Source of the DNA: Cryobacterium tagatosivorans
GTDB taxonomy: Bacteria > Actinomycetota > Actinomycetes > Actinomycetales > Microbacteriaceae
Reading direction: 5' to 3'
Length of the DNA: 64,000 bases
NCBI RefSeq assembly: GCF_004402215.1
Contig: NZ_SOEZ01000038.1
Span: 62,001 to 126,000 of the forward strand
The notes under the pieces are model-generated. The model was given only the letters and a program-made list of their open reading frames with translations. It ran no database searches and had not been told where the DNA came from. The position numbers were made by a program, and so were the translations under genes. Numbering within the stretch: the stretch's first letter is position 1; each line of letters opens with the position of its first letter. Below are positions 1 through 64,000 of the stretch, in pieces.

Positions 1-3000
1 ATGCCGTACTGGTTGCCGGATTTCTTCGCCGTGCGGTGCTGCACGCTCGTGATCAGCCCGGCGACGGTGACGGTGTCGCCGTCCTGGGTCGCCTCGGAGG
101 CGATCAGGTCGGCGATCGTCGTGCTGGCGTGCTTGGCCAGCGGGATCTCAAGCCCCGCGAGCGGGTGATCGGAAACGTAGAGGCCGAGCATGTCGCGCTC
201 AAAGGCGAGCTTCTCCTTCTTGCTCCACTCGGGGCGTTCCGGAACCTGCTCGGTGTCCTGCGGGTCGTCGAAGAGGCTGTCGAAGTCGAAGCCGACCATG
301 CCGTGCACTTCGTCGCGCTTGATCTTCACGGCGGATTCGACGGCGCCCTCGTGGATCTCGACCATGGCCCGCCGGGTGGCGCCGAGCGAGTCGAACGCGC
401 CGGCCTTGACCAGCGACTCGATCGTGCGCTTGTTGGCCACCGGGAGCGGAACCTTGCGCAGGAAGTCGTGGAAGGACTCGAAGCGGCCCTTCTCGTCGCG
501 GGAGGCGCGGATGGCGTCGACGACGTTGAAGCCGACGTTGCGCACCGCTCCCAGCCCGAACCGGATGTCGGTGCCCACGGCCGCGAAGAACCCGATGGAC
601 TCGTTGACGTCCGGCGGCAGCACCTGGATGCCCATCCGGCGGCACTCGTTGAGGTAGAGCGCGAGCTTGTCCCTGGCGTCGCCGACGCTGGTGAGCAGCG
701 CGGCCATGTACTCGGCCGGGTAGTGCGCCTTGAGGTACGCCGTCCAGTAGGACAGCACCCCGTACGCGGCGGAGTGCGCCTTGTTGAAGGCGTAGTCGGA
801 GAACGGGAGCAGGATGTTCCAGACCGTGTTCACGGCATCCATCGAGTACCCGTTGGCGACCATGCCGGCGGAGAAGCCCTCGAACTGCTTGTCCAGCTCG
901 GACTTCTTCTTCTTGCCCATCGCCCGCCGCAGCAGGTCGGCCTGGCCGAGGGAGAAGCCGGCCAGCTTCTGGGCGATCGACATCACCTGCTCCTGGTAGA
1001 CGATCAGCCCGTAGGTGTTGCCGATGACATCGACGAGGGCCTCTTCGAGCTCCTTGTGGATCGGCACGATCTCCTGCTGGCCGGTCTTCCGCAGCGCGTA
1101 GTTGGTGTGCGAGTTCGCGCCCATCGGTCCCGGCCGGTACAGCGCGATCACGGCGGAGATGTCCTCGAAGTTGTCGGGTTTCATCAGCCGCAGGAGCGAA
1201 CGCATCGGGCCGCCGTCGAGCTGGAACACGCCGAGCGTGTCCCCCCGGGCGAGCAGTTCGTAGGCGAGCGTGTCATCGAGCTCGAGGTCTTCGAGGATGG
1301 GGCGGTGGCCGCGGTTCACCTCGATGTTGTCGAGGGTGTCGTCGATGATGGTCAGGTTTCGCAGCCCGAGGAAGTCCATCTTGATCAGCCCGAGGGCCTC
1401 GCAGGCGGGGTAGTCGAACTGGGTGACGACCTGGCCGTCGACCTCGCGCTTCATGATCGGGATGATGTCGATCAACGGGTCGGAGGACATGATCACGCCG
1501 GCCGCGTGCACACCCCACTGGCGCTTGAGGTTCTCCAGGCCGAGGGCCGTGTCGAAGACGGTGCGAGCCTCCGGGTCGGACTCGATCACCGCACGGAAGT
1601 CGCCGGCCTCCCGGTACCGGGGGTGGTCCTTGTCGAACATCCCCGTCAGCGGCACGTCCTTGCCCATGATCGCCGGCGGCATCGCCTTGGTGAGCTTGTC
1701 GCCCATCCCGAAGGGGAAGCCGAGCACCCGCGACGAGTCCTTCAGCGCCTGCTTGGCCTTGATCGTGCCGTAGGTGACGATCTGCGCGACCCGCTCGTCG
1801 CCGTATTTCTCGGTGACGTAGCGGATGACCTCGCCGCGCCGGCGCTCGTCGAAGTCGACGTCGAAGTCGGGCATGGAGACGCGGTCGGGGTTGAGGAAGC
1901 GCTCGAAGATGAGGCCGTGCCGGAGCGGGTCGAGGTCGGTGATCCCCATCGCGTAGGCGACCATCGAGCCGGCGCCGGAGCCACGGCCCGGGCCCACCCG
2001 GATGCCGTTCTTCCGCGACCAGGTGATGAAGTCGGCGACGACGAGGAAGTAGCCGGGGAAGCCCATCTGCAGGATGACGCCGACCTCGTAGTCGGCCTGC
2101 TTGCGCACATCAGCCGGGATGCCGGCCGGGTAGCGCTGGTGCAGTCCCACCTCGGTTTCCTTGATGAACCAGCTCTGCTCGTCCTCCCCCTCCGGCACGG
2201 GGAAGCGCGGCATGTAGTTGGCCTGGGTGTTGAACTTCACGTCGCAGCGTTCGGCGATCAGCAGGGTGTTGTCGCAGGCCTCCGGGTTGTCCCGGAAGAT
2301 GTGCCGCATCTGCGCGGCGGTCTTGAGGTAGAACTCGTCGGAGTCGAACTTGAACCGGTTGGGGTCGTCCAGGGTCGACGCGGACTGCACGCAGAGCAGC
2401 GCGGCGTGCGCGGTGGCGTCGTGGGCGTGGGTGTAGTGCAGGTCGTTCGTGGCGACGAGCGGCAGGTCGAGTTCCTTGGCGAGCCGCAGCAGGTCGGTCA
2501 TGGTGCGGCGTTCCACGTCGATGCCGTGGTCCATGATTTCGCAGAAGAAGTTCTCGCGGCCGAAGATGTCGCGGTAGTCCCCCGCGGCCTTCTTCGCCTC
2601 CTCGTACTGGCCGAGCCGGAGCCGGGTCTGCACCTCGCCGCCGGCGCAGCCGGTGGTGCCGATCAGGCCGGCGGAGTGCTGGCTGAGCATCTCCCGGTCC
2701 ATCCGGGGCTTGAAGTAGTAGCCCTCGAGCGACGCCCGCGAGGAGAGCCGGAACAGGTTGTGCATGCCCTCCGTGCTCTCGGAGAGCAGGGTCATGTGGG
2801 TGTACGCGCCGCTGCCGCCGACGTCGTCGCGGTTCTGGGCCCCGGTGCCCCACTTGACCCGGGTCTTGTCGCGCCGGTCGGTGCCCGGCGTGATGTACGC
2901 CTCGGTCCCGATGATCGGTTTGATCCCCGCCTCGGTGGCGGTGCGCCAGAAATCGAAGGCGCCGAACACGTTGCCGTGGTCGGTGATCGCCACGGCGGGC

Positions 3001-3131
3001 ATGCCCTGTTCGACGGCCGCCTCGATCAGCGGCTTCACCCGCGCCGCGCCGTCGAGCATCGAATACTCGCTGTGCACGTGGAGGTGGACGAACGAGTCGT
3101 TCGAGCCTCCCGAATTACCCTGAGGCGCCAA
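1..3131 (-). CDS. dnaE: DNA polymerase III alpha subunit, C-terminus cut by the window edge
   Basis: Replicative polymerase subunit that extends DNA in the bacterial replisome. The N-terminal PHP domain opens with HLHVHSEYS (about residues 16-24). The polymerase palm motif PDFDVDFDERRR lies near residue 421-432, with the acidic metal-binding residues present. About 1043 residues are visible. Family members are usually about 1150-1190, so the last 110-150 residues (OB fold and tail) lie outside the window. The start is read as TTG at 3131, with CGGAG 5-6 bases upstream; no ATG or GTG gives the PHP motif a sensible leader. It is the last gene of the long minus-strand block, after rluD. The family is certain; the TTG start is an inference. 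Confidence 0.95.
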   Translation of the reverse strand, partial: MAPQGNSGGSNDSFVHLHVHSEYSMLDGAARVKPLIEAAVEQGMPAVAITDHGNVFGAFDFWRTATEAGIKPIIGTEAYITPGTDRRDKTRVKWGTGAQNRDDVGGSGAYTHMTLLSESTEGMHNLFRLSSRASLEGYYFKPRMDREMLSQHSAGLIGTTGCAGGEVQTRLRLGQYEEAKKAAGDYRDIFGRENFFCEIMDHGIDVERRTMTDLLRLAKELDLPLVATNDLHYTHAHDATAHAALLCVQSASTLDDPNRFKFDSDEFYLKTAAQMRHIFRDNPEACDNTLLIAERCDVKFNTQANYMPRFPVPEGEDEQSWFIKETEVGLHQRYPAGIPADVRKQADYEVGVILQMGFPGYFLVVADFITWSRKNGIRVGPGRGSGAGSMVAYAMGITDLDPLRHGLIFERFLNPDRVSMPDFDVDFDERRRGEVIRYVTEKYGDERVAQIVTYGTIKAKQALKDSSRVLGFPFGMGDKLTKAMPPAIMGKDVPLTGMFDKDHPRYREAGDFRAVIESDPEARTVFDTALGLENLKRQWGVHAAGVIMSSDPLIDIIPIMKREVDGQVVTQFDYPACEALGLIKMDFLGLRNLTIIDDTLDNIEVNRGHRPILEDLELDDTLAYELLARGDTLGVFQLDGGPMRSLLRLMKPDNFEDISAVIALYRPGPMGANSHTNYALRKTGQQEIVPIHKELEEALVDVIGNTYGLIVYQEQVMSIAQKLAGFSLGQADLLRRAMGKKKKSELDKQFEGFSAGMVANGYSMDAVNTVWNILLPFSDYAFNKAHSAAYGVLSYWTAYLKAHYPAEYMAALLTSVGDARDKLALYLNECRRMGIQVLPPDVNESIGFFAAVGTDIRFGLGAVRNVGFNVVDAIRASRDEKGRFESFHDFLRKVPLPVANKRTIESLVKAGAFDSLGATRRAMVEIHEGAVESAVKIKRDEVHGMVGFDFDSLFDDPQDTEQVPERPEWSKKEKLAFERDMLGLYVSDHPLAGLEIPLAKHASTTIADLIASEATQDGDTVTVAGLITSVQHRTAKKSGNQYG

Positions 3132-3169
3132 AACTGCTCCGAATTCGTGGGTGGTTGTGGTGGTCCAGC

Positions 3170-4090
3170 CTAATCGCCACGGAGGACAGAGAGGGCGTGG
3201 GCCAGGTCGTCCGGGTAGGGCGCGTTGAACGTCACCCACTCCCGGGAGTCAGGGTGCGAGAACGCCAACTGGGTGGCGTGCAGCCACTGCCTGGTGAGCC
3301 CGAGCCGGGCCGAGATGGACGGGTCGGCCCCGTACATGGCGTCGCCGACGCACGGATGCCGCTGGGCGGCCATGTGCACCCGGATCTGGTGGGTGCGCCC
3401 CGTCTCCAGGTGCACCTCGAGCAGCGACGCAGAGGGGAACGCCTCCAGGGTTTCGTAGTGGGTCACCGAGTGCTTGCCGCCCTCGACCACGGCGAACTTC
3501 CAGTCCGAGCGCGGGTGGCGCCCGATCGGGCCTTCGATCGTGCCGCTGAGCGGGTCGGGGTGGCCCTGCACGACGGCGTGGTAGATCTTCTCCACCTCGC
3601 GGTCGTGGAACGCGCGCTTGAGCGCGGTGTACGCCGCCTCGGACTTCGCGACGACCATGAGCCCGCTCGTGCCGACGTCCAGCCGGTGCACGACGCCGGC
3701 GCGTTCGGCGGCGCCGGAGGTCGCGATCCGGTAGCCGGCGGCGGAGAGCGCGCCGAGCACGGTGGGACCGGTCCAGCCGACACTCGGGTGGGCGGCCACT
3801 CCGACGGGCTTGTTGACGACGACGATGCTCTCGTCGTCGTGCACGATCGTCAGGTCCGGCACCGGGATCGGGACGATGGTGACGGCCTCCTTGGGCTGCC
3901 AGCTGACCTCGAGCCAGCCGCCGGCCCGCAAACGGTCGGACTTGCCTACGGTGACCCCGTCGAGGGTCACGCCACCGGATTCGGCGACCTCGGCCGCGAA
4001 GGTACGCGGGAATCCGAGGAGCCGGGCGATCCCGGCGTCGACGCGGACTCCGTCGAGCCCGTCGGGAAGCGGCAGTGCGCGGGTTTCCAT
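3170..4090 (-). CDS. rluD: RluA/RluD-family 23S rRNA pseudouridine synthase
   Basis: Isomerises uridine to pseudouridine in RNA, most likely in 23S rRNA. The protein has 306 residues. It has an N-terminal S4-like RNA-binding segment (about 15-70), then the catalytic domain with [10 protein letters not shown] (135-144), whose Asp138 is the expected nucleophile. The ATG overlaps the lspA stop by 4 bases (ATGA), so the pair is probably translationally coupled. The order lspA-rluD-dnaE is common in actinobacteria. The exact target position in rRNA cannot be read from the sequence. Confidence 0.93.
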
Positions 4091-4740
4091 CAGTGTGCCG
4101 ATTCGGTAGAGGCGGGCCCGGCGAGGCCGTCGGGCGCGGCATCCGATCTGGATGGGGACTCCGATCGCGAATCCGTCGGCGAATCCGAATCCGTGGCGGG
4201 CGTGCCCTCACCGGCAGCCGCGGAGCCGCTGGTGCGCACCCCGTCGAGGCCGATGCCGCGGATCGTGAGGATCATGAAGATGCCCATGCTCACGACGATG
4301 CACATGTCCGCGACGTTGTAGATGGCCGGGATCATCCAGGGGGTCGAGATGAAGTCGACGACCTGTCCCACCCCGAAACCGGGCTCCCGGAGGAGGCGGT
4401 CGGTGAGGTTGCCGAGGACGCCGCCGAGCAGCAGCCCGAACACCACCGACCAGGCGACCGAACGGATGCGGCCCGCGAACCAGACGATGAACACGACAAC
4501 GCCGGTGGCGATGATGGAGAAAATCCAGGTCATCCCGCTGGCGAGGGAGAATGCCGCGCCCGGGTTCCGGACGAAGTGCAGTTGAAGCACATCGTCCAGA
4601 ACCCGGACAACATCACCCTCGGTCAGGTTGGTGACAACGAGGAACTTGCTGATTTGATCAAGCGCGTACGCGCCCAGCGCAACAACGGCCAGGACGAGTA
4701 GCGCGCGGAAGCTGACCTTCGCTGTGGCCCTACGCGCCAA
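4090..4740 (-). CDS. lspA: Lipoprotein signal peptidase (signal peptidase II)
   Basis: Membrane aspartyl protease that cleaves lipoprotein signal peptides after diacylglyceryl modification of the lipobox Cys. Four membrane helices are visible. The two catalytic aspartates lie in GNLTDRL and in YNVADMCIV. The C-terminal tail is Ser/Asp/Pro-rich and low in complexity. The frame is open to TTG 4797 and GTG 4794, but those starts would overlap wag31 by over 60 bases. TTG 4740 gives a normal leader (216 residues) and an 11-base overlap, so I prefer it. The start is therefore uncertain and the function is not. Confidence 0.9.
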
Positions 4741-5380
4741 AGCCCTGGAAGCTCGACTTCGGAGCGTTGCCTGCGTCGCTGCCGACGCCGGCACCAACCG
4801 GCGAGGTGGCGTCGAGGTCGCGCAACTGGCCCTCGATGTAGCTCTTCAGCTTCTGACGGTACTCGCGCTCGAAGGTGCGCAGCTCTTCGATCTTGGTCTC
4901 GAGCGTGGAACGCTCCTTCTCGAGGACGTTGATCTGTGCGCGCTGCTTCGCCTCGGACTCCGCGATGACGCGGGCGGCCGTTGCATGGCCCTCCGCGATC
5001 AAGGCGTCGCGCTTCTCGGCGCCTTCCTTGACGTGCTCTTCGTGCAGGCGGCGAGCCAGCTGGAGCAGGTTGGTGGTTCCTGCCGTCTCGTCAGTCGCAT
5101 CGGCGACGACGGGCACGGCCGCGGCTGCGACGGCAACCTTGACGGGCTCGGGAACGGCGACCGGCTCCGCGGCGGCCTCGGCCACGACCTCGGTCTTGGC
5201 GGGCTCTGCGGCCGCGCCGGTTCCGAGCTGGGCCCGGAGTTCCTCGTTTTCCTTGGTGAGGCGGCGCAGTTCGACGACGACCTCATCGAGGAAGTCATCG
5301 ACCTCGTCCTGGTCGTATCCCTCACGGAACTTGGTCGACTGGAACCGCTTGTTGACTACATCTTCCGGAGTTAGCGCCAT
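4730..5380 (-). CDS. wag31: DivIVA/Wag31 polar growth scaffold
   Basis: Cytoplasmic coiled-coil protein that marks curved membrane at the poles and recruits the wall elongation machinery in actinobacteria. The protein has 216 residues. The DivIVA N-terminal module MALTPEDVVNKRFQST... is followed by YDQDEVDDFLDEV. A long Ala/Val/Pro linker (about 60-105) then leads to a second coiled coil (about 110-190). It lies in the dcw-distal position (yggT-wag31) seen in mycobacteria, where the protein is phosphorylated by PASTA kinases; whether that applies here is inference. The ATG start is well placed after AAGGGTGG. Confidence 0.95.
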   Translation of the reverse strand: MALTPEDVVNKRFQSTKFREGYDQDEVDDFLDEVVVELRRLTKENEELRAQLGTGAAAEPAKTEVVAEAAAEPVAVPEPVKVAVAAAAVPVVADATDETAGTTNLLQLARRLHEEHVKEGAEKRDALIAEGHATAARVIAESEAKQRAQINVLEKERSTLETKIEELRTFEREYRQKLKSYIEGQLRDLDATSPVGAGVGSDAGNAPKSSFQGFGA

Positions 5381-5478
5381 GGCTTTCCACCCTTAGAACT
5401 TGGTTGTGAATTGATGAATAAACGTTCTGGTAACGCTAGCGCGTCACAGGTCAAGGATACATCCCGCAGTTGGGGGGC

Positions 5479-5778
5479 CTATCTCATTCCGCGCAGCCAC
5501 GCCGTAATCGTCATTCCGATGATCGTGCAGAGCATGGTGAGGCTCCAGCCGAAGTCGAACGCGATCGGTCCAACGCGGAGGGACGGCACCACGCGGCGGA
5601 AGAACTTCAGCGGCGGGTCGGTCAGCGTGTAGACGAGCTCGACGAGCACGAGGAGGATGCCGTGCGGGCGCCAGCCTCGGTTGACGCCGCGCACGAGGTC
5701 GACGATGAACCGCCCCCACAGAACGAAGAAGTAGAGCAGGAGGAGGAAGTAGGCGATGCCGGCCAGCAGGGATAACAC
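5479..5778 (-). CDS. YggT family small membrane protein
   Basis: A 99-residue protein with two hydrophobic helices (about 3-22 and 72-95) flanking a basic loop with the family-typical segment LTDPPLKFFRRVVP. It starts with GTG. The family lies between sepF and wag31 in most actinobacterial dcw clusters, and that position is kept here. A biochemical role is not established, although the family has been linked to osmotic tolerance and to division-site membranes. The identification is by sequence pattern plus position. Confidence 0.88.
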   Translation of the reverse strand: MLSLLAGIAYFLLLLYFFVLWGRFIVDLVRGVNRGWRPHGILLVLVELVYTLTDPPLKFFRRVVPSLRVGPIAFDFGWSLTMLCTIIGMTITAWLRGMR

Positions 5779-5803
5779 TCTTCGATACTACGGGGAGTCT
5801 GGA

Positions 5804-6289
5804 CTACGACTGGGCGAAGAAGGACGCCTCGGCGTCTGCTCCCTCGGCGTCGTGGTCGCCGGAGACGACGACGTGCGACGGGGACAGCAGGAAAACCTTG
5901 GCGGTGACTCGCTCGATCTTGCCGTACAGGCCCTGGGAGAGTCCGCTTGCGAAGTCGATCAGGCGGCGCGCGTCGGCGTCGCTCATCTGGGACAGGTTGA
6001 TGATGACCGGGATGCCGTCGCGGAAGGACTCGGCGATCACCTGCGCATCGCGGTACTGGCGCGGGTGGACGGTGAGGATTTCATTCATTTCGGATGCAGC
6101 CACATTCTTGGGGGTGGAGGTCTTGCGCAGGGGCGTCACCGGGGCGCGCCCGGCCGGGTTCTGACCGCTGGTGTTCTGCGAGGACGGGGTGGGAACGGCA
6201 GAGACATTGGCCGCGGCCGGCGCCTCATACTCCAGCTCTTCGTCTGCCAGACCCAGGTAGACCATGGTTTTCTTGAGCGGGTTGGACAT
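5804..6289 (-). CDS. sepF: SepF, FtsZ membrane anchor
   Basis: Z-ring anchor and regulator that replaces FtsA in actinobacteria. The protein has 161 residues. The N-terminal amphipathic lipid-binding segment [18 protein letters not shown] is followed by a disordered linker (about 20-60), then the globular beta-rich domain with [18 protein letters not shown] and [19 protein letters not shown]. The ATG is preceded by CGGAGG. The conserved C-terminal peptide of the nearby FtsZ ([10 protein letters not shown]) is its expected binding partner. The window shows no ftsA, as expected. Confidence 0.95.
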
Positions 6290-6325
6290 CTCGACCTCCG
6301 TGTTGGTGATGCTTCATCTTTGAGA

Positions 6326-7015
6326 TTAACCGTGCGCCGGGCGATTCCCGGTGATTGCGGTGCCAATTCGTAGGTGTGTCGCCCCTTCGGCGACGGCGTC
6401 GGCGTAGTCCGAGGACATCCCCATCGACAGGAATCGAGCCTCCGGGGCCAACCGCCGAACCTGGTCCCCCAGCTCGCGCACGCGGGCGAAGGAGCGGCGC
6501 GGCTCCGCCCCGATCGGCGCGACGGCCATCAGGCCGAGCAAACGGATGCCCGGGGTCGTGAGGACCTGCCCGACGAGCGCTTCGAGCCGCTCGGGAGCAA
6601 CTCCGCCGCGAGCCGGATCCTCGGTGAGATTGACCTGCACGAAGCAGTCCACCGTGGACTCCTCCGACGCCAGGGCGGCCGCCAGCGACTCGCGGTCCAG
6701 GGAATGGATCACGTCGGCGTAGGCGCGCACCTGTCGGGCCTTCTTGCCCTGCACCTGGCCGACGAAGTGCCAGGTGAGACCCAGGTGGGCCAGTTCCGCG
6801 GCCTTCGCCTGCGCTTCCTGGTGCCGGCTCTCCCCCACGTCCCGGACGCCCAGCCCGGCGAGCTCTTCGATCAGGGAAGCCGGGTGGAACTTGGTCACGA
6901 CGATCGTCGTGATCTCGTCGGCGGAGCGTCCCGCCGCCGCAGCCGCGTCGGCAATGCCGGCGCGCACGGCCGCGAGACGCTCGGGCAGCGGAGCCTGGAA
7001 CACAGACTCATTCAT
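6326..7015 (-). CDS. yggS: YggS/PROSC pyridoxal-phosphate homeostasis protein
   Basis: PLP-binding alanine-racemase-fold protein that buffers pyridoxal phosphate. The protein has 229 residues. VVTKFHPASLIEEL carries the PLP lysine (about residue 42). GESRHQEAQAKA and WHFVGQVQGKKAR are family signatures, although the usual GQLQ(T/S)NK is here GQVQGKK. It lies directly downstream of ftsZ (32-base gap). In M. tuberculosis a yfiH-type gene separates ftsZ and yggS; here it is missing. Confidence 0.92.
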   Translation of the reverse strand: MNESVFQAPLPERLAAVRAGIADAAAAAGRSADEITTIVVTKFHPASLIEELAGLGVRDVGESRHQEAQAKAAELAHLGLTWHFVGQVQGKKARQVRAYADVIHSLDRESLAAALASEESTVDCFVQVNLTEDPARGGVAPERLEALVGQVLTTPGIRLLGLMAVAPIGAEPRRSFARVRELGDQVRRLAPEARFLSMGMSSDYADAVAEGATHLRIGTAITGNRPAHG

Positions 7016-7047
7016 CGCCCACCGCCCCGGTCCCGCGCCCGGCCGCT

Positions 7048-8238
7048 CTACTTGAGGAAGTCGGGGATGTCGAGGTCGTCTGCCTCGTCTTCGAACGCCG
7101 GATCGGCCACGACCGCGCCGCCCGGTGCCGACTCCGACCAGACCGAGGACGAGGTGAGCTCGTCAACGTACTGTCCCGACGAATCGGCGGAGGGGGCCGG
7201 CGCAGCGCCCGCCGCGGCGCCGACGCTGCCGGCGGCGATGCCCGCGGCCACCAGGTCGGCGCGGCGGACCTCGACCGGCTTGGCGCCGGGCTCCCCGCCG
7301 TCGAAGCCCGCCGCGATGACGGTGACCCGCACCTCGTCGCCCAGGGTGTCGTCGATGACGGCACCGAAGATGATGTTGGCTTCCGGGTGCACCGCCTCCT
7401 GCACGAGGCGAGCGGCATCGTTGATCTCGAAGATGCCGAGGTTGGAGCCACCCTGGATCGAGAGGAGCACGCCGTGCGCGCCATCGATGGATGCCTCGAG
7501 CAGCGGCGAGGCGACGGCCAGTTCGGCGGCCTTGATCGCCCGGTCGGCGCCGCGGGCGGAGCCGATGCCCATCAGGGCGGAGCCGGCGCCCTGCATGACG
7601 GATTTGACGTCGGCGAAGTCGAGGTTGATCAGGCCGGGGGTGGTGATCAGGTCGGTGATGCCCTGCACGCCGGCGAGGAGGACCTGGTCGGCGGTGGCGA
7701 AGGCCTCGAGCATGCTGATCCCGCGGTCGCTGATTTCCAGCAGGCGGTCGTTGGGCACGACGATGAGGGTGTCGACCTCGTTCTTGAGCGAAGCGACTCC
7801 GGTTTCGGCCTGGGCCTGGCGGCGCTTGCCCTCGAAGCCGAAGGGCTTCGTGACCACACCGATGGTGAGCGCTCCGATGGACTTGGCGATCCGGGCGACG
7901 ACGGGTGCGCCGCCGGTTCCCGTGCCGCCACCTTCACCGGCGGTGACGAAGACCATGTCGGCCCCGGCGAGGGCCTCTTCGATCTCCTCGGCGTGGTCCT
8001 CGGCGGCGCGGCGGCCGACCTCGGGGTCCGCGCCGGCGCCGAGACCGCGGGTGAGGTCACGACCGACGTCGAGCTTCACGTCGGCGTCGCTCATCAGCAG
8101 CGCCTGGGCATCCGTGTTGATAGCGATGAACTCGACCCCACGGAGGCCAAGTTCGATCATGCGGTTGACGGCATTGACGCCGCCACCGCCGATACCGACA
8201 ACCTTGATTACGGCTAGATAGTTCTGATTATTTGACAC
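7048..8238 (-). CDS. ftsZ: Cell division GTPase FtsZ
   Basis: Tubulin homologue that forms the Z ring. The protein has 396 residues. The N-terminal nucleotide fold has [14 protein letters not shown], the tubulin signature [10 protein letters not shown] lies near residue 105-114, and the T7 synergy loop is [12 protein letters not shown] variable linker (about 318-380) precedes the C-terminal peptide [10 protein letters not shown], which should bind SepF. The start is GTG, with GGAGG about 8 bases upstream. It is preceded by a 193-base gap, the longest inside the dcw block, likely holding its own promoter. Confidence 0.97.
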
Positions 8239-8431
8239 GTCCGGCCTCCGGGTGGAACTCTAAACCTCTAGTCGAGGCTTAAAGTTATGCTGAGTATGCA
8301 ATTACTACTGGTTCCGAAGTTAGGCGCGTGCACGCCACGCTTGGGGACGCGCTCCCGCGTGTCGCGAAGAATCGGTCGGAAATGGCCCGCAGGCCGCCCG
8401 GGGGCACGGGTGCGCGGGCTCAGCGCCGGGG
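8239..8431 (-). promoter_or_regulatory. ftsQ-ftsZ intergenic region, probable ftsZ promoter/leader
   Basis: This 193-base gap separates ftsQ from ftsZ in an otherwise tightly packed block. It contains an A+T-rich stretch (about 8275-8325) that stands out from the G+C-rich surroundings. The GTG start of ftsZ follows a GGAGG ribosome site. Dedicated ftsZ promoters in this gap are known in other actinobacteria. I do not see a convincing -35/-10 pair, so the promoter call is inference from composition and position. Confidence 0.4.
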
Positions 8432-9508
8432 TCAGCGCAGGACCGCGCTGTCGGGTGACGACACGTCGTATTCGTCGACGTCGCCGACCGGGTGCCCGAC
8501 CATCAGCGCGGCGAGCACGACCGCCTTGTAGTCCGATTCCTCTGCGCTCCCCCACACGACGCGGGCACCGCCGTCCAGGGTCAGGGTGACATCGTCCTTC
8601 GTGGCCGCGGTGACGGTCGTGAGCTGGGTGCGGATGCCGGCCGGCAGCGACTCGACGACGGCCGCGGCGGCGGCGAAGCCCGGGCTGCCGACCGAGGCTG
8701 CGATTGCCGGGTAGCCGGCCTGGGGCTCGTCGCCACTCAGGATGACCACCCCGGCCGCGTCAACGAGGTCGAAGTCGCCGCGGGAAGGGATGACGCCGAT
8801 CGGTTCGCGTTCGACGATCCGGACGACAAGGGTCCCCGGAGGCCGGCTCTCGACGGCGTAACTGCGGATGAGCCGGAACCGGGAGAGTTCCTCCCGCACG
8901 GCGGCGAGGTCGACGAGGGGCAGCGGCGTGCCCAGCTGGTCCTCCAGCGCCGCCGTCACCTGGTCCGCGGGGACCCGGTTCGCGCCGACGACCTCGATCG
9001 TGCGCAACGCCATCAACGGCGAATAGGCTCCGGCGAGGACGAACCCGATGAGCGCGGCCAGCGTGCCGAGGCCGACGAGCCAGGTCGTGCGGCGGCGCCG
9101 GGAGCGCCCGGTGAACCGGCGCACCTCCTCGCGTTCGTACTGCTTCCGGGCGCGCCGGGCGCCCCGGAGCCGGCTGCGCGCCGCCCTGGGCGTGAGCGGC
9201 TGGCCCGGCGGCTGGCCGGCGGGCGAGTTCCCTGTCGCTGTCCCTGTCCCTGTTTCCCCGTCCCCGGTTCGGCGAAACGGGAAGACCGGGGCCAGGCCGG
9301 CGGACGCCGCCGGCTGGGTCCTGATCGGCTCGGTCGGCGCGGACGATGCCGGCGTGGACCCCGGCGCGGACTTTCCCGGAGATGTCGACGCAGGCTTCGA
9401 CGTGGGCTTCGGCGTCGCTTTCGACCCGCTCGCCCCTGGGCGCTCCGGGCGGGCAGCGGCCGGCGGCAGCGGCGGGGGGCGGTGTTCGAAGCCCTGGGGC
9501 CGCTTCAT
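8432..9508 (-). CDS. ftsQ: FtsQ divisome protein with long disordered N-terminus
   Basis: Bitopic divisome protein linking FtsZ-side and wall-synthesis components. The protein has 358 residues. About 140 Pro/Ala/Ser/Thr-rich residues come first, then a basic patch (RRFTGRSRRRRTTWL), a transmembrane helix near 145-165, a POTRA domain beginning ALRTIEVVGANRVPADQV, and the FtsQ beta domain ending in YDVSSPDSAVLR. The start is ATG 9508, 13 bases after the murC stop; upstream in-frame starts would read into murC. The cytoplasmic extension is unusually long and low in complexity. Confidence 0.93.
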   Translation of the reverse strand: MKRPQGFEHRPPPLPPAAARPERPGASGSKATPKPTSKPASTSPGKSAPGSTPASSAPTEPIRTQPAASAGLAPVFPFRRTGDGETGTGTATGNSPAGQPPGQPLTPRAARSRLRGARRARKQYEREEVRRFTGRSRRRRTTWLVGLGTLAALIGFVLAGAYSPLMALRTIEVVGANRVPADQVTAALEDQLGTPLPLVDLAAVREELSRFRLIRSYAVESRPPGTLVVRIVEREPIGVIPSRGDFDLVDAAGVVILSGDEPQAGYPAIAASVGSPGFAAAAAVVESLPAGIRTQLTTVTAATKDDVTLTLDGGARVVWGSAEESDYKAVVLAALMVGHPVGDVDEYDVSSPDSAVLR

Positions 9509-9521
9509 GCCCGGTCGCGCG

Positions 9522-10919
9522 TCATTGGGGCGCCCGGCCGAGGGAGTCGAGCAGCTGCGGCACGATCCGGTAGACGTCGCCACAGCCGAGCGTGACGACG
9601 AAGTCGCCCTCCCGCGCGATCGAGGCCACGTAGTCGGCGGCATCCTGCCAGTCCGGGATGAAGGCGACGTGCGCCGGGTCGCGGAACCGGGCCGAGACGA
9701 GCGCCCCGGTCACGCCGGGTTCCGGGTCTTCGCGAGCTCCGTACACGTCGAGCACGACGGTCTGGTCGGCGTGCGATTCGAGCGTGTCGGCGAATTCCTG
9801 GGCGAACATCCGGGTTCGGCTGTACAGGTGGGGCTGGTGCACGGCGATGATCCGCCCGGTGCCCACGACGGTGCGGGCGGCGGAGAGGGCGGCCGCGACC
9901 TCGGTGGGGTGGTGCGCGTAGTCGTCGTAGACGCTCACGCCGCGGGCCGTGCCGTGCAGTTCGAACCGGCGCTGGGTGCCGCCGAAGGCCGAGATGGCTT
10001 CGAGGGACGCCGCCGGGTCGAAGCCGAGGCCGACGAGCACGGCGAAGGCTCCGGCCGCGTTGATGGCGTTGTGCTTGCCGGGGATGCGCAGGGTGGTGGT
10101 GTAGTCCTGGCCGGCCCAGCGCACGGCGAAGCTGACCGGGCCCTCTGTGACGATGGAATGCACCCGGACGTCCGCCGCGGCCGCTTCACCGAACGTGATC
10201 ACGTGCTTGTCGGCGAGCCTCGTCGTCACGTGCACGGCGCCGGGATCGTCGGAGGAGATGACCACGAGCTCGGAGGCGTTCCGGGCGAACTCCACGAACG
10301 CGGCCTCGAAGGCCTCGAGCGATCCGTAGTGGTCGAGGTGGTCCGGGTCGACGTTGGTGATGAGCGCGACGGCGGTGTCGTAGAGGAGGAAGGAGCCGTC
10401 CGACTCGTCGGCTTCGACGACGAAGAGATCGTCGGCGCCGCTGGCGGCGCTGAGGCCGAGCGACTCGATCACGCCGCCGTTGACGAAGCTGGGGTCCTGG
10501 CCGAGCCCGAGCAGGCCGGTGACGATCATCCCGGTCGAGGTGGTCTTGCCGTGGGCGCCGGCGACGGAGACCAGGCGGTGCGACTTGACCAGCCAGGCCA
10601 GGGCCTGCGCGCGATGCAGCACCGGGATGCCCCGCTCCCGGGCGAGCACGTACTCCGGGTTGTCCTGCCACAGGGCGCCGGTGACGACGAGCGTGTCGGC
10701 GTCGCCGAGGTTGGCGGCGTCATGCCCGATGCTGATCCGGGCGCCCAACTTGCGGAGGGCGAGCACGTTGTCCGATTCGCGCAGGTCGGAGCCGGTGACG
10801 GTGTGGCCCGCCCCCAGGAACAGGCGGGCGATGCCGCTCATGCCGGAGCCGCCGATGCCCACGAAATGCACCGCGCCGAGCTCGTCGGGAACGGTGAGGG
10901 TCAGGTCGGGTTCAATCAC
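9522..10919 (-). CDS. murC: UDP-N-acetylmuramate--L-alanine ligase
   Basis: Adds the first stem residue, normally L-Ala, to UDP-MurNAc in the cytoplasm. The protein has 465 residues. It has the N-terminal Rossmann motif [15 protein letters not shown] (residues 17-31), the ATP loop [14 protein letters not shown] and the downstream [11 protein letters not shown]. The C-terminal domain has [10 protein letters not shown]. The start is GTG. In some type B organisms residue 1 is Gly rather than Ala; the sequence alone does not decide between them here. Confidence 0.96.
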
Positions 10920-11045
10920 GGTCTGCGCTCTTCTCGGTGTGCCGGCGGATGCCGGGTGACAAACAGGTGCGGGGTCAACGTTACGCGCCGTGGGCGCCGA
11001 TCGACGGATTGGCCCGTCCGGGAGCGCCTGCGGGGCTGCCGCGGT

Positions 11046-12113
11046 TCACCGGGCTCGGCGGATCAGTTCGAGCATCCGCTCCGACCCGTCCAGCACGCCC
11101 ACGGAGGCCGCGGCGCGGCCCATCGCCCGAACGCGTTCCGGGTCGGCCAGGACGGGGACGAGTTCCCGGAGCACCCAGTACGGCTGGAAATCGGCGTCGT
11201 CGACGAGGATGCCGCCGCCGGCGCGGACGACGTCGGCGGCGTTGAACCTCTGTTCGCCGTTGCCCACCGGGTAGGGCACGTAGAGGGCCGGGATGCCGAG
11301 GGCGGAGAGTTCGCTGACGGTCGCCGCCCCTGCGCGGGACACGGCGAAGTCCGCGGCCGCGAGGGCCAGGTCCATCCGGTCGCAGTAGCCGACCATGCGG
11401 TAGTGGTCGAGGTCAGGGTCGCTCACCTCGGACTTCTCCCCGGTGATGTGCAGCACCTGCCAGCCGGCTCCGATCAGCGCCTCCGCGGAGTCCGTCACCG
11501 TGCTGTTCAGGCGGCGGGCGCCGAGGGAGCCGCCGGTGACGAGCAGGGTGGGCCGGTCGGCGGACAGACCGAAGAACGCGAGCGCCTCGGGCCTCGCGGC
11601 CTCCCGGTCCAGCCGTTCGATTTCGGCGCGGAGGGGCATGCCGACGAAATGGGCGTGCCGGATCGGTGTGCCGGGGAAGGCCACGCCCACGTGGTTCGTG
11701 TAGCGCGCGCCGAGCTTGTTGGCGAGGCCCGGCCGGGCGTTCGCCTCGTGGATGACCAGTGGGACTCCGGCCCGCCTGGCGGCCAGGTAGGCCGGCGTGG
11801 ACACGTAGCCGCCGAATCCGACGACCACGTCGATGTTCCGGGAGCGGATCAGGTCGTCGACCTGGCTGACGGCTCGCCGGAGCCGCGGCAGGAAGCTCAG
11901 CGCCTGCCGGTTGGGCCGCCGGGGGAAGGGCAGCCGCGGAATGATGATGAGCTCGTAGCCCCTGGCCGGGACGAGGCGGGCCTCGAGGCCCTCGCTGGTG
12001 CCGAGGACGAGCACCGTGGCATCCGGCTCGTGCCGGCGAATGGTGTCGGCGACGGCGAGCAGCGGGTTGACGTGGCCGGCCGTGCCGCCGCCGGCGAGAA
12101 GGTAGGTGGTCAC
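11046..12113 (-). CDS. murG: Undecaprenyl-PP-MurNAc-pentapeptide GlcNAc transferase
   Basis: Membrane-associated GT28 enzyme converting lipid I to lipid II. The protein has 355 residues. The N-terminal glycine loop LLAGGGTAGHVNPLLAVA (residues 5-22), VVGFGGYVSTPAYLAA, the second loop VTGGSLGARRLN and the UDP-GlcNAc site SRAGAATVSELSALG are all present. The GTG start overlaps the ftsW stop (GTGA). A 126-base gap separates it from murC, without an obvious terminator. Confidence 0.96.
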   Translation of the reverse strand: MTTYLLAGGGTAGHVNPLLAVADTIRRHEPDATVLVLGTSEGLEARLVPARGYELIIIPRLPFPRRPNRQALSFLPRLRRAVSQVDDLIRSRNIDVVVGFGGYVSTPAYLAARRAGVPLVIHEANARPGLANKLGARYTNHVGVAFPGTPIRHAHFVGMPLRAEIERLDREAARPEALAFFGLSADRPTLLVTGGSLGARRLNSTVTDSAEALIGAGWQVLHITGEKSEVSDPDLDHYRMVGYCDRMDLALAAADFAVSRAGAATVSELSALGIPALYVPYPVGNGEQRFNAADVVRAGGGILVDDADFQPYWVLRELVPVLADPERVRAMGRAAASVGVLDGSERMLELIRRAR

Positions 12114-13432
12114 CGGGAATCCGCCTCCGCGTGGTCGCTGCGGGCGAAGGACAGCACGACGCCGATGGCGAGCAGCGTGGTGAGCAGGGCGGTGCCGCCC
12201 GCGGAGATCAGCGGGAGCGGTACGCCCAGCACGGGGAAGACCCCGAGCACCACGCCGATGTTGACGAGGGCCTGGCCGATGATCCAGACGAGGACCGCCG
12301 CCGTGGTCACCTTCACCTGCAGGTGGGTGCTTGAGCGCATGATGCGCAGGAAGGCGAAGGCCAGCAGGATGAACATCCCCAGCACGACGATCGCCCCGAT
12401 CAGGCCGAGTTCCTCGCCGATGATCGCGAAGATGTAGTCGTTGTCGGCCGCGGGCAGCCAGGACCACTTGGCCTTGGAGTTGCCGAGGCCGACGCCGAGG
12501 ATTCCGCCGTTCGCCAGCGCCCAGGTGCCGTGAAGGGGCTGCCAGCAGGCGGCGGAAATGGCGCCGTCCCGCTCGTCGCAGCCGGTGCCGAGGAAGCTCA
12601 TGATCCGGGTCATCCGGTTCGAGCTGGACACGGCCACCACCCCGGCGACGACCACTCCGGCCAGGAGCGGGATACCGAGCATGCGCAGCCGCACGCCGGC
12701 GAAGAACAGGGCGCCGAACAGGATGCCGGCCATGATCATGACCGTGCCGAGGTCCCCGCCGATGAGGACAAGGAGAACGGCGCCGCCGCCGACGCCGAAG
12801 ACCGGGATGAGCACGTGGCGCCAGTCGTCGAGTTTGTCCTCTTTCTTGCCGAGGATCACGCCGAGCCAGATCACCAGGGCGACCTTGATGACCTCGGAGG
12901 GCTGGAACTGGAATCCGCCAAGGGTGAGCCAGTTGGTGTTGCCGGCAATCTCGTAGCCGAGGGGGGTGAACACGACGAGGCACTGCAGGAAGCAGGCGAA
13001 GAGCAGCGCCGGCCAGGCGATGCGCTGCCAGAATTTCATCGGCAGCCGGCTGACGAGGAGCATGAGCGGCAGTCCGGCCAGGGCGAAGATGCCCTGGCGC
13101 AGGAGCCCGCCGAAGAACCCGGCGTTTTCGAGGTACGAGTCGACCGAGGACGAGGACAGCACCATGACCAGGCCGAAGATGACGAGGAACAGGGTCGTGC
13201 CGAGCAGGAGCAGGTAGTTCGCCGACTCGGCCTTGAAGACCCGGCCGAGGGTGATCCGTGCGCTGGCCCCGGCCGTGGTCGGCTGGGGGGTTTCGGGTGG
13301 GGAGCCCGGCCGCCGGGCCTGCTCCTGCTCGCCGCGCTGCTGGGCGCGCTGGTGCTGGCTGAGCTGCTGCCGATACTGCGGCGGCGGCTGCCGGTCAGGC
13401 CCGGGTGCCCGGGTCCTCGGTGGATTCGTCAT
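12110..13432 (-). CDS. ftsW: FtsW SEDS-family peptidoglycan glycosyltransferase
   Basis: Integral membrane SEDS polymerase of septal peptidoglycan, acting with the class b PBP FtsI. With ATG 13432 the protein has 440 residues. A Pro/Gln-rich cytoplasmic N-terminus (about 1-65) precedes about ten membrane helices. SEDS signatures include QFQPSEVIKVALVIWLG, IGEELGLIGAI and the C-terminal PLPLISAGGTALL. The frame is open to 13492, but that leader overlaps murD more deeply; ATG 13432 overlaps murD by 38 bases. Its partner ftsI is four genes upstream. Confidence 0.95.
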   Translation of the reverse strand: MTNPPRTRAPGPDRQPPPQYRQQLSQHQRAQQRGEQEQARRPGSPPETPQPTTAGASARITLGRVFKAESANYLLLLGTTLFLVIFGLVMVLSSSSVDSYLENAGFFGGLLRQGIFALAGLPLMLLVSRLPMKFWQRIAWPALLFACFLQCLVVFTPLGYEIAGNTNWLTLGGFQFQPSEVIKVALVIWLGVILGKKEDKLDDWRHVLIPVFGVGGGAVLLVLIGGDLGTVMIMAGILFGALFFAGVRLRMLGIPLLAGVVVAGVVAVSSSNRMTRIMSFLGTGCDERDGAISAACWQPLHGTWALANGGILGVGLGNSKAKWSWLPAADNDYIFAIIGEELGLIGAIVVLGMFILLAFAFLRIMRSSTHLQVKVTTAAVLVWIIGQALVNIGVVLGVFPVLGVPLPLISAGGTALLTTLLAIGVVLSFARSDHAEADSR

Positions 13433-14954
13433 CCGGCTCGCCTCCCACATACTCTCGGACGGCCAGCGCGAACATCCGTCCGCGTTCCGCATAGTCGGCG
13501 AACTGGTCCATCGAGGCGGCCGCCGGGGCCAGCAGCACGACGTCGCCGGCCTCGGCCACTTCCGCCGCCACCCGAACCGCGTTCGGCATCACCTGTCCAG
13601 TCTCAACCGCGTCGATCTCGATCACCGTCAGTTCGGGGGCGTGTCGTGCGAATGCCTCGCGCAGCGCGACCCGGTCGACGCCGATGATGATGGCGGCACG
13701 CAGCCGCGAGACGTGGCGGCTGACCAGGTCGTCCACGTCGACGCCCTTGAGCAGTCCGCCGACGAGCCAGACGACGGAGTCGAACGCCCGCAGCGAGGCG
13801 TCGGCGGCGTGCGCGTTGGTCGCCTTGGAATCATCGATCCAGCGGATGCGTCCCGCCGTGGCGATGAGCTCGATCCGGTGCGCGTCGAGGCGGAAGGCCG
13901 CCAGGGCCGCGCGGATCGTCTCCGGCGGTACGCCGAAGGAGCGGGCGAGGGCGCTCGCGGCGAGGATGTTGGCCACGACGTGCGGAGCGTCGAGCCCGGC
14001 GGCGGCCAGCGCGGTCACCGTGGTGAGTTCGACCGCCCGGTCGAAGCGGTCCTCGAGGAAGGCGCGGTCGCAGAGGATCCCGTCGACGATGCCGACGTCG
14101 CTCGGCCCTGGCACGCCCAGCCCGAAGCCGATCGCGCGCGCACCCTCCCGCACGTCGGCCTCTTCGACCATCTTCAGGGTGGCGTCGTCGGCCTTGTTGT
14201 AGACACAGACGACCTTGGTGTTCGCGTAGACCTTCGCCTTCGCGTCGCGGTACAGGGCGGCGGAGCCGTGCCAGTCGAGGTGGTCGTCGGCGACGTTCAG
14301 GCACACACTCGCCCACGGCGCCAGCGCGCCGGGTCCGGTGCGCGGCAGGTGGTGCAGCTGGTAGCTGGAGAGCTCGACGACGAGCACGTCCCAGCCCTGC
14401 GGGTCGCGGACGGCATCGAGCACGGGCACGCCGATGTTCCCGCACGGCGCGGCGCGGAAGCCGGCCGCGGCGAGCATCGTCGCCGTGAGCTGGACGGTCG
14501 TGGTCTTGCCGTTGGTGCCGGTGACGAGGATCCACTCGGCGGGCGCCCCCACCTTGTCGCGCAGCCGCCAGGCCAGTTCGATGTCGCCCCAGACCGGGAT
14601 GCCCTGCTCCGCTGCCCAGAGGAGCAGCGGGTGGTCGGGGTGGAACCCGGGCGACACGATGATGAGTTCGGGCCGGTGCGCGAGCAGTTCGGCGGGAGGG
14701 GTGTCCAGTTCCGCCTGGACCAGGGCGACGCCGAGGACGTCCAGGAGCATGGCGCGTTCGTCGGCGGCGGCCCCGGCCACCACGAGCACGTCCGCGCCGA
14801 GTTCGGCGAGCGTGTCCGCGGCGGCGAACCCGGTGACGCCGAGGCCGAGCACGGCGACGCGGAGCCCGGTCCAGTCGGCATGCCAGCCGGTCAGCGCGTC
14901 GAGCCTGTCAGGCACCGGATCGGCGGGATCGGGCTGGGCAGGGCCTTGCGGCAC
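13395..14954 (-). CDS. murD: UDP-MurNAc-L-alanine--D-glutamate ligase
   Basis: Cytoplasmic Mur ligase adding D-Glu. The protein has 519 residues, longer than the usual about 450, with an N-terminal leader of about 25 residues and a short acidic tail. Motifs seen are VAVLGLGVTGFAAADTLAE, the ATP loop VTGTNGKTTTVQLTATML, LNVADDHLDWHGS and WIDDSKATNAHAA. The GTG start shares one base with the mraY stop (TAGTG), which fixes the start and argues for coupling. Confidence 0.95.
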   Translation of the reverse strand: MPQGPAQPDPADPVPDRLDALTGWHADWTGLRVAVLGLGVTGFAAADTLAELGADVLVVAGAAADERAMLLDVLGVALVQAELDTPPAELLAHRPELIIVSPGFHPDHPLLLWAAEQGIPVWGDIELAWRLRDKVGAPAEWILVTGTNGKTTTVQLTATMLAAAGFRAAPCGNIGVPVLDAVRDPQGWDVLVVELSSYQLHHLPRTGPGALAPWASVCLNVADDHLDWHGSAALYRDAKAKVYANTKVVCVYNKADDATLKMVEEADVREGARAIGFGLGVPGPSDVGIVDGILCDRAFLEDRFDRAVELTTVTALAAAGLDAPHVVANILAASALARSFGVPPETIRAALAAFRLDAHRIELIATAGRIRWIDDSKATNAHAADASLRAFDSVVWLVGGLLKGVDVDDLVSRHVSRLRAAIIIGVDRVALREAFARHAPELTVIEIDAVETGQVMPNAVRVAAEVAEAGDVVLLAPAAASMDQFADYAERGRMFALAVREYVGGEPDDESTEDPGTRA

Positions 14955-16045
14955 TAGCGAGCCAGCCATTCGAGGTAGAACGATCCGACGCCGGCGGCGA
15001 CGAGCAGCCCGCCGATGATCCAGAAGCGCACAACGACGGTGACCTCGGCCCAGCCCTTGAGCTCGAAGTGGTGGTGGATCGGGCTCATCAGGAAGATCCG
15101 TTTGCCTCGGGTCAGTTTGAAGAACAGGCGCTGCAGGATCACGGACCCGGATTCGATCACGAACAGGCCGCCGATCAGGATGAGCAGCAGCTCGGTGCGG
15201 CTGAGCACGGCCAGGGCGGCGATCGCGCCGCCGATGGCGAGCGACCCGGTGTCGCCGAGGAAGATCTTCGCCGGCGAGGTGTTCCACCAGAGGAAGCCGA
15301 TCAGCCCGCCGACGATCGCGGCGGAGACGACGGCCAGGTCGAGCGGGTCGCGGATCTCGTAGCAGCGGTACTGGTCGGCCGCGTCGGAGCCCCCGAAGCA
15401 GGACTGGTTGAACTGCCAGAAGCCGATCACGACGAAGGACCCGATCGCGAGGATCGAGGACCCGGTCGCCAGCCCGTCAAGGCCGTCGGTGACGTTCACG
15501 CTGTTGGAGGTGGCGGCGACGATGAGGGTAATCCAGAGCACGAAGAGAATCAGGCCGACGACCGTCCCGAGGGCCATGAAGTCCAGCGGCAGGTCCCGGA
15601 TGAACGAGATGTGCGTGGAGGCAGGGGTCAGCCCGTTCTTGTTCGGGAACTGCAGCGACAGGTACGCGAACACGCCGGCGACGAGCACCTGGCCGACGAT
15701 CTTCGCCCAGCCGCCGAGGCCGAGGCTGCGCTGGTTGCGGGTCTTGAGGAAGTCGTCGACGAAGCCGACCAGGCCGAGGCCCACCATCATGAACAGCACC
15801 AGCAGCGGCGACGCCGTGATCGGTTCCCCGACGATCATCTTGGCGCTGAAGAAGCTGATCAGCACGCCGAGGATGACGATGATCCCGCCCATCGTGGCGG
15901 TGCCGCGCTTGGCGTGGTGGCTCTTCGGGCCGTCGTCGCGGATGAACTGGCCCCAGCCGAGCTTCTTGAACAAGCGAATGAACAAGGGGGTCAGGAAAAG
16001 GGTGAACGCGAGCGACATGGCTCCGGCGATCAGTAGCGCTCTCAT
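14954..16045 (-). CDS. mraY: Phospho-MurNAc-pentapeptide transferase
   Basis: Integral membrane enzyme making lipid I from UDP-MurNAc-pentapeptide and undecaprenyl phosphate. The protein has 363 residues with about ten helices. Family hallmarks are [19 protein letters not shown] (residues 39-57), [32 protein letters not shown] and [15 protein letters not shown] near the middle, then [20 protein letters not shown]. The DD and HHH catalytic features are intact. The ATG overlaps the murF stop by 4 bases (ATGA). Confidence 0.96.
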
Positions 16046-17454
16046 GAAAACAGATCTCCCAGTCGATCGCCCAGAAAGCGCAGGCCTGCGGATTTCGAAG
16101 ACTTCACGAGCACAGTGTCCCCCGGTTGGAGGGAGTCGCGCAGTAATTCGAAGGCCGCGTCCGCCGTGTCGACGAACGTCGACTCACCGTCCCACGAGCC
16201 CTCATTGATGGTGCTGATGTGCATCCGACGTGCGGCGGTGCCCACGACGACGATTTGCGAGATGTTCAGCCGGACCGCGAGCAGGCCGATCCGGTCGTGC
16301 TCCTCCCCCGCCAGCTCGCCGAGTTCGGCCATCTCGCCGAGCACGGCAACCGTGCGCATCCCGGGTTCCCGGATCTGGGCGAGGGTCTTGAGCGCGGCCG
16401 ACATCGAGTCGGGGCTCGCGTTGTAGGCGTCGTTGATGATCGTCACACCGTCCCGGCCGCCCAGCACCTCCATCCGCCAGCGTTCGGCCCTGGCCACGGA
16501 TTCGAGGCCGGCCACGATGTCGTCGATGCCCACGCCGAGCCGCTCGGCCGCGGCGGCCGCCGCCAGGGCGTTCATGACGTGGTGCTCGCCGAGCACCCGG
16601 AAGGACACGGTCCGGCTCTCGCCGGAGGCCAGCTGGAGCACGAAGGTGGTGCCGCTCGCGCTGGCGTGCAGGTCGCTCGCGCGGACCGTCGCCGTGGGGC
16701 CCTGGCCGAACCAGACGATGTCGGCGCGGGTTTTCGCGGCCATGCCGGCGACGCGTGGGTCGTCGGCGTTGAGCACCGCGACGTCTGTGCCGAGGAGCTC
16801 GGTGACCATTTCGGCCTTGGTGTCGGCGGTCGCTTCGATGCCGCCGAACTCGCCGGCGTGCGCGAGGCCGACCGAGAGCACGATGCCGATGTCGGGTCGG
16901 GCCAGCCGCACGAGACGCAGGATGGATCCCGAGCCGCTCGCGCCCATTTCGACCACGAGGAACCGGGTGTCGTCGGTGACCTCGAGCATGGTCATCGGCG
17001 CGCCCACCCAGTTGTTGAAGGATCCGCGCGCGGCGACGGTCGGGCCGACCCGCTCGAGCACGGCGCCCAGCAGGTTCTTGGTCGTGGTCTTGCCGTTCGA
17101 GCCGGTCACGCCGACGACCTTCAGCCGGCCGAGCGCGCGGACGCGGGTGACGACGTCCGCGGCCAGTGCGCCGAGCGCGACGACGACATCCGGGACAACG
17201 ACCTGGGCCACCGGGAGGTCCAGGTGCCGTTCGACGATGAGGAGCGAGGCTCCCCGGTCAACGGCCTGGGGGGCGAAGAGGTGGCCGTCGGTGACCTCGC
17301 CGGGCTTCGCGACGAAGATCGCGCCGGCCTCGATGTTGCGGGAGTCGGTGTGCACGGGTCCGGAGACGACGGAGTCCGCGGTGAGGGCGCTGCCGCCGGT
17401 GTGCAGGACACCGGAGACGGCGTCGGCGATCTCGGCCAGGCTGAGGCCGATCAT
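16042..17454 (-). CDS. murF: UDP-MurNAc-tripeptide--D-Ala-D-Ala ligase
   Basis: Adds D-Ala-D-Ala to the UDP-MurNAc-tripeptide. The protein has 470 residues. The N-terminal UDP-binding part has [16 protein letters not shown]. The ATP loop is [18 protein letters not shown], followed by [13 protein letters not shown] and a C-terminal domain with [19 protein letters not shown]. The ATG overlaps the murE stop (ATGA), and its own stop overlaps the mraY start, so murE-murF-mraY look translationally coupled. Confidence 0.95.
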
Positions 17455-19007
17455 CAGAGCCACCCGGCTTCGCGGAGCGCCTGGCGGGAGTCTTCGCGCG
17501 CCGAGTAGGGGATCTTGACGCCGGCGACCTCGTGGTAATCCTCGTGGCCGGGCCCGGCATAGAGGATGACGTCGCCTTCCTTCGCCAGGGCCAGTGCGGT
17601 GCGGAAGGCCGTCCGCGGGTCGGGGACCTCGTGGAACTCCCCGTCCGGGACGGCGGCCCGTGCCGCGTCGAGCAGGGTGGCGCGGATGGCGGCCGGGTCT
17701 TCGAAGCGGGGGTGGAAGTCGGTCACGACGACGACGTCCGCGCCGCGTGCGGCGATGGCGCCCATGTCGGCGCGCTTGGTGGTGTCCCGGTCGCCGTCCG
17801 CGCCGAACACCATGATCAGCCGGCCCTCGGTGGTCTTCCGGATCGCGTCCAGGGTGTTCAGGAACGCGTCGGGGGTGTGCCCGTAGTCGATGTAGACCAG
17901 CGGGCCGCGGTCTCCGGAGATGCGTTCCGCCCGCCCGGGGATGTACGCGGCGATGCCTCCGTCCCGGTCGAGCGTGTGCGCGATCGCTTCGAGGTCGTAG
18001 CCGGATTCGACGAGCATCACGATGGCCAGGGCCGCGTTGGCGGCCATGTACCAGCCGAGCAGCGGCACGCGGGTTTCGAGGCGTCGGCCCTCCGGGCCTT
18101 CGAGCGCGAACTGCGTGTAGAGGGCCGTCTCCTCGATCACGAACATCCGCCAGTCCGCTTCGACATCGAGCCTCGTCGTGAGGGTCGTCACCGGGATGCG
18201 GCAGTCGTGGACGATCCGCCGGCCCCAGTCGGAGTCGACGGTGACCACAGCGCGGCGGGAACGGTCGGGCTGGAAGAGGTCGAGCTTGGCCTGGAAGTAG
18301 TCCTCCATGGCCTCGTAGTCGTCGAGGTGGTCGTGGCTCAGGTTGGTGAAGCCGGCGACGTCGAAGACGAGGCCGTCGATGCGGTGGCGGCTGAGCGCCT
18401 GGGCGGAGACTTCGATCGCGACGGCGCGCACCTCGGCCTCGCGCATCCGGGCGAGCAGGGCATGCAGCTCGCTGGCTTCCGGGGTGGTCAGCGCGCTGGT
18501 CACGGCGAGGTCGCCGATCCTGCGTTCGGCGGTCGAGGTGAGGCCGGCGACGATTCCGAGCTGGTTCAGGATGGCGAAGAGCAGGTAGACGACGCTGGTC
18601 TTGCCGTTGGTGCCGGTGACGGCGAACAGCGACGCGGGATTCTCGTCGGTTCGATAGATCCACGCGGCGACGGAGCCAAGGGCGGCCCGGGCGTCCGGCG
18701 TCACGAGCACGGGCAGGCCGCTTCCTTCCGCGATGACCGCGCCGTCGGCGTCGGTGAGGATGGCGACGGCGCCGGCTTCCCTGGCGCCTTCCGCGAAGGA
18801 GGCGCCGTGGCTGTTCCGGCCGGGCACGCCGACGTACAGGTCGCCGGGCTGGACGGTGCGCGAGCTCAGGCTCACGCCGGTGACTTCGAGTCCGTCGAGG
18901 TCACCGCGCAGTTCCAGGTCGAATTCGTCGACAAGGCCGGACAGGGAACGGGAGATGGGATGCTGAGGACGGAGCGCCGAGGGCGACAGTTCGGTCACGG
19001 GGCTCAC
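17454..19007 (-). CDS. murE: UDP-MurNAc-dipeptide amino-acid ligase, atypical specificity motif
   Basis: Mur ligase that adds the third stem residue. The protein has 517 residues. Seen: ATP loop TGTNGKTS (131-138), TTPEASELHALLARM, NLSHDHLDDYEAMEDYF with the lysine expected to be carbamylated (in FQAK, K241), and YIDYGHTPDAFLNTLDAIR. Where DAP-adding enzymes carry DNPR, this one has F431-H432-P433-R434 within VVVVTDFHPRFEDP. DNPR binds meso-diaminopimelate in the known enzymes, so a different substrate is likely. Type B walls of Microbacteriaceae carry other residues at position 3. The substrate cannot be named from the sequence. Confidence 0.94.
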   Translation of the reverse strand: MSPVTELSPSALRPQHPISRSLSGLVDEFDLELRGDLDGLEVTGVSLSSRTVQPGDLYVGVPGRNSHGASFAEGAREAGAVAILTDADGAVIAEGSGLPVLVTPDARAALGSVAAWIYRTDENPASLFAVTGTNGKTSVVYLLFAILNQLGIVAGLTSTAERRIGDLAVTSALTTPEASELHALLARMREAEVRAVAIEVSAQALSRHRIDGLVFDVAGFTNLSHDHLDDYEAMEDYFQAKLDLFQPDRSRRAVVTVDSDWGRRIVHDCRIPVTTLTTRLDVEADWRMFVIEETALYTQFALEGPEGRRLETRVPLLGWYMAANAALAIVMLVESGYDLEAIAHTLDRDGGIAAYIPGRAERISGDRGPLVYIDYGHTPDAFLNTLDAIRKTTEGRLIMVFGADGDRDTTKRADMGAIAARGADVVVVTDFHPRFEDPAAIRATLLDAARAAVPDGEFHEVPDPRTAFRTALALAKEGDVILYAGPGHEDYHEVAGVKIPYSAREDSRQALREAGWL

Positions 19008-19011
19008 TTTC

Positions 19012-20826
19012 TTACCAGTTGGCAGGGAGATCGGGTGCTGGAGTGCCCGACGGGACTGCCCGGTACTTCTTCAACGCCTGGCTCATGACCTTCTGGAAGA
19101 TCGGAGCGGAGGCGGCAGACGTATTCATTTTAACAGGATCCGCGAGGCTCACCGACACGACGAACTGCGGATCGTCCGCCGGGGCGAAGCCGGAGACCGA
19201 AACCAGGTAGCCCCTGGAGTACCCGCCCTTGCCATTGGGCATCTGGGCCGTGCCGGTTTTCGCGGCCACTCGGTAGCCGGGAATCTCCCATTTGGAAGCC
19301 ACCCAACTATTGGCGTAAACCATCTCCAGGACGTCCGACGTGGCGTGGGCGGCCTCGGCGGAGATGACCCGGCTCCCGCTCGCGTCGGCCTTGTCCAGCA
19401 CGCTGCCGTCGGCCTGGCGGCATCCCTCGACCAGCGTCACGGGCATCCGGACGCCGTCGTTGGCGATGGTCTGGTAGATGCTCGAGACCTGCAGCGCCGT
19501 CGTGGTGAGGCCCTGGCCGAACATTGTCGCGTACGCGGTCTGGGGGTCCCATTTCTCGTACGGGTGCAGGATGCCCGAATCTTCCCGGGGGAAACCGGTT
19601 TCCGTCGGGGTGCCGACTCCGAATTTCTTCATGTAGTCGTAGCGCTGCTGGTCGCTCAGGAGCTCCCCGAACTTCGACATCCCGGTGTTCGAGGACTCGA
19701 TCATCACCCCGGTCAGGGTGAGCTTCTCGTCGTCGTGCCGGTGGCTGTCGTTGACGTTGGCGCCGTTGCCCGGCTTGTACCGGTAGGGCGCGATGATGTG
19801 CGTCTTGAGCGTGGCCTTGCCGGAGTCGAGCACGGATGCCGAGGTGAGCGTCTTGAACGTCGACCCGGGTTCGAACGAGTCGGTGAAGGCCCGCGAGCCG
19901 CGGTTCTTCGCCGCGGTGGCGCTCACGTTGTTCGGGTCGACGGTCGGGTAGTCGGCCACGGCGAGGAGCTTGCCGGTCTTGACCTCCTGGACGACGACGG
20001 TGCCCCAGGCCGCGCCGGTCGCCTGGGCCTGCTCGGCCAGCGCCTGCTGCACGAACCACTGCAGGTCGCGGTTGATGGTCGTGACGACATCGCCGCCGTC
20101 GACGACCTGTTTCGCGGTGACGGTGCTGCCGGGAATGCGGACCCCGTCCGCGCCCTTCTCGTAGGTTTCCACGCCGTTGGTGCTGGCGAGGCAGGAGTCC
20201 TGGCCGACCTCGAGGCCGGCCTGCGGTTCCCCGTCCGCCGACACGAAGCCGACGAGGTTCCCGGCGACGGCGCCGTTCGGGTAGACCCGGCTGGGGTTGG
20301 TCCTCGGGTAGATCCAGGGGATGCTGAGCTCCTTGATGGCGCGCAGGGAGTCGACATTGACCTTCTTGGCCACGTAGGCGAAGTCGGAGTTCTTGTTCGC
20401 GGCGAGGGAGTCGGTGATGATCCCGAGGATCTCGTCGCCGGTCTGTCCGGTGATCGCCCCGATTTCCGCCGCGGCCTGGGCCACGGTGACGGTGACCGGT
20501 CCGGCGTCGGTCGTGCGGGTGAACTCCCCCGCGTTCCGCGGGGAGATCGTGATGTCGTAGCGCATGACGGTGCCGGCGAGCACGTCTCCGTCGGAGGAGA
20601 GGATGTCGCCGCGCGAGCCGTAGACGGTCTGTTCGACGGAGCGGTTGCCGAGCGAGTCGGCGCTGAGGGTGTCCGCCCGGACGACCTGGATGTCGATGAG
20701 GCGGACCACGAAGACGCCGACGATCGCGAAGAGCAGGACGACGGTGACGGCCAGGCGACGCCGGTCGGACCTGGCCGAATTGCTGGACTTGCCTGGGCGA
20801 GCCCCGGGGTTCAACGGCACCGTCAC
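19012..20826 (-). CDS. ftsI: Class b penicillin-binding protein FtsI/PbpB
   Basis: Septal DD-transpeptidase, partner of FtsW. The protein has 604 residues. A basic N-terminus precedes a transmembrane helix (about 25-47), a pedestal domain with YGSRGDILSSDG, and the transpeptidase domain. Active-site motifs are S322-T-F-K (EPGSTFKTL), S378-S-N380 and K523-T-G. No C-terminal PASTA domain follows, unlike many Firmicutes homologues. The start is GTG. It lies 4 bases from murE and 24 bases after ftsL. Confidence 0.95.
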   Translation of the reverse strand: MTVPLNPGARPGKSSNSARSDRRRLAVTVVLLFAIVGVFVVRLIDIQVVRADTLSADSLGNRSVEQTVYGSRGDILSSDGDVLAGTVMRYDITISPRNAGEFTRTTDAGPVTVTVAQAAAEIGAITGQTGDEILGIITDSLAANKNSDFAYVAKKVNVDSLRAIKELSIPWIYPRTNPSRVYPNGAVAGNLVGFVSADGEPQAGLEVGQDSCLASTNGVETYEKGADGVRIPGSTVTAKQVVDGGDVVTTINRDLQWFVQQALAEQAQATGAAWGTVVVQEVKTGKLLAVADYPTVDPNNVSATAAKNRGSRAFTDSFEPGSTFKTLTSASVLDSGKATLKTHIIAPYRYKPGNGANVNDSHRHDDEKLTLTGVMIESSNTGMSKFGELLSDQQRYDYMKKFGVGTPTETGFPREDSGILHPYEKWDPQTAYATMFGQGLTTTALQVSSIYQTIANDGVRMPVTLVEGCRQADGSVLDKADASGSRVISAEAAHATSDVLEMVYANSWVASKWEIPGYRVAAKTGTAQMPNGKGGYSRGYLVSVSGFAPADDPQFVVSVSLADPVKMNTSAASAPIFQKVMSQALKKYRAVPSGTPAPDLPANW

Positions 20827-20850
20827 ATCCTCACTGCGGCCGGGGCCGCG

Positions 20851-21486
20851 TTAGCGCGTTGAAGGGGAAGGAAGCCCGCTGGCCGGAGCCGCCGGGGCGG
20901 CCGGGGCGTGAGCGGCTCGCGCTGCGGCGGAGCGTCCGTGCCCCGTGGCGCTGGTGGTGCCGATTCCGGTGCCCTGCGCTCCGGCCGGAACAAGGTCCGT
21001 GACCAGCGGGATGCCGGAGAGGAGCGCGTTCGGCACGAGTCCGGCCGCGCCGCTGCCGGCGTTGGCCGGTGTGCCGGCGGCCGAGACCGGGGCGCCGAGC
21101 ACGGCGCCGTCGGACAGGCGGAGGTAGGCGGGGGTGGAGTTGCTGACCATGCCGAGCGCCGCCGCGTTGGCGGCCAGGTTCTGTGGCGATGACACCTTGA
21201 CGAGGTCCTCGCTGAGGCTTTCCGTGGTGCGTCCGAGTTCGACCTGGCTGGACTGGAGGGTGGAGATCTCGTAGGCGCCCTGGGAGATTCCGACGCTGAG
21301 CAGCAGCTGGGCGATCACGATGACGGCCATGCCGGCGCCCGCGGTCAGGGCGTAGACGATCCGGGGGCGGGTCCGGCGCTCTGCGCGCGGGGCAACGGCC
21401 TCGATGTGGCGGCGTGCCGCCGGGAGGGCCTGGGCCCAGATCCCCTGGCCGCTCGGCTCGAGCACGCGTGCGAGATTGTCGCTCAT
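20851..21486 (-). CDS. ftsL: FtsL-like septum formation protein
   Basis: Short bitopic divisome protein identified mainly by position between rsmH and ftsI, as for M. tuberculosis Rv2164c. The protein has 211 residues. A cytoplasmic leader (about 1-42) precedes a transmembrane helix (about 43-66), a short coiled-coil-like segment ([20 protein letters not shown]) and a Gly/Ala/Pro-rich extracytoplasmic tail (about 130-211), longer than in model FtsL proteins. It starts with ATG; the ATG overlaps the rsmH stop by 4 bases (ATGA). Confidence 0.82.
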
Positions 21487-22475
21487 TCGACCCTCCTCAG
21501 TCGTTCGGCGGCGCGGAGCCGCACGGATGTTGCGCGCGGGTTCAGCGCCTTTTCTTCGTCAGAGGCTTGTTCGGAGCCGCGGATCAAAAGTGCGAAGACC
21601 GGCTTGTGTTCGGGGAGTTCGACCGGCAGCCCGGCCGGGGCGCTCGAGCTGGACGCCTTGGCGAACACCTTCTTCACGATCCGGTCCTCGAGCGACTGGT
21701 AGGCCATGACGACGATGCGTCCGCCGACGGTGATCGCTTCGAGCGCGGCCGGGATGGCGCGTTCGAGGACGGCCAGTTCCTGGTTGACCTCGATGCGGAG
21801 TGCCTGGAAGACCCGCTTGGCGGGGTGCCCCATCCGCTGGACGGCCACCGGGGTCACCGCGGTGATCACGTCGACCAGCTGACCCGAGCGCACGAACGGG
21901 GTCTTCTCGCGGGCCTCGACGATGGCCTTCGCGTACCGGGCGGCGAGTTTTTCTTCGCCGTACTCCTGGAAGATGCGTCGCAGCTCCGCCTCGCTGTACT
22001 CGGCGATGATGCGCTCGGCGGTGAGGTCGGAGGTGCTGTCCATGCGCATGTCGAGCGGCGCATCCTTCGAGTAGGAGAAGCCGCGCTCGACCCGGTCGAT
22101 CTGGAGCGAGGAGACGCCGAGGTCGAACAGGACCCCGTCCACCTCGTCGATTCCGAGGCCTTCGAGCGCGTCACGGATGCCGTCGTAGACGGTGTGCACC
22201 AGGTGAACTCGCCCGTGGAACGGCTTCAGCCGCTCTTCGGCGATCGCGAGGGCCTCGAGGTCGCGGTCGAGCCCGACGAGGACCAGCCCGGGGAAACGCT
22301 GCAGCAGCGCTTCGGCGTGGCCGCCCATGCCGAGGGTGGCGTCGACGAGCACGGCGCCGGGCTTCTGCAGGGCGGGTGCGAGCAGCTCGATGCAGCGCTC
22401 GAGCAGGACTGGGGTGTGGATGTCGTTGATGGCCATAGTTCTTGCCGGGTCCGGTTCCTGGTTCCTGATCCCCAT
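21483..22475 (-). CDS. rsmH: 16S rRNA (cytosine1402-N4)-methyltransferase
   Basis: SAM-dependent methyltransferase acting on C1402 of 16S rRNA. The protein has 330 residues. [13 protein letters not shown] is followed by the SAM loop [43 protein letters not shown] and a C-terminal [12 protein letters not shown] 22475 has a good AGGAAAG ribosome site and is preferred. ATG 22436 ([10 protein letters not shown]...) would also give a normal protein but lacks a clear ribosome site. It is the second gene of the mra/dcw transcript. Confidence 0.94.
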
Positions 22476-22539
22476 CCATTCTTTCCTGCCACCGGGGAAG
22501 TGTGTCAGGCATGAACGGCTGGGAGTCAGGCGCCAGGGA

Positions 22540-22971
22540 CTAGAAGAGTCCCGGAATCACCTCCTCCGTTGTGTTGGCGAATGAGGTCTCTTGTTCGGCG
22601 AGGTAGGTCTCCCAGGCTTCGCTGTCCCAAATCTCGACTCGGCTGCCGGCGCCGATGACGGTGAGCTCGCGGTCGAGGCCCGCGTAGGCGCGGAGGTTTG
22701 CGGGGATGGTCACCCGGTTCTGCTTGTCCGGCGTCTCGGCGCTGGCGCCGGAGAGGAAGACGCGCAGGAAGTCGCGGCCCTGCTTGCTCGTGATGGGCGC
22801 CTGGCGGATCTTCTCGTGCAGCTCCTCGAATTCGCGCGAGCTGAACACGTAGAGGCAGTTCTCCTGGCCGCGCGTCATGACGATGCCGGTGGAGAGCTCG
22901 TCCCGGAACTTCGCCGGCAGGATGATGCGTCCTTTGTCGTCGAGCTTGGGGGCATAGGTTCCGAGAAACAT
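22540..22971 (-). CDS. mraZ: MraZ transcriptional regulator
   Basis: SpoVT/AbrB-fold regulator that binds repeated boxes in its own promoter and controls the mra/dcw operon. The protein has 143 residues and two MraZ repeats: [19 protein letters not shown] (1-19) and [15 protein letters not shown] (about 80-94). ATG 22971 follows AAAGGGGG; the frame is open further upstream, but that part has no ribosome site. Three operator-like GTGG boxes lie 40-65 bases upstream, consistent with autoregulation. Confidence 0.95.
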
Positions 22972-23003
22972 GCATCCCCCCTTTCTCGACCGGCCGTGTT
23001 CCG

Positions 23004-23036
23004 AGTATGGCTCCACTTTACTCCACTATCCACCAC
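23004..23036 (-). promoter_or_regulatory. mra operon promoter with three MraZ boxes
   Basis: On the minus strand GTGGTG (23036-23031), GTGGAG (23026-23021) and GTGGAG (23016-23011) repeat with exact 10-base spacing, the arrangement known for MraZ operators. A candidate promoter overlaps them: -35 TGGATA (23032-23027), 17-base spacer, -10 CATACT (23009-23004). That predicts a short leader of about 25 bases before the mraZ ATG at 22971. The boxes are seen directly; the promoter elements are an inference. Confidence 0.75.
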
Positions 23037-23145
23037 TGAACAGCAAATTGGCACGTTTTTTGGAGCAATTGTCCCCAAAAGCCCCCCAGTCCACGGGGCA
23101 CCAGGCGGTGGAGGGAAAATTCACGCCTGACCTGCTTTCGGGCGC

Positions 23146-23175
23146 AAAAAAGGGGCCGATCCGAAGATCGGCCCC
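23146..23175 (-). terminator. Rho-independent terminator of the DUF3040 gene
   Basis: A perfect 10-bp stem (GGGGCCGATC, 23166-23175 paired with 23152-23161) closes on a TTCG tetraloop when read on the minus strand. The descending arm is followed directly by six T residues (23151-23146). It faces the direction of the DUF3040 gene and ends that transcript before the mra promoter at 23036. Confidence 0.9.
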
Positions 23176-23210
23176 GAAGATGGGCGGTGCGAAGGTCGCT
23201 GTCAGGCGAA

Positions 23211-23260
23211 TGGAGGCCGAATGGAGGGCCCGTGGAGGGCGGTGGTGGAGGGCGGAGGGT
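23211..23260. repeat. TGGAGG repeats with about 11-bp period
   Basis: In the 355-base non-coding stretch between mraZ and the DUF3040 gene, the plus strand reads TGGAGG at 23211, 23222, 23233 and 23246 (spacings 11, 11 and 13), followed by GGAGG at 23254. The tract lies in the predicted 3' untranslated part of the DUF3040 transcript. The rest of the gap (22972-23326) holds the mra promoter, the terminator and a small hairpin at 23306-23328 (8-bp GATTCGGC stem) that overlaps the DUF3040 stop codon. No coding frame is convincing here. Confidence 0.6.
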
Positions 23261-23326
23261 GCGGCTGACGGAGCCTACGCCGGCTCGCGCCGGTTCAACT
23301 CAGGTGATTCGGCTGAATCGGCCGAA

Positions 23327-23725
23327 TCAGCGCTGCCCGTCCTGGCGGCGGTCCCAGCGGTCGTTCAGGCGGTCCATGAATCCCTTGTTGGCCCCGGTGC
23401 GCTGGCCGGGACCCGGGCGGCCGGCGGTTGCGCCGCGGGAGCCGCCGCCGGAACCACCCCTGACGTTGCCCCCGGGCGTGATGGCGATCAGGACTCCGGC
23501 GAACATGATGATGAATCCGAGCACCCCGAGCCACAGCTGCTGCAGGGCGACGCCCGCGATGAGGGCGGCAATGCCCGCGACGGCGAGGAGGACACCGAGA
23601 ACGACAGACCGATAATTGGGTCGAAGCCGCGTCACACCGACCGTCGACACGAAGTCAACGTCGTTGTGATAAAGGCTGCGCTCCATCTCCTCGAGGAGTC
23701 GCTGCTCTTGCTCAGAAAGCGGCAT
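23327..23725 (-). CDS. DUF3040 small membrane protein
   Basis: A 132-residue protein of the actinobacterial DUF3040 family. The N-terminal signature MPLSEQEQRLLEEMERSLY is followed by RLRPNYRSVVLG, two adjacent membrane helices (about 41-85), and a Gly/Arg-rich cytoplasmic tail. ATG 23725 is chosen because GGAGGGG lies 6 bases upstream; the in-frame TTG 23740 overlaps that ribosome site. The position next to mraZ matches Rv2169c in M. tuberculosis. The function is unknown. Confidence 0.88.
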   Translation of the reverse strand: MPLSEQEQRLLEEMERSLYHNDVDFVSTVGVTRLRPNYRSVVLGVLLAVAGIAALIAGVALQQLWLGVLGFIIMFAGVLIAITPGGNVRGGSGGGSRGATAGRPGPGQRTGANKGFMDRLNDRWDRRQDGQR

Positions 23726-23801
23726 CTCATTCCCCTCCAATTTCGGGATCGAGCGGGTTAGACCCTAATTCTAGTCCCGCCGGGATGGCTAGGCTAGGCA
23801 C

Positions 23802-24887
23802 GTGGCTGATAGCACTCGTCTTGTCGAACAGGTTCATGTCCGCATCGACGAATTTCTCAATACGCGTGTTCCAATTGTGGCCGCGATAAGCCCCGACCTC
23901 ACTCCCCTGGTGGACTTCTCACGGCAGTTTCTCAGCGGTGGCAAGCGATTCAGGGCGCTGTTCTGCTACTCGGGATGGCAGAGCGCAGGAACGGCGGCGG
24001 CCGACAGCTCCCCCATCGTTTCCGCGGCCGCCGCGCTCGAGATCTTCCATGCCGCGGCGCTGGTCCACGACGACATCATCGACAATTCGGACACCCGCCG
24101 GGGCGCGGCATCCGCACACAAGCTGTTCGAGGGCATGCACGCCGAGAGTTCCTGGGCCGGCAGCGCGAGCGACTTCGGTCGAGCCGCCGGGATCCTGCTC
24201 GGCGACCTGCTGCTCGGCTGGAGCGACGAACTCCTGGACGAGGGGCTCGCCGCCGCCCCCGACGGGGAGGCCGCCCGCCTCGCCCGGACCGAGTTCAACC
24301 GGATGCGCACCGAGGTCACGGCCGGCCAGTATCTCGACATCCTGGAGGAGCGCGCCTGGCTGACCCAGCCGGAGGACGAACTCCTGGACCGGGCACTGCG
24401 GGTGATCGTCTTCAAGTCCGCGAAGTACAGCGTGCAGGCGCCGCTCGTGATCGGGGCGGCGCTCGCGGGGGCGAGCCCGGCCCAGCTCGACGCGCTTCGC
24501 GCGTTCGGCCTGCCGCTCGGCATCGCGTTCCAGTTGCGGGACGACCTGCTGGGCGTCTTCGGCGACGCCGCGGTCACCGGCAAGCCCAGCGGCGACGACC
24601 TGCGCGAGGGCAAGCGCACGGTTCTGGTCGCGCTCGCGCGCCAGGGCATCGCTGACGGGCCGCGCCGCACCCTGGACGACCAGCTCGGCGACCCCACCCT
24701 CGATGAGTCGCGGATCGTCGTCCTGCAGGGCGTCATCCGGGACAGCGGGGCGGTCGACCGGGTCGAGGCAATGATCGAGGCCAACGTGGCGGAGGCCCTG
24801 CGGGCGCTCGAGGGCTCGCCGATCGGCGAGGACGCCCGGGAGCAGTTGCGGTCCCTCACCGAGCAGGTCACGCGCCGCGCGTTCTAG
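23802..24887 (+). CDS. Trans-prenyl diphosphate synthase (polyprenyl/GGPP synthetase family)
   Basis: Chain-elongating prenyltransferase that condenses IPP onto allylic diphosphates. The protein has 361 residues. The first Asp-rich motif is HDDIIDNSDTRRG and the second is QLRDDLLGVFGD; GGKRFRALF is also present. It starts with GTG. It occupies the position of idsA2 (Rv2173) of M. tuberculosis. A second, distinct paralogue (crtE, 50591-51637) serves the carotenoid operon, so this copy probably makes longer or general-purpose isoprenoid diphosphates. Chain length is not readable with confidence. Confidence 0.92.
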   Translation: MADSTRLVEQVHVRIDEFLNTRVPIVAAISPDLTPLVDFSRQFLSGGKRFRALFCYSGWQSAGTAAADSSPIVSAAAALEIFHAAALVHDDIIDNSDTRRGAASAHKLFEGMHAESSWAGSASDFGRAAGILLGDLLLGWSDELLDEGLAAAPDGEAARLARTEFNRMRTEVTAGQYLDILEERAWLTQPEDELLDRALRVIVFKSAKYSVQAPLVIGAALAGASPAQLDALRAFGLPLGIAFQLRDDLLGVFGDAAVTGKPSGDDLREGKRTVLVALARQGIADGPRRTLDDQLGDPTLDESRIVVLQGVIRDSGAVDRVEAMIEANVAEALRALEGSPIGEDAREQLRSLTEQVTRRAF

Positions 24888-24914
24888 CGGCGGAATCGAT
24901 CCGCAGCGGGACGT

Positions 24915-26303
24915 CTACAGCGGGACGGTGCGCGCCGCGCGCTCGACCGCGGCGAGGCACAGCTCGACATCGGCGGCATCCGTCGACCAGTTGCTCACCG
25001 AGATCCGCAGCACGTTCCGGTCGCGCCAGCGGGATCCGGACATCCAGGTGGTGCCGTCCGCGATCAAACGCTCCGTCACGCGGCGGGTCCGCTCGTCGTC
25101 GCCGAAGCTCACGCAGACCTGGGTGAAGACGACGTCGTTGAGCACCTCGGCGCCCGGTATCCGGGCCATCCCCTCCGCAAGCGCTCGGGCCCGCTGCGCG
25201 AGCCGCTCCACCAGCGCCACCGTGCCCGAGCGGCCGAGCGAGCGCAGCGCCGCCCAGACCGGGACCCCGCGGGCGCGGCGGGAGAGCTCAGGGACCCGCT
25301 CGAACGGATCCCCCGGGCCGTGCTCGTCCGCGACCAGGTAGGCGGTGCGGACACCGAAGACCGACCGCAGGACGGCCGGCCGGGAGACGATGGCCACGCC
25401 GCAGTCGTAGGGGACATTGAGGGTCTTGTGCGCGTCCGTCGCCCAGGAGTCCGCGGTCGGCAGGCCGGCGAGGTGCTCGTGATAGAGGGGGCTGGCCGCG
25501 GCCCAGAGCCCGAAAGCGCCGTCGACGTGCACCCAGGCGTCGTGCCGGTGGGCGATGGCGGTCGCCTCCCCGATCGGGTCGAAGGATCCGGAGTGCACGT
25601 TGCCGGCCTGCAGGCAGACGATGGCCGGGCCGGAGGAGCGGTCCATCGCCTCGGCCAGCGCATCCGCTCGGAGCCGGCCCTGCTCATCGACGGCGATTTC
25701 GACGGGCGCGCCGAGACCGAGGTAGCGGAGCGCGAGGTCGATGACCTCGTGCCGCTCGCGGCCGACGTAGACCGTGATGCGCGGCGCCCCGAACAGCCCC
25801 TGGGCGTCGAGGTCCCACCCGGCCCGGCGCAGGAGGTGCTGGCGGCCGGACGCGAGCCCGACGAAGTTCGACATGGTGGCTCCCGTGGTGAAGCCGACGT
25901 CCGCGTCCTGCGGCAGGCCCAGGATCTCGATGATCCAGGCGGCGGCGGTTTCCTCGAGGGCAGCGGTCGCCGGCGTCGCGAACCGCATCGCGGCGTTCTG
26001 GTCCCACGCGCTGACCAGCCAGTCGGCGGCCATCGCCGCCGGCAGGGTCCCGCCGATCACCCAGCCGAAGAAGCGGCCGGACGGCATGGCCATCAGCCCC
26101 GGTTCGGCGACTGCCGCGAGTTCGTCGATGACGTCGGCCGGGTCCAGGGGCTGGTCCTGCAGGGTCGCCGACAGCCGGGACACCAGCTCGTCGGCGTCGA
26201 CCAGGGGGCCGACCGGGCGCTCGGGCACCGAGGCGAGCCACTCCAGGGCGTGCGCGTGTGCTCTCTCCAGCGCCTCACCGTAGGCGTCCGCCTGAGCCGA
26301 CAT
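24915..26303 (-). CDS. PLP-dependent group II amino-acid decarboxylase-like protein
   Basis: The protein has 462 residues with the aromatic/glutamate decarboxylase fold. Seen: GFTTGATMSNFVGLASGRQ in the cofactor domain, VHVDGAFGLWAAAS with the aspartate that pairs the pyridine nitrogen, and SWATDAHKTLNVPYDCGV with the PLP lysine. FFGWVIGGTLPAAMAADWL near residue 78 is typical of this group. The substrate is unknown. It is convergent with the prenyltransferase (27-base gap) and sits where mycobacteria carry mptA. Confidence 0.87.
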   Translation of the reverse strand: MSAQADAYGEALERAHAHALEWLASVPERPVGPLVDADELVSRLSATLQDQPLDPADVIDELAAVAEPGLMAMPSGRFFGWVIGGTLPAAMAADWLVSAWDQNAAMRFATPATAALEETAAAWIIEILGLPQDADVGFTTGATMSNFVGLASGRQHLLRRAGWDLDAQGLFGAPRITVYVGRERHEVIDLALRYLGLGAPVEIAVDEQGRLRADALAEAMDRSSGPAIVCLQAGNVHSGSFDPIGEATAIAHRHDAWVHVDGAFGLWAAASPLYHEHLAGLPTADSWATDAHKTLNVPYDCGVAIVSRPAVLRSVFGVRTAYLVADEHGPGDPFERVPELSRRARGVPVWAALRSLGRSGTVALVERLAQRARALAEGMARIPGAEVLNDVVFTQVCVSFGDDERTRRVTERLIADGTTWMSGSRWRDRNVLRISVSNWSTDAADVELCLAAVERAARTVPL

Positions 26304-26357
26304 GCCGGAAGTGTACTGCCGCCCCGCCCCGCGGGGGAAGGCCGGGCGTCGAGCGGT

Positions 26358-26699
26358 CTAGGCGAGTGCCTGGGCGACCCGGCGCACCTCGGCCTTGCGG
26401 CCGGCCCGCAGCGCGACAATCGGTTCGACGCCGAGGCTGTCGTCCACGTCGAGCAGCCATTCCATGGCCTGCTCGTCGGTGAAGCCGTCGTCGGAGAGCA
26501 CGATCAGCGTGCCGCGGAGTTCGGCGAGGGGCGCGCCGTCCCTGATGAACAGCGCGGGAACCTGGATCGTCCCGTCGCGGCGCACCGCTAGAAGCTGCTT
26601 GTCGTCAATCAGCTGCCGCACGCGGCTCTGGCTCTGGCCGAGCAGGTTGACGAGGTCGGGAATGGTCAGCCACTGCTGCTCTGAAATCGAGTCGGTCAC
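26358..26699 (-). CDS. Rv2175c-family HTH DNA-binding protein
   Basis: A 113-residue protein with an N-terminal winged-helix segment WLTIPDLVNLLGQSQSRVRQ and the C-terminal Rv2175c-type domain ending VEPIVALRAGRKAEVRRVAQAL. GTG 26699 (VTDSISEQQ) is preferred. The M. tuberculosis homologue is a DNA-binding protein phosphorylated by PknL, encoded next door. Here a PASTA kinase gene lies 1.5 kb away, separated by a LysM protein gene, so the partnership may be kept. The phosphorylation is inference. Confidence 0.86.
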   Translation of the reverse strand: MTDSISEQQWLTIPDLVNLLGQSQSRVRQLIDDKQLLAVRRDGTIQVPALFIRDGAPLAELRGTLIVLSDDGFTDEQAMEWLLDVDDSLGVEPIVALRAGRKAEVRRVAQALA

Positions 26700-26851
26700 G
26701 GATCCAGACTGCCATGAAACACCGGGAGCGACAAACATCCGCGCCAACGAATTCCCACGAGTTCACTCAAGCCACACCCGTCACGGTGATTGACTCTGAT
26801 ACCTATCTATGCCAGCGTTGGGGGCATACGCAACACAGGAACGGGAGTGCC

Positions 26852-28132
26852 ATGTCGGCTGAGTCGGACAGTATCCCCGCAAGGGATGCCGAGCCGGGCG
26901 ACACGCCCCGCCGGCCCACCTTCCTGGAGGCCTGCCGTTCCCGCGGCCTCTTCGCGAGCATCCCGATCGTGATCATCAGCACCATCGCGATGACCCTGAA
27001 CCTCGCGTCGCCGGCGGATGCCGCGACGATCGTGAAGAAGCCTGTCAAGGTTAAGAGCACCCTCCCCGCCGTCGTCCCGGCGCCGACTCCGAGCGCCGCC
27101 GTGTCCCGCGCTCCGGCCAGGGCCGTGCCGACCCAGTACGTCGTGGTCGAGGGTGACACCATCAGCGGCATCGGCGGGCGGTTCGGACTGTCCACGGCAT
27201 CCGTGCTCGCGCTGAACGGCCTTGGCTGGTCGTCGATGATCTTCCCCGGCCAGAAGCTCACCCTGACCGTTCATGCGGCTCCCCCGGCCGCCGTCCCCGC
27301 CAGGAAGCCGGTCGCGGCGGAGATCACGCGCTACAAGGTGAAGAGCGGCGACACGATCAGTGGCATCGCGGCCGCGCACGGCCTGACGACCGCCGCGGTC
27401 CTCAGCGCGAACGGCCTGGGCCGGGCCAGCATCATCTTCCCCGGACAGGCGATCGTGCTGCCCAACGCCGCCCCCGCGGCGACCTCGACCGGTGCATCCG
27501 CCCCCGCTCCAGCCGCCGCCCCGGCGCCGGCGCCCGTCAAGGCCGCCGCTCCCGCGGCCGCACCCGGTCCCGCACCGTCCAGCTACACGATCGCCCGCGG
27601 CGACACGATCACGACGGTCGCCGCCACCGCCGGGCTGCCGGTGCAGGCCATCCTCGACGCCAACGGACTCGGCTGGTCCAGCATCATCTACCCCGGCCAG
27701 GTGCTGAAGATCCCCACCATCACCCGCCTGACCGCCGAGATGCGCGGGAACGCCCAGATCATCGTCGCCGTCGGCCGCAGGGCCGGAGTCAGCGACCGCG
27801 GCCTCGTGGTCGCGCTGGCCGCCGCGGCCCAGGAGTCCGGACTGCGCAACGTGCAGTACGGCGACCGCGACTCGCTCGGCCTGTTCCAGCAGCGGCCCAG
27901 CGCCGGCTGGGGATCGGCCGACCAGGTGCTCGATCCGGTGCGCGCCAGCCGCGCCTTCTTCGGCGGCGCGGACAACCCCAACCGCGGCGTGACCCGCGGG
28001 CTGCTCGACATCCGCGGCTGGGAGTCGCTGACGGTCACCCAGGCCGCCCAGGCCGTCCAGATCTCGGCCTACCCGAACCACTACGCCAAATGGGAAGCCT
28101 CCGCGCGCGTCTGGGTCGCCGAGCTCGACTGA
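26852..28132 (+). CDS. Secreted/anchored triple-LysM protein with transglycosylase-like domain
   Basis: The protein has 426 residues. A hydrophobic segment (about 34-57, ending ASPADAA) serves as signal or anchor. Three LysM domains (about 95-138, 160-203, 244-287), separated by Ala/Pro linkers, should bind peptidoglycan. The C-terminal domain (about 295-426) has AAAAQESGLRNVQYGDRDSL and GLFQQRPSAGWG, resembling lytic transglycosylase-like domains with Glu328 as candidate acid. ATG 26852 follows GGGAG at 5 bases. It shares direction with the PASTA kinase gene downstream. Activity is inferred. Confidence 0.88.
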   Translation: MSAESDSIPARDAEPGDTPRRPTFLEACRSRGLFASIPIVIISTIAMTLNLASPADAATIVKKPVKVKSTLPAVVPAPTPSAAVSRAPARAVPTQYVVVEGDTISGIGGRFGLSTASVLALNGLGWSSMIFPGQKLTLTVHAAPPAAVPARKPVAAEITRYKVKSGDTISGIAAAHGLTTAAVLSANGLGRASIIFPGQAIVLPNAAPAATSTGASAPAPAAAPAPAPVKAAAPAAAPGPAPSSYTIARGDTITTVAATAGLPVQAILDANGLGWSSIIYPGQVLKIPTITRLTAEMRGNAQIIVAVGRRAGVSDRGLVVALAAAAQESGLRNVQYGDRDSLGLFQQRPSAGWGSADQVLDPVRASRAFFGGADNPNRGVTRGLLDIRGWESLTVTQAAQAVQISAYPNHYAKWEASARVWVAELD

Positions 28133-28160
28133 CCCGTCTTCGCGGGCTCGCTTGCCCCCC

Positions 28161-28182
28161 AAACACCCGGCTCACGGTGTTT
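28161..28182 (+). terminator. Weak hairpin after the LysM gene
   Basis: AAACACC (28161-28167) pairs with GGTGTTT (28176-28182) around an 8-base loop, followed by TTAT. It lies 29 bases after the LysM stop and 40 bases before the kinase start. The T-rich descending arm suggests a weak terminator or attenuator rather than a strong stop. Confidence 0.35.
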
Positions 28183-28221
28183 TATCGGGGTTCCGACGGC
28201 AGCGTTCCCTAGACTTGACGG

Positions 28222-30138
<1,917 letters not shown>

Positions 30139-30163
30139 CGGCCCTCCCGTTCTACCGCGCCTT

Positions 30164-30228
30164 CCGCCGAACTGTGAGTTCGGCACCTTCGCGGCGGGCG
30201 GGAAGGTGCCCAACTCACGGTTCGGCGG
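30164..30228. repeat. Dispersed palindrome, copy 1 (convergent junction)
   Basis: Arms 30164-30190 and 30202-30228 are 27 bases each and pair at 25 of 27 positions around an 11-base loop. The core reads GAACTGTGAGTT, then CACCTTC. The element fills the gap between the kinase 3' end (30138) and the convergent HNH fragment (30268). It has no T run. Copies 2 and 3 lie at 35868 and 42312. Confidence 0.85.
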
Positions 30229-30267
30229 TGCCGAAAGGGTGGCATGGAAGAGCACCCGCTGGAAGGA

Positions 30268-30609
30268 TTACTCCTCTGAACGTGCCTCGTTGGCTCGCGT
30301 GGCCGTCGACCGGAGTTCGGCGCTGATCGCAGTGCCGATGGGGGTCTCCGGCTCTGTCACGTAGGTGTGCCCGGTCGGGGTGGTCCAGGTCAGGGTTCCC
30401 GTTCCGTCGGTGGCCTGGCTGACCTTCCAGCCGGCCTCGTGTTTGAGGGCGTGGCCGGCTGGGCAGAGGTGGGCGAGGTTATTGTGGTCGGTCCGCCCGC
30501 CGAACGCCCAGTCGAGGCCGTGGTCGATGTCGGAGCGGCTGGCCGCCCGGCTGCAGCCCGGGTGCCGGCAGGTGCCGTCGCGCACCTGCACCTCGTCGCG
30601 CCCCCTCAC
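30268..30609 (-). pseudogene. C-terminal remnant of a DUF222/13E12-type HNH endonuclease gene
   Basis: The 113-residue frame matches only the C-terminal end of these large proteins: VRDGTCRHPGCSRAASRSDI, DHGLDWAFGGRTDHNNLAHL and CPAGHALKHEAGW, i.e. the HNH zinc site plus the following strand. The usual several-hundred-residue DUF222 region is absent. The frame breaks at about 30610, exactly at a 68-base inverted-repeat element. It is probably non-functional, although the GTG at 30609 could in principle start a small peptide. Confidence 0.75.
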
Positions 30610-30613
30610 CCAG

Positions 30614-30681
30614 CGAGAGTCGCCGTTTCCGCCGAGAATCCCCGTTGCAACGGCGACTCTCGGCGGAAACGGCGACTCTCG
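30614..30681. repeat. Nested inverted repeat at the HNH remnant / aroG junction
   Basis: Arms 30614-30637 and 30658-30681 are perfect 24-base complements. The 20-base interval contains a perfect 12-base palindrome CCGTTGCAACGG (30642-30653). CGGCGACTCTCGG also occurs as a direct repeat inside the element. It begins 15 bases beyond the aroG stop and abuts the truncated end of the HNH gene. It may act as an aroG transcript end or be the scar of a small mobile element. Confidence 0.8.
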
Positions 30682-30696
30682 GCACCGAAACCGGCG

Positions 30697-32121
30697 CTAG
30701 CGGACCGCGAGCTCCTCCGCCACGAGGAACGCGAGTTCCAGGGACTGCATGTGGTTCAGGCGCGGGTCGCAGAGCGACTCGTAGCGGGTGGCGAGGGCAG
30801 CCTCGTCGATGTGCTCCGAGCCGCCCATGCACTCAGTGACGTCGTCACCGGTCAGCTCCACGTGGATGCCTCCCGGGTGCGTTCCGACCGCGCGGTGAGC
30901 CTCGAAGAAGCCCTTGACTTCGTCGACGACGTCGTCGAAACGGCGCGTCTTGTAGCCGGTCGGCGTGGTCACGCCGTTGCCGTGCATCGGGTCGGTGACC
31001 CAGAGCGGGTTCGCGTCGCTGGCCTTGACCGCCTCGAGCAGCGGCGGCAGGGCATCCCGGATCTTGCCGGCGCCCATCCGGGTGATGAAGGTCAGGCGGC
31101 CCGGCTCGCGATTGGGGTCGAGGACGTCGATCAGGCGCATCATGTCGTCGATCGAGGTCGTCGGGCCGAGCTTGACGCCGATCGGGTTGCGCACGCGGGA
31201 GAGGAAGTCGACGTGGGCGCTGTCGAGGTCGCGGGTGCGCTCCCCGATCCAGACGAAGTGCGCCGAGGTGTTGTACGGCGTTCCGGTCCGCGAGTCGATG
31301 CGCGTCATCGGCCGCTCGTAGTCCATCAGCAGGCCCTCGTGGCTGGTGTAGAACTCCGTTCGCCGCAGCGCCTCGAAGTCGGCGCCGCAGGCGATCATGA
31401 ACTTGATCGCCCGGTCGATCTCCTTGGCCAGCTTCTCGTAACGCTGGTTCGCCGGGTTCGCCGCGAAGCCCTGGTTCCAGCTGTGCACCTGGCGGAGGTC
31501 GGCGAATCCACCCTGGGTGAACGCACGGATGAGGTTCAGGGTCGAGGCGGCCGTGTGGTACCCCTTCACCAGGCGCGCCGGGTCGGCCTCGCGGGACTCC
31601 GGGGTGAAGTCGTAGCCGTTGACGATGTCGCCGCGGTAGGCCGGCAGCGTCACGTCGCCGCGGGTTTCGAAGTCGCTCGAGCGGGGCTTGGCGAACTGCC
31701 CGGCCATCCGCCCCATCTTCACGACGGGCATGGAGGCGCCATAGGTGAGCACGACGGCCATCTGCAGCACGGTCTTGACCCGGTTTCGGATCTGCTCGGC
31801 GGTGGCACCGCTGAAGGTCTCGGCGCAGTCGCCGCCCTGCAGCAGGAACGCCTCGCCGCGGGCGGCCTGGGCCAGCCGGTCGCGCAGGATGTCGACCTCG
31901 CCGGCGAAGACGAGCGGCGGCTGGGTCGCCAGTTCAGCAGATGCCGCGGCCACGGCCTCGGCATCGGGCCAGGTCGGCTGCTGCTTGATCGGAAGCGTGC
32001 GCCAATAGTCCAGGCCCGCGATCACTGCTTTATCTGCGACGACGACGGGTTCGGTGGGGTCTACCACGGGACGATTCCAGTTTCTCTTGGTGGCGCGCGT
32101 GAATTCGCGGGCCGGGGGCAT
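30697..32121 (-). CDS. aroG: Class II DAHP synthase
   Basis: First shikimate-pathway enzyme, condensing phosphoenolpyruvate and erythrose 4-phosphate. The protein has 474 residues of the class II (plant-like) type. Seen: LQGGDCAETF with the metal-binding Cys, GRMAGQFAKPRSSDFE, TSHEGLLMDYE, TRMGAGKIRDALPPLLEAVK, and metal ligands in WVTDPMHGNG and GGIHVELTGDDVTEC. It is the last gene of the set glucokinase-acyltransferase-aroG. Its M. tuberculosis counterpart is Rv2178c. Confidence 0.95.
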   Translation of the reverse strand: MPPAREFTRATKRNWNRPVVDPTEPVVVADKAVIAGLDYWRTLPIKQQPTWPDAEAVAAASAELATQPPLVFAGEVDILRDRLAQAARGEAFLLQGGDCAETFSGATAEQIRNRVKTVLQMAVVLTYGASMPVVKMGRMAGQFAKPRSSDFETRGDVTLPAYRGDIVNGYDFTPESREADPARLVKGYHTAASTLNLIRAFTQGGFADLRQVHSWNQGFAANPANQRYEKLAKEIDRAIKFMIACGADFEALRRTEFYTSHEGLLMDYERPMTRIDSRTGTPYNTSAHFVWIGERTRDLDSAHVDFLSRVRNPIGVKLGPTTSIDDMMRLIDVLDPNREPGRLTFITRMGAGKIRDALPPLLEAVKASDANPLWVTDPMHGNGVTTPTGYKTRRFDDVVDEVKGFFEAHRAVGTHPGGIHVELTGDDVTECMGGSEHIDEAALATRYESLCDPRLNHMQSLELAFLVAEELAVR

Positions 32122-32161
32122 GAGGGAAGGTCGGATCAGCGCTGAAACCGATTATCGAAGC

Positions 32162-32851
32162 TTACCGCGAAAGGTTTGCCCGCTTCTCTTTCACGCTGGT
32201 CGCGTAGACGTCCACGTACTCCTGGTCGCTGAGCGTGCGCAGTTCGTACATGAGTTCGTCGGTGATTGAGCGCAGGACGAACCGGTCACCCTCCATGCCC
32301 TCGAAACGACTGAAATCGAGCGGCTCGCCGATGATGATTCCGATGCGGCGCACCTTGGGGATCCGGGTGCCGGTCGGCATGGCCTTCTCGGTGTCGATCA
32401 TGGCGACCGGGATGACGGGGACGCCGGCCTCCAGCACCATGCGGGCCACGCCGGTGCGACCGCGGTACATCTTCGCGTCGGGGCTGCGGGTGCCCTCCGG
32501 GTAGATGCCCAGGACGCCGCCAGAGCGCAGCACGCGGAGCCCGGTGTTCAGGGAGTCCTCGGATGCCTTGCCGCCCGAGCGGTCGATCGGGAGCTGGCCG
32601 GTGGCCTTAAAGAACTGGCGCGTGGCCCAGCCCCTCAGCCCCTTGCCGGTGAAGTACTCGCTCTTGGCCAGGAAGACGACCCGCCGCGGCACGACCAGGG
32701 GCAGGAAGACCGAGTCGATGAAGGAGAGGTGGTTGCTGGCGAGGATGACACCGCCCTCTTTCGGGATGTTGTTCAGCCCGACGATCCACGGCCGGAACAG
32801 CGCAAGCAGGATCGGACCGACCACAATGTTCTTCATGATCCAATAGAACAT
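32162..32851 (-). CDS. plsC: 1-acyl-glycerol-3-phosphate acyltransferase family protein
   Basis: Membrane-associated acyltransferase of phospholipid synthesis. The protein has 229 residues. The catalytic NHxxxxD box is NHLSFID (about 41-47) and the substrate box is YPEGTRSPD (about 118-126). Hydrophobic segments lie at 5-20 and 132-150. It is co-directional with the ROK kinase (28-base gap) and aroG (40-base gap). The order matches M. tuberculosis Rv2182c relative to aroG. The acyl preference is unknown. Confidence 0.88.
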   Translation of the reverse strand: MFYWIMKNIVVGPILLALFRPWIVGLNNIPKEGGVILASNHLSFIDSVFLPLVVPRRVVFLAKSEYFTGKGLRGWATRQFFKATGQLPIDRSGGKASEDSLNTGLRVLRSGGVLGIYPEGTRSPDAKMYRGRTGVARMVLEAGVPVIPVAMIDTEKAMPTGTRIPKVRRIGIIIGEPLDFSRFEGMEGDRFVLRSITDELMYELRTLSDQEYVDVYATSVKEKRANLSR

Positions 32852-32879
32852 TGTTCGATTCCTTCCTGAGTTGGAAAGC

Positions 32880-33827
32880 CTACTGCTCGATGACGTGCTT
32901 GCGCGCGAGGTCGGCCGCGCCGACTACACCCGCGTCGTTGACGAGCTGGGCGGTGGTGAAGTCGGCCTCGGGGTGGTAGCCGCGAGCGGGCAGGTTGTCG
33001 AGGTAGGCCGCGCGAATCGGTTCGAGCAGGAGCTCGCCCGCGACGGCCACTCCCCCGCCGAAGACGAACACCTGCGGGTCCAGCACAGCGGCCAGGCTCG
33101 CACAGGCCTGGCCGAGCGCGCCGCCGAGCTGGCGCAGGGCCGCCAGCGCGCCGCCGTCGCCGGCCTGGATCAGCGCGCTCACGTCGACGCCGGTCAGCGT
33201 CCCGGTGCGAGCGCGTGCGGCGGCGAGGCCGAGGCCGATGCCGCCGGCATCCGCGAATTCGTTGGAAATGCGCAGCAGGGCACGGCCGGAGCCGTACTGC
33301 TCGATGCAGCCGTGGGCGCCGCAGCCGCAGGGCAGGCCGTTCGGGATGAGCCGCAGGTGGCCGAGCTCCGCGCCCACGCCGAATCCGCCGACGAAGAGGC
33401 GGTTGCGGGAGACGATGGCGCCGCCGACGCCCGTGCCGATGGTCAGGGTGACCATGTCGCTGTAGTTGCGGCCGGCGCCGAAGCAGAACTCGGCCCAGCC
33501 GGCCGCGTTCGCGTCGTTCTCGATGATGATCGGCAGGTCGAGCCGGGCCTCGAGCTTCTTCCGCAGGGGCTCATTACGCCAGTTGATGTTCGGCGCGTAA
33601 TACACGGTCGACTGGGCCGCGTCGATGAAACCGGCGGCGGCGACCCCCGCCGCGATGACGTCCTCCCCCTCGGAGAGGTTCCGGATCATCGCCACGACGG
33701 CGTCCTCGATTTCGGCCGGATCGCCCGCGGACGTCGGCGTCCGGTCGGAACGGATGATGTTCCCGGCTTCGTCGACCAGCGCCCCGGCGATCTTTGTGCC
33801 GCCGATGTCGATCCCAATGGCATGCAC
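32880..33827 (-). CDS. glk: ROK-family glucokinase
   Basis: Sugar kinase phosphorylating glucose. The protein has 315 residues. The N-terminal phosphate loop is GIDIGGTKIAGALVDE (residues 5-20), IENDANAAGWAEF carries the catalytic Asp, and the ROK zinc motif is CGCGAHGCIEQYGSGRAL. GTG 33827 (VHAIGIDIGG) is the natural start; the open frame extends upstream without a ribosome site. It is divergent from the acyl-CoA ligase. The phosphoryl donor (ATP or polyphosphate) is not evident. Confidence 0.9.
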   Translation of the reverse strand: MHAIGIDIGGTKIAGALVDEAGNIIRSDRTPTSAGDPAEIEDAVVAMIRNLSEGEDVIAAGVAAAGFIDAAQSTVYYAPNINWRNEPLRKKLEARLDLPIIIENDANAAGWAEFCFGAGRNYSDMVTLTIGTGVGGAIVSRNRLFVGGFGVGAELGHLRLIPNGLPCGCGAHGCIEQYGSGRALLRISNEFADAGGIGLGLAAARARTGTLTGVDVSALIQAGDGGALAALRQLGGALGQACASLAAVLDPQVFVFGGGVAVAGELLLEPIRAAYLDNLPARGYHPEADFTTAQLVNDAGVVGAADLARKHVIEQ

Positions 33828-33965
33828 GAGGGCACCTTTCGTCGGCGAGCGTTGTGGAAACCTGATCCGCCGCATCCGGAGCGGACACCGCAGTACCCAA
33901 TAGAGTGTAGTAAATCAGCATCCCGCCGGGCGAAACACCCGCCCATCCGGCCCAAAGGAGTCGCC

Positions 33966-35798
33966 GTGCGACAGTTTGATGTTCCCGCCATTGTTCCTGC
34001 CGACCCGGCAGCCAATGTGACGGACCTGCTCGTCGATCGCCTGAAGGCGACGCCCAATATGGTTCTGTTCTCCCTGCCGGTGAACGGCGAGTGGCTTCCG
34101 GTCACCACCGCCGAGTTCCACGCCCAGGTGATCGCCCTGGCCAAGGGGTTCGTCGCGGCGGGCATCGAGCCCGGCGACAAGATCGGCCTGATGTGCAAGA
34201 CCCGGTACGAGTGGACGCTCGTCGACTTCGCCGCCTGGTTCGCCGGCGCCGTGCTCGTCCCGGTCTACGAGACCAGCTCCCCCTCGCAGATCCAGTGGAT
34301 CCTCGGCGACTCGGACGCGAAGGCGCTCATCCTCGAAACGGCGGACCACTTCGCGCGCTTCGACGAGGTGCACCCGGAACTGCCGTTCATCACGACCGTG
34401 TGGCAGATCGGCCTCGGCGACCTGGACAAGCTCGCCGCGAGCGGCACGGCTGTCCCGGATGCCGAGATCGAGCGTCGACGCGGACTCGCCGTCGGAAGCG
34501 ACATCGCCACCCTGATCTACACCTCGGGTTCCACCGGAAGGCCCAAGGGCTGCGTGTTGACGCACGCCAACTTCGTCGAGACCTGCCGCAATGCCGCAGT
34601 CGCCCTCAAGGAGGTCCTCACCGACGAGAACGGTGCATCCACCCTCCTGTTCATCACGACCGCCCACGTGTTCGCCCGGTTCATCTCGGTGCTCTGCGTT
34701 CACGCCGGCGTGCGCGTCGGCCACCAGCCCGACACCAAGCAGCTCCTCCCGGCGCTCGGCAGCTTCAAGCCCACCTTCCTCCTCGCGGTGCCTCGGGTGT
34801 TCGAGAAGGTCTACAACTCGGCCGAGCAGAAGGCCGAAGCCGGCGGCAAGGGCAAGATCTTCCGCGCGGCCGCCGAGGTCGCCGTCGCCCATTCGCAGGC
34901 GCTCCAGGCCGGCCAGGCCATCCCCCTGGTGACGAAGATCAAGTTCGCCCTCTTCGACCGGCTCGTCTACAGCAAGCTGCGCGCCGTCATGGGCGGCAAC
35001 GTGAAGTACGCGGTGTCCGGATCCGCCCCGCTCGGCGCGCACCTCGGTCACTTCTTCCACAGCCTGGGAATCGTCATCCTCGAGGGCTACGGCCTGACCG
35101 AGACCACCGCCCCGGCCACGGTCAACCTGGCCACCAAGTCCAAGATCGGCACGGTGGGCCCGGCCCTCCCCGGCGTCTCCGTGCGGGCCATGGACGACGG
35201 AGAAATCCAGGTCAAGGGCGTCAACGTCTTCAAGGAGTACTGGAAGAACCCCGCCGCCACGCTCGGCACGTTCGAGGACGGCTGGCTGAAGACCGGCGAC
35301 ATCGGCGCCTTCGACGAGGAGGGCTTCCTCACCATCACCGGGCGCAAGAAGGAGCTCATCGTCACGGCCGGCGGCAAGAACGTCGCCCCGGCGGCCCTCG
35401 AGGACCCGATCCGGGCAAACTCCCTCGTCGGCCAGGTCGTCGTGGTCGGCGACCGGAAGCCCTTCATCGCCGCCCTGGTCACCCTCGATCCGGACATGCT
35501 GCCGGTGTGGCTGAACAACAACAAGGAAGACGCCGGGATGTCCCTGGCCGAGGCCTCCGTGAACAAGGCGGTGCTCGCCGAGGTGCAGCGTGCCGTCGAT
35601 CACGCCAACGAGCACGTGTCGCGGGCCGAGTCGATCCGCAAGTTCATCGTGCTGCCGACGGAGCTCACGGAGGCCAACGGCTACCTCACGCCAAAGCTCA
35701 GCATCAAGCGCGACCTGATCCTCAAGGACTTCGCGGACACGATCGAGGGCCTGTACGAGGGAGCCCCGGTCACCGAGGGCTTCTCGATCCGGGACTGA
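33966..35798 (+). CDS. fadD15: Long-chain fatty-acid--CoA ligase, FadD15-like
   Basis: ANL-family adenylating enzyme activating fatty acids to acyl-CoA. The protein has 610 residues. P-loop TLIYTSGSTGRPKGCVLTHA (about 179-198), EGYGLTETTAPATVNLA, WLKTGDIGAFDEEGFLTITG and the C-terminal RKKELIVTAGGKNVAP are present. GTG 33966 follows AAAGGAG at 5 bases, which settles the start. An 11-base sequence is tandemly duplicated across the stop codon. The gene corresponds to Rv2187 in position and type. Confidence 0.92.
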   Translation: MRQFDVPAIVPADPAANVTDLLVDRLKATPNMVLFSLPVNGEWLPVTTAEFHAQVIALAKGFVAAGIEPGDKIGLMCKTRYEWTLVDFAAWFAGAVLVPVYETSSPSQIQWILGDSDAKALILETADHFARFDEVHPELPFITTVWQIGLGDLDKLAASGTAVPDAEIERRRGLAVGSDIATLIYTSGSTGRPKGCVLTHANFVETCRNAAVALKEVLTDENGASTLLFITTAHVFARFISVLCVHAGVRVGHQPDTKQLLPALGSFKPTFLLAVPRVFEKVYNSAEQKAEAGGKGKIFRAAAEVAVAHSQALQAGQAIPLVTKIKFALFDRLVYSKLRAVMGGNVKYAVSGSAPLGAHLGHFFHSLGIVILEGYGLTETTAPATVNLATKSKIGTVGPALPGVSVRAMDDGEIQVKGVNVFKEYWKNPAATLGTFEDGWLKTGDIGAFDEEGFLTITGRKKELIVTAGGKNVAPAALEDPIRANSLVGQVVVVGDRKPFIAALVTLDPDMLPVWLNNNKEDAGMSLAEASVNKAVLAEVQRAVDHANEHVSRAESIRKFIVLPTELTEANGYLTPKLSIKRDLILKDFADTIEGLYEGAPVTEGFSIRD

Positions 35799-35813
35799 TC
35801 CGGGACTGATCCG
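35786..35813. repeat. 11-bp tandem duplication spanning the fadD15 stop
   Basis: GATCCGGGACT occurs at 35786-35796 and 35797-35807, followed by a partial third unit GATCCG to 35813. The first unit contains the last codons and, across the junction, the TGA stop. It looks like a recent slippage duplication. Confidence 0.85.
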
Positions 35814-35867
35814 CGGGGGTCACCCCGTGCTCGGTCTCGCCGGCCTCGAATACCGGGGTCGGCCTAT

Positions 35868-35930
35868 CGCCGAACCGTGAGTTTGGCACCTTCGTCGGGC
35901 TCCTGAAGGTGCCAAACTCACGGTTCGACG
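35868..35930. repeat. Dispersed palindrome, copy 2 (convergent junction)
   Basis: Arms 35868-35893 and 35905-35930 (26 bases each) pair at 25 of 26 positions around an 11-base loop. The core GTGAGTTTGGCACCTTC is shared with copy 3. It lies between the convergent fadD15 and def stops (35798 and 35976), in a 177-base gap with no other feature apart from the tandem repeat. Confidence 0.87.
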
Positions 35931-35975
35931 GTGGGGTGATCGAGCATCCGCAGGCTCGAGCACAGCGGGGGCGGT

Positions 35976-36467
35976 TTAGAACCAGGCGGACTCGCGGACT
36001 TCCCTCATCGCTGCCCGGCGGTTCTCTTTGTCCAGCCGGTCGAGGTAGAGCAGTCCGTCGAGGTGATCGGTTTCGTGCTGCAGCGCCTGGGCCATGACGC
36101 CGGTGCCCGAGAGTTCGACCGTCTCTCCCTCGAGATCGGTACCGACGACCCGGGCGAACGGATACCGCTTCGTCGGGTACCAGAGGCCGGGAACGGAGAG
36201 GCAGCCCTCGTCGACCAGCTCCGGCTCACCGGACAGTTCGACGATCGACGGGTTGAGGATGTAGCCGACCTCGCCGTCGACGTTGTAGCTGAACGCGCGC
36301 AGGTTCACCCCGATCTGCGAGGCCGCCACCCCGGCGCGGCCCGGCAGGCGGACGCTGTCGAGCAGGTCGGTGACGAGCCCGCGGACCCGGTCGTCGACGG
36401 TGAGGATCGGGTCGGAGACGGTCTTCAGGACCGGGTCTCCCAGGAGACGGATCTGGCGCTCGGGCAC
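35976..36467 (-). CDS. def: Peptide deformylase
   Basis: Metalloenzyme removing the formyl group from nascent N-termini. The protein has 163 residues. Motif 1 is GVAASQIGV (the usual GxGxAAxQ is here GRAGVAASQ), motif 2 is [12 protein letters not shown] with the metal Cys, and motif 3 is QHETDHLDG with the two metal His and the catalytic Glu. The start is GTG. It lies 36 bases downstream of the MinD-like gene, so the two may be co-transcribed. Confidence 0.94.
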
Positions 36468-36503
36468 AGGGGACTTCCAATGATCGGGGCGGCGGCTGCT
36501 TCG

Positions 36504-37817
36504 TTACTTGCTGCGGTTGGCCGGGAGGCCCTCGACGACCAGCGCCGCGAGGGTCCGGGCCGCCAGCTGGGTGATCGGCCGCAGGTCCTTGAAAGACACG
36601 ACGCTGCCGGCGGCCAGCTGGGGGTCGTACGGAATGCGCACGATTTCCCGCACCCGTGACCGGAAGTGCGACTCGATCTCCTCGAGTTTGACCAGGTTGG
36701 TGCCCTGCGTGGCCGTGTTCAGCGCGACGATGGCGTTCCGGACGAGGTCGCCGTAGCCGTTGGCCTCGAGCCAGGTGAGGGTCTCGGAGGCCAGCCGGGC
36801 CTCGTCGACGCTGCCGCCGGAGACGATCACGACCGCGTCCGCTCGCCGCAGCGTGGCGCGCATGACCGAGTGCACGATGCCGGTGCCGCAGTCGGTGAGC
36901 ACCATCGAGTAGTAGCGGGCGGCTAGGTCGGCAACGACGTTGTAGTCGTCTTCGTCGAACGCCTCGGAGAGGAGCGGATCGGTGTCGGAGGCCAGGATGT
37001 CGAGCCTCGTTTCATCCCGGGACACGAGCGCCGAGAAATCCGTGAAGTTGCCGATCGACGCGGCCTTGGTCACGACATCGCGGACCGTCGACCTGGTCTG
37101 CTTGCTCACCCGCTCCGAGAGGGTTCCGCGGTCGGGGTTCGCGTCGACGGCGATGATTCGGTCTTCCCGGGCATCGGCCAGCGCCATCCCGAGCAGCGTG
37201 GTCACCGTGGTCTTGCCGACGCCGCCCTTGCGGGTGAGGATCGGCACGAAGCGCGTGCCGCCCTCGAACTGCTTGCGGATGCGTTCGGTCATTTCGTCGT
37301 GCGCGATCACGCGGGCCGAGTCGCCGAGGTTCACGAGGTGCAGCGTGGCGTCGTAGACCAGCCGGTTGAAGCCGCCGCGCGGCGGGCGGCGGGTCTGGCG
37401 GTTGACCGCCAGCAGGCGGTCGGAGGTCAGCATGTTCGCCGACTCCGGAGCGCCGCCGTCGCGCGAGCGTCCCTGGGGGGCGCTCTCGCCCCGGGTGACC
37501 GGGACGCTGATCTCGACGCTGCGCGTGGCCGGCGACGACGCTGCGGGCGCGGCCGGCGTCGCCGCGGCATCCCGGCTGGTGCGTGCGGCAGGCGTGGCCG
37601 GCGTGGCCGGTGGCGTTCGGGTCACCGACCGTCGCGGGGCGTCCGACACCTCGATCGGGATGCTCAGGCTCTCCGGGAGAGCCGAAGCCATGTTCTCGAC
37701 CGTGTGCGGCGGCAGTTCGCTGTGGTACTCGTCAGTCGGCGGGGCGGCCGGGTCGGCGCCCGGTTTTGCCGTGGGTCGCCGTCCGACGCTCTCGTCGTCC
37801 CTGCGTGTGTCTGGCAA
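36504..37817 (-). CDS. MinD/ParA-like ATPase with long disordered N-terminus
   Basis: The protein has 437 residues. About 125 Pro/Ala/Thr/Arg-rich residues precede a deviant Walker A ATPase: FVPILTRKGGVGKTTVTTLL (P-loop about 196-204), switch VDANPDRGTL and VLTDCGTGIVHSVM. The architecture resembles EspI-like and septum-site MinD-like proteins of actinobacteria. The start is TTG 37817 with GAGGAGA upstream; an internal ATG at residue 43 is the alternative. It lies 37 bases after pyc. Its partner and cargo are unknown. Confidence 0.83.
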   Translation of the reverse strand: MPDTRRDDESVGRRPTAKPGADPAAPPTDEYHSELPPHTVENMASALPESLSIPIEVSDAPRRSVTRTPPATPATPAARTSRDAAATPAAPAASSPATRSVEISVPVTRGESAPQGRSRDGGAPESANMLTSDRLLAVNRQTRRPPRGGFNRLVYDATLHLVNLGDSARVIAHDEMTERIRKQFEGGTRFVPILTRKGGVGKTTVTTLLGMALADAREDRIIAVDANPDRGTLSERVSKQTRSTVRDVVTKAASIGNFTDFSALVSRDETRLDILASDTDPLLSEAFDEDDYNVVADLAARYYSMVLTDCGTGIVHSVMRATLRRADAVVIVSGGSVDEARLASETLTWLEANGYGDLVRNAIVALNTATQGTNLVKLEEIESHFRSRVREIVRIPYDPQLAAGSVVSFKDLRPITQLAARTLAALVVEGLPANRSK

Positions 37818-37854
37818 CAGTCCAGTCTCCTCGTCGGTGGATCGAGGACCTATC

Positions 37855-40800
37855 CTACCGTGGGCGCACGACGACGAGCAGGTCGCCGGCGTCGACCTGC
37901 TGGGTCTTGGGGATCGCGACGCGTTCGACGAAGCCGTCGATGGGGCTGGTGATCGCCGCTTCCATCTTCATGGCCTCGATGGATGCCACGCTCTGGCCGG
38001 CCTTGACGTGGGCGCCTTCCTCGACCTGCAGGGTGACCACGCCGGAGAACGGGGCGGCGACCTGGCCGGGCTGGTTCGCGTCGGCCTTCTCGGCGACCTT
38101 CGTCTCGACCGTGATGCTCCGGTCCCGCACGAACACGGGCCGGAGCTGGCCGTTGAGGATGGTCATCACCGTGCGCATGCCCTTGTCGTCGGCGTCGCCG
38201 ATGGCCTCGAGCCCGGCGTAGAGCCGCACACCCTTCTCGAGCTCGATGACGTGTTCCTGGCCCTGCTTGAGGCCGTAGAGGTAGTCGACGGTGTCGATGA
38301 CGGACAGGTCGCCGTACTGCTCCCGGCTATGTTCGAACTGCCGGGTCGGCGCGGCGAAGAGCAGCTGGTTGAGCATCGCCCGGCGGGTGCGGCTGTCACC
38401 GGCCAGCGCGGCCCGTTCCTCCGCGGTGATCTCGGTGACCCCGATCCGGATGGTCTTCCCGGCGAGGACCTTGCTGCGGAACGGCTCCGGCCAGCCGCCG
38501 GGCAGATCGCCCAGCTCCCCGGCCATGAAACCGACGACCGAGTCGGGCACGTCGTACTTGTCCGGGTTCTCGGCGAAATCGGCCGGGTCCGCGCGGACCG
38601 CGGCGAGGTACAGGGCCAGGTCGCCGACGACCTTGGACGACGGGGTCACCTTGGGCACCCGGCCGAGGATCGTGTTCGCCGCGGCGTACATGTCCTCGAT
38701 CAACTCGAAATGGTCCGCCAGGCCCAGCGCGACCGCCTGGGTGCGGAGGTTGGAGAGCTGACCGCCGGGGATCTCGTGCTTGTACACCCGCCCCGTCGGC
38801 GACGCCAGGCCCGACTCGAACGGCCGGTACACGTGCCGCACGGCCTCCCAGTACGGCTCCAGGTCACACACGTTCTGCAACGACAGCCCGGTGTCGCGTT
38901 CCGTGTGCGCCAGCGCGGCGACGAGGGACGACGCGGACGGCTGGCTGGTCGTGCCGGCCAGCGGGGCGCTGGCCACGTCGACGGCGTCCGCCCCGGCGCG
39001 GGCAGCCGCGAGGAGCGTGGCCAGCTGGCCGCCGGGGGTGTCGTGGGTGTGCACGTGCACCGGCAGGTCGAACCGGTCCCGGAACGCGGTCACGAGCTTC
39101 TCCGCCGCCGCCGGCCGGAGCAACCCGGCCATGTCCTTGATCGCCAGGACATGCGCGCCCGAGTCCACGATCTGCTCGGCCAGGCGCAGGTAGTAATCCA
39201 GCGTGTACAGGTTCTCCGCCGGGTCGAGCAGGTCCCCGGTGTAACAGACGGCCACCTCGGCCAGGCTCGTGCCCGTGGCCAGGACCGCGTCGATCGCGGG
39301 GCGCATCTGCGACACGTCGTTCAACGCGTCGAAGATCCGGAAGATGTCCACGCCGGTGTCCGACGCCTCACGCACGAACGCGTCGGTCACCTCCGTCGGG
39401 TAGGGCGTGTAGCCGACCGTGTTGCGGCCGCGGAGGAGCATCTGGATGTTGATGTTCGGCAGCGCCTCCCGCAGCGCCGCGAGGCGCTCCCACGGGTCCT
39501 CGCCGAGGAACCGGAGCGCAACGTCATAGGTCGCCCCGCCCCACGCCTCGACCGAGAGCAACTGCGGAGTCAACCGGGCCACATACGGCGCCGCCGCAAC
39601 GAGGTCGCGGGTGCGCACCCGCGTCGCCAGCAACGACTGGTGCGCGTCCCGGAACGTCGTGTCCGTCACCGCCAGGGCCGTCTGCGCGCGGAGCGCGGCC
39701 GCGAACTTCTGCGGGCCGAGCTCGAGCAGCCGCTGCCGCGACCCGGCCGGGGCCGGCACGGCCAGGTCGAGCACCGGCAGCTTCTCCGCCGGGTGCACGT
39801 TGGTCGTCGGGGCGCCGTTGGGCTGGTTCACGGTGACGTCGGCGAGCCAGTTGATGATCTTCGTGCCACGGTCCTTCGACGGACGACCGCGGAGCAGGTG
39901 CGGACGCTCGTCGATGAACGAGGTGCTCAGGTCCCCGGCGGCGAAGTCCGGGTCGTCGAGCACGGCCTGGAGGAAGGGGATGTTCGTCGACACCCCGCGG
40001 ATGCGGAACTCCGCCAGCGCCCGCTTGGACCGGGTGACGGCCGACGCGTAGTCGCGGCCGCGGCAGGTGAGCTTGGAGAGCATGGAGTCGAAGTGCGGGC
40101 TGATCTGCGCGCCCGGGTTGATCGTCCCGCCGTCCATCCGGATGCCCGCGCCGCCCGGCGACCGGTAGGTGGTGATCTTGCCCGTGTCGGGCCGGAACCC
40201 GGCGTTGGGGTCCTCGGTCGTGATCCGGCACTGCAGGGCCACGCCGCGGAGCTGGATCTTGTCCTGGGTCAGGCCCAGCTCGGCGAGGGTCTGCCCGGCC
40301 GCGATCCGCATCTGCGACTGCACCAGGTCCACATCGGTGACCTCCTCGGTCACCGTGTGCTCGACCTGGATCCGCGGGTTCATCTCGATGAACACGTGCT
40401 GCCCGGCCCGCTCCCCCACCGTGTCCAGCAGGAACTCGACCGTGCCCGCGTTGACATAACCGATCGACCGGGCGAACGCGACGGCATCCTTGTAGAGCCG
40501 CTGCCGGATCTCGTCGGACAGATTCGGCGCCGGCGCGATCTCGATCACCTTCTGGTGACGGCGCTGCACCGAGCAGTCCCGTTCGAACAGGTGCACCGTC
40601 TCCCCGGTCGAATCCGCGAGGATCTGCACCTCGATGTGCCGCGGGCGGAGCACCGCCTGCTCGAGGAACATGGTCGCGTCACCGAACGCGCTCTTCGCCT
40701 CGCGCATTGCCTCCTCAAGGGAACCGCGCAGCTCCGCGGCCGAATCGACCCGGCGCATCCCGCGCCCGCCGCCGCCGGCGACGGCCTTCGCGAACAACGG

Positions 40801-41259
40801 GAAACCGATCTCGGCCGCCTGGCCGATCAACTCGTCCACGTCCAGCGACGGACGTGTGGACTGCAGCACCGGCACCCCCGCGGCGATCGCGTAATCCTTC
40901 GCGGTGACCTTGTTGCCGGCCATTTCCAGCACGCTCTTGCCCGGACCGATGAACGTGATCCCGGCCGCGGCGGCCGCCTCGGCCAGTTCCGGGTTCTCGG
41001 ACAGGAAACCGTAGCCCGGGTAGATGGCGTCCGCGCCGGACTCCTTCGCCACCCGGATGATCTCGCTCACGTCCAGGTACGCGCGCACCGGGTGCCCGGG
41101 CTCGCCGATCTGGTACGCCTCATCGGCCTTCAGCCGGTGCAGGGAACTGCGGTCCTCATAGGGGAACACCGCCACCGTCTTGGCACCGAGTTCATAGGCC
41201 GCTCGGAACGCGCGAATCGCGATCTCTCCACGGTTGGCAACGAGGATTTTGGAGAACAT
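37855..41259 (-). CDS. pyc: Pyruvate carboxylase
   Basis: Biotin enzyme converting pyruvate to oxaloacetate. The protein has 1134 residues, full length. The N-terminal biotin carboxylase part starts MFSKILVANRGEIAIR and has AVAGGGGRGMRRV and FIEMNPRIQVEHTVTE. The central carboxyltransferase has DTTFRDAHQSLLATRVRTRD. The C-terminal carrier domain has the biotinyl lysine in EAMKMEAAI, about 35 residues from the end. It is divergent from parA (77-base gap). Confidence 0.97.
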   Translation of the reverse strand: MFSKILVANRGEIAIRAFRAAYELGAKTVAVFPYEDRSSLHRLKADEAYQIGEPGHPVRAYLDVSEIIRVAKESGADAIYPGYGFLSENPELAEAAAAAGITFIGPGKSVLEMAGNKVTAKDYAIAAGVPVLQSTRPSLDVDELIGQAAEIGFPLFAKAVAGGGGRGMRRVDSAAELRGSLEEAMREAKSAFGDATMFLEQAVLRPRHIEVQILADSTGETVHLFERDCSVQRRHQKVIEIAPAPNLSDEIRQRLYKDAVAFARSIGYVNAGTVEFLLDTVGERAGQHVFIEMNPRIQVEHTVTEEVTDVDLVQSQMRIAAGQTLAELGLTQDKIQLRGVALQCRITTEDPNAGFRPDTGKITTYRSPGGAGIRMDGGTINPGAQISPHFDSMLSKLTCRGRDYASAVTRSKRALAEFRIRGVSTNIPFLQAVLDDPDFAAGDLSTSFIDERPHLLRGRPSKDRGTKIINWLADVTVNQPNGAPTTNVHPAEKLPVLDLAVPAPAGSRQRLLELGPQKFAAALRAQTALAVTDTTFRDAHQSLLATRVRTRDLVAAAPYVARLTPQLLSVEAWGGATYDVALRFLGEDPWERLAALREALPNINIQMLLRGRNTVGYTPYPTEVTDAFVREASDTGVDIFRIFDALNDVSQMRPAIDAVLATGTSLAEVAVCYTGDLLDPAENLYTLDYYLRLAEQIVDSGAHVLAIKDMAGLLRPAAAEKLVTAFRDRFDLPVHVHTHDTPGGQLATLLAAARAGADAVDVASAPLAGTTSQPSASSLVAALAHTERDTGLSLQNVCDLEPYWEAVRHVYRPFESGLASPTGRVYKHEIPGGQLSNLRTQAVALGLADHFELIEDMYAAANTILGRVPKVTPSSKVVGDLALYLAAVRADPADFAENPDKYDVPDSVVGFMAGELGDLPGGWPEPFRSKVLAGKTIRIGVTEITAEERAALAGDSRTRRAMLNQLLFAAPTRQFEHSREQYGDLSVIDTVDYLYGLKQGQEHVIELEKGVRLYAGLEAIGDADDKGMRTVMTILNGQLRPVFVRDRSITVETKVAEKADANQPGQVAAPFSGVVTLQVEEGAHVKAGQSVASIEAMKMEAAITSPIDGFVERVAIPKTQQVDAGDLLVVVRPR

Positions 41260-41336
41260 TCAGACCTTTCGAGCGCGGCGCGGCACACAGCTGGCGGTTA
41301 GGTTCTCTAAGACTAGTGAAGGTAACGTTGTTGATT

Positions 41337-42149
41337 GTGCATGTACTCAGCGTCAGCTCCCTCAAAGGAGGCGTAGGAAAGACCACGGTGACCCTTGGTC
41401 TTGCTTCTGCTGCCTTCGCCCGCGGTGTGCGCACCCTCGTAGTGGATCTCGATCCCCAGTCGGACGTGTCGACCGGGATGGATATCCAGGTCGCCGGGCA
41501 CCTCAATGTCGCCGATGTGCTGGCCTCTCCCAAGGAGAAGACCGTGCGCGCCGCGATCGCCCCGAGCGGCTGGACGCGCGGCCGCCAGGGCACCATCGAC
41601 GTCATGATCGGCAGCCCCTCGGCCATCAATTTCGATGGCCCGCACCCCAGCATCCGCGACATCTGGAAGCTCGAGGAAGCGCTCTCGACCGTCGAGAAGG
41701 AGTACGACCTCGTGCTCATCGACTGCGCCCCGTCGCTCAACGCCCTCACCCGCACGGCCTGGGCCGCCAGCGACCGCGTCGCCGTGGTGACCGAGCCCGG
41801 CCTGTTCTCCGTGGCCGCCGCCGACCGCGCCCTGCGCGCCATCGAGGAGATCCGCCGCGGGCTCAGCCCGCGCCTCCAGCCGCTGGGCATCATCGTCAAC
41901 CGTGCCCGCACGGCGTCGATGGAGCACCAGTTCAGGATCAAGGAACTTCGCGACATGTTCGGCCCGCTCGTGCTCAGCCCGCAGTTGCCCGAGCGCACCT
42001 CGCTGCAGCAGGCCCAGGGCGCCGCGAAGCCGCTGCACATCTGGCCGGGCGAGAGCGCCCAGGAGATGGCCGGCTACTTCGACCAGCTGCTCGAACGCGT
42101 GCTGCGCACGGCTCGCATCGGCGAGTACGCCGAACAGCCCGCGAACTAG
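41337..42149 (+). CDS. Orphan ParA-family ATPase
   Basis: The protein has 270 residues. The deviant Walker A is SSLKGGVGKTTVTLGL (K10 signature lysine, P-loop about 10-17), with DLDPQSDVSTGMD and VLIDCAPSLNALTRTA. GTG 41337 gives the compact leader MHVLSVSSLKGG; GTG 41316 adds seven residues. No parB lies beside it, so this is probably not the chromosome-partition pair. Downstream come degenerate 13-bp repeats and palindrome copy 3. The role is unknown; positioning of a cell-envelope or regulatory protein is possible. Confidence 0.87.
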   Translation: MHVLSVSSLKGGVGKTTVTLGLASAAFARGVRTLVVDLDPQSDVSTGMDIQVAGHLNVADVLASPKEKTVRAAIAPSGWTRGRQGTIDVMIGSPSAINFDGPHPSIRDIWKLEEALSTVEKEYDLVLIDCAPSLNALTRTAWAASDRVAVVTEPGLFSVAAADRALRAIEEIRRGLSPRLQPLGIIVNRARTASMEHQFRIKELRDMFGPLVLSPQLPERTSLQQAQGAAKPLHIWPGESAQEMAGYFDQLLERVLRTARIGEYAEQPAN

Positions 42150-42170
42150 CCCCAGGAACCGGCGCCAGGG

Positions 42171-42239
42171 ACGAGCCCCAGGAGCTTGCGCCCGGGGACT
42201 CGAGCCCGGAACCAGAGCCCGGGATCAGAGCCCCCGGCG
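42171..42239. repeat. Degenerate 13-bp tandem repeats downstream of parA
   Basis: Units of 13 bases run at 42188-42200, 42201-42213, 42214-42226 and 42227-42239. They share the core GAGCCCGG with variation; a weaker unit lies at 42171-42183. The tract falls in the 262-base gap between parA and the merR gene, which otherwise contains only the palindrome at 42312-42382. Confidence 0.6.
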
Positions 42240-42311
42240 CCCGTTCCGGCGGCCCCGGACTGTTACGCCGCGTGTCAGGCCTCCGCGCCTTGGGCGTGTC
42301 CCGCACCCGCA

Positions 42312-42382
42312 GCCTCGCCGAACTGTGAGTTTGGCACCTTCCGGGTGCCCGCGAAGGTGCCAAACTCACAGTTCGGCGAGGC
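42312..42382. repeat. Dispersed palindrome, copy 3 (perfect arms, convergent junction)
   Basis: Arms 42312-42341 and 42353-42382 are perfect 30-base complements around an 11-base loop (42342-42352). The inner arm reads GTGAGTTTGGCACCTTC as in copy 2. It lies between the convergent parA and merR stops. The perfect pairing of 30 bp suggests recent insertion or selection on structure. No T run follows on either strand. Confidence 0.9.
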
Positions 42383-42411
42383 CGGCGAGGGCGGCGAGCG
42401 ACTGCGGGTGG

Positions 42412-42963
42412 CTAGGAGATCTTGCGGGCCGTGCGGCGCTGGGCGAGTTCGTCGGCGGGGTCGACGGCCTGGGTGTTGAGTTCGACCAGGCTGGTCTCCA
42501 CCTCGCGGAGCACCTTGCCGACGGCGATGCCGAAAACGCCCTGGCCTCGGCTGACCAGGTCGATGACCTCGTCGTTGGAGGTGCAGAGGTAGACGCTGGC
42601 GCCGTCGCTCATCAGGGTGGTCTGGGCCAGGTCGCTCACGCCGGATTCCCGGAGCTGGTTGACGGCGGTGCGGATCTGCTGGAGCGAGATGCCGGTGTCG
42701 AGGAGACGTTTGACGAGCTTGAGGACGAGGATGTCGCGGAATCCGTAGAGCCGCTGCGAACCGGATCCGGCGGCCCCGCGAACGGTGGGTTCCACCAGTT
42801 CGGTGCGAGCCCAGTAATCGAGCTGGCGGTAGCTGATGCCGGCGGCGCGAGCGGCGACCGCTCCGCGATACCCCGAGTTCTCGTCGAGTTCGGGCATTCC
42901 GTCGGTGAAGAGCAGTCCAAGACCGTAGCGTGAGGCGTCATCACGGGGATTGAGTTCACTCAT
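42412..42963 (-). CDS. MerR-family transcriptional regulator (Rv1830-like)
   Basis: The protein has 183 residues. The MerR winged helix has GISYRQLDYWARTELVEPTV (about 42-61) and RLYGFRDILVLKLVKRLLDTG, followed by a coiled coil and a small C-terminal domain. The N-terminal 30 residues precede the HTH and lack a known fold. The position near ftsR and garA matches the Rv1827-Rv1830 block. Its targets are unknown; the mycobacterial homologue has been associated with cell division control. Confidence 0.87.
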   Translation of the reverse strand: MSELNPRDDASRYGLGLLFTDGMPELDENSGYRGAVAARAAGISYRQLDYWARTELVEPTVRGAAGSGSQRLYGFRDILVLKLVKRLLDTGISLQQIRTAVNQLRESGVSDLAQTTLMSDGASVYLCTSNDEVIDLVSRGQGVFGIAVGKVLREVETSLVELNTQAVDPADELAQRRTARKIS

Positions 42964-43119
42964 TCGATCGCCTCTCGAGGGTTTGTCTGCGATATTCGGA
43001 TCGCTGTCTCCACGTTATCGAGCCGGACGGCCCATCCGTCTGAAGGGGGCGGGCGTGTCGAAGCGCGTTCGGCGCATGAGTCGGGTGAGCGAGCCGATGT
43101 CGCATTCCCAGTGTACGGC

Positions 43120-43818
43120 CTACTTGGCGAGTCGGCCCAGTGCGGAGCGAATCAGGCTGCTGCGGATGATTTCCAGCTGTCCGGCGATCTCGACGGCAGT
43201 CTCGGCGGCCTTGGCGCGACTCGACGGGTCCTTGCGTCTGGACAGCGGCACGAGGGCGCTCTCGATCAGGCCGAGCTCGCGTTCTGCGGCGCCGCGGAAT
43301 CCCCGGAGGTGGCGTGGTTCGATTCCGCTGCGCTGCAACTCGACCAGGGCACGCAGCACGTGCAGCGCGTCTTCGCCGTAGTAGTCGGCGGGCAGGATGA
43401 TGGACGCCGAAACGGCGTCGTGCATGAGCGCCGCGGATGCCCCGGCCTCGCGCACCAGTTCGTCTCGCCGGAAACGGCGCAGCGCGCTCAGCATCGACAC
43501 ACCGGGAACGGCGCCGCCGGGCAGCGTCGGCGAGAGCCCGGCATCGAGGTCGTCGAAGTAGCTCCGGATGACCTTCAGCGGCAGGTAGTAGTCGCGCTGC
43601 ATGGACAGGATGAGACGCAGCCGGTCGAGGTCGCCGGCGCAGAACTTGCGGTACCCGGATTCGGTGCGCGCCGGCGAGACGAGGCCCTGCTCCTCGAGGA
43701 ACCGGAGCTTGGACGGCGTGAGCTCGGGGAATTCAGGCGTCAGGCGGGCCAGGACCTGGCCGATGCTCAATAGCGGCGCTGCACCCGGGTTTCTGGCCCG
43801 GGCGGCGGTCGCGGGCAC
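43120..43818 (-). CDS. ftsR: MerR-type regulator FtsR
   Basis: The protein has 232 residues. The N-terminal HTH has LLSIGQVLARLTPEFPELTP and SKLRFLEEQGLVSPARTESG. The following YRKFCAGDLDRLRLILSMQR is typical of the actinobacterial Rv1828 group. In Corynebacterium glutamicum the homologue FtsR activates ftsZ; here ftsZ is about 35 kb away in the same window. The GTG start shares one base with the garA stop (TAGTG). A 156-base gap with no visible gene separates it from the downstream MerR gene. Confidence 0.88.
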   Translation of the reverse strand: MPATAARARNPGAAPLLSIGQVLARLTPEFPELTPSKLRFLEEQGLVSPARTESGYRKFCAGDLDRLRLILSMQRDYYLPLKVIRSYFDDLDAGLSPTLPGGAVPGVSMLSALRRFRRDELVREAGASAALMHDAVSASIILPADYYGEDALHVLRALVELQRSGIEPRHLRGFRGAAERELGLIESALVPLSRRKDPSSRAKAAETAVEIAGQLEIIRSSLIRSALGRLAK

Positions 43819-44297
43819 TATTCGCTCGCCAGGTGCGCGAGGTCGAGCCGCGAGGCGTAGAACGTGAGACGGAACTTGCCGACCTGCACCTCTGAGCCAT
43901 CGCTCAGGCGTGCCGATTCGATGCGGGTGCCGTCGAAGTAGGTGCCGTTGAGCGAGCCGAGGTCCTTGACCTCGAAGGCCTTGCCGTGGCGGAGGAACTC
44001 GGCGTGACGGCGCGACACGGTCACGTCATCGAGGAAGATGTCGGCGTTGGGGTGCCGGCCGACGCTCGTGACGTCGGCGTCGAGGAGGAAACGTGCCCCC
44101 GAATTGGGGCCCCGGCGAACCACGAGAAGTGCCGATCCGGACGGCAGCGCCGCGATGGCTTCCTGCTCTTCGGCCGTGACGTCGCCGTCGATCGCGGCAA
44201 GGTGCGCCGCGAACTCCTGGCTGAAAGTCAGCGTCGTATCGGTGTTTTCGGGCGCAGGCCTGCGCTCGGGTTCGTTCTTCTGATCGAAATCGCCCAC
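43818..44297 (-). CDS. garA: FHA-domain metabolic regulator GarA/OdhI
   Basis: Phospho-switch protein that, in relatives, inhibits 2-oxoglutarate dehydrogenase when unphosphorylated. The protein has 159 residues. An N-terminal tail carries the threonine pair T21-T22 in DTTLTF, the position phosphorylated by PknG/PknB in GarA (ETTSVF there). The FHA domain has SVGRHPNADIFLDDVTVSRR and KDLGSLNGTYFDGTRI. GTG 44297 is preceded by TAGGAGG, which includes the stop codon of the upstream pgsA-type gene. The numbering agreement supports this start. Confidence 0.93.
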   Translation of the reverse strand: MGDFDQKNEPERRPAPENTDTTLTFSQEFAAHLAAIDGDVTAEEQEAIAALPSGSALLVVRRGPNSGARFLLDADVTSVGRHPNADIFLDDVTVSRRHAEFLRHGKAFEVKDLGSLNGTYFDGTRIESARLSDGSEVQVGKFRLTFYASRLDLAHLASE

Positions 44298-44307
44298 CGT
44301 AGACCTC

Positions 44308-44925
44308 CTAGACATCCAGCGTATCGGATCGCGCGGACGGATCGGCACGCGGAATCCGAATCACCCGGCCGGTTTCGACGGCGTAGATGACGCCGGCCCA
44401 CCAATACAGGAAAACGCCCCACAGCCCGAAGGCCCAGCCCACCGGCTGGGACCACCAGGCGAGTTCCGGGAAGGCCTGGCCGAGCATGATCATCGGCAGG
44501 GCGTAGAAGAGGCAGAACGTGGCGGCCTTGCCGAGCTGGTGCACCGGCAGCGGACCGAAGCCGAAGTTGGCGAGGATCACGCCGAGGACGAGCATGAAGA
44601 CATCCCGCCCGACGACGAGGAGGACGAACCACCAGGGCACCACGTCCCGCCAGGCCAGGCCGAGGAGCGCCGCGAAGATGTACAGCCGATCGGCCGCCGG
44701 GTCGAGGAGCTGGCCCAGGCGGGTGATCAGCCCCCAGTGCCTGGCGATGAGGCCGTCCAGGAAGTCGGTCAGGCTGGCCACGGCGAGCACGAGGAGCGCC
44801 CAGGCATCCTCTCCGACCACCAGGAGGACCAGGAAGACCGGGACGAGAAGCAGCCGCAGGAAACTGAGCAGATTGGGCACCGTCAACACCCTCGTGCTCA
44901 CCTGGTTTCCCGCTGTCCCTGTCAC
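44308..44925 (-). CDS. pgsA: CDP-alcohol phosphatidyltransferase family protein
   Basis: Membrane enzyme moving a phosphatidyl group from CDP-diacylglycerol to an alcohol. The protein has 205 residues with about five helices. The CAPT motif is complete: DFLDGLIARHWGLITRLGQ followed by LLDPAADR. The length and position (cf. Rv1822, pgsA2) favour phosphatidylglycerophosphate synthase or cardiolipin synthase; the substrate is not certain. The start is GTG, and the TAG stop is reused in the garA ribosome site. Confidence 0.88.
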   Translation of the reverse strand: MTGTAGNQVSTRVLTVPNLLSFLRLLLVPVFLVLLVVGEDAWALLVLAVASLTDFLDGLIARHWGLITRLGQLLDPAADRLYIFAALLGLAWRDVVPWWFVLLVVGRDVFMLVLGVILANFGFGPLPVHQLGKAATFCLFYALPMIMLGQAFPELAWWSQPVGWAFGLWGVFLYWWAGVIYAVETGRVIRIPRADPSARSDTLDV

Positions 44926-44975
44926 AATTCCCGAGTCTAGCGATTGCCCGCCGCGCCCCGGCGGACCCCGGCCGG

Positions 44976-45842
44976 TCAGGCCGAAGACTTCGCCGCTCGC
45001 GCGCGCTTCCCGGTGCCGGCGGACTGCGCGGCATCCGGTTTCCCACCGGGTCCGCGGCTGCGTTCGACGCTCCGGCGGAGAGCCTCCATCAGGTCGAGCA
45101 CCGCTCCCCCGGCGGCCTCCTCGCCGGTCGGTTCCTCGCCGAAGGTCGCGGCCGTGTCGACCGCGTCGCCCTGGGCGAGTTTCGCCTCGATCAGCACGCG
45201 CAGGTGCTCCTGGTAGTCGTCGGTGAAGTCCTGCGGGGTGAAGTCGGAGGCGAACGAGTCGACGAGGGCCGCGGCCATGTCGAGTTCCTTGCCGGAGATC
45301 GCGACCTTCTCCTCCAGCGCCGGGAAGCTCGCCTCGCGGATCTCATCGCCCCAGAGCAGCGACTGCAGGAGCAGCACGTCGCCCCGCACGCGCAGGGCGC
45401 CGAGGCGGGACTTCTGCCGGAGCGCGAAGTGCACGATCGCGGTGCGATCGGTGGCCTCGAGGGTCTGCCGCAGGAGCACGTAGGCCTTCGACGACTTGCC
45501 GTCCGGTTCGAGGTAGTAGCTGCGCTCGAACATGATCGGGTCGAGTTGCTCGGTCGGCACGAACTCGACCACGTCGATGTCGCGGCTCCGCTCTTCCGGC
45601 AGCGACTTGATGTCCTCCTCGGTCAGGATCACCGTCTTGTCGCCGTCGTCGAATGCCTTCGCGATGTGCGCGTAGTCGACGATGCGCCCGCACACCTCGC
45701 AGCGGCGCTGGTACTTGATGCGCCCGCCGTCGGCGTCGTGCACCTGGTGCAGCGCGATGTCGTGGTCTTCCGTGGCGCTGTAGACCTTGACCGGCACATT
45801 GACCAGACCGAAGGTGATCGCACCCTTCCAGATCGATCTCAT
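44976..45842 (-). CDS. ku: Ku, non-homologous end-joining protein
   Basis: Homodimeric ring protein binding DNA ends and recruiting LigD. The protein has 288 residues. The start MRSIWKGAITFGLVNVPVKV, HQVHDADGGRIKYQRRCEVC with the conserved Cys pair, and ERSYYLEPDGKSSKAYVLLR are family hallmarks. The C-terminal tail is basic and Ala/Lys/Arg-rich. ATG 45842 is preferred over the longer frame. It is divergent from ligD with a 68-base gap, the usual pairing. Confidence 0.95.
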   Translation of the reverse strand: MRSIWKGAITFGLVNVPVKVYSATEDHDIALHQVHDADGGRIKYQRRCEVCGRIVDYAHIAKAFDDGDKTVILTEEDIKSLPEERSRDIDVVEFVPTEQLDPIMFERSYYLEPDGKSSKAYVLLRQTLEATDRTAIVHFALRQKSRLGALRVRGDVLLLQSLLWGDEIREASFPALEEKVAISGKELDMAAALVDSFASDFTPQDFTDDYQEHLRVLIEAKLAQGDAVDTAATFGEEPTGEEAAGGAVLDLMEALRRSVERSRGPGGKPDAAQSAGTGKRARAAKSSA

Positions 45843-45910
45843 GCGTCCAGTACACACCTCCCTGCCCCCGCGGGCTAGCCGCCGGTCTGCCGCGAGGGCA
45901 TGCTGATGCC

Positions 45911-48337
45911 ATGGCCGAGACCAAGCAGGTCGTCCTCGTCGGTGGCCGCCGGATCAGGCTCACCAACCTCGACAAGGTGCTCTACCCCGAAACCGGGACC
46001 ACCAAGGCGGATGTCCTCGGTTACTACGCGGCCGTGGCCGACGTGCTCATCCCGCACGCGAGGAACCGCCCGGCCACGCGCAAGCGGTGGGTGCACGGGG
46101 TCGGGACGCCGGAGGACCCCGGGCAGGTGTTCTTCGAGAAGAACCTCCCGGCCGGCACTCCCGACTGGGTCAAGCGCGCCCGGATCGAGCACACGACGCG
46201 CGACGCCGTGTATCCGCTGGTCAACGACCTGGCCACTTTGACCTGGCTGGCGCAGATGGCCGCGCTGGAAATCCACGTCCCTCAGTGGCAGTTCGGCCGC
46301 GGCGGTAACCCGAAGAATCCCGACCGGCTCGTGCTCGACCTGGACCCCGGTGAGGGGGTCACCCTGGCCGAATGCGCCGAGGTCGCCCGGCTCGCCCGCG
46401 CCATCCTGCGCGACATGGACCTCGACCCGATTCCGGTGACCAGCGGGAGCAAGGGCATCCACCTCTACGCCGCGCTCGACCTCAGCCATACCTCGGACCA
46501 GGTGTCCCAGGTGGCGCACGAGCTGGCCAGGGCGCTGGAGGCGGACCACCCCGACCTCATCGTCAGCGACATGAAGATCGCCCGCCGTGCCGGCAAGGTG
46601 CTCGTGGACTGGAGCCAGAACAACGCGGCGAAGACGACGATCACGCCCTACTCGCTGCGGGGGATGTTCCGCCCGATGGTCGCCGTGCCCCGGACCTGGC
46701 GTGAGCTGGCGTCGCCGCGGCTCGAGCAGCTCGACCTCGAACAGGTGCTCACCCGGATGAAGCGTCGCCGGGATCCGCTCGAGTCCCTGCTCGGTGCCCG
46801 GGAGGGTCCGCCCGACGAGGACAGGCTGGCCGCCTACCGCGGCAAACGCGACCAGGCCAGGACCCCCGAACCCGTTCCGGAGGGCCCCGCCGCGTCCTCC
46901 TCCGGCCGGTCGTTCGTGATCCAGGAGCACCACGCCCGCCGGCTGCACTACGACCTGCGCTTCGAGCGCGACGGGGTGCTCGTGTCCTGGGCGCTGCCGA
47001 AGGGCGTGCCGACAGACCCGGCGCGGAACCACCTGGCCGTGCACACCGAGGACCACCCGCTCGAATACGGCTTCTTCGAGGGGACCATCCCGGCCGGGGA
47101 ATACGGGGCCGGCGAGGTCACGATCTGGGACAGCGGCGAGTACGAGCTGGAGAAGTGGCGCGACGACGAGGTCATCGCGACCCTGCACGGCGAGCCGGGC
47201 GGCGGCCTCGGCGGGCCGCGCCGGATCGCCCTCATCCACACCGGACGGGACGGGGATGAGAAGAACTGGCTCATCCACCTGATGAAGGCCGCGTCGCCCG
47301 CGTCGCGGGCCACGGCCCTGGCCGCCACCGCCACGACCCCGGGCGCCACCTCCCGGCCGTACTCCCCGATGCTCGCGGCCCTCGGCTCGCCGAGCGACCT
47401 GCGCGAGGAGGACGAGTGGTCGTTCGAGATGAAATGGGACGGCATCCGGGCGATCGCTTACCTGGCGACGGAGGGCACCGAACGCAGCGTGAGGCTGCTC
47501 ACCCGGAAGGGAAACGACGTCACGGCGGCGTATCCCGAAATCGTCGACGGGCTCATCAGCGGGGTGCGGGCCGACTCGGCGGTCCTCGACGGGGAAGTCG
47601 TCGCGCCGGGTCGCGGCGGCCGACCCGACTTCGGCCTGCTCCAGGCCCGGATGGGGCTGAGCGCTCCCCGGGACGTGCGCGCGGCCAGGGCCGGCACGCC
47701 CGTGCATTTCATGGCCTTCGACCTGCTTGAGCTGGACGGAGAGCCGCTCACCGGGCACTCATACCTCGAGCGCCGCCGGGCACTCGAGTCGACCGTCACC
47801 GGGAGCGCCACGGTCCAGGTGCCGCCCGCCTTCGACGGGGACTTCACTGCGGCGTTCCGGAGCAGCCTCGAACTCGGTCTCGAGGGGGTGATCGCCAAGC
47901 AACGGGAGGGCGACTATCTGGCGGGCCGGCGCACGCGGACGTGGCTCAAGATCAAACACCACCGCAGCCAGGAGGTCGTCGTCGGCGGGTGGCGCCCCGG
48001 CAACGGTCGCCGGTCCGACAGCATCGGCGCCCTGCTGCTGGGAATCCCGGATGGCGAATCCCTGCGGTACGTGGGGCGGGTGGGCACCGGGTTCCGCGAC
48101 CGCGACCTGGCCGACGCCCTCAGCCGGCTGACGCCGCTGGCGCGGAAGACGAGCCCGTTCGCCGACGTGCCGTCCATCGACGCCCGCGGAGCCACCTGGG
48201 TGCGGCCGGTCCTGGTCGGGGAGGTCGAGTTTGCCGAATGGACCTCGTCCGGCCGGCTGCGGCAGCCGTCCTGGCGAGGCTGGCGCCCGGACAAGTCCCC
48301 CGCCGATGTCGTGCGGGAGGAGCCCGCGCCGAACTGA
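45911..48337 (+). CDS. ligD: Multifunctional ATP-dependent DNA ligase LigD (Pol-PE-Lig)
   Basis: Bacterial NHEJ enzyme. The protein has 808 residues in the actinobacterial domain order. The primase-polymerase part (about 1-300) has LVLDLDPGEGVTL with the catalytic acids and SGSKGIHLYA. The 3'-phosphoesterase part (about 330-450) has HHARRLHYDLRFERDG, LPKGVP and EDHPLEYGFFEG. The ligase part (about 475-800) has the adenylated lysine in EMKWDGIRAI and a C-terminal OB fold. It starts with ATG. Confidence 0.95.
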   Translation: MAETKQVVLVGGRRIRLTNLDKVLYPETGTTKADVLGYYAAVADVLIPHARNRPATRKRWVHGVGTPEDPGQVFFEKNLPAGTPDWVKRARIEHTTRDAVYPLVNDLATLTWLAQMAALEIHVPQWQFGRGGNPKNPDRLVLDLDPGEGVTLAECAEVARLARAILRDMDLDPIPVTSGSKGIHLYAALDLSHTSDQVSQVAHELARALEADHPDLIVSDMKIARRAGKVLVDWSQNNAAKTTITPYSLRGMFRPMVAVPRTWRELASPRLEQLDLEQVLTRMKRRRDPLESLLGAREGPPDEDRLAAYRGKRDQARTPEPVPEGPAASSSGRSFVIQEHHARRLHYDLRFERDGVLVSWALPKGVPTDPARNHLAVHTEDHPLEYGFFEGTIPAGEYGAGEVTIWDSGEYELEKWRDDEVIATLHGEPGGGLGGPRRIALIHTGRDGDEKNWLIHLMKAASPASRATALAATATTPGATSRPYSPMLAALGSPSDLREEDEWSFEMKWDGIRAIAYLATEGTERSVRLLTRKGNDVTAAYPEIVDGLISGVRADSAVLDGEVVAPGRGGRPDFGLLQARMGLSAPRDVRAARAGTPVHFMAFDLLELDGEPLTGHSYLERRRALESTVTGSATVQVPPAFDGDFTAAFRSSLELGLEGVIAKQREGDYLAGRRTRTWLKIKHHRSQEVVVGGWRPGNGRRSDSIGALLLGIPDGESLRYVGRVGTGFRDRDLADALSRLTPLARKTSPFADVPSIDARGATWVRPVLVGEVEFAEWTSSGRLRQPSWRGWRPDKSPADVVREEPAPN

Positions 48338-48389
48338 CAGGTCCGGGCGACGGGTGCGGGCCGACGCGTGCCGGCTGACGGCTGCCAGC

Positions 48390-48842
48390 CTACGGCGTGA
48401 GCCGGGCCCGCAGCTCGGGCCAGCTCTCCGCGAAGCCCGGATGAAGCGGCAGCTCGTCGACCTCGGGGATCGGGACCCAGCGCAGCGCGATGCTCTCCCG
48501 GTCGCTGATCACCGGTTCGAAGCGCGCCGTCGCGTGCACGACCACCGTTGTGTAGGACCAGAAGCCCAGGTCGAGCACGGAGGTGAACTGGACCCGGAGC
48601 AGGTGGGCCGGGACGCCGGCCTCTTCCTCCGCCTCGCGGACGGCAGCCTCCAGCACGGTTTCGTGTTCATGCCGGGCGCCGCCGGGGAGACCCCAGGAGT
48701 CACCGAAGTGGCTCCAGGCCGCGCGGTGTTGCAGCAGAACGCCGAGCTCGAGGTGGTGCACCAGCAGGCCCGCAGCCCCGAATCGGCCCCAGAACTTACG
48801 GCCGTCGGGGGCGTAGACCCAGTTATCGCCGCTGCCGCTCAT
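48390..48842 (-). CDS. NUDIX hydrolase
   Basis: The protein has 150 residues. The Nudix box is complete: GGARHEHETVLEAAVREAEE then EAGV. The substrate is not evident; sanitation of oxidised or damaged nucleotides would suit its DNA-repair neighbours, but that is inference. ATG 48842 (MSGSGDNWVYAP) is preferred over an upstream frame that lacks a ribosome site. It is convergent with ligD (52-base gap). Confidence 0.9.
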   Translation of the reverse strand: MSGSGDNWVYAPDGRKFWGRFGAAGLLVHHLELGVLLQHRAAWSHFGDSWGLPGGARHEHETVLEAAVREAEEEAGVPAHLLRVQFTSVLDLGFWSYTTVVVHATARFEPVISDRESIALRWVPIPEVDELPLHPGFAESWPELRARLTP

Positions 48843-48897
48843 GGTTCCAGCATGCCTCACCAGCAGCCCAGTTCGCTGGACGAGTTCGCCGGAGGCG

Positions 48898-49425
48898 TCA
48901 GATCGAGACGACCGCGTGCACGGTCGTGTCGCCGAGCCGGCTTCGTCCGGCCAGGCCCGTGAGCTCGACGACGACGCCGACCCCGGCGAGGGTGTACCCG
49001 GCGCGCTCGATCAGGCGAGACGTCGCCGCGACGGTGCCTCCCGTGGCCAGGACGTCGTCGAGGACGAGCACGCGGGAGCCGGCCGGCAGCTGGCCGACCT
49101 CGAGCTCCAGGCGGGCCGAGCCGTATTCGAGGTCGTACTCCTCTGTCAGGACGGTACCGGGCAGCTTGCCGCCCTTGCGGACGGCGAGCACGGCAACATC
49201 CGCCGCGTAGCCGACGGCCGCGGCGAGCAGGAATCCGCGCGCCTCGATGCCGGCAACCGCGTCGAAGCGCCCGTGGTAGCCCTCGACCAGCTCGTCGACG
49301 ATGGTGCGGAATGCCGCGGCGTTGGCGAAGACGGGGTTAAGATCGCTGAACATGATGCCCGGTTGCGGGAAGTCCGGGTATGAGGCCAGGAGGGAATGAA
49401 CGTGCTGGGCGGCGGGAGAAGTCAC
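48898..49425 (-). CDS. apt: Adenine phosphoribosyltransferase
   Basis: Purine salvage enzyme making AMP from adenine and PRPP. The protein has 175 residues. PDFPQPGIMFSDLNPVF, GIEARGFLLAAAV and the PRPP loop VLVLDDVLATGGTVAA are diagnostic. The GTG start overlaps the marR stop by 4 bases, so apt is translationally coupled to a MarR regulator, an unusual pairing. Confidence 0.93.
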   Translation of the reverse strand: MTSPAAQHVHSLLASYPDFPQPGIMFSDLNPVFANAAAFRTIVDELVEGYHGRFDAVAGIEARGFLLAAAVGYAADVAVLAVRKGGKLPGTVLTEEYDLEYGSARLELEVGQLPAGSRVLVLDDVLATGGTVAATSRLIERAGYTLAGVGVVVELTGLAGRSRLGDTTVHAVVSI

Positions 49426-49976
49426 CGGTCCAGCGTAGGCGCTGGCCCGGCGCCCGGGGCGCGAGGGGCGACGTCGGGCGACGACACGGCAGCGCTGAGC
49501 GTGTCCAGGAAGTGGATGACGGCCTTCTGCTGGGCGCCGGTGAGGCCCTCGGCGACATCCAGCATCCGCCCGTGCATCGCGGAGAGCGTGGCCCGCACCT
49601 CCTGGTGCGCGCCCGGCGTCGCGTGGAGCACCTGCGCCCGTCGATCGCTCGGGTGCGGCTCGCGCCGAATGTGCCCGGAACCGACGAGCCGGGACAGCAG
49701 TTTGGCGGTCGCGGCGGAGGAGACGCCCAGCACCTTGCTGAGATCCTTCGGGCTGACCGCGGCCCCCCTGGCCTCCGCGGAGATGAGGTGCCGGATGGCC
49801 AGGAGGTCGGTCTCGTTCATGTCCATCTCGGCCTGGGTGCGGTGACGCATGGCGCTGTCGGCCGCCCGGAAGCGCCGCAGGGCCTCGAGAACGCGCATGG
49901 CGCGGACCACCTCGTCATCGTCCGCCCGGTACCAATAGGAGGCCGAGGGGGCTTCCGTGTCTTCTCGATCAGGCAT
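49422..49976 (-). CDS. crtR: MarR-family regulator, probable CrtR-type repressor of the carotenoid operon
   Basis: The protein has 184 residues. The winged helix spans about 55-125: DLLAIRHLISAEARGAAVSP, KDLSKVLGVSSAATAKLLSR and the wing EPHPSDRRAQVLHAT. It is divergent from idi-crtE, like CrtR of Corynebacterium glutamicum, a GGPP-responsive repressor of crt genes. A CTAAC-TTG-GTTAG palindrome lies between the two transcripts. The name rests on family plus position, not on sequence identity. Confidence 0.82.
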   Translation of the reverse strand: MPDREDTEAPSASYWYRADDDEVVRAMRVLEALRRFRAADSAMRHRTQAEMDMNETDLLAIRHLISAEARGAAVSPKDLSKVLGVSSAATAKLLSRLVGSGHIRREPHPSDRRAQVLHATPGAHQEVRATLSAMHGRMLDVAEGLTGAQQKAVIHFLDTLSAAVSSPDVAPRAPGAGPAPTLDR

Positions 49977-50001
49977 AGCCCCATGCTAACGTGAGATGTA
50001 G

Positions 50002-50033
50002 CTAACTTGGTTAGGCACTTTTTCGGGTATCTT
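50002..50033 (+). promoter_or_regulatory. Candidate MarR operator and promoter of the idi-crt operon
   Basis: CTAAC (50002-50006) and GTTAG (50010-50014) form a palindrome with a 3-base centre. A further GCTAAC lies at 49985-49990. The sequence TTGGTT (50007-50012), 15 bases, TATCTT (50028-50033) is a possible -35/-10 pair; its spacer is short. Repressor binding would cover the -35. The palindrome is seen; its use is inference. Confidence 0.5.
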
Positions 50034-50058
50034 GGCTCACAGAAGAGGGAGTACGGCC

Positions 50059-50598
50059 GTGCAGACCGCAGAATCACTCGTGGAACACGTCATCCTGCTT
50101 GATCAGGAGGGGCGTGAAATCGGCACGGCACCCAAGGACAGCGTGCACGGCGCGGACACCTCGTTCCACCTCGCCTTCTCCTGCTATGTCTTCAACGATC
50201 GCGGTGAGGTGCTGATGACCCGGCGGGCGCTCGAGAAGAAGGCGTGGCCCGGTGTCTGGACGAACTCGTTCTGCGGGCATCCGCTGCCGGCCGAACCGCT
50301 CACGAACGCGGTCACCCGGCGAGCGCGCTTCGAACTCGGCCTCGACATCGACGACATCTCCGTCGCCCTCCCCCTCTTCCGCTACCGGGCGACGGACAGC
50401 TCGGGCACCGTGGAGAACGAGCTCTGCCCGGTCTATGTGGCCACGACCTCGGCTGAACCGGAACCGAACCCCCTCGAGGTGATGGAGCACCGGTGGGCCA
50501 ACCCGGACACCCTCCGCAGCGCCGTGCGCGACGCACCGTGGGCGTTCAGCCCGTGGCTGGTCCTGCAGGTGCAGGAGCTGGAGCGCTTCCGTGCCTGA
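50059..50598 (+). CDS. idi: Isopentenyl-diphosphate delta-isomerase, type I
   Basis: Interconverts IPP and DMAPP, feeding the prenyl starter into the operon. The protein has 179 residues. NSFCGHPLPAE carries the catalytic Cys and first metal His; ENELCPVYVA carries the second acid pair. GTG 50059 follows GAGGGAG. It overlaps crtE by 8 bases and is the first gene of the carotenoid operon. Confidence 0.93.
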   Translation: MQTAESLVEHVILLDQEGREIGTAPKDSVHGADTSFHLAFSCYVFNDRGEVLMTRRALEKKAWPGVWTNSFCGHPLPAEPLTNAVTRRARFELGLDIDDISVALPLFRYRATDSSGTVENELCPVYVATTSAEPEPNPLEVMEHRWANPDTLRSAVRDAPWAFSPWLVLQVQELERFRA

Positions 50599-51637
50599 GA
50601 TCGCGACAGCGGGGGTCGAAACGGAACTGCAACGCTACTTCGCGGCGGCCCGGCTGCGCGCGAGTGATTACGGCGAGCACTACGTCGCCCTGTGGGACTG
50701 CCTCGAACAGGCGAGCACGGGCGGCAAACGAGTACGCCCGGCGATGGTCCTGGCCGCGTACGCCGGCTTCGGGGGCCGCGACCTCTCCCTCGTCACGCCC
50801 GTCGCGGTGAGCTTCGAGCTGCTGCACACGGCCTTCCTCATCCACGACGACGTGATCGACCGCGACCTGGCCCGGCGCGGCATCGCGAACATCGCCGGGC
50901 AGTTCAGCGACCGCGCCCTCGCGCACGGCGCCGCGAGCGGGCAGGCCAGCGCCTGGGCGGTCACGGCGGCCATCCTCGCCGGTGACCTCGCGCTCAGCGA
51001 GGCCCACCGTATCCTGGCCAGGCTGCCGGTGGACACGGGGCGGCGGATCAGGTTGCTCGACCTCCTCGATCGCGCGGTTTTCGTCTCCGCCGCGGGCGAA
51101 CTGGCGGATGTCACGAACGCCGCCCGGCCGCATCCGCTCGGTGTCACCGAGGTGATCGCGACGCTCGAACAGAAGACGGCCATCTACTCCTTCGAGGCGC
51201 CGCTGCAGGCCGGCGCGGTGCTGTCCGGGGCGACCGACACGGCCATCGACGTGCTCGGGCGCTACGGACGACTGGTGGGCGTGGCCTTCCAGATCACCGA
51301 TGACATCCTCGGCGTCTTCGGCGACCCGGCCCGGACCGGCAAGAGCGCCCTGGCCGACCTGCGCGAGGGCAAGCAGACAGCCCTCATCGCCCACGCCGGC
51401 TCCACGATCCACTGGCCGGCGATCGCGCCGTTCATCGGCAAGACCGACCTGACCGAGCCGGAGGCCGAGCTGGCCAGGGGCCTGCTCCGCGACTGCGGCG
51501 CCCCGCAGGCCGCGGACGAACTCGCCAGGGACCACGCGGCGAAGGCCGTGGAGGCGCTGGACACCCCCCTCATCCCCGCCGAGCTGCGCAGCACGCTGAC
51601 CGCCCTCGCGGACTCCGCCGTCAACCGGTTCCGATGA
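50591..51637 (+). CDS. crtE: Geranylgeranyl diphosphate synthase
   Basis: Trans-prenyltransferase giving GGPP for phytoene. The protein has 348 residues. GGKRVRPAMVLAA, the first Asp-rich motif HDDVIDRDLARRG and the second QITDDILGVFGD are intact. It starts with GTG. Its stop overlaps the crtB start by 4 bases. It is distinct from the prenyl synthase at 23802-24887, which shares the motifs but differs throughout. Confidence 0.92.
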   Translation: MPEIATAGVETELQRYFAAARLRASDYGEHYVALWDCLEQASTGGKRVRPAMVLAAYAGFGGRDLSLVTPVAVSFELLHTAFLIHDDVIDRDLARRGIANIAGQFSDRALAHGAASGQASAWAVTAAILAGDLALSEAHRILARLPVDTGRRIRLLDLLDRAVFVSAAGELADVTNAARPHPLGVTEVIATLEQKTAIYSFEAPLQAGAVLSGATDTAIDVLGRYGRLVGVAFQITDDILGVFGDPARTGKSALADLREGKQTALIAHAGSTIHWPAIAPFIGKTDLTEPEAELARGLLRDCGAPQAADELARDHAAKAVEALDTPLIPAELRSTLTALADSAVNRFR

Positions 51638-52527
51638 CGCGGCGGGCGAGGGCGCAGTCGACCGACATCGACCAGTACAACGCGGCGGCGCGGGCCAGTT
51701 CGGCCACCGTGATCGACGCATACTCGACCTCCTTCGGGCTGGCCACCCGGCTGCTCTCCCCGACCGTGCGGAGCCAGGTCCGAACCGTGTACGCGCTGGT
51801 GCGGATCGCCGATGAGATCGTCGACGGCGCTGCGACCGGGGCCGGACTGGACGTGGCCGCCCAGCGTGAACAGCTCGACGACCTCGAACGCGAGACCGAG
51901 CGGGCGATCCACGGCGGTTACAGCACCAACCTGGTCGTGCACGCCTTCGCCACCACCGCACGCCTGGTCGGCATCGATTTCCGTCTCACCGCGCCGTTCT
52001 TCGCGTCCATGCGCCGCGACCTCGACCCCTCGCCGTTCACCGAGGAGGGCGTCGCCGCGTACATCTACGGCTCGGCGGAGGTCATCGGCCTCATGTGCCT
52101 GCGCTGCTTCATCCAGGAGACCTCGGTGACGACGACGGAGCGGGCGCTGCTCGAAGACGGCGCCCGGCGCCTCGGCGCCGCCTTCCAGAAGGTCAACTTC
52201 CTCCGCGACCTCGCCTGCGACCGCGACACCCTCGGCCGGAACTACTTCCCCGGGCTCGACGTCGCCACCATGACCGATGTCGAGAAGGACCGGATCCTCG
52301 ACGACATCGATGCCGACCTGGCCGCCGCGGAGCACGTGCTGCCCATGCTGCCCGGCGGGAGCCGCCGAGCGGTCACGCTCGCCCACCACCTCTTCTCCCG
52401 CCTGTCCAGCCGGCTCCGGGGCACCCCGGCGCAGCAGCTCCTGCGGGCCAGGGTGCGGGTTCCGGATGCCGAGAAACTCGTGATCGCCGTCGCGGCGACC
52501 CTCGGCGCCGGGACGTGGAAGCGGTGA
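51634..52527 (+). CDS. crtB: Phytoene synthase
   Basis: Head-to-head condensation of two GGPP to phytoene. The protein has 297 residues. The squalene/phytoene synthase signatures are SFGLATRLLSP, VRIADEIVDG (first Asp-rich motif), GSAEVIGLMCLRCF and KVNFLRDLACDRDTLGRNYF (second). ATG 51634. The stop overlaps the crtI GTG (GTGA). Confidence 0.93.
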   Translation: MTRRARAQSTDIDQYNAAARASSATVIDAYSTSFGLATRLLSPTVRSQVRTVYALVRIADEIVDGAATGAGLDVAAQREQLDDLERETERAIHGGYSTNLVVHAFATTARLVGIDFRLTAPFFASMRRDLDPSPFTEEGVAAYIYGSAEVIGLMCLRCFIQETSVTTTERALLEDGARRLGAAFQKVNFLRDLACDRDTLGRNYFPGLDVATMTDVEKDRILDDIDADLAAAEHVLPMLPGGSRRAVTLAHHLFSRLSSRLRGTPAQQLLRARVRVPDAEKLVIAVAATLGAGTWKR

Positions 52528-54146
52528 CCCGGCACGCCAGGCGCACGCGCACGGTGGTCATCGGCGGAGGCATCGCCGGGCTGGCGAGCGCCGCCCTGCT
52601 CGCCCGCGAGGGCCATGACGTGACGCTGCTCGAGGCCAGGGGGGAGCTGGGCGGACGCGCGGGCAGCTGGGACGCCGACGGCTTCCGGTTCGACACCGGG
52701 CCGTCGTGGTACCTCATGCCGGAGGTGTTCGACCACTTCTACCGACTGCTCGGCACCAGCGCTTCCGAACAGCTCGAGCTCACCCGGCTCGACCCCGGCT
52801 ACCGCGTCTACTTCGAGGCCCAGGCCGAGCCTGTCGACATCGCTGCCGACCGCGAAACGAACGTGCGCACGTTCGAACGGCTCGAGCCGGGTGCGGGAGC
52901 CGCCCTCGACCGCTACCTCGACTCGGCCGAGGACACCTACCGGATGGCCGTCGAGCGCTTCCTCTACACGAGCTTCGCCTCCTTCCGCCCGTTCCTCGAC
53001 CGGGCGGTCCTCGGCCGCCTCGGCAGGCTGGCCCGGCTCCTGCTGCAGCCCCTCGACCGGTTCGCCGCTGGGTACTTCCGAGACCCCCGGCTGCGGCAGA
53101 TCCTCGGCTTTCCCGCCGTCTTCCTCGGCTCGTCGCCCGGCAGCACGCCGTCGATGTACCACCTGATGAGCTACCTCGACCTGGCCGACGGGGTGCTCTA
53201 CCCGCAGGGCGGCTTCACCCGCGTCATCGACAGCATCGCCGGCCTCACCCGGGCGGAGGGCGTTCGCGTGCTCACCGGGTCGCGCGTGAGCGCGATCGGC
53301 ACGGCCACCCGCGAGACAACCGGCAGGAAACGCCTCGGCCGGAGCGGCGGCGGCCGTTCCTCGGCGAGCGCGGTCACCGGGGTGAGCTACCTCGGGCCGG
53401 ACGGAACCACGGTCGAGCTCGAGTGCGACGTCGTCGTTTCGGCGGCCGACCTCCACCACACCGAGACCGAACTGGTGCCGGCGGAGCAGCGGACCTATCC
53501 GGAGCGATGGTGGCAGCGCCGCGTCTCCGGCCCCGGTGCGGTGCTGGTCATGCTCGGCGTCTCGGGCGAGCTGCCCGAGCTCGAGCACCACACCCTGTTC
53601 TTCACCACGGACTGGAAGGAGAACTTCGGCAAGATCTTCGGCAAGAACCCGAGCGTTCCGACGCCGGCATCCTTCTATGCCTGCATGCCCAGCGCGACCG
53701 ACGCCACGGTGGCGCCGCCTGGCACGGCGAACCTGTTCCTGCTCGTGCCGATCCCCGCCGACCCGTCCCTGGGTCGCGGCGGCATCGCCGGCGCCGGTGA
53801 CGCCGCGATCGAGGCCATCGCGGATGCCGCGATCGGCCAGCTGTCGGAGTGGGCGGGCATCCCCGACCTGACGGAGCGCATCGTCGTGCGCCGCACCGTC
53901 GGGCCGGCCGACTTCGCCGAGGACCTCAACTCCTGGCGCGGGGGCGCGCTCGGGCCGGGGCACACCCTGCGGCAGAGCGCCTTCCTGCGCGGCTCGAACG
54001 CCTCGGCCAGGGTCGACGGGCTCTACTACGCCGGCGGCACCACCATCCCGGGGATAGGCCTGCCGATGTGCCTGATCAGCGCCGAGATCCTGGTCAAGCG
54101 CATCCGCTCCGACACGTCAACCGGGCCGCTCCCGGAGCCGCTGTGA
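52524..54146 (+). CDS. crtI: Phytoene desaturase (lycopene-forming)
   Basis: FAD-dependent desaturase taking phytoene to lycopene. The protein has 540 residues. The N-terminal dinucleotide fold is TVVIGGGIAGLASAALLARE (about 10-29), then LEARGELGGRAGSW. The C-terminal motif is YYAGGTTIPGIGLPMCL. The GTG start (52524) is inside the crtB stop, and the stop TGA overlaps the crtYe GTG. This level of coupling runs through the whole operon. Confidence 0.94.
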   Translation: MTRHARRTRTVVIGGGIAGLASAALLAREGHDVTLLEARGELGGRAGSWDADGFRFDTGPSWYLMPEVFDHFYRLLGTSASEQLELTRLDPGYRVYFEAQAEPVDIAADRETNVRTFERLEPGAGAALDRYLDSAEDTYRMAVERFLYTSFASFRPFLDRAVLGRLGRLARLLLQPLDRFAAGYFRDPRLRQILGFPAVFLGSSPGSTPSMYHLMSYLDLADGVLYPQGGFTRVIDSIAGLTRAEGVRVLTGSRVSAIGTATRETTGRKRLGRSGGGRSSASAVTGVSYLGPDGTTVELECDVVVSAADLHHTETELVPAEQRTYPERWWQRRVSGPGAVLVMLGVSGELPELEHHTLFFTTDWKENFGKIFGKNPSVPTPASFYACMPSATDATVAPPGTANLFLLVPIPADPSLGRGGIAGAGDAAIEAIADAAIGQLSEWAGIPDLTERIVVRRTVGPADFAEDLNSWRGGALGPGHTLRQSAFLRGSNASARVDGLYYAGGTTIPGIGLPMCLISAEILVKRIRSDTSTGPLPEPL

Positions 54147-54493
54147 GCGCCGGCTACCTGCTCACCCTGCTGGCCTGCCTGGCCGCGATGGTGCTGCTGG
54201 ACTGGAGGTTCCGGCTGTTCTTCTGGCGGGATGCCCGCCGGGCCGGCTGGGTGCTCGGCGCCGGCGTGCTCTTCTTCCTCGCCTGGGATCTCCTCGGCAT
54301 CGGCTTCGGCATCTTCTACCGGGGCGACACGAACCTGATGACGGGCCTGCAGCTGGCCCCGGAGCTCCCGCTGGAGGAGCTCTTCTTCCTCGCCTTCCTC
54401 TGCTACCTGACGATGAACCTGGTCCAGGGCGCGCAGCTGGTCCTGACCCGGCTCGCCCTCACCAGCGGGCGGACCAAGGGGCGGACCCGATGA
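54143..54493 (+). CDS. crtYe: Heterodimeric C50 carotenoid cyclase subunit
   Basis: Small membrane protein, 116 residues, three helices, of the lycopene cyclase domain family. LDWRFRLFFWRDARR, FLAWDLLGIGFGIFYRG and LAPELPLEELFFLAFLCYLT are typical. With CrtYf it cyclises flavuxanthin-type C50 intermediates. The GTG start overlaps the crtI stop; its own stop overlaps the crtYf ATG (ATGA). Confidence 0.88.
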   Translation: MSAGYLLTLLACLAAMVLLDWRFRLFFWRDARRAGWVLGAGVLFFLAWDLLGIGFGIFYRGDTNLMTGLQLAPELPLEELFFLAFLCYLTMNLVQGAQLVLTRLALTSGRTKGRTR

Positions 54494-54795
54494 GCTACCT
54501 GCTGCTGGACGCCGTCTTCCTCGCCGCCGCGGGCGCCGTCGCCACTCTCGCACTGCAGCAGCGGCGCCTGGACCGGACCCGGCTGGCCGCGACCGGGATC
54601 GCCCTGGCCGTCCTGCTCGTCCTCACCGCGGTGTTCGACACCGTCATGATCGCAGTCGGGCTCGTCGCCTACGATCCGGCGCTGCTGATGGGCTTCCGGG
54701 TGGGCCTGGCGCCGCTGGAGGACTTCGCCTATCCGGTCGCCGCCGCGATCCTGCTCCCCGCCGTGTGGGCGCTGCTGGGGACGCGACATGAGTGA
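54490..54795 (+). CDS. crtYf: Heterodimeric C50 carotenoid cyclase subunit
   Basis: The protein has 101 residues with three hydrophobic helices. AVFDTVMIAVGLVAYDPALL and GLAPLEDFAYPVAAAILLPA match the second half of the heterodimeric cyclase. Neither subunit should act alone. It overlaps crtEb by 8 bases. Ring type (epsilon, beta or gamma) is not readable from the sequence. Confidence 0.86.
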   Translation: MSYLLLDAVFLAAAGAVATLALQQRRLDRTRLAATGIALAVLLVLTAVFDTVMIAVGLVAYDPALLMGFRVGLAPLEDFAYPVAAAILLPAVWALLGTRHE

Positions 54796-55690
54796 GGCGC
54801 GCACGTCGACGGGCTGGAAGGCGCGCCAGGTGCTGTTGTCCTCCAGGCCGCTGAGCTGGATCAACACCGCCTTCCCGTTCGCCGCGGCCTATGTGGTGAC
54901 CACCGGCCGGGTCGACGCCCTGCTCCTGGTCGGCACGCTCTTCTTCCTCGTGCCCTACAACCTCCTGATGTACGGCATCAACGACGTCTTCGACTACGAG
55001 TCCGACCTGCGCAATCCGCGCAAGGGCGGCGCGGAGGGCGCCCTCCTCGACCCTGGGCTGCACCGCACGGTCATGGCCGCCGGCGTGATCACCGCGGCTC
55101 CCCTGCTGGTCCTGATGCTGGTGCTGGCCGGGGCGGAGCATCCGGGGTCCTGGTTCGTCCTGGCGCTCAGCCTCTTCGCCGTCGTCGCCTACTCGGTGCC
55201 CGGGCTTCGCTTCAAGGAACGGCCGGTGCTCGACTCGATCACCTCGAGCACGCACTTCGTGAGCCCGGCCGTCTACGGCCTCGCCGTGGCCGGGGCGGTC
55301 GTCACCCCCGGACTCGGTGCGCTGCTGGCCGCGTTCTTCCTCTGGGGCATGGCGAGCCACGCCTTCGGCGCCGTGCAGGATGTCGTGCCAGACCGGCAGG
55401 CCGGGATCGCGTCGATCGCGACCGCGTTCGGCGCCGCCCGCACGGTGCGCCTCGCGATCACCGGGTGGGCCCTGGCCGGCCTGCTCATGCTCGCGACGGA
55501 CTGGCCGGGACCGCTGGCCGCCGTGCTCGCCCTCCCCTACATCCTGGCCGCGTGGCCGTACCGGTCGATCCCCGACGACCGGGCCGACGCCGCCAACGCC
55601 GGGTGGAAACGCTTCCTGTGGCTCAACTTCCTCACCGGCTTCCTGGTGACCATGCTGCTCATCGCCTGGGTGGCCGTCCGGGGAAGCTGA
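54788..55690 (+). CDS. crtEb: Lycopene elongase/hydratase (UbiA family prenyltransferase)
   Basis: Adds C5 units from DMAPP to both ends of lycopene, giving C50 flavuxanthin. The protein has 300 residues with about nine helices. The first Asp-rich motif is GINDVFDYESDLRNPRKGG and the second is VQDVVPDRQAGI. As the last gene it completes a C50 set with crtYe and crtYf. ATG 54788. Confidence 0.9.
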   Translation: MSEARTSTGWKARQVLLSSRPLSWINTAFPFAAAYVVTTGRVDALLLVGTLFFLVPYNLLMYGINDVFDYESDLRNPRKGGAEGALLDPGLHRTVMAAGVITAAPLLVLMLVLAGAEHPGSWFVLALSLFAVVAYSVPGLRFKERPVLDSITSSTHFVSPAVYGLAVAGAVVTPGLGALLAAFFLWGMASHAFGAVQDVVPDRQAGIASIATAFGAARTVRLAITGWALAGLLMLATDWPGPLAAVLALPYILAAWPYRSIPDDRADAANAGWKRFLWLNFLTGFLVTMLLIAWVAVRGS

Positions 55691-55713
55691 GCCCGCCCGC
55701 GTAGAGTCGGGGG

Positions 55714-56112
55714 ATGGATCCCGTCACCACCGCGCGCGTGGACAGCTGGACCTGGGCGGTGCGGATGTTCCGCACTCGTTCCCAGGCCACGGCCGCGTGC
55801 CGGGCCGGCCACGTCCGGGTCAACGGTGACAAGGTCAAATCGGCCCAGGCCGTGCGCGTTGGCGACGAGGTGCGGGTGCGCAGCGCCGGCTTCGACCGGG
55901 TGCTCGTCGTGGCCCGGATCGTCTCCAAACGCGTCGGCGCCCCGGTGGCGGCCGAATGCTACGTGGACAAGACCCCGCCTCCCCCGCCGCGTGAGGAGGT
56001 CGCGCTCGTGCCCATGCGCGACCGCGGGGCCGGCCGGCCGACCAAGCGCGAACGCCGCGACATCGACAAGCTGCGCGGCGCCTCGCGCACCGACCTTCCC
56101 GACGACGACTAG
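55714..56112 (+). CDS. S4-domain RNA-binding protein (Hsp15-like)
   Basis: The protein has 132 residues. The N-terminal S4 fold is VDSWTWAVRMFRTRSQATAA then CRAGHVRVNGDKVKSAQAVR. A Pro-rich linker (PPPPPRE) leads to a basic tail with TKRERRDIDKLRG. Hsp15-type proteins rescue stalled 50S subunits; that role here is inference. It lies 23 bases after crtEb and could be on the same transcript. Confidence 0.87.
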   Translation: MDPVTTARVDSWTWAVRMFRTRSQATAACRAGHVRVNGDKVKSAQAVRVGDEVRVRSAGFDRVLVVARIVSKRVGAPVAAECYVDKTPPPPPREEVALVPMRDRGAGRPTKRERRDIDKLRGASRTDLPDDD

Positions 56113-56122
56113 AGCATCCGCG

Positions 56123-56190
56123 CAACTGTTCCCCAGCCGGACAACTGTTGCCGGCGCACCGGGAACAGTCGTCCGAATTGGCGACAGTTG
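56123..56190. repeat. Imperfect 32-bp inverted repeat at a convergent junction
   Basis: Arms 56123-56154 and 56159-56190 match at 25 of 32 positions around a 4-base loop (CGCA). The arm ends read CAACTGT and the inner part ACTGTT-CCGG. It fills the 94-base gap between the S4 gene and the convergent oxidoreductase. It is not related in sequence to the three-copy palindrome. No T run follows. Confidence 0.75.
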
Positions 56191-56206
56191 GGCAGTTGGG
56201 CGGCGG

Positions 56207-57649
56207 TCAGGGCGCCAGGGACGGCGGGACCGTGATCCCGAACTCGTCCCGGAGGGCGAGGGTCGCCGCGTACCAGCCGTTCATCCCGTGCACTGCCGGG
56301 CCCGGCGGCGTCGAGGCGGAGCACAGGTAGAGGCCCGGCACCGGGGTCTGCCAGGGTCGCCTCGACAGGACGGGCCTCCTGACCAGCTGCCGCACGGTCA
56401 CCTTCCCGCCGAGGATGTCGCCGCCGACGAAGTTCGGGTCGTGCTCGGCCATCCCCTGCGCCGTGAGCGAGGCGGAGGCCAGGATGGTGTCCCGGAAGCC
56501 CGGCGCGAACTCCTCGATCCGGCGCGTGATGGCATCCGTCAGGTCGACGTTCGAGCCGGCGGGCACGTGCGTGTACGCCCAGAGCACCTGGTGTCCGGCC
56601 GGCGCCCGCGTGTGGTCGAGCACGCTCGGCTGGGTGACCAGCACGAACGGATGCTCGGCGTGCCTCCCCCGGGACACCGCCCGTTCGGCGGCGGCCACCT
56701 CCGCCCGGCTGCCACCCAGGTGCACGGTGGGAGCGAGGGCGACCTCCGGGTTCGTCCAGGGGACGGGACCGGACAGGGCGAAGTCCACCTTGGCTACCCC
56801 GGGGCCGTAGCGGTAGCGGTCGAGTGCGCGCCGGTAGCCGAGGGGCAGGGACAGCCTGGCGAAGCGCGCGAGGAACGCGGGCGAGGTGTCCAGCATGGTG
56901 ACGCGTGCCGGCTCGAGGTCGCCGATCGAGTGGACCTCCGTCGCCAGGCGCAGGCTCCCGCCGTGCGCGGTGAGATCGGCGACCAGGGCGTCGGCGATGG
57001 ACTGGGAGCCGCCGAGCGGGTAGCCCCAGCCCCGTGCGTGGGCGTGCGCGGCGAGCAGCAGGCCGGCCCCGGCGGTCGCGAGCGACGGCTGCCGTCCGGC
57101 CGCGTGGGCGGCCACGCCGGCGAAGAGCGCTGCGGCATCCGCGCCCCGCAGCCGGTCCCGGCCGAGAACCGTGCCCAGCTCCAGCACGTCGATCCCGTAA
57201 CGGAGCACGGCGGCAGGGTCGTCCGGCCAGCGCAGCAGCTGGTTGCCGGTGAAGGCCACGACCCCGTCGAGACGGTCCACCAGCGGCCGGAACAACCGCG
57301 CCCAGGCCGGCCCGCCCTTCCCGAGGCGATCGGCCGTGCGGTCGAGGTCGCGGTACGCGATCGCGGCACGCCCCCCGTCCAGCGGATGCGCGTAGGAGAC
57401 CTCGGGCGTCACGAACGGCACCCGGGTGGTCAGTTGGAACTCGCGGAAGAACGGCGAGGCGAGCGCGGCCGGGTGCACGGCGGAGCAGCTGTCGTGCCGG
57501 TAGCCCGGGAGGGTCAGCGCCTCCGTCCGCAGCCCGCCACCCGGGGTTACGGCCCGCTCGGTCACCCGCACCGACAGCCCGGCGCGGGCGAAGACGACCG
57601 CCGCGGCGAGGCCGTTGGGTCCGGAGCCGACGATGTTGACGTCAAGCAC
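56207..57649 (-). CDS. FAD-dependent phytoene-desaturase-like oxidoreductase (PYROXD2 type)
   Basis: The protein has 480 residues. The Rossmann loop is VNIVGSGPNGLAAAVVFARA (about 4-23), then ERAVTPGGGLRTEA and SCSAVHPAALASPFF. The C-terminal FAD segment is GLYLCSASTPPGPAVHGMNG. It belongs to the CrtI-like superfamily but not to the desaturase branch. The start is GTG; it overlaps the upstream LMF gene by 8 bases. The substrate is unknown. Its location beside the crt cluster may be chance. Confidence 0.87.
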   Translation of the reverse strand: MLDVNIVGSGPNGLAAAVVFARAGLSVRVTERAVTPGGGLRTEALTLPGYRHDSCSAVHPAALASPFFREFQLTTRVPFVTPEVSYAHPLDGGRAAIAYRDLDRTADRLGKGGPAWARLFRPLVDRLDGVVAFTGNQLLRWPDDPAAVLRYGIDVLELGTVLGRDRLRGADAAALFAGVAAHAAGRQPSLATAGAGLLLAAHAHARGWGYPLGGSQSIADALVADLTAHGGSLRLATEVHSIGDLEPARVTMLDTSPAFLARFARLSLPLGYRRALDRYRYGPGVAKVDFALSGPVPWTNPEVALAPTVHLGGSRAEVAAAERAVSRGRHAEHPFVLVTQPSVLDHTRAPAGHQVLWAYTHVPAGSNVDLTDAITRRIEEFAPGFRDTILASASLTAQGMAEHDPNFVGGDILGGKVTVRQLVRRPVLSRRPWQTPVPGLYLCSASTPPGPAVHGMNGWYAATLALRDEFGITVPPSLAP

Positions 57650-59081
57650 GGGCTTGCCCCGACAGGGCTACCGGGGCGACGAGCAGGCCGACCTCCGTGC
57701 GCACCCACCAGTCCCCCGTCGCGCGCCGCTCGGCCGGCGTCGTATACCGGTAGAGGAATACCCGCGCGCGGATGCGGCGGGGCGGCCCCTGCGGGAACGG
57801 GTTGACCCGGAGCATCCGCAGGGTCGGCCGGTCCCCCTCGAGCAGGCGCACGATGAAGGTCTCGAACCACCTCGTGTCCCGCGAGCCCAGGGCGAGGAAC
57901 CACATCACCCAGTCGAGGCGCAGGTGGTAGGGCGCGAACTGGCGGGGCATCCGCCGTGGGTCCCCCGGCTTGCCGCGGAACTCGTACGCGCGCCAGGCGG
58001 ACTCGTCGGCGGGATCCTCGGCGTCGCTGCCTTCGACGACCACCTCGAAGCGGTCCTTGGTGACCGTGCCGAACGCCCCGTAGGCGTTCACGAGGTGGTA
58101 GCGGTTGAAGCTGGCGTTCATCAGCTGGCGCCGCGAGAGCAGGTTGCGGGCGGGCTGGTAGCTGAGCACGAGCAGGAACAGGGTGGCCGCGAGCACCACC
58201 ACGATGAACCACAGCGGCGTCTCCCGGACGGCGCCGGGCGGCGGCAGCCACGGCAGCACGAACCGGAAGGCGTTGTCGTCTACGGCGGCGAAGGCGAGCA
58301 CGATGGTGATCCAGTTCAGCCAGGCGAAATTGCCGGTGAGCACGAGCCAGAGCTGGGTGAGGATCACGACGGCCGCGGCGACGGATGCCACCGGTTGCGG
58401 GGCGAAGAGGAAGAACGGCACGACCAACTGCACGAAGTGGTTGCCGAGCACCTCGCCGCGGTGGAACCATTTCGGCAGATGGTGCACGAACCAGCTCACC
58501 GGATTCGGCATCGGTTGGGTCTCGTGGTGGTAGAAGAGCGCGGTCAGGTCGCGCCACTCCTGCCCGCCGCGAATCTTGATCAGGCCGGCGCCGAACTCCA
58601 GGCGGAAGACGAGCCAGCGGAGGAAGAAGATGACCGTCACGGGCGGGGCGACCTCGTTGGAGCCGAGGAAGGCGACGACGAACCCGGCCTCGATCAGCAG
58701 GCTCTCCCAGCCGAAGGAGTAGAACGTCTGGCCCACGTTGACGATCGAGAGGTAGCCCGCCCAGAGCAGCAGGAAGAGCAGCATCGGCAGCCAGGGCGGC
58801 GCCAGCTGGGGCAGGCCGGCCACCAGGGACGCTGACACGGCCGCGCCGGCCCAGGCGATGGCCAGCAGCATCCGGTCGGAATAGCGCCAGTGGAAGACGC
58901 TCGGCGACTGCCGGAACCGGATGCGCGCCACGAAACGCGCCAGCGGCAGCAGGCCGTGCTCGCCCAGCAGCGCCGGGAACTGGTTGATCGCCCCGACGAA
59001 GCCGACCAGGTAGCAGGCGGCTACCCCGCGCTGCAGGACCTGCCGCGCGAATTCGTAGTCGCCCGCCGCGAACCAGTCCAT
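57642..59081 (-). CDS. Lipase-maturation-factor family membrane protein
   Basis: The protein has 479 residues with roughly eight or nine membrane helices in the first 320, then a soluble C-terminal domain. LMF-type segments seen are SFGWESLLIEAGFVVAFLGS, RLEFGAGLIKIRGGQEWRDL and FHRGEVLGNHFVQLVVPFFL; the C-terminal part has APYHLRLDWVMWFLALG. ATG 59081. In other organisms the family helps fold secreted lipases; here no lipase gene is visible. It is coupled to the FAD oxidoreductase. Confidence 0.85.
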   Translation of the reverse strand: MDWFAAGDYEFARQVLQRGVAACYLVGFVGAINQFPALLGEHGLLPLARFVARIRFRQSPSVFHWRYSDRMLLAIAWAGAAVSASLVAGLPQLAPPWLPMLLFLLLWAGYLSIVNVGQTFYSFGWESLLIEAGFVVAFLGSNEVAPPVTVIFFLRWLVFRLEFGAGLIKIRGGQEWRDLTALFYHHETQPMPNPVSWFVHHLPKWFHRGEVLGNHFVQLVVPFFLFAPQPVASVAAAVVILTQLWLVLTGNFAWLNWITIVLAFAAVDDNAFRFVLPWLPPPGAVRETPLWFIVVVLAATLFLLVLSYQPARNLLSRRQLMNASFNRYHLVNAYGAFGTVTKDRFEVVVEGSDAEDPADESAWRAYEFRGKPGDPRRMPRQFAPYHLRLDWVMWFLALGSRDTRWFETFIVRLLEGDRPTLRMLRVNPFPQGPPRRIRARVFLYRYTTPAERRATGDWWVRTEVGLLVAPVALSGQARA

Positions 59082-59172
59082 CGTGCAGTCACCATATGCC
59101 CGAGCCACCGCGCCATCAAGTTGGGCGCCACCCACGACCGCCCGCTCTGCCACGGCAGATCGACATCGTTGG

Positions 59173-59217
59173 TTGACGGCCGGGACTAAACCGGTATAGG
59201 TTAGCTAAACCGGTTCA
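59173..59217 (+). promoter_or_regulatory. Promoter with two LacI-type operators for the sugar operon
   Basis: TTGACG (59173-59178), a 16-base spacer and TATAGG (59195-59200) form a good sigma70-like promoter. CTAAACCGGT occurs twice, at 59186-59195 and 59205-59214, 19 bases apart centre to centre. The first lies in the spacer and reaches the -10; the second covers the expected start site. CCGG-centred palindromes like these are typical LacI sites, so the regulator just downstream probably represses itself and the transporter genes. Confidence 0.75.
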
Positions 59218-59264
59218 GACGACTCAGCCTGAACCGCCTGGCTGGCAATCGACGAGGAGGCCGT

Positions 59265-60305
59265 GTGAATGCGCAGAAGGTGACCATCGCCGATGTCGCG
59301 AAGCGGGCCGGCGTGAGCAAGGGACTGGTGTCCTTCGCCCTCAACGATCGTCCGGGCGTCTCCCCCGAAACCCGCTCCCGGATCCTCGCGGTCGCGGGCG
59401 ATCTCGGCTGGAAGCCGTCCCTCCGGGCCCGCTCCCTCTCGACCCGCCGATCCTTCGCGCTCGGCCTCGTCGTCGCCAGGAACCCGGAGGTCCTCGGATC
59501 GGACCCCTTCTTCCCCTCGTTCATCGCCGGCGTCGAGAGCATCCTCTCCAATCGCGGCCAGGCCCTCGTGCTCAGCGTCGTGCCGAGCGAGGAAGCCGAA
59601 TTCCGAAGCTACCGGCAGCTCGTCGACGACGGCCGCGTGGACGGGGTCTTCCTGACCGACCTGCGCCACGACGATCCGCGCATTCCCCTGCTCACCGAGT
59701 TGGGCGTGCCGGCCGTCACCCTCGGCCGTCCGGACGGTCCGAGCCCGTTCCCCGCCGTGTCGATCGACGACACCCCGGGTATCGCCGAATCGGTGGCCTA
59801 CCTCGCGCAGCTCGGACACCGGCGGATCGCCCACATCGCCGGGAGCTCCACCATGCTGCACGGCAGCCGCCGACGCGAGGCCTTCGACGCGGCCCTCCGC
59901 GCCGCCGGGCTCCCCGCCGGCCAGACCATCGAAACGGACTTCTCCGTGGCAGCCGGGTCCGACGCCACCCGACGGCTGCTCGGCCAGGAGGACGCACCGA
60001 CCGCCATCGTCTACGCCAACGACCCCATGGCCATCGCCGGGCTCGGTGTCGCCCACGAGCTGGGCATCCGCGTACCCGACGAGCTGTCGATCACCGGATT
60101 CGATGACATCGACTTCTCGCGGTACGTCTACCCGCCGCTCACGACGGTCAGCGCGACGCCGGTGGTGTGGGGCCGCGCGGCCGCCACCACCCTGCTCGCC
60201 CTGATCGAGACCGGCACGGCCGCGGATGTCGACCTGCCTGCCGCGCGGTTGATCATCCGCGGGTCCGCTGCGGCCCCGGCCCACACGCGGAAATCGGCCA
60301 CTTGA
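59265..60305 (+). CDS. LacI-family transcriptional regulator
   Basis: The protein has 346 residues. The N-terminal HTH is VTIADVAKRAGVSKGLVSFA (7-26) with LNDRPGVSPETRSRI; the hinge is near SLRARSLSTRR. The periplasmic-binding-type domain contains AIVYANDPMAIAGLGVAHEL and ITGFDDIDFSRYVYPPLTTV. GTG 59265 follows GAGGAGG. It heads an operon with a sugar ABC transporter and a GH130 gene, so the inducer is likely a manno-oligosaccharide or related sugar (inference). Confidence 0.92.
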   Translation: MNAQKVTIADVAKRAGVSKGLVSFALNDRPGVSPETRSRILAVAGDLGWKPSLRARSLSTRRSFALGLVVARNPEVLGSDPFFPSFIAGVESILSNRGQALVLSVVPSEEAEFRSYRQLVDDGRVDGVFLTDLRHDDPRIPLLTELGVPAVTLGRPDGPSPFPAVSIDDTPGIAESVAYLAQLGHRRIAHIAGSSTMLHGSRRREAFDAALRAAGLPAGQTIETDFSVAAGSDATRRLLGQEDAPTAIVYANDPMAIAGLGVAHELGIRVPDELSITGFDDIDFSRYVYPPLTTVSATPVVWGRAAATTLLALIETGTAADVDLPAARLIIRGSAAAPAHTRKSAT

Positions 60306-60380
60306 CCCATTCCCCCACCCAAAAAGAACTAAGAGAAGAACCCGCAGCAGAGCAGCTGCAATCACGAAATGGAGAGAACG

Positions 60381-61679
60381 ATGCGTTCAACAAGGAAAAG
60401 GCGGCTCCTCGCCGCGACGGCGGTGTCCGCCACGATGGTCCTGGCGCTGGGCGCCTGCGCCGGCGGCGGCACGGAGACTCCTGGTGCCGACGCCCGCGGA
60501 GACATCACGATCTGGTACTCGAACAACGAGTCCGAGATCGCCTGGGGCAAGCAGATGGTCGAGGCGTGGAACGCCGACCACCCGGATGAAAAGGTCAAGG
60601 CCCAGGAGATCCCGGCCGGTAAGAGCAGCGAGGAAGTGATCGGCGCCGCCATCACCGCCGGCAACGCCCCGTGCCTCGTCTTCAACACCGCGCCCGTCGC
60701 GGTTCCGCAGTTCGAGAAACAGGGCGGCCTCGTCGACCTGGGCACCTTCAAGGACGGCGTTTCCTACATTGAGAAGCGCAGCGGCGACACCGCCGCGCAG
60801 TACCAGAACGCCGACGGAAAGTACTTCCAGATGCCCTGGAAGTCCAACCCGGTGATGATCTTCTACAACAAGGATCTCTTCACGAAGGCCGGCCTGGACC
60901 CGGAGAACCCGAAGCTCGCCACCTACGACGAGTTCCTCGCCACCGCGCGCACGCTCGTCAAGAGCGGCGCCGCCGAGAACGCCATCCACCCGTCGCCCAC
61001 GAGCGAGTTCTTCCAGAGCTGGTTCGACTTCTATCCCCTGTACGCGGCCGAGACCGGCGGCACCCAGCTGATCGAAGACGGCAAGTCGACCTTCGCGAAC
61101 AAGGACGGCGAAGCGGTCGCCGAGTTCTGGAAGACCCTGTACGACGAGGGACTTGCCGGTAAGGAGACCTACCAGGGCGACTCGTTCGCCGACGGGCAGG
61201 CAGCCATGTCGATCGTTGGCCCGTGGGCCGTCTCGGTCTACAAGGATGCCGTGAACTGGGGAGCCGTTCCGGTGCCGACCAGCGCCGGCACGCCGGCCGA
61301 CGAGACCTACACCTTCAGCGACGCCAAGAACGTCGGGCTCTTCACCGCCTGCAAGAACAAGGCCACGGCCTGGGACGTCCTGAAGTTCGCCACCAGCGAG
61401 GAGCAGGACGGGCAGCTGCTGGAGCTGACCGGCCAGATGCCGCTGCGCACGGACCTGACGGGCACCTACGCGGACTACTTCAAGGCCAACCCGACCTATG
61501 AGCAGTTCGGCGACCAGGCTTCACGCACGGTCGAGGTTCCGAGCGTCAGCAACGCGGTCGCCGGTTGGCAGGCCTTCCGAAACGCGTACTCGAAGGCGGT
61601 CATCTTCGGCGAGGGCGACATCCCGACGGCTCTCTCCGACGCCGCCAAGAAGATCGACGCACTGGTTGCGAAGGAGTAA
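60381..61679 (+). CDS. Sugar ABC transporter substrate-binding lipoprotein
   Basis: The protein has 432 residues. The signal peptide ends in a lipobox LALGAC with Cys26. A family 1 solute-binding fold follows: ITIWYSNNESEIAWGKQMVE, GKYFQMPWKSNPVMIFYNKD and AAMSIVGPWAVSVYKDA. ATG 60381 is preferred because GGAGAG precedes it at 4 bases; ATG 60369 has no ribosome site. It delivers the sugar to the two permeases downstream. Confidence 0.92.
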   Translation: MRSTRKRRLLAATAVSATMVLALGACAGGGTETPGADARGDITIWYSNNESEIAWGKQMVEAWNADHPDEKVKAQEIPAGKSSEEVIGAAITAGNAPCLVFNTAPVAVPQFEKQGGLVDLGTFKDGVSYIEKRSGDTAAQYQNADGKYFQMPWKSNPVMIFYNKDLFTKAGLDPENPKLATYDEFLATARTLVKSGAAENAIHPSPTSEFFQSWFDFYPLYAAETGGTQLIEDGKSTFANKDGEAVAEFWKTLYDEGLAGKETYQGDSFADGQAAMSIVGPWAVSVYKDAVNWGAVPVPTSAGTPADETYTFSDAKNVGLFTACKNKATAWDVLKFATSEEQDGQLLELTGQMPLRTDLTGTYADYFKANPTYEQFGDQASRTVEVPSVSNAVAGWQAFRNAYSKAVIFGEGDIPTALSDAAKKIDALVAKE

Positions 61680-61686
61680 CCCAGCC

Positions 61687-62646
61687 ATGTCAACCGTGGC
61701 AGAACGCCAGCCGTCGTCCGGGAGCGCTTCGCTCCCGGACGGCGGGGGCCGTGCGCGCCGGAGGCGGCGCCTCGCGCTCGGGAGGAACCCCATCGGGCTC
61801 CTGCTCAGCGCCCCGTACCTGATCTTCGTCCTGGCCGTTTTCGCCTACCCGCTCGTGTTCGCGGTCTGGATGTCCTTCCACGATTACTTCTTCGCCGCTC
61901 CGGGCGCACAGGTCGAGCGGCCGTTCGTCGGCCTGGAGAACTTCCAGGAGGTGCTGGCCGATCCCGCCGTCATCCGCTCCTTCGGCAACGTGGGCATCTT
62001 CCTCCTGATCAACGTCCCGTTGACGGTGGTGCTCTCCCTCGTGCTCGCCACGGGGCTGAACAAGGTGGTGCGGTTCCGCACCTTCCTCCGCGTGTCCTAC
62101 TTCGTGCCCTATGTGACCGCGAGCGTCGCGGTCGTGGGCGTGTGGCTGTTCCTGTTCAGCGGGAACGGGCTCGTCAACCAGCTGCTCGGCCCGCTCGCCC
62201 CGGATCCGACCTGGCTGATCAACTCGGCGTGGGCGATGCCCACGATCGCCTTCTTCGTGACCTGGAAGCAGCTCGGATTCTTCATCCTGCTCTACCTCGC
62301 CGCACTGCAGAACGTCTCAGAGGAGCTCTACGAGGCCGCGGCCACCGACGGAGCCGGCAAGGTGCGGAGCTTCTTCTCCGTGACCATCCCCGGCGTGCGG
62401 CCCGCGACCGTGCTGGTGCTGCTGCTCGCGACGGTCACCGGCGCCAACCTCTTCACCGAGCCGTACCTGCTCACCGGCGGCGGCGGCCCCAACGGCGCCT
62501 CCGCCTCGCCCGTGCTGCTGATGTACCAGCGCGGCATCGAACAGGGCTCGCCGGACGTGGCGGCCGCAATTGGAGTGATACTCGTGATCGCCGTCCTCAT
62601 CCTCGCCTGGATCCAGCGCAAGGTCGCGGGGGGTGACGAGTCATGA
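61687..62646 (+). CDS. Sugar ABC transporter permease (MalF type)
   Basis: The protein has 319 residues with six main membrane helices. A basic N-terminus (RARRRRRLALGRNP) precedes the first. The EAA loop that contacts the ATPase is EAAATDGAGKVRSFFSVTIP. ATG 61687 follows AAGGAG overlapping the upstream stop region. It overlaps the next permease by 4 bases. Confidence 0.92.
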   Translation: MSTVAERQPSSGSASLPDGGGRARRRRRLALGRNPIGLLLSAPYLIFVLAVFAYPLVFAVWMSFHDYFFAAPGAQVERPFVGLENFQEVLADPAVIRSFGNVGIFLLINVPLTVVLSLVLATGLNKVVRFRTFLRVSYFVPYVTASVAVVGVWLFLFSGNGLVNQLLGPLAPDPTWLINSAWAMPTIAFFVTWKQLGFFILLYLAALQNVSEELYEAAATDGAGKVRSFFSVTIPGVRPATVLVLLLATVTGANLFTEPYLLTGGGGPNGASASPVLLMYQRGIEQGSPDVAAAIGVILVIAVLILAWIQRKVAGGDES

Positions 62647-63476
62647 GTCGTGGCCACCACATCCTGCGCGGCATCGTCCTCGCGCTGGGCGCGTTCATCT
62701 TCCTGTTCCCCTTCTACTACATGGTCATCGGCTCCCTGCAGGAGTCCCCCGACCCGAGCCTGGCGGGCGCCTTCCCCAACCCGGCGAACCTCACGCTCGA
62801 CAACTACGCGGCCATCAACAGCCGTATCGGCCTGCTGCAGGGCCTGGTCAACTCCGGGATCTTCGCCGGCGGCGTGATCATCTGCACGGTTTTGTTCGGG
62901 GTGCTTGTGGGCTACGCCCTCGCCCAGCTCCAGTGGCGCGGCCGAGGGGTCACCTTCTCGCTCGCCCTGCTCGTGCAGGTGGTACCGTTCCAGCTCCTGA
63001 TGATCCCGCTGTACGTGCTCATCGCACGCGACTACGGCCTGGCGGACAGCTACGCGGGGATGATCCTGCCGTTTGCGATCAACTCGACGGCCGTGATCAT
63101 CTTCAGGCAGTACTTCCTGCAGGTGCCCAAGGAGCTCTTCGATGCGGCCCGCATCGACGGCGCCGGGGAACTCAAGCTGCTCTGGAGCATCGCCATCCCG
63201 CTCGTGCGGCCGGCCCTGCTGACCGTGGTCCTGCTCACCTTCATCGGCCCGTGGAACGAGTTCCTCTGGCCGTTCCTGGTGACGAAGGAGGCATCGCTGC
63301 AACCCCTGGCGGTGTCCCTGGCCAACTACCTCAGCAACGTCGCCGCCACTGCGGCGAATCCCTTCGGCGCGATCCTCGCCGGCGCCTGCGTCCTCGCGGC
63401 ACCGGCCGTGCTGATCTTCATTTTGTTCCAGCGACACTTCGTGTCCACCAATATCGGCTCCGGCGTGAAAGGTTAA
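62643..63476 (+). CDS. Sugar ABC transporter permease (MalG type)
   Basis: The protein has 277 residues and six helices. The EAA loop is DAARIDGAGELKLLWSIAIP, followed by LTFIGPWNEFLWPFLV, a signature of MalG-like subunits. ATG 62643 lies within the upstream stop (ATGA). No ATP-binding subunit gene is seen, so a shared MsmK/MsiK-like ATPase encoded elsewhere is likely. Confidence 0.92.
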   Translation: MSRGHHILRGIVLALGAFIFLFPFYYMVIGSLQESPDPSLAGAFPNPANLTLDNYAAINSRIGLLQGLVNSGIFAGGVIICTVLFGVLVGYALAQLQWRGRGVTFSLALLVQVVPFQLLMIPLYVLIARDYGLADSYAGMILPFAINSTAVIIFRQYFLQVPKELFDAARIDGAGELKLLWSIAIPLVRPALLTVVLLTFIGPWNEFLWPFLVTKEASLQPLAVSLANYLSNVAATAANPFGAILAGACVLAAPAVLIFILFQRHFVSTNIGSGVKG

Positions 63477-63478
63477 CA

Positions 63479-64000
63479 ATGCCAACGACCACAGATTTCC
63501 CGTACACCCTGACGCGGATGGGCGTCATCATGACGCCGGAAGAGGGCAACGCCCTCGAAGCGGAAGGCGTGCTGAATCCGGCGACCGGACGCACGATTGA
63601 CGGCACCCTGTACCTCCTGCCTCGCCTGGTCGCCACCGGCAACGTCTCCCGCGTCGGGCTGGCGAAGGTGATCATCACCGACGGGGTCCCCACCGGCGTC
63701 GAGCGTGAGGGCGTCGTGCTCGAACCCGATCGGGGCTGGGAGCGCGGCGCGAACAACGCCGGCGTCGAAGACCCCCGGGTCACGTACATCGACCGTCTGG
63801 GCATGCACGTGATGACCTACGTCGCTTACGGCCCGCTGGGCCCGCGCACCGCCGTCGCCGTCTCGACCGACCTGCGCGAGTGGCGCCGGCTCGGCCCGGC
63901 GCTGTTCGCCTACGACGATGCCCTCGACATGGACCTGAACCTGTTCCACAACAAGGACACCGTCTTCTTCCCCGAGCCGGTCACCGCGCCGGACGGCGTG
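63479..64000 (+). CDS. GH130 family beta-mannoside phosphorylase/hydrolase, 3' end beyond window
   Basis: 174 N-terminal residues are visible; family members have about 320-390. ITDGVPTGVEREGVVLEP, NNAGVEDPRVTYIDRLGMHV and LNLFHNKDTVFFPEPV match the GH130 five-bladed propeller, whose enzymes phosphorolyse or hydrolyse beta-mannosides; the Asp in GVEDPRVT is the probable proton donor. ATG 63479 follows AAAGG, two bases after the permease stop. The regulator-transporter-GH130 order suggests beta-manno-oligosaccharide use. Confidence 0.85.
   Translation, partial: MPTTTDFPYTLTRMGVIMTPEEGNALEAEGVLNPATGRTIDGTLYLLPRLVATGNVSRVGLAKVIITDGVPTGVEREGVVLEPDRGWERGANNAGVEDPRVTYIDRLGMHVMTYVAYGPLGPRTAVAVSTDLREWRRLGPALFAYDDALDMDLNLFHNKDTVFFPEPVTAPDGV

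Follow-up and report, generated by a model that had tools for sequence, protein, structure and literature searches.

A genome-wide search of the 3.78-Mb genome from which our sequence comes (G000, which is a close relative of Cryobacterium psychrotolerans) identified 51 near-identical palindromes of 63 bases, nearly all located at gene 3ʹ ends. We tentatively read this family, F1, as a REP-like element that serves gene 3ʹ ends in both directions, perhaps most readily as a bidirectional transcript end, and that does so without the usual transposase; the function is deduced from sequence.

The F1 palindromes

Each F1 copy has two arms of 26 bp, CGCCGAACYGTGAGTTYGGCACCTTC and its reverse complement, flanking an 11-nt centre whose length is kept in 49 of the 51 copies. 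Twenty-four of the 26 arm columns are nearly invariant across the family, and the two remaining pyrimidine columns vary independently between arms. The copies in the window (the whole 64,000-nt stretch of DNA analysed) and their surroundings are as follows.

30139..30164, + strand: stretch from the kinase stop codon to F1 copy 1; such stretches are on average C-rich and G-poor
30165..30227, no strand: F1 copy 1, 3ʹ of a Ser/Thr kinase-PASTA gene (28222-30138, +), with a DUF222-HNH-like remnant on its other side
30328-30645, - strand: DUF222-HNH-like remnant, similar to a DUF222-HNH protein in its C-terminal part (tblastn, 56% identity)
30615..30680, no strand: F5 palindrome, with the HNH-like remnant on one side and a class-II DAHP synthase gene (30697-32121, -) on the other
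35868..35930, no strand: F1 copy 2, between an AMP-binding enzyme gene (34017-35798, +) and a peptide deformylase gene (35976-36467, -)
42316..42378, no strand: F1 copy 3, with perfect arms, reaching 42312-42382; neighbours are a ParA/MinD-like ATPase gene (41316-42149, +) and a MerR-like gene (42412-42963, -)
56125..56188, no strand: F6 palindrome, flanked by convergent genes with ends at 56112 (+) and 56207 (-)

The initial annotation described a three-copy family, which the genome-wide count replaces, though the shared core and 11-nt centre that it reported are confirmed at all three positions. The F1 core pattern, with up to three mismatches, occurs six times in the window (0.17 expected from shuffles), and the three copies fold far better than shuffled sequence (z = -4.7, -9.7, and -10.3). 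Three single-arm matches (L039:2592, L047:3227, L073:2971) were removed as chance before the count of 51, leaving no convincing single-arm F1 copies in G000; an uptake-sequence role was rejected on this ground. At the Rfam gathering score, the window's only match was an mraW RNA, with none to the palindromes, and the HNH-like remnant had no Pfam match.

Position relative to genes

Using a home-made codon-usage gene caller in place of a trained annotator, as also for the other families and genomes below, we found 32 of the 51 F1 copies between convergent genes, 18 between co-directional genes, none between divergent genes, and one at a contig end. The convergent count far exceeds the background of 62/359 gene pairs (P = 3e-13), and the lack of divergent copies among the 50 scorable ones departs from the local background (binomial P = 1e-4), so the proposed tie to 3ʹ ends survives the check that copies might ignore gene orientation. 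All 50 adjoin a gene 3ʹ end, at a median distance of 23 nt, and the 18 co-directional copies are closer to the upstream 3ʹ end than to the next start (P = 0.012). The three window copies do lie between facing 3ʹ ends, copy 1 by virtue of the short HNH-like remnant, beyond which the next intact gene has the same orientation as the remnant. The claim that the palindrome occurs only between convergent genes fails genome-wide, given the co-directional copies.

G000 contains at least five further palindrome families. F5 has more copies in L031, L115, and L237, and F6 in L041 and L238 (permissive motif). In the same scoring, F2 was found between divergent genes in 5/22 cases compared to 0/49 for F1 (P = 0.002); since F2 is thus less restricted within one genome, tolerance of insertions is by itself a weak explanation for the placement of F1. 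One of four F4 copies was divergent, and one F3 copy scored within a called gene. Elsewhere, divergent copies numbered 0/27 in C. psychrotolerans, 0/22 among the top-scoring copies of G003, G018, and G021, and 5/43 in G006, where the other 38/43 are restricted to gene 3ʹ ends. Copies in the closed G006 genome are not significantly clustered along the chromosome (P = 0.13).

Conservation of the arms

We compared arms at corresponding sites of close species. From 31 mapped entries, seven were excluded for indels or poor fit (among them L222 and L223, each of which maps to window copy 1, probably via HNH paralogues), and L105 and L227 are apparently one site. Across the resulting 24 gapless site pairs, the arms differ at 5/384 outer positions and 12/768 core non-Y positions, while aligned flanks differ at about 28% (27 pairs). 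The C. psychrotolerans loci L084-L112 were chosen by exact arm cores, which biases conservation of columns 10-26 and 38-54 upward and makes the outer columns the fairer measure. The same choice inflates the count of syntenic sites carrying a palindrome (30/32), which we left out of the evidence.

When the arms of the G000 F1 copies were re-dealt among copies, they matched about as well as the true pairs (1240 observed, 1234.3 expected, P = 0.12), and so did columns 1-19 in G006 (P = 0.72); the result for C. psychrotolerans was borderline (P = 0.04-0.05). Selection for a paired RNA is therefore unsupported in G000 and in those G006 columns, and the earlier argument that kept pairing implies selected structure does not hold over most of the arm. 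Whole-alignment covariation in F1 did not exceed that in shuffles. The arms of G006 fall into discrete variants (GTTAA, GAAAA, GCTAA, CTTAA) that are unmatched within copies, with the same variant on both arms in 7/42 copies against 10.2 expected (42 of the 44 copies could be parsed). Stable arms amid drifting flanks, together with outer arms that match no better within a copy than between copies, indicate that the half-site is conserved as sequence and not merely as a pair. We also considered a full palindrome with a trivial loop and rejected it, as pairing of centre columns 27-31 does not rise above chance (G000, 138 vs 145.3 over 48 copies; psychrotolerans, 67 vs 78.9 over 28) and 28/48 copies have G/G or C/C as the closing pair.

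These results give some credence, at a clearly modest probability, to a site that acts as double-stranded DNA, each 26-bp arm being the half-site of a putative dimeric DNA-binding protein at gene ends. Such a protein might block polymerase or anchor the nucleoid or supercoils, in the manner of gyrase at E. coli BIMEs. The nearly invariant arm columns, the independent pyrimidine columns, the unmatched G006 variants, and the constant centre all fit this possibility, as does the flank symmetry described below. However, 26 bp is long for a half-site of one dimer, and the few variable columns limit the power of the G000 test. The G006 arms also covary in their apical part; at columns 20-26, one of four blocks tested, within-copy pairing exceeds that of re-dealt arms (P = 0.009).

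Mobility and related palindromes

F1 elements look like REP or REPIN palindromes that have become established at gene ends, minus the REP transposase. They are dispersed, extragenic, and built from inverted conserved ends around a spacer of constant length, matching the description of REPINs as inverted conserved ends with a less conserved spacer of constant length (part of PMC3116915). REP, BIME, and REPIN elements, which are mostly proteobacterial, are likewise dispersed, near 3ʹ ends, and present as several families per genome (PMC3733652 and PMC3116915, in part). Sections of PMC3733652 place REPs in both convergent and co-directional spaces near 3ʹ ends and list CGTC-type REPs as lacking a dedicated transposase. 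F1 differs in being actinobacterial and in never occupying divergent spaces in G000. Furthermore, compensatory changes are described as common in REPINs, and the G000 F1 copies show none.

It is conceivable, if unlikely, that F1 is a selfish palindrome of the REPIN kind, mobilised in trans by a putative enzyme and tolerated only past gene ends. Beyond architecture and location, this idea draws on copy numbers that differ greatly among congeners, on the several families per genome, and on the species-specific arms. Against it, searches for the Y1 (RAYT) transposase, PF01797, found none in the genus across 31 genomes that include G000, with a control that was positive in 5/14 known genomes; of the suggestion that F1 is REP-like and moved by a distant transposase, the architecture stands, and a Y1 enzyme was not found in those 31 genomes. 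The F1 consensus has no GTAG or CGTC tag. No target-site duplication, as would mark a MITE or other derivative of a DDE transposon, was seen: matching flanks of 3, 5, or 8 nt were absent at five offsets around the 51 copies. Single-arm copies are lacking, as noted, and old copies retain their arms while flanks drift. Phage, plasmid, and IMG/VR searches gave no match. A sub-hairpin within the arm is seen in both F1 variants (z = -4.8 and -3.3) and more weakly in F3 (z = -2.6), but in none of the other seven of ten folded arms.

Related palindromes, their arms often species-specific, occur in 22/24 congeners and in 6/149 other genomes of the family. Searches with model R1 scored 133-150 candidates per genome (35 in one stricter search), making copy counts in other genomes lower bounds. 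More distant congeners have 3ʹ-end sites in common with G000 that three times carry a different palindrome family, though some sites were matched by one flank; flanks with 68-70% identity to other loci, which are likely paralogues, were excluded. G020 has just two large palindromes in 400 kb and none at the L052 and L122 sites, where edges are blurred. We sought clean empty sites between close species, and the palindrome-free L046:6444 and L063:5908 proved not to be clean insertions.

More speculatively, and improbably in our estimation, each arm could be the half-site of a putative lineage-specific protein that clamps gene ends as a two-sided polymerase stop, much like eukaryotic roadblock terminators. 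Protein and half-site would then co-evolve, and each species would rewrite its copies in place, even swapping families at the same gene end.

We give very little weight to the palindrome being a by-product of DUF222/HNH (13E12-type) genes that use it as a target or end. In G006, a repeated unit about 1.7 kb long with a DUF222-HNH-like gene does end, on one side, in a palindrome copy in seven cases, such genes adjoin 3/38 C. psychrotolerans sites and one G000 F1 copy in addition to the window remnant, and four more G000 genes have an F1 copy at a distance of 2.4-4.9 kb. However, the 4-5 kb around 20 other matches in G000 and G006 contain no F1-type palindrome (one F5 and one F2 were present), none of the listed G022 genes has a listed palindrome within 5 kb, and the side is inconsistent, being 5ʹ of the gene in G006 and 3ʹ in the others.

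Flanking sequence and transcript ends

F1 hairpins are preceded on both strands by a C-rich, G-poor stretch. Across 72 F1-bearing 3ʹ ends, the mean C/G ratio is 3.1 in the first 15 nt past the stop codon, compared to 1.5 at 31 convergent and 1.2 at 178 co-directional control ends. At 15-30 nt it is 2.6, with controls at 1.1-1.5 across 0-30 nt, and over the last 100 coding nt it is 1.2-1.5 vs 0.9-1.2. The C-rich and G-rich flanks are symmetric regardless of gene orientation, including at the five divergent G006 copies, so they would suit a DNA site, too.

That F1 copies are ordinary intrinsic terminators is scarcely believable: they do place a strong hairpin soon after stop codons, but 0/102 sides of the 51 copies have at least five T in 10 nt (in agreement with the initial annotation, which saw no T run), the downstream sequence is G-rich, and the arms are conserved as sequence. 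Hairpins with U-tracts are rare in G000 generally (3/128 control 3ʹ ends). A canonical terminator and a palindrome clearly occur together at L044, L052, L061, and L122, and less clearly at L060 and L128, suggesting that the palindrome is dispensable for termination at those few ends.

For the two-way 3ʹ-end element that we favour, the following mechanism may be proposed. Because F1 reads identically from either strand, polymerase arriving from either gene would meet the C-rich, G-poor stretch and then the hairpin. With a stem of at least about 26 bp, this hairpin would pause RNA polymerase, Rho would end the transcript, and the hairpin might afterwards shield the RNA from 3ʹ-to-5ʹ exonucleases; convergent neighbours would thereby be kept from running into each other. 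The half-site sequence is stricter than a hairpin needs, and we therefore propose something acting on all copies, which could be a binding protein or copy-to-copy copying.

Mycobacteria offer one comparison. TRIT, identified in M. tuberculosis with RNIE, is a hairpin that forms a dispersed conserved terminator motif. The U-less ('I-shaped') terminators of mycobacteria, as described in part of PMC12288462, are hairpins that lack a U-tract and lie no more than about 50 bp from stop codons, and in this they resemble F1. Unlike either, F1 is a palindrome of 63 bp, conserved in sequence and one of several families, with C-rich and G-rich flanks that are symmetric. Rho-dependent terminators with a hairpin pause site also have C>G RNA before the hairpin; the account in part of PMC6407284 gives a rut region of about 78 nt. 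The stretch by F1 is short for a rut site, its strong part being about 30 nt, and differs in being symmetric on both strands. Also counting against the mechanism proposed here, the Rho of M. tuberculosis recognises purine-rich sequences, according to part of PMC12288462.

Read as a two-way 3ʹ-end element, F1 bears on the way in which transcripts end without U-tracts in GC-rich actinobacteria, and a sequence-conserved 3ʹ-end palindrome gives a defined, testable element. It would also be a REP-like population lacking the transposase to which the upkeep of such populations is attributed. Finally, with species-specific versions, some at common sites, F1 would allow one to trace, site by site, how a non-coding repeat changes in concert.

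Copy number and position relative to genes

The three palindromes described in the initial annotation are present in the window, each built of two 26-bp arms around an 11-nt centre. They had been taken for a three-copy family. A search of the whole 3.78-Mb C. tagatosivorans genome with the arm core gave forty-nine forward and fifty-two reverse matches (one and zero for a reversed control), which resolve into fifty-one palindromes of this family (F1); three single-arm matches were left out as chance. We examined these copies together with their flanks. The consensus arm is CGCCGAACYGTGAGTTYGGCACCTTC. Forty-nine of the copies have a centre of 11 nt and two a centre of 10 nt; a 1-nt arm deletion occurs in one further copy.

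Features in the window
22446-22544, minus strand: mraW RNA motif (RF01746), above its gathering score
30165-30227: F1 palindrome, copy 1
30328-30645, minus strand: DUF222-HNH (13E12-type)-like remnant adjoining F1 copy 1
30615-30680: F5 palindrome flanked by the HNH-like remnant and a gene for class-II DAHP synthase (more copies at loci L031, L115, and L237)
35868-35930: F1 palindrome, copy 2
42316-42378: F1 palindrome, copy 3
56125-56188: F6 palindrome between another convergent gene pair (more copies at loci L041 and L238)

Genes were called with a home-made codon-usage gene caller. By these calls, thirty-two F1 copies are flanked by convergent genes, nine by ++ pairs, nine by -- pairs, and none by divergent genes, with one at a contig end; background gene pairs at the same loci number 132 --, 105 ++, 62 +-, and 60 -+. 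The convergent excess is significant (P = 3e-13), and zero divergent copies in fifty has a binomial probability of 1e-4. With 18 of the 50 scorable copies co-directional, the original claim of a restriction to convergent gene pairs is incorrect. All fifty do adjoin the 3' end of a gene, the closest one being a median of 23 nt away. The co-directional copies are nearer to the 3' end upstream of them than to the start of the following gene (P = 0.012). Of the six convergent gaps in the window, four contain a palindrome, F1 in three and F6 in one; the other two measure only 27 and 52 nt. At loci L035, L038, and L049, the TGA within the arm (GTGAG) is the stop codon of the adjoining called gene, and at L049 both convergent called genes stop inside the arms.

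The absence of a T run was confirmed on all F1 sides (0/102). On one and the same strand, the nearest 25 nt are C-rich 5' and G-rich 3' of the palindrome, regardless of gene orientation. Past the stops at F1 ends the sense-strand C/G is 3.1 and 2.6, compared with 1.1-1.5 in controls. Hairpins with a U-tract were seen at 3 of 128 control ends; a few palindrome-bearing ends have one as well, side by side with the palindrome. The congener G020 keeps a hairpin beside the gene end at the site of locus L052, with the palindrome absent, and its aligned sequence at the L122 site has neither.

The examined loci were also scanned for arms with at least 18/26 matches and by motif searches. This identified at least five further families (F2, twenty-three copies; F3, eleven; F4, four; F5, four; F6, three), with counts and orientations that refer to these loci rather than the whole genome. 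The apex ACCTTC-N11-GAAGGT is common to F1, F2, and F3. F2 reaches beyond 3' ends, with 5/22 copies divergent versus 0/49 for F1 in the same analysis (P = 0.002); F3 has 0/9 divergent and one copy within a called gene, and F4 has 1/4 divergent. A lone strong palindrome at about position 732 of locus L034, CGATCCCCCTCAAAAAGGGAA..., lies outside all families named.

Conservation of the arms

The kept arm pairing had been read as a sign of structure under selection or of recent copies; in our results, selection on pairing is not apparent across most of the arm. When right arms were re-dealt among copies, observed matches were 1240 versus 1234.3 in C. tagatosivorans (P = 0.12, one indel copy left out), 921 versus 915.1 in the congener G006 (P = 0.27), and 715 versus 711.2 in C. 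psychrotolerans (P = 0.04). In F1, each of the two pyrimidine (Y) columns varies on one arm without regard to the other. Among thirty-nine non-redundant G006 copies, pairing is at chance in columns 1-19 (646 versus 649) and above it in columns 20-26, one of the four blocks tested (174 versus 158.2, P = 0.009). By these results the outer arm is kept as sequence and the apex, at least in G006, as a pair too. The strict half-site conservation indicates that something also reads or recopies the arm sequence. Centre pairing shows no excess over chance in C. tagatosivorans or C. psychrotolerans. In 28 of 48 C. tagatosivorans copies, the closing position of the centre (columns 27 and 37) carries G/G or C/C, as if base pairing were avoided there.

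Distribution and age

C. psychrotolerans is the only named organism found to carry the exact paired arms, with loci about 90 per cent identical. Of thirty-three entries used from this species (thirty-eight sites have a weaker strand of at least 49 bits), thirty-one map to C. tagatosivorans F1 sites, twenty-nine of them distinct; two of the thirty-one are ambiguous and one site was apparently counted twice. Across twenty-four gapless pairs, arms differ at 5/384 outer and 12/768 core non-Y positions and at 33/96 Y positions. Aligned 30-nt flanks are 72 per cent identical versus 63 per cent for random pairs (27 pairs). For twenty-eight orthologous pairs, the centres agree at 8.0 of their 11 positions, versus 6.8 when re-paired. 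By these comparisons the shared copies are old and in place, the arms kept as the surroundings drift.

By at least one flank, copies at C. tagatosivorans F1 sites number 5/44 in G006, 2/6 in G003, 3/5 in G018, and 1/11, plus one weak, in G021 (all congeners). Three more congener copies sit at a site occupied in C. tagatosivorans by a different family: L163 versus L116 (F3, both flanks matched), L142 versus L036 (F4, one flank), and L174 versus L071 (F2, one flank).

At E ≤ 0.001, the palindrome search model R1 had matches in 22 of the 24 congeners; of fifteen genomes from other families in the order, one gave a match. At 1e-5 it matched 6 of 149 other sampled family genomes, spread over five other genera and including G146 with at least thirty-one strand matches; congeners G012 and G186 in the family sample gave no match at this threshold. 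Some congeners have few copies, such as G020, where two large palindromes were found in a 400-kb stretch. The arms are species-specific: the outer arm, CGCCGAACYGTGAG or CGCGAACYGTGAG, recurs across congeners, and the inner arm differs (RAGCATCCGT in G003, AAGCMCC in G006, GTGCACSCTT in G018).

Association with DUF222-HNH genes and mobility

In G006, seven copies form the end of a roughly 1.7-kb unit, a DUF222-HNH-like gene with an F1-like palindrome 5' of it (L150, L151, L152, L144, L156, L157, L158); the DNA beyond the palindrome differs among the seven. DUF222 genes also adjoin three C. psychrotolerans copies. In C. tagatosivorans, four DUF222 genes (C62, C68, C73, and C74) have an F1 copy at a distance of 2.4-4.9 kb; in our judgement such proximity is commoner there than expected. 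The trend is absent among the other listed G006 DUF222 genes, and no F1-type palindrome was present in the stretches around twenty other DUF222 hits. As to mobility, we found no Y1 transposase in 31 genomes of the genus, no target duplication at the palindromes, and no palindrome match in the plasmid, phage, and viral collections searched.

Possible role at transcript ends

The literature listings and passages searched contained no description of these palindromes. Position, hairpin, and flanks agree best with a two-way 3'-end element, which would end or protect transcripts from both sides. A U-tract is required according to work cited in one source (PMC12288462), a passage of which also describes recognition of purine-rich sequences by M. 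tuberculosis Rho. Passages on Streptomyces and M. tuberculosis suggest that canonical U-tract terminators are few and that Rho or U-poor hairpins weigh more (PMC12207403, PMC12288462). We infer that the F1 palindromes may serve in termination or protection.
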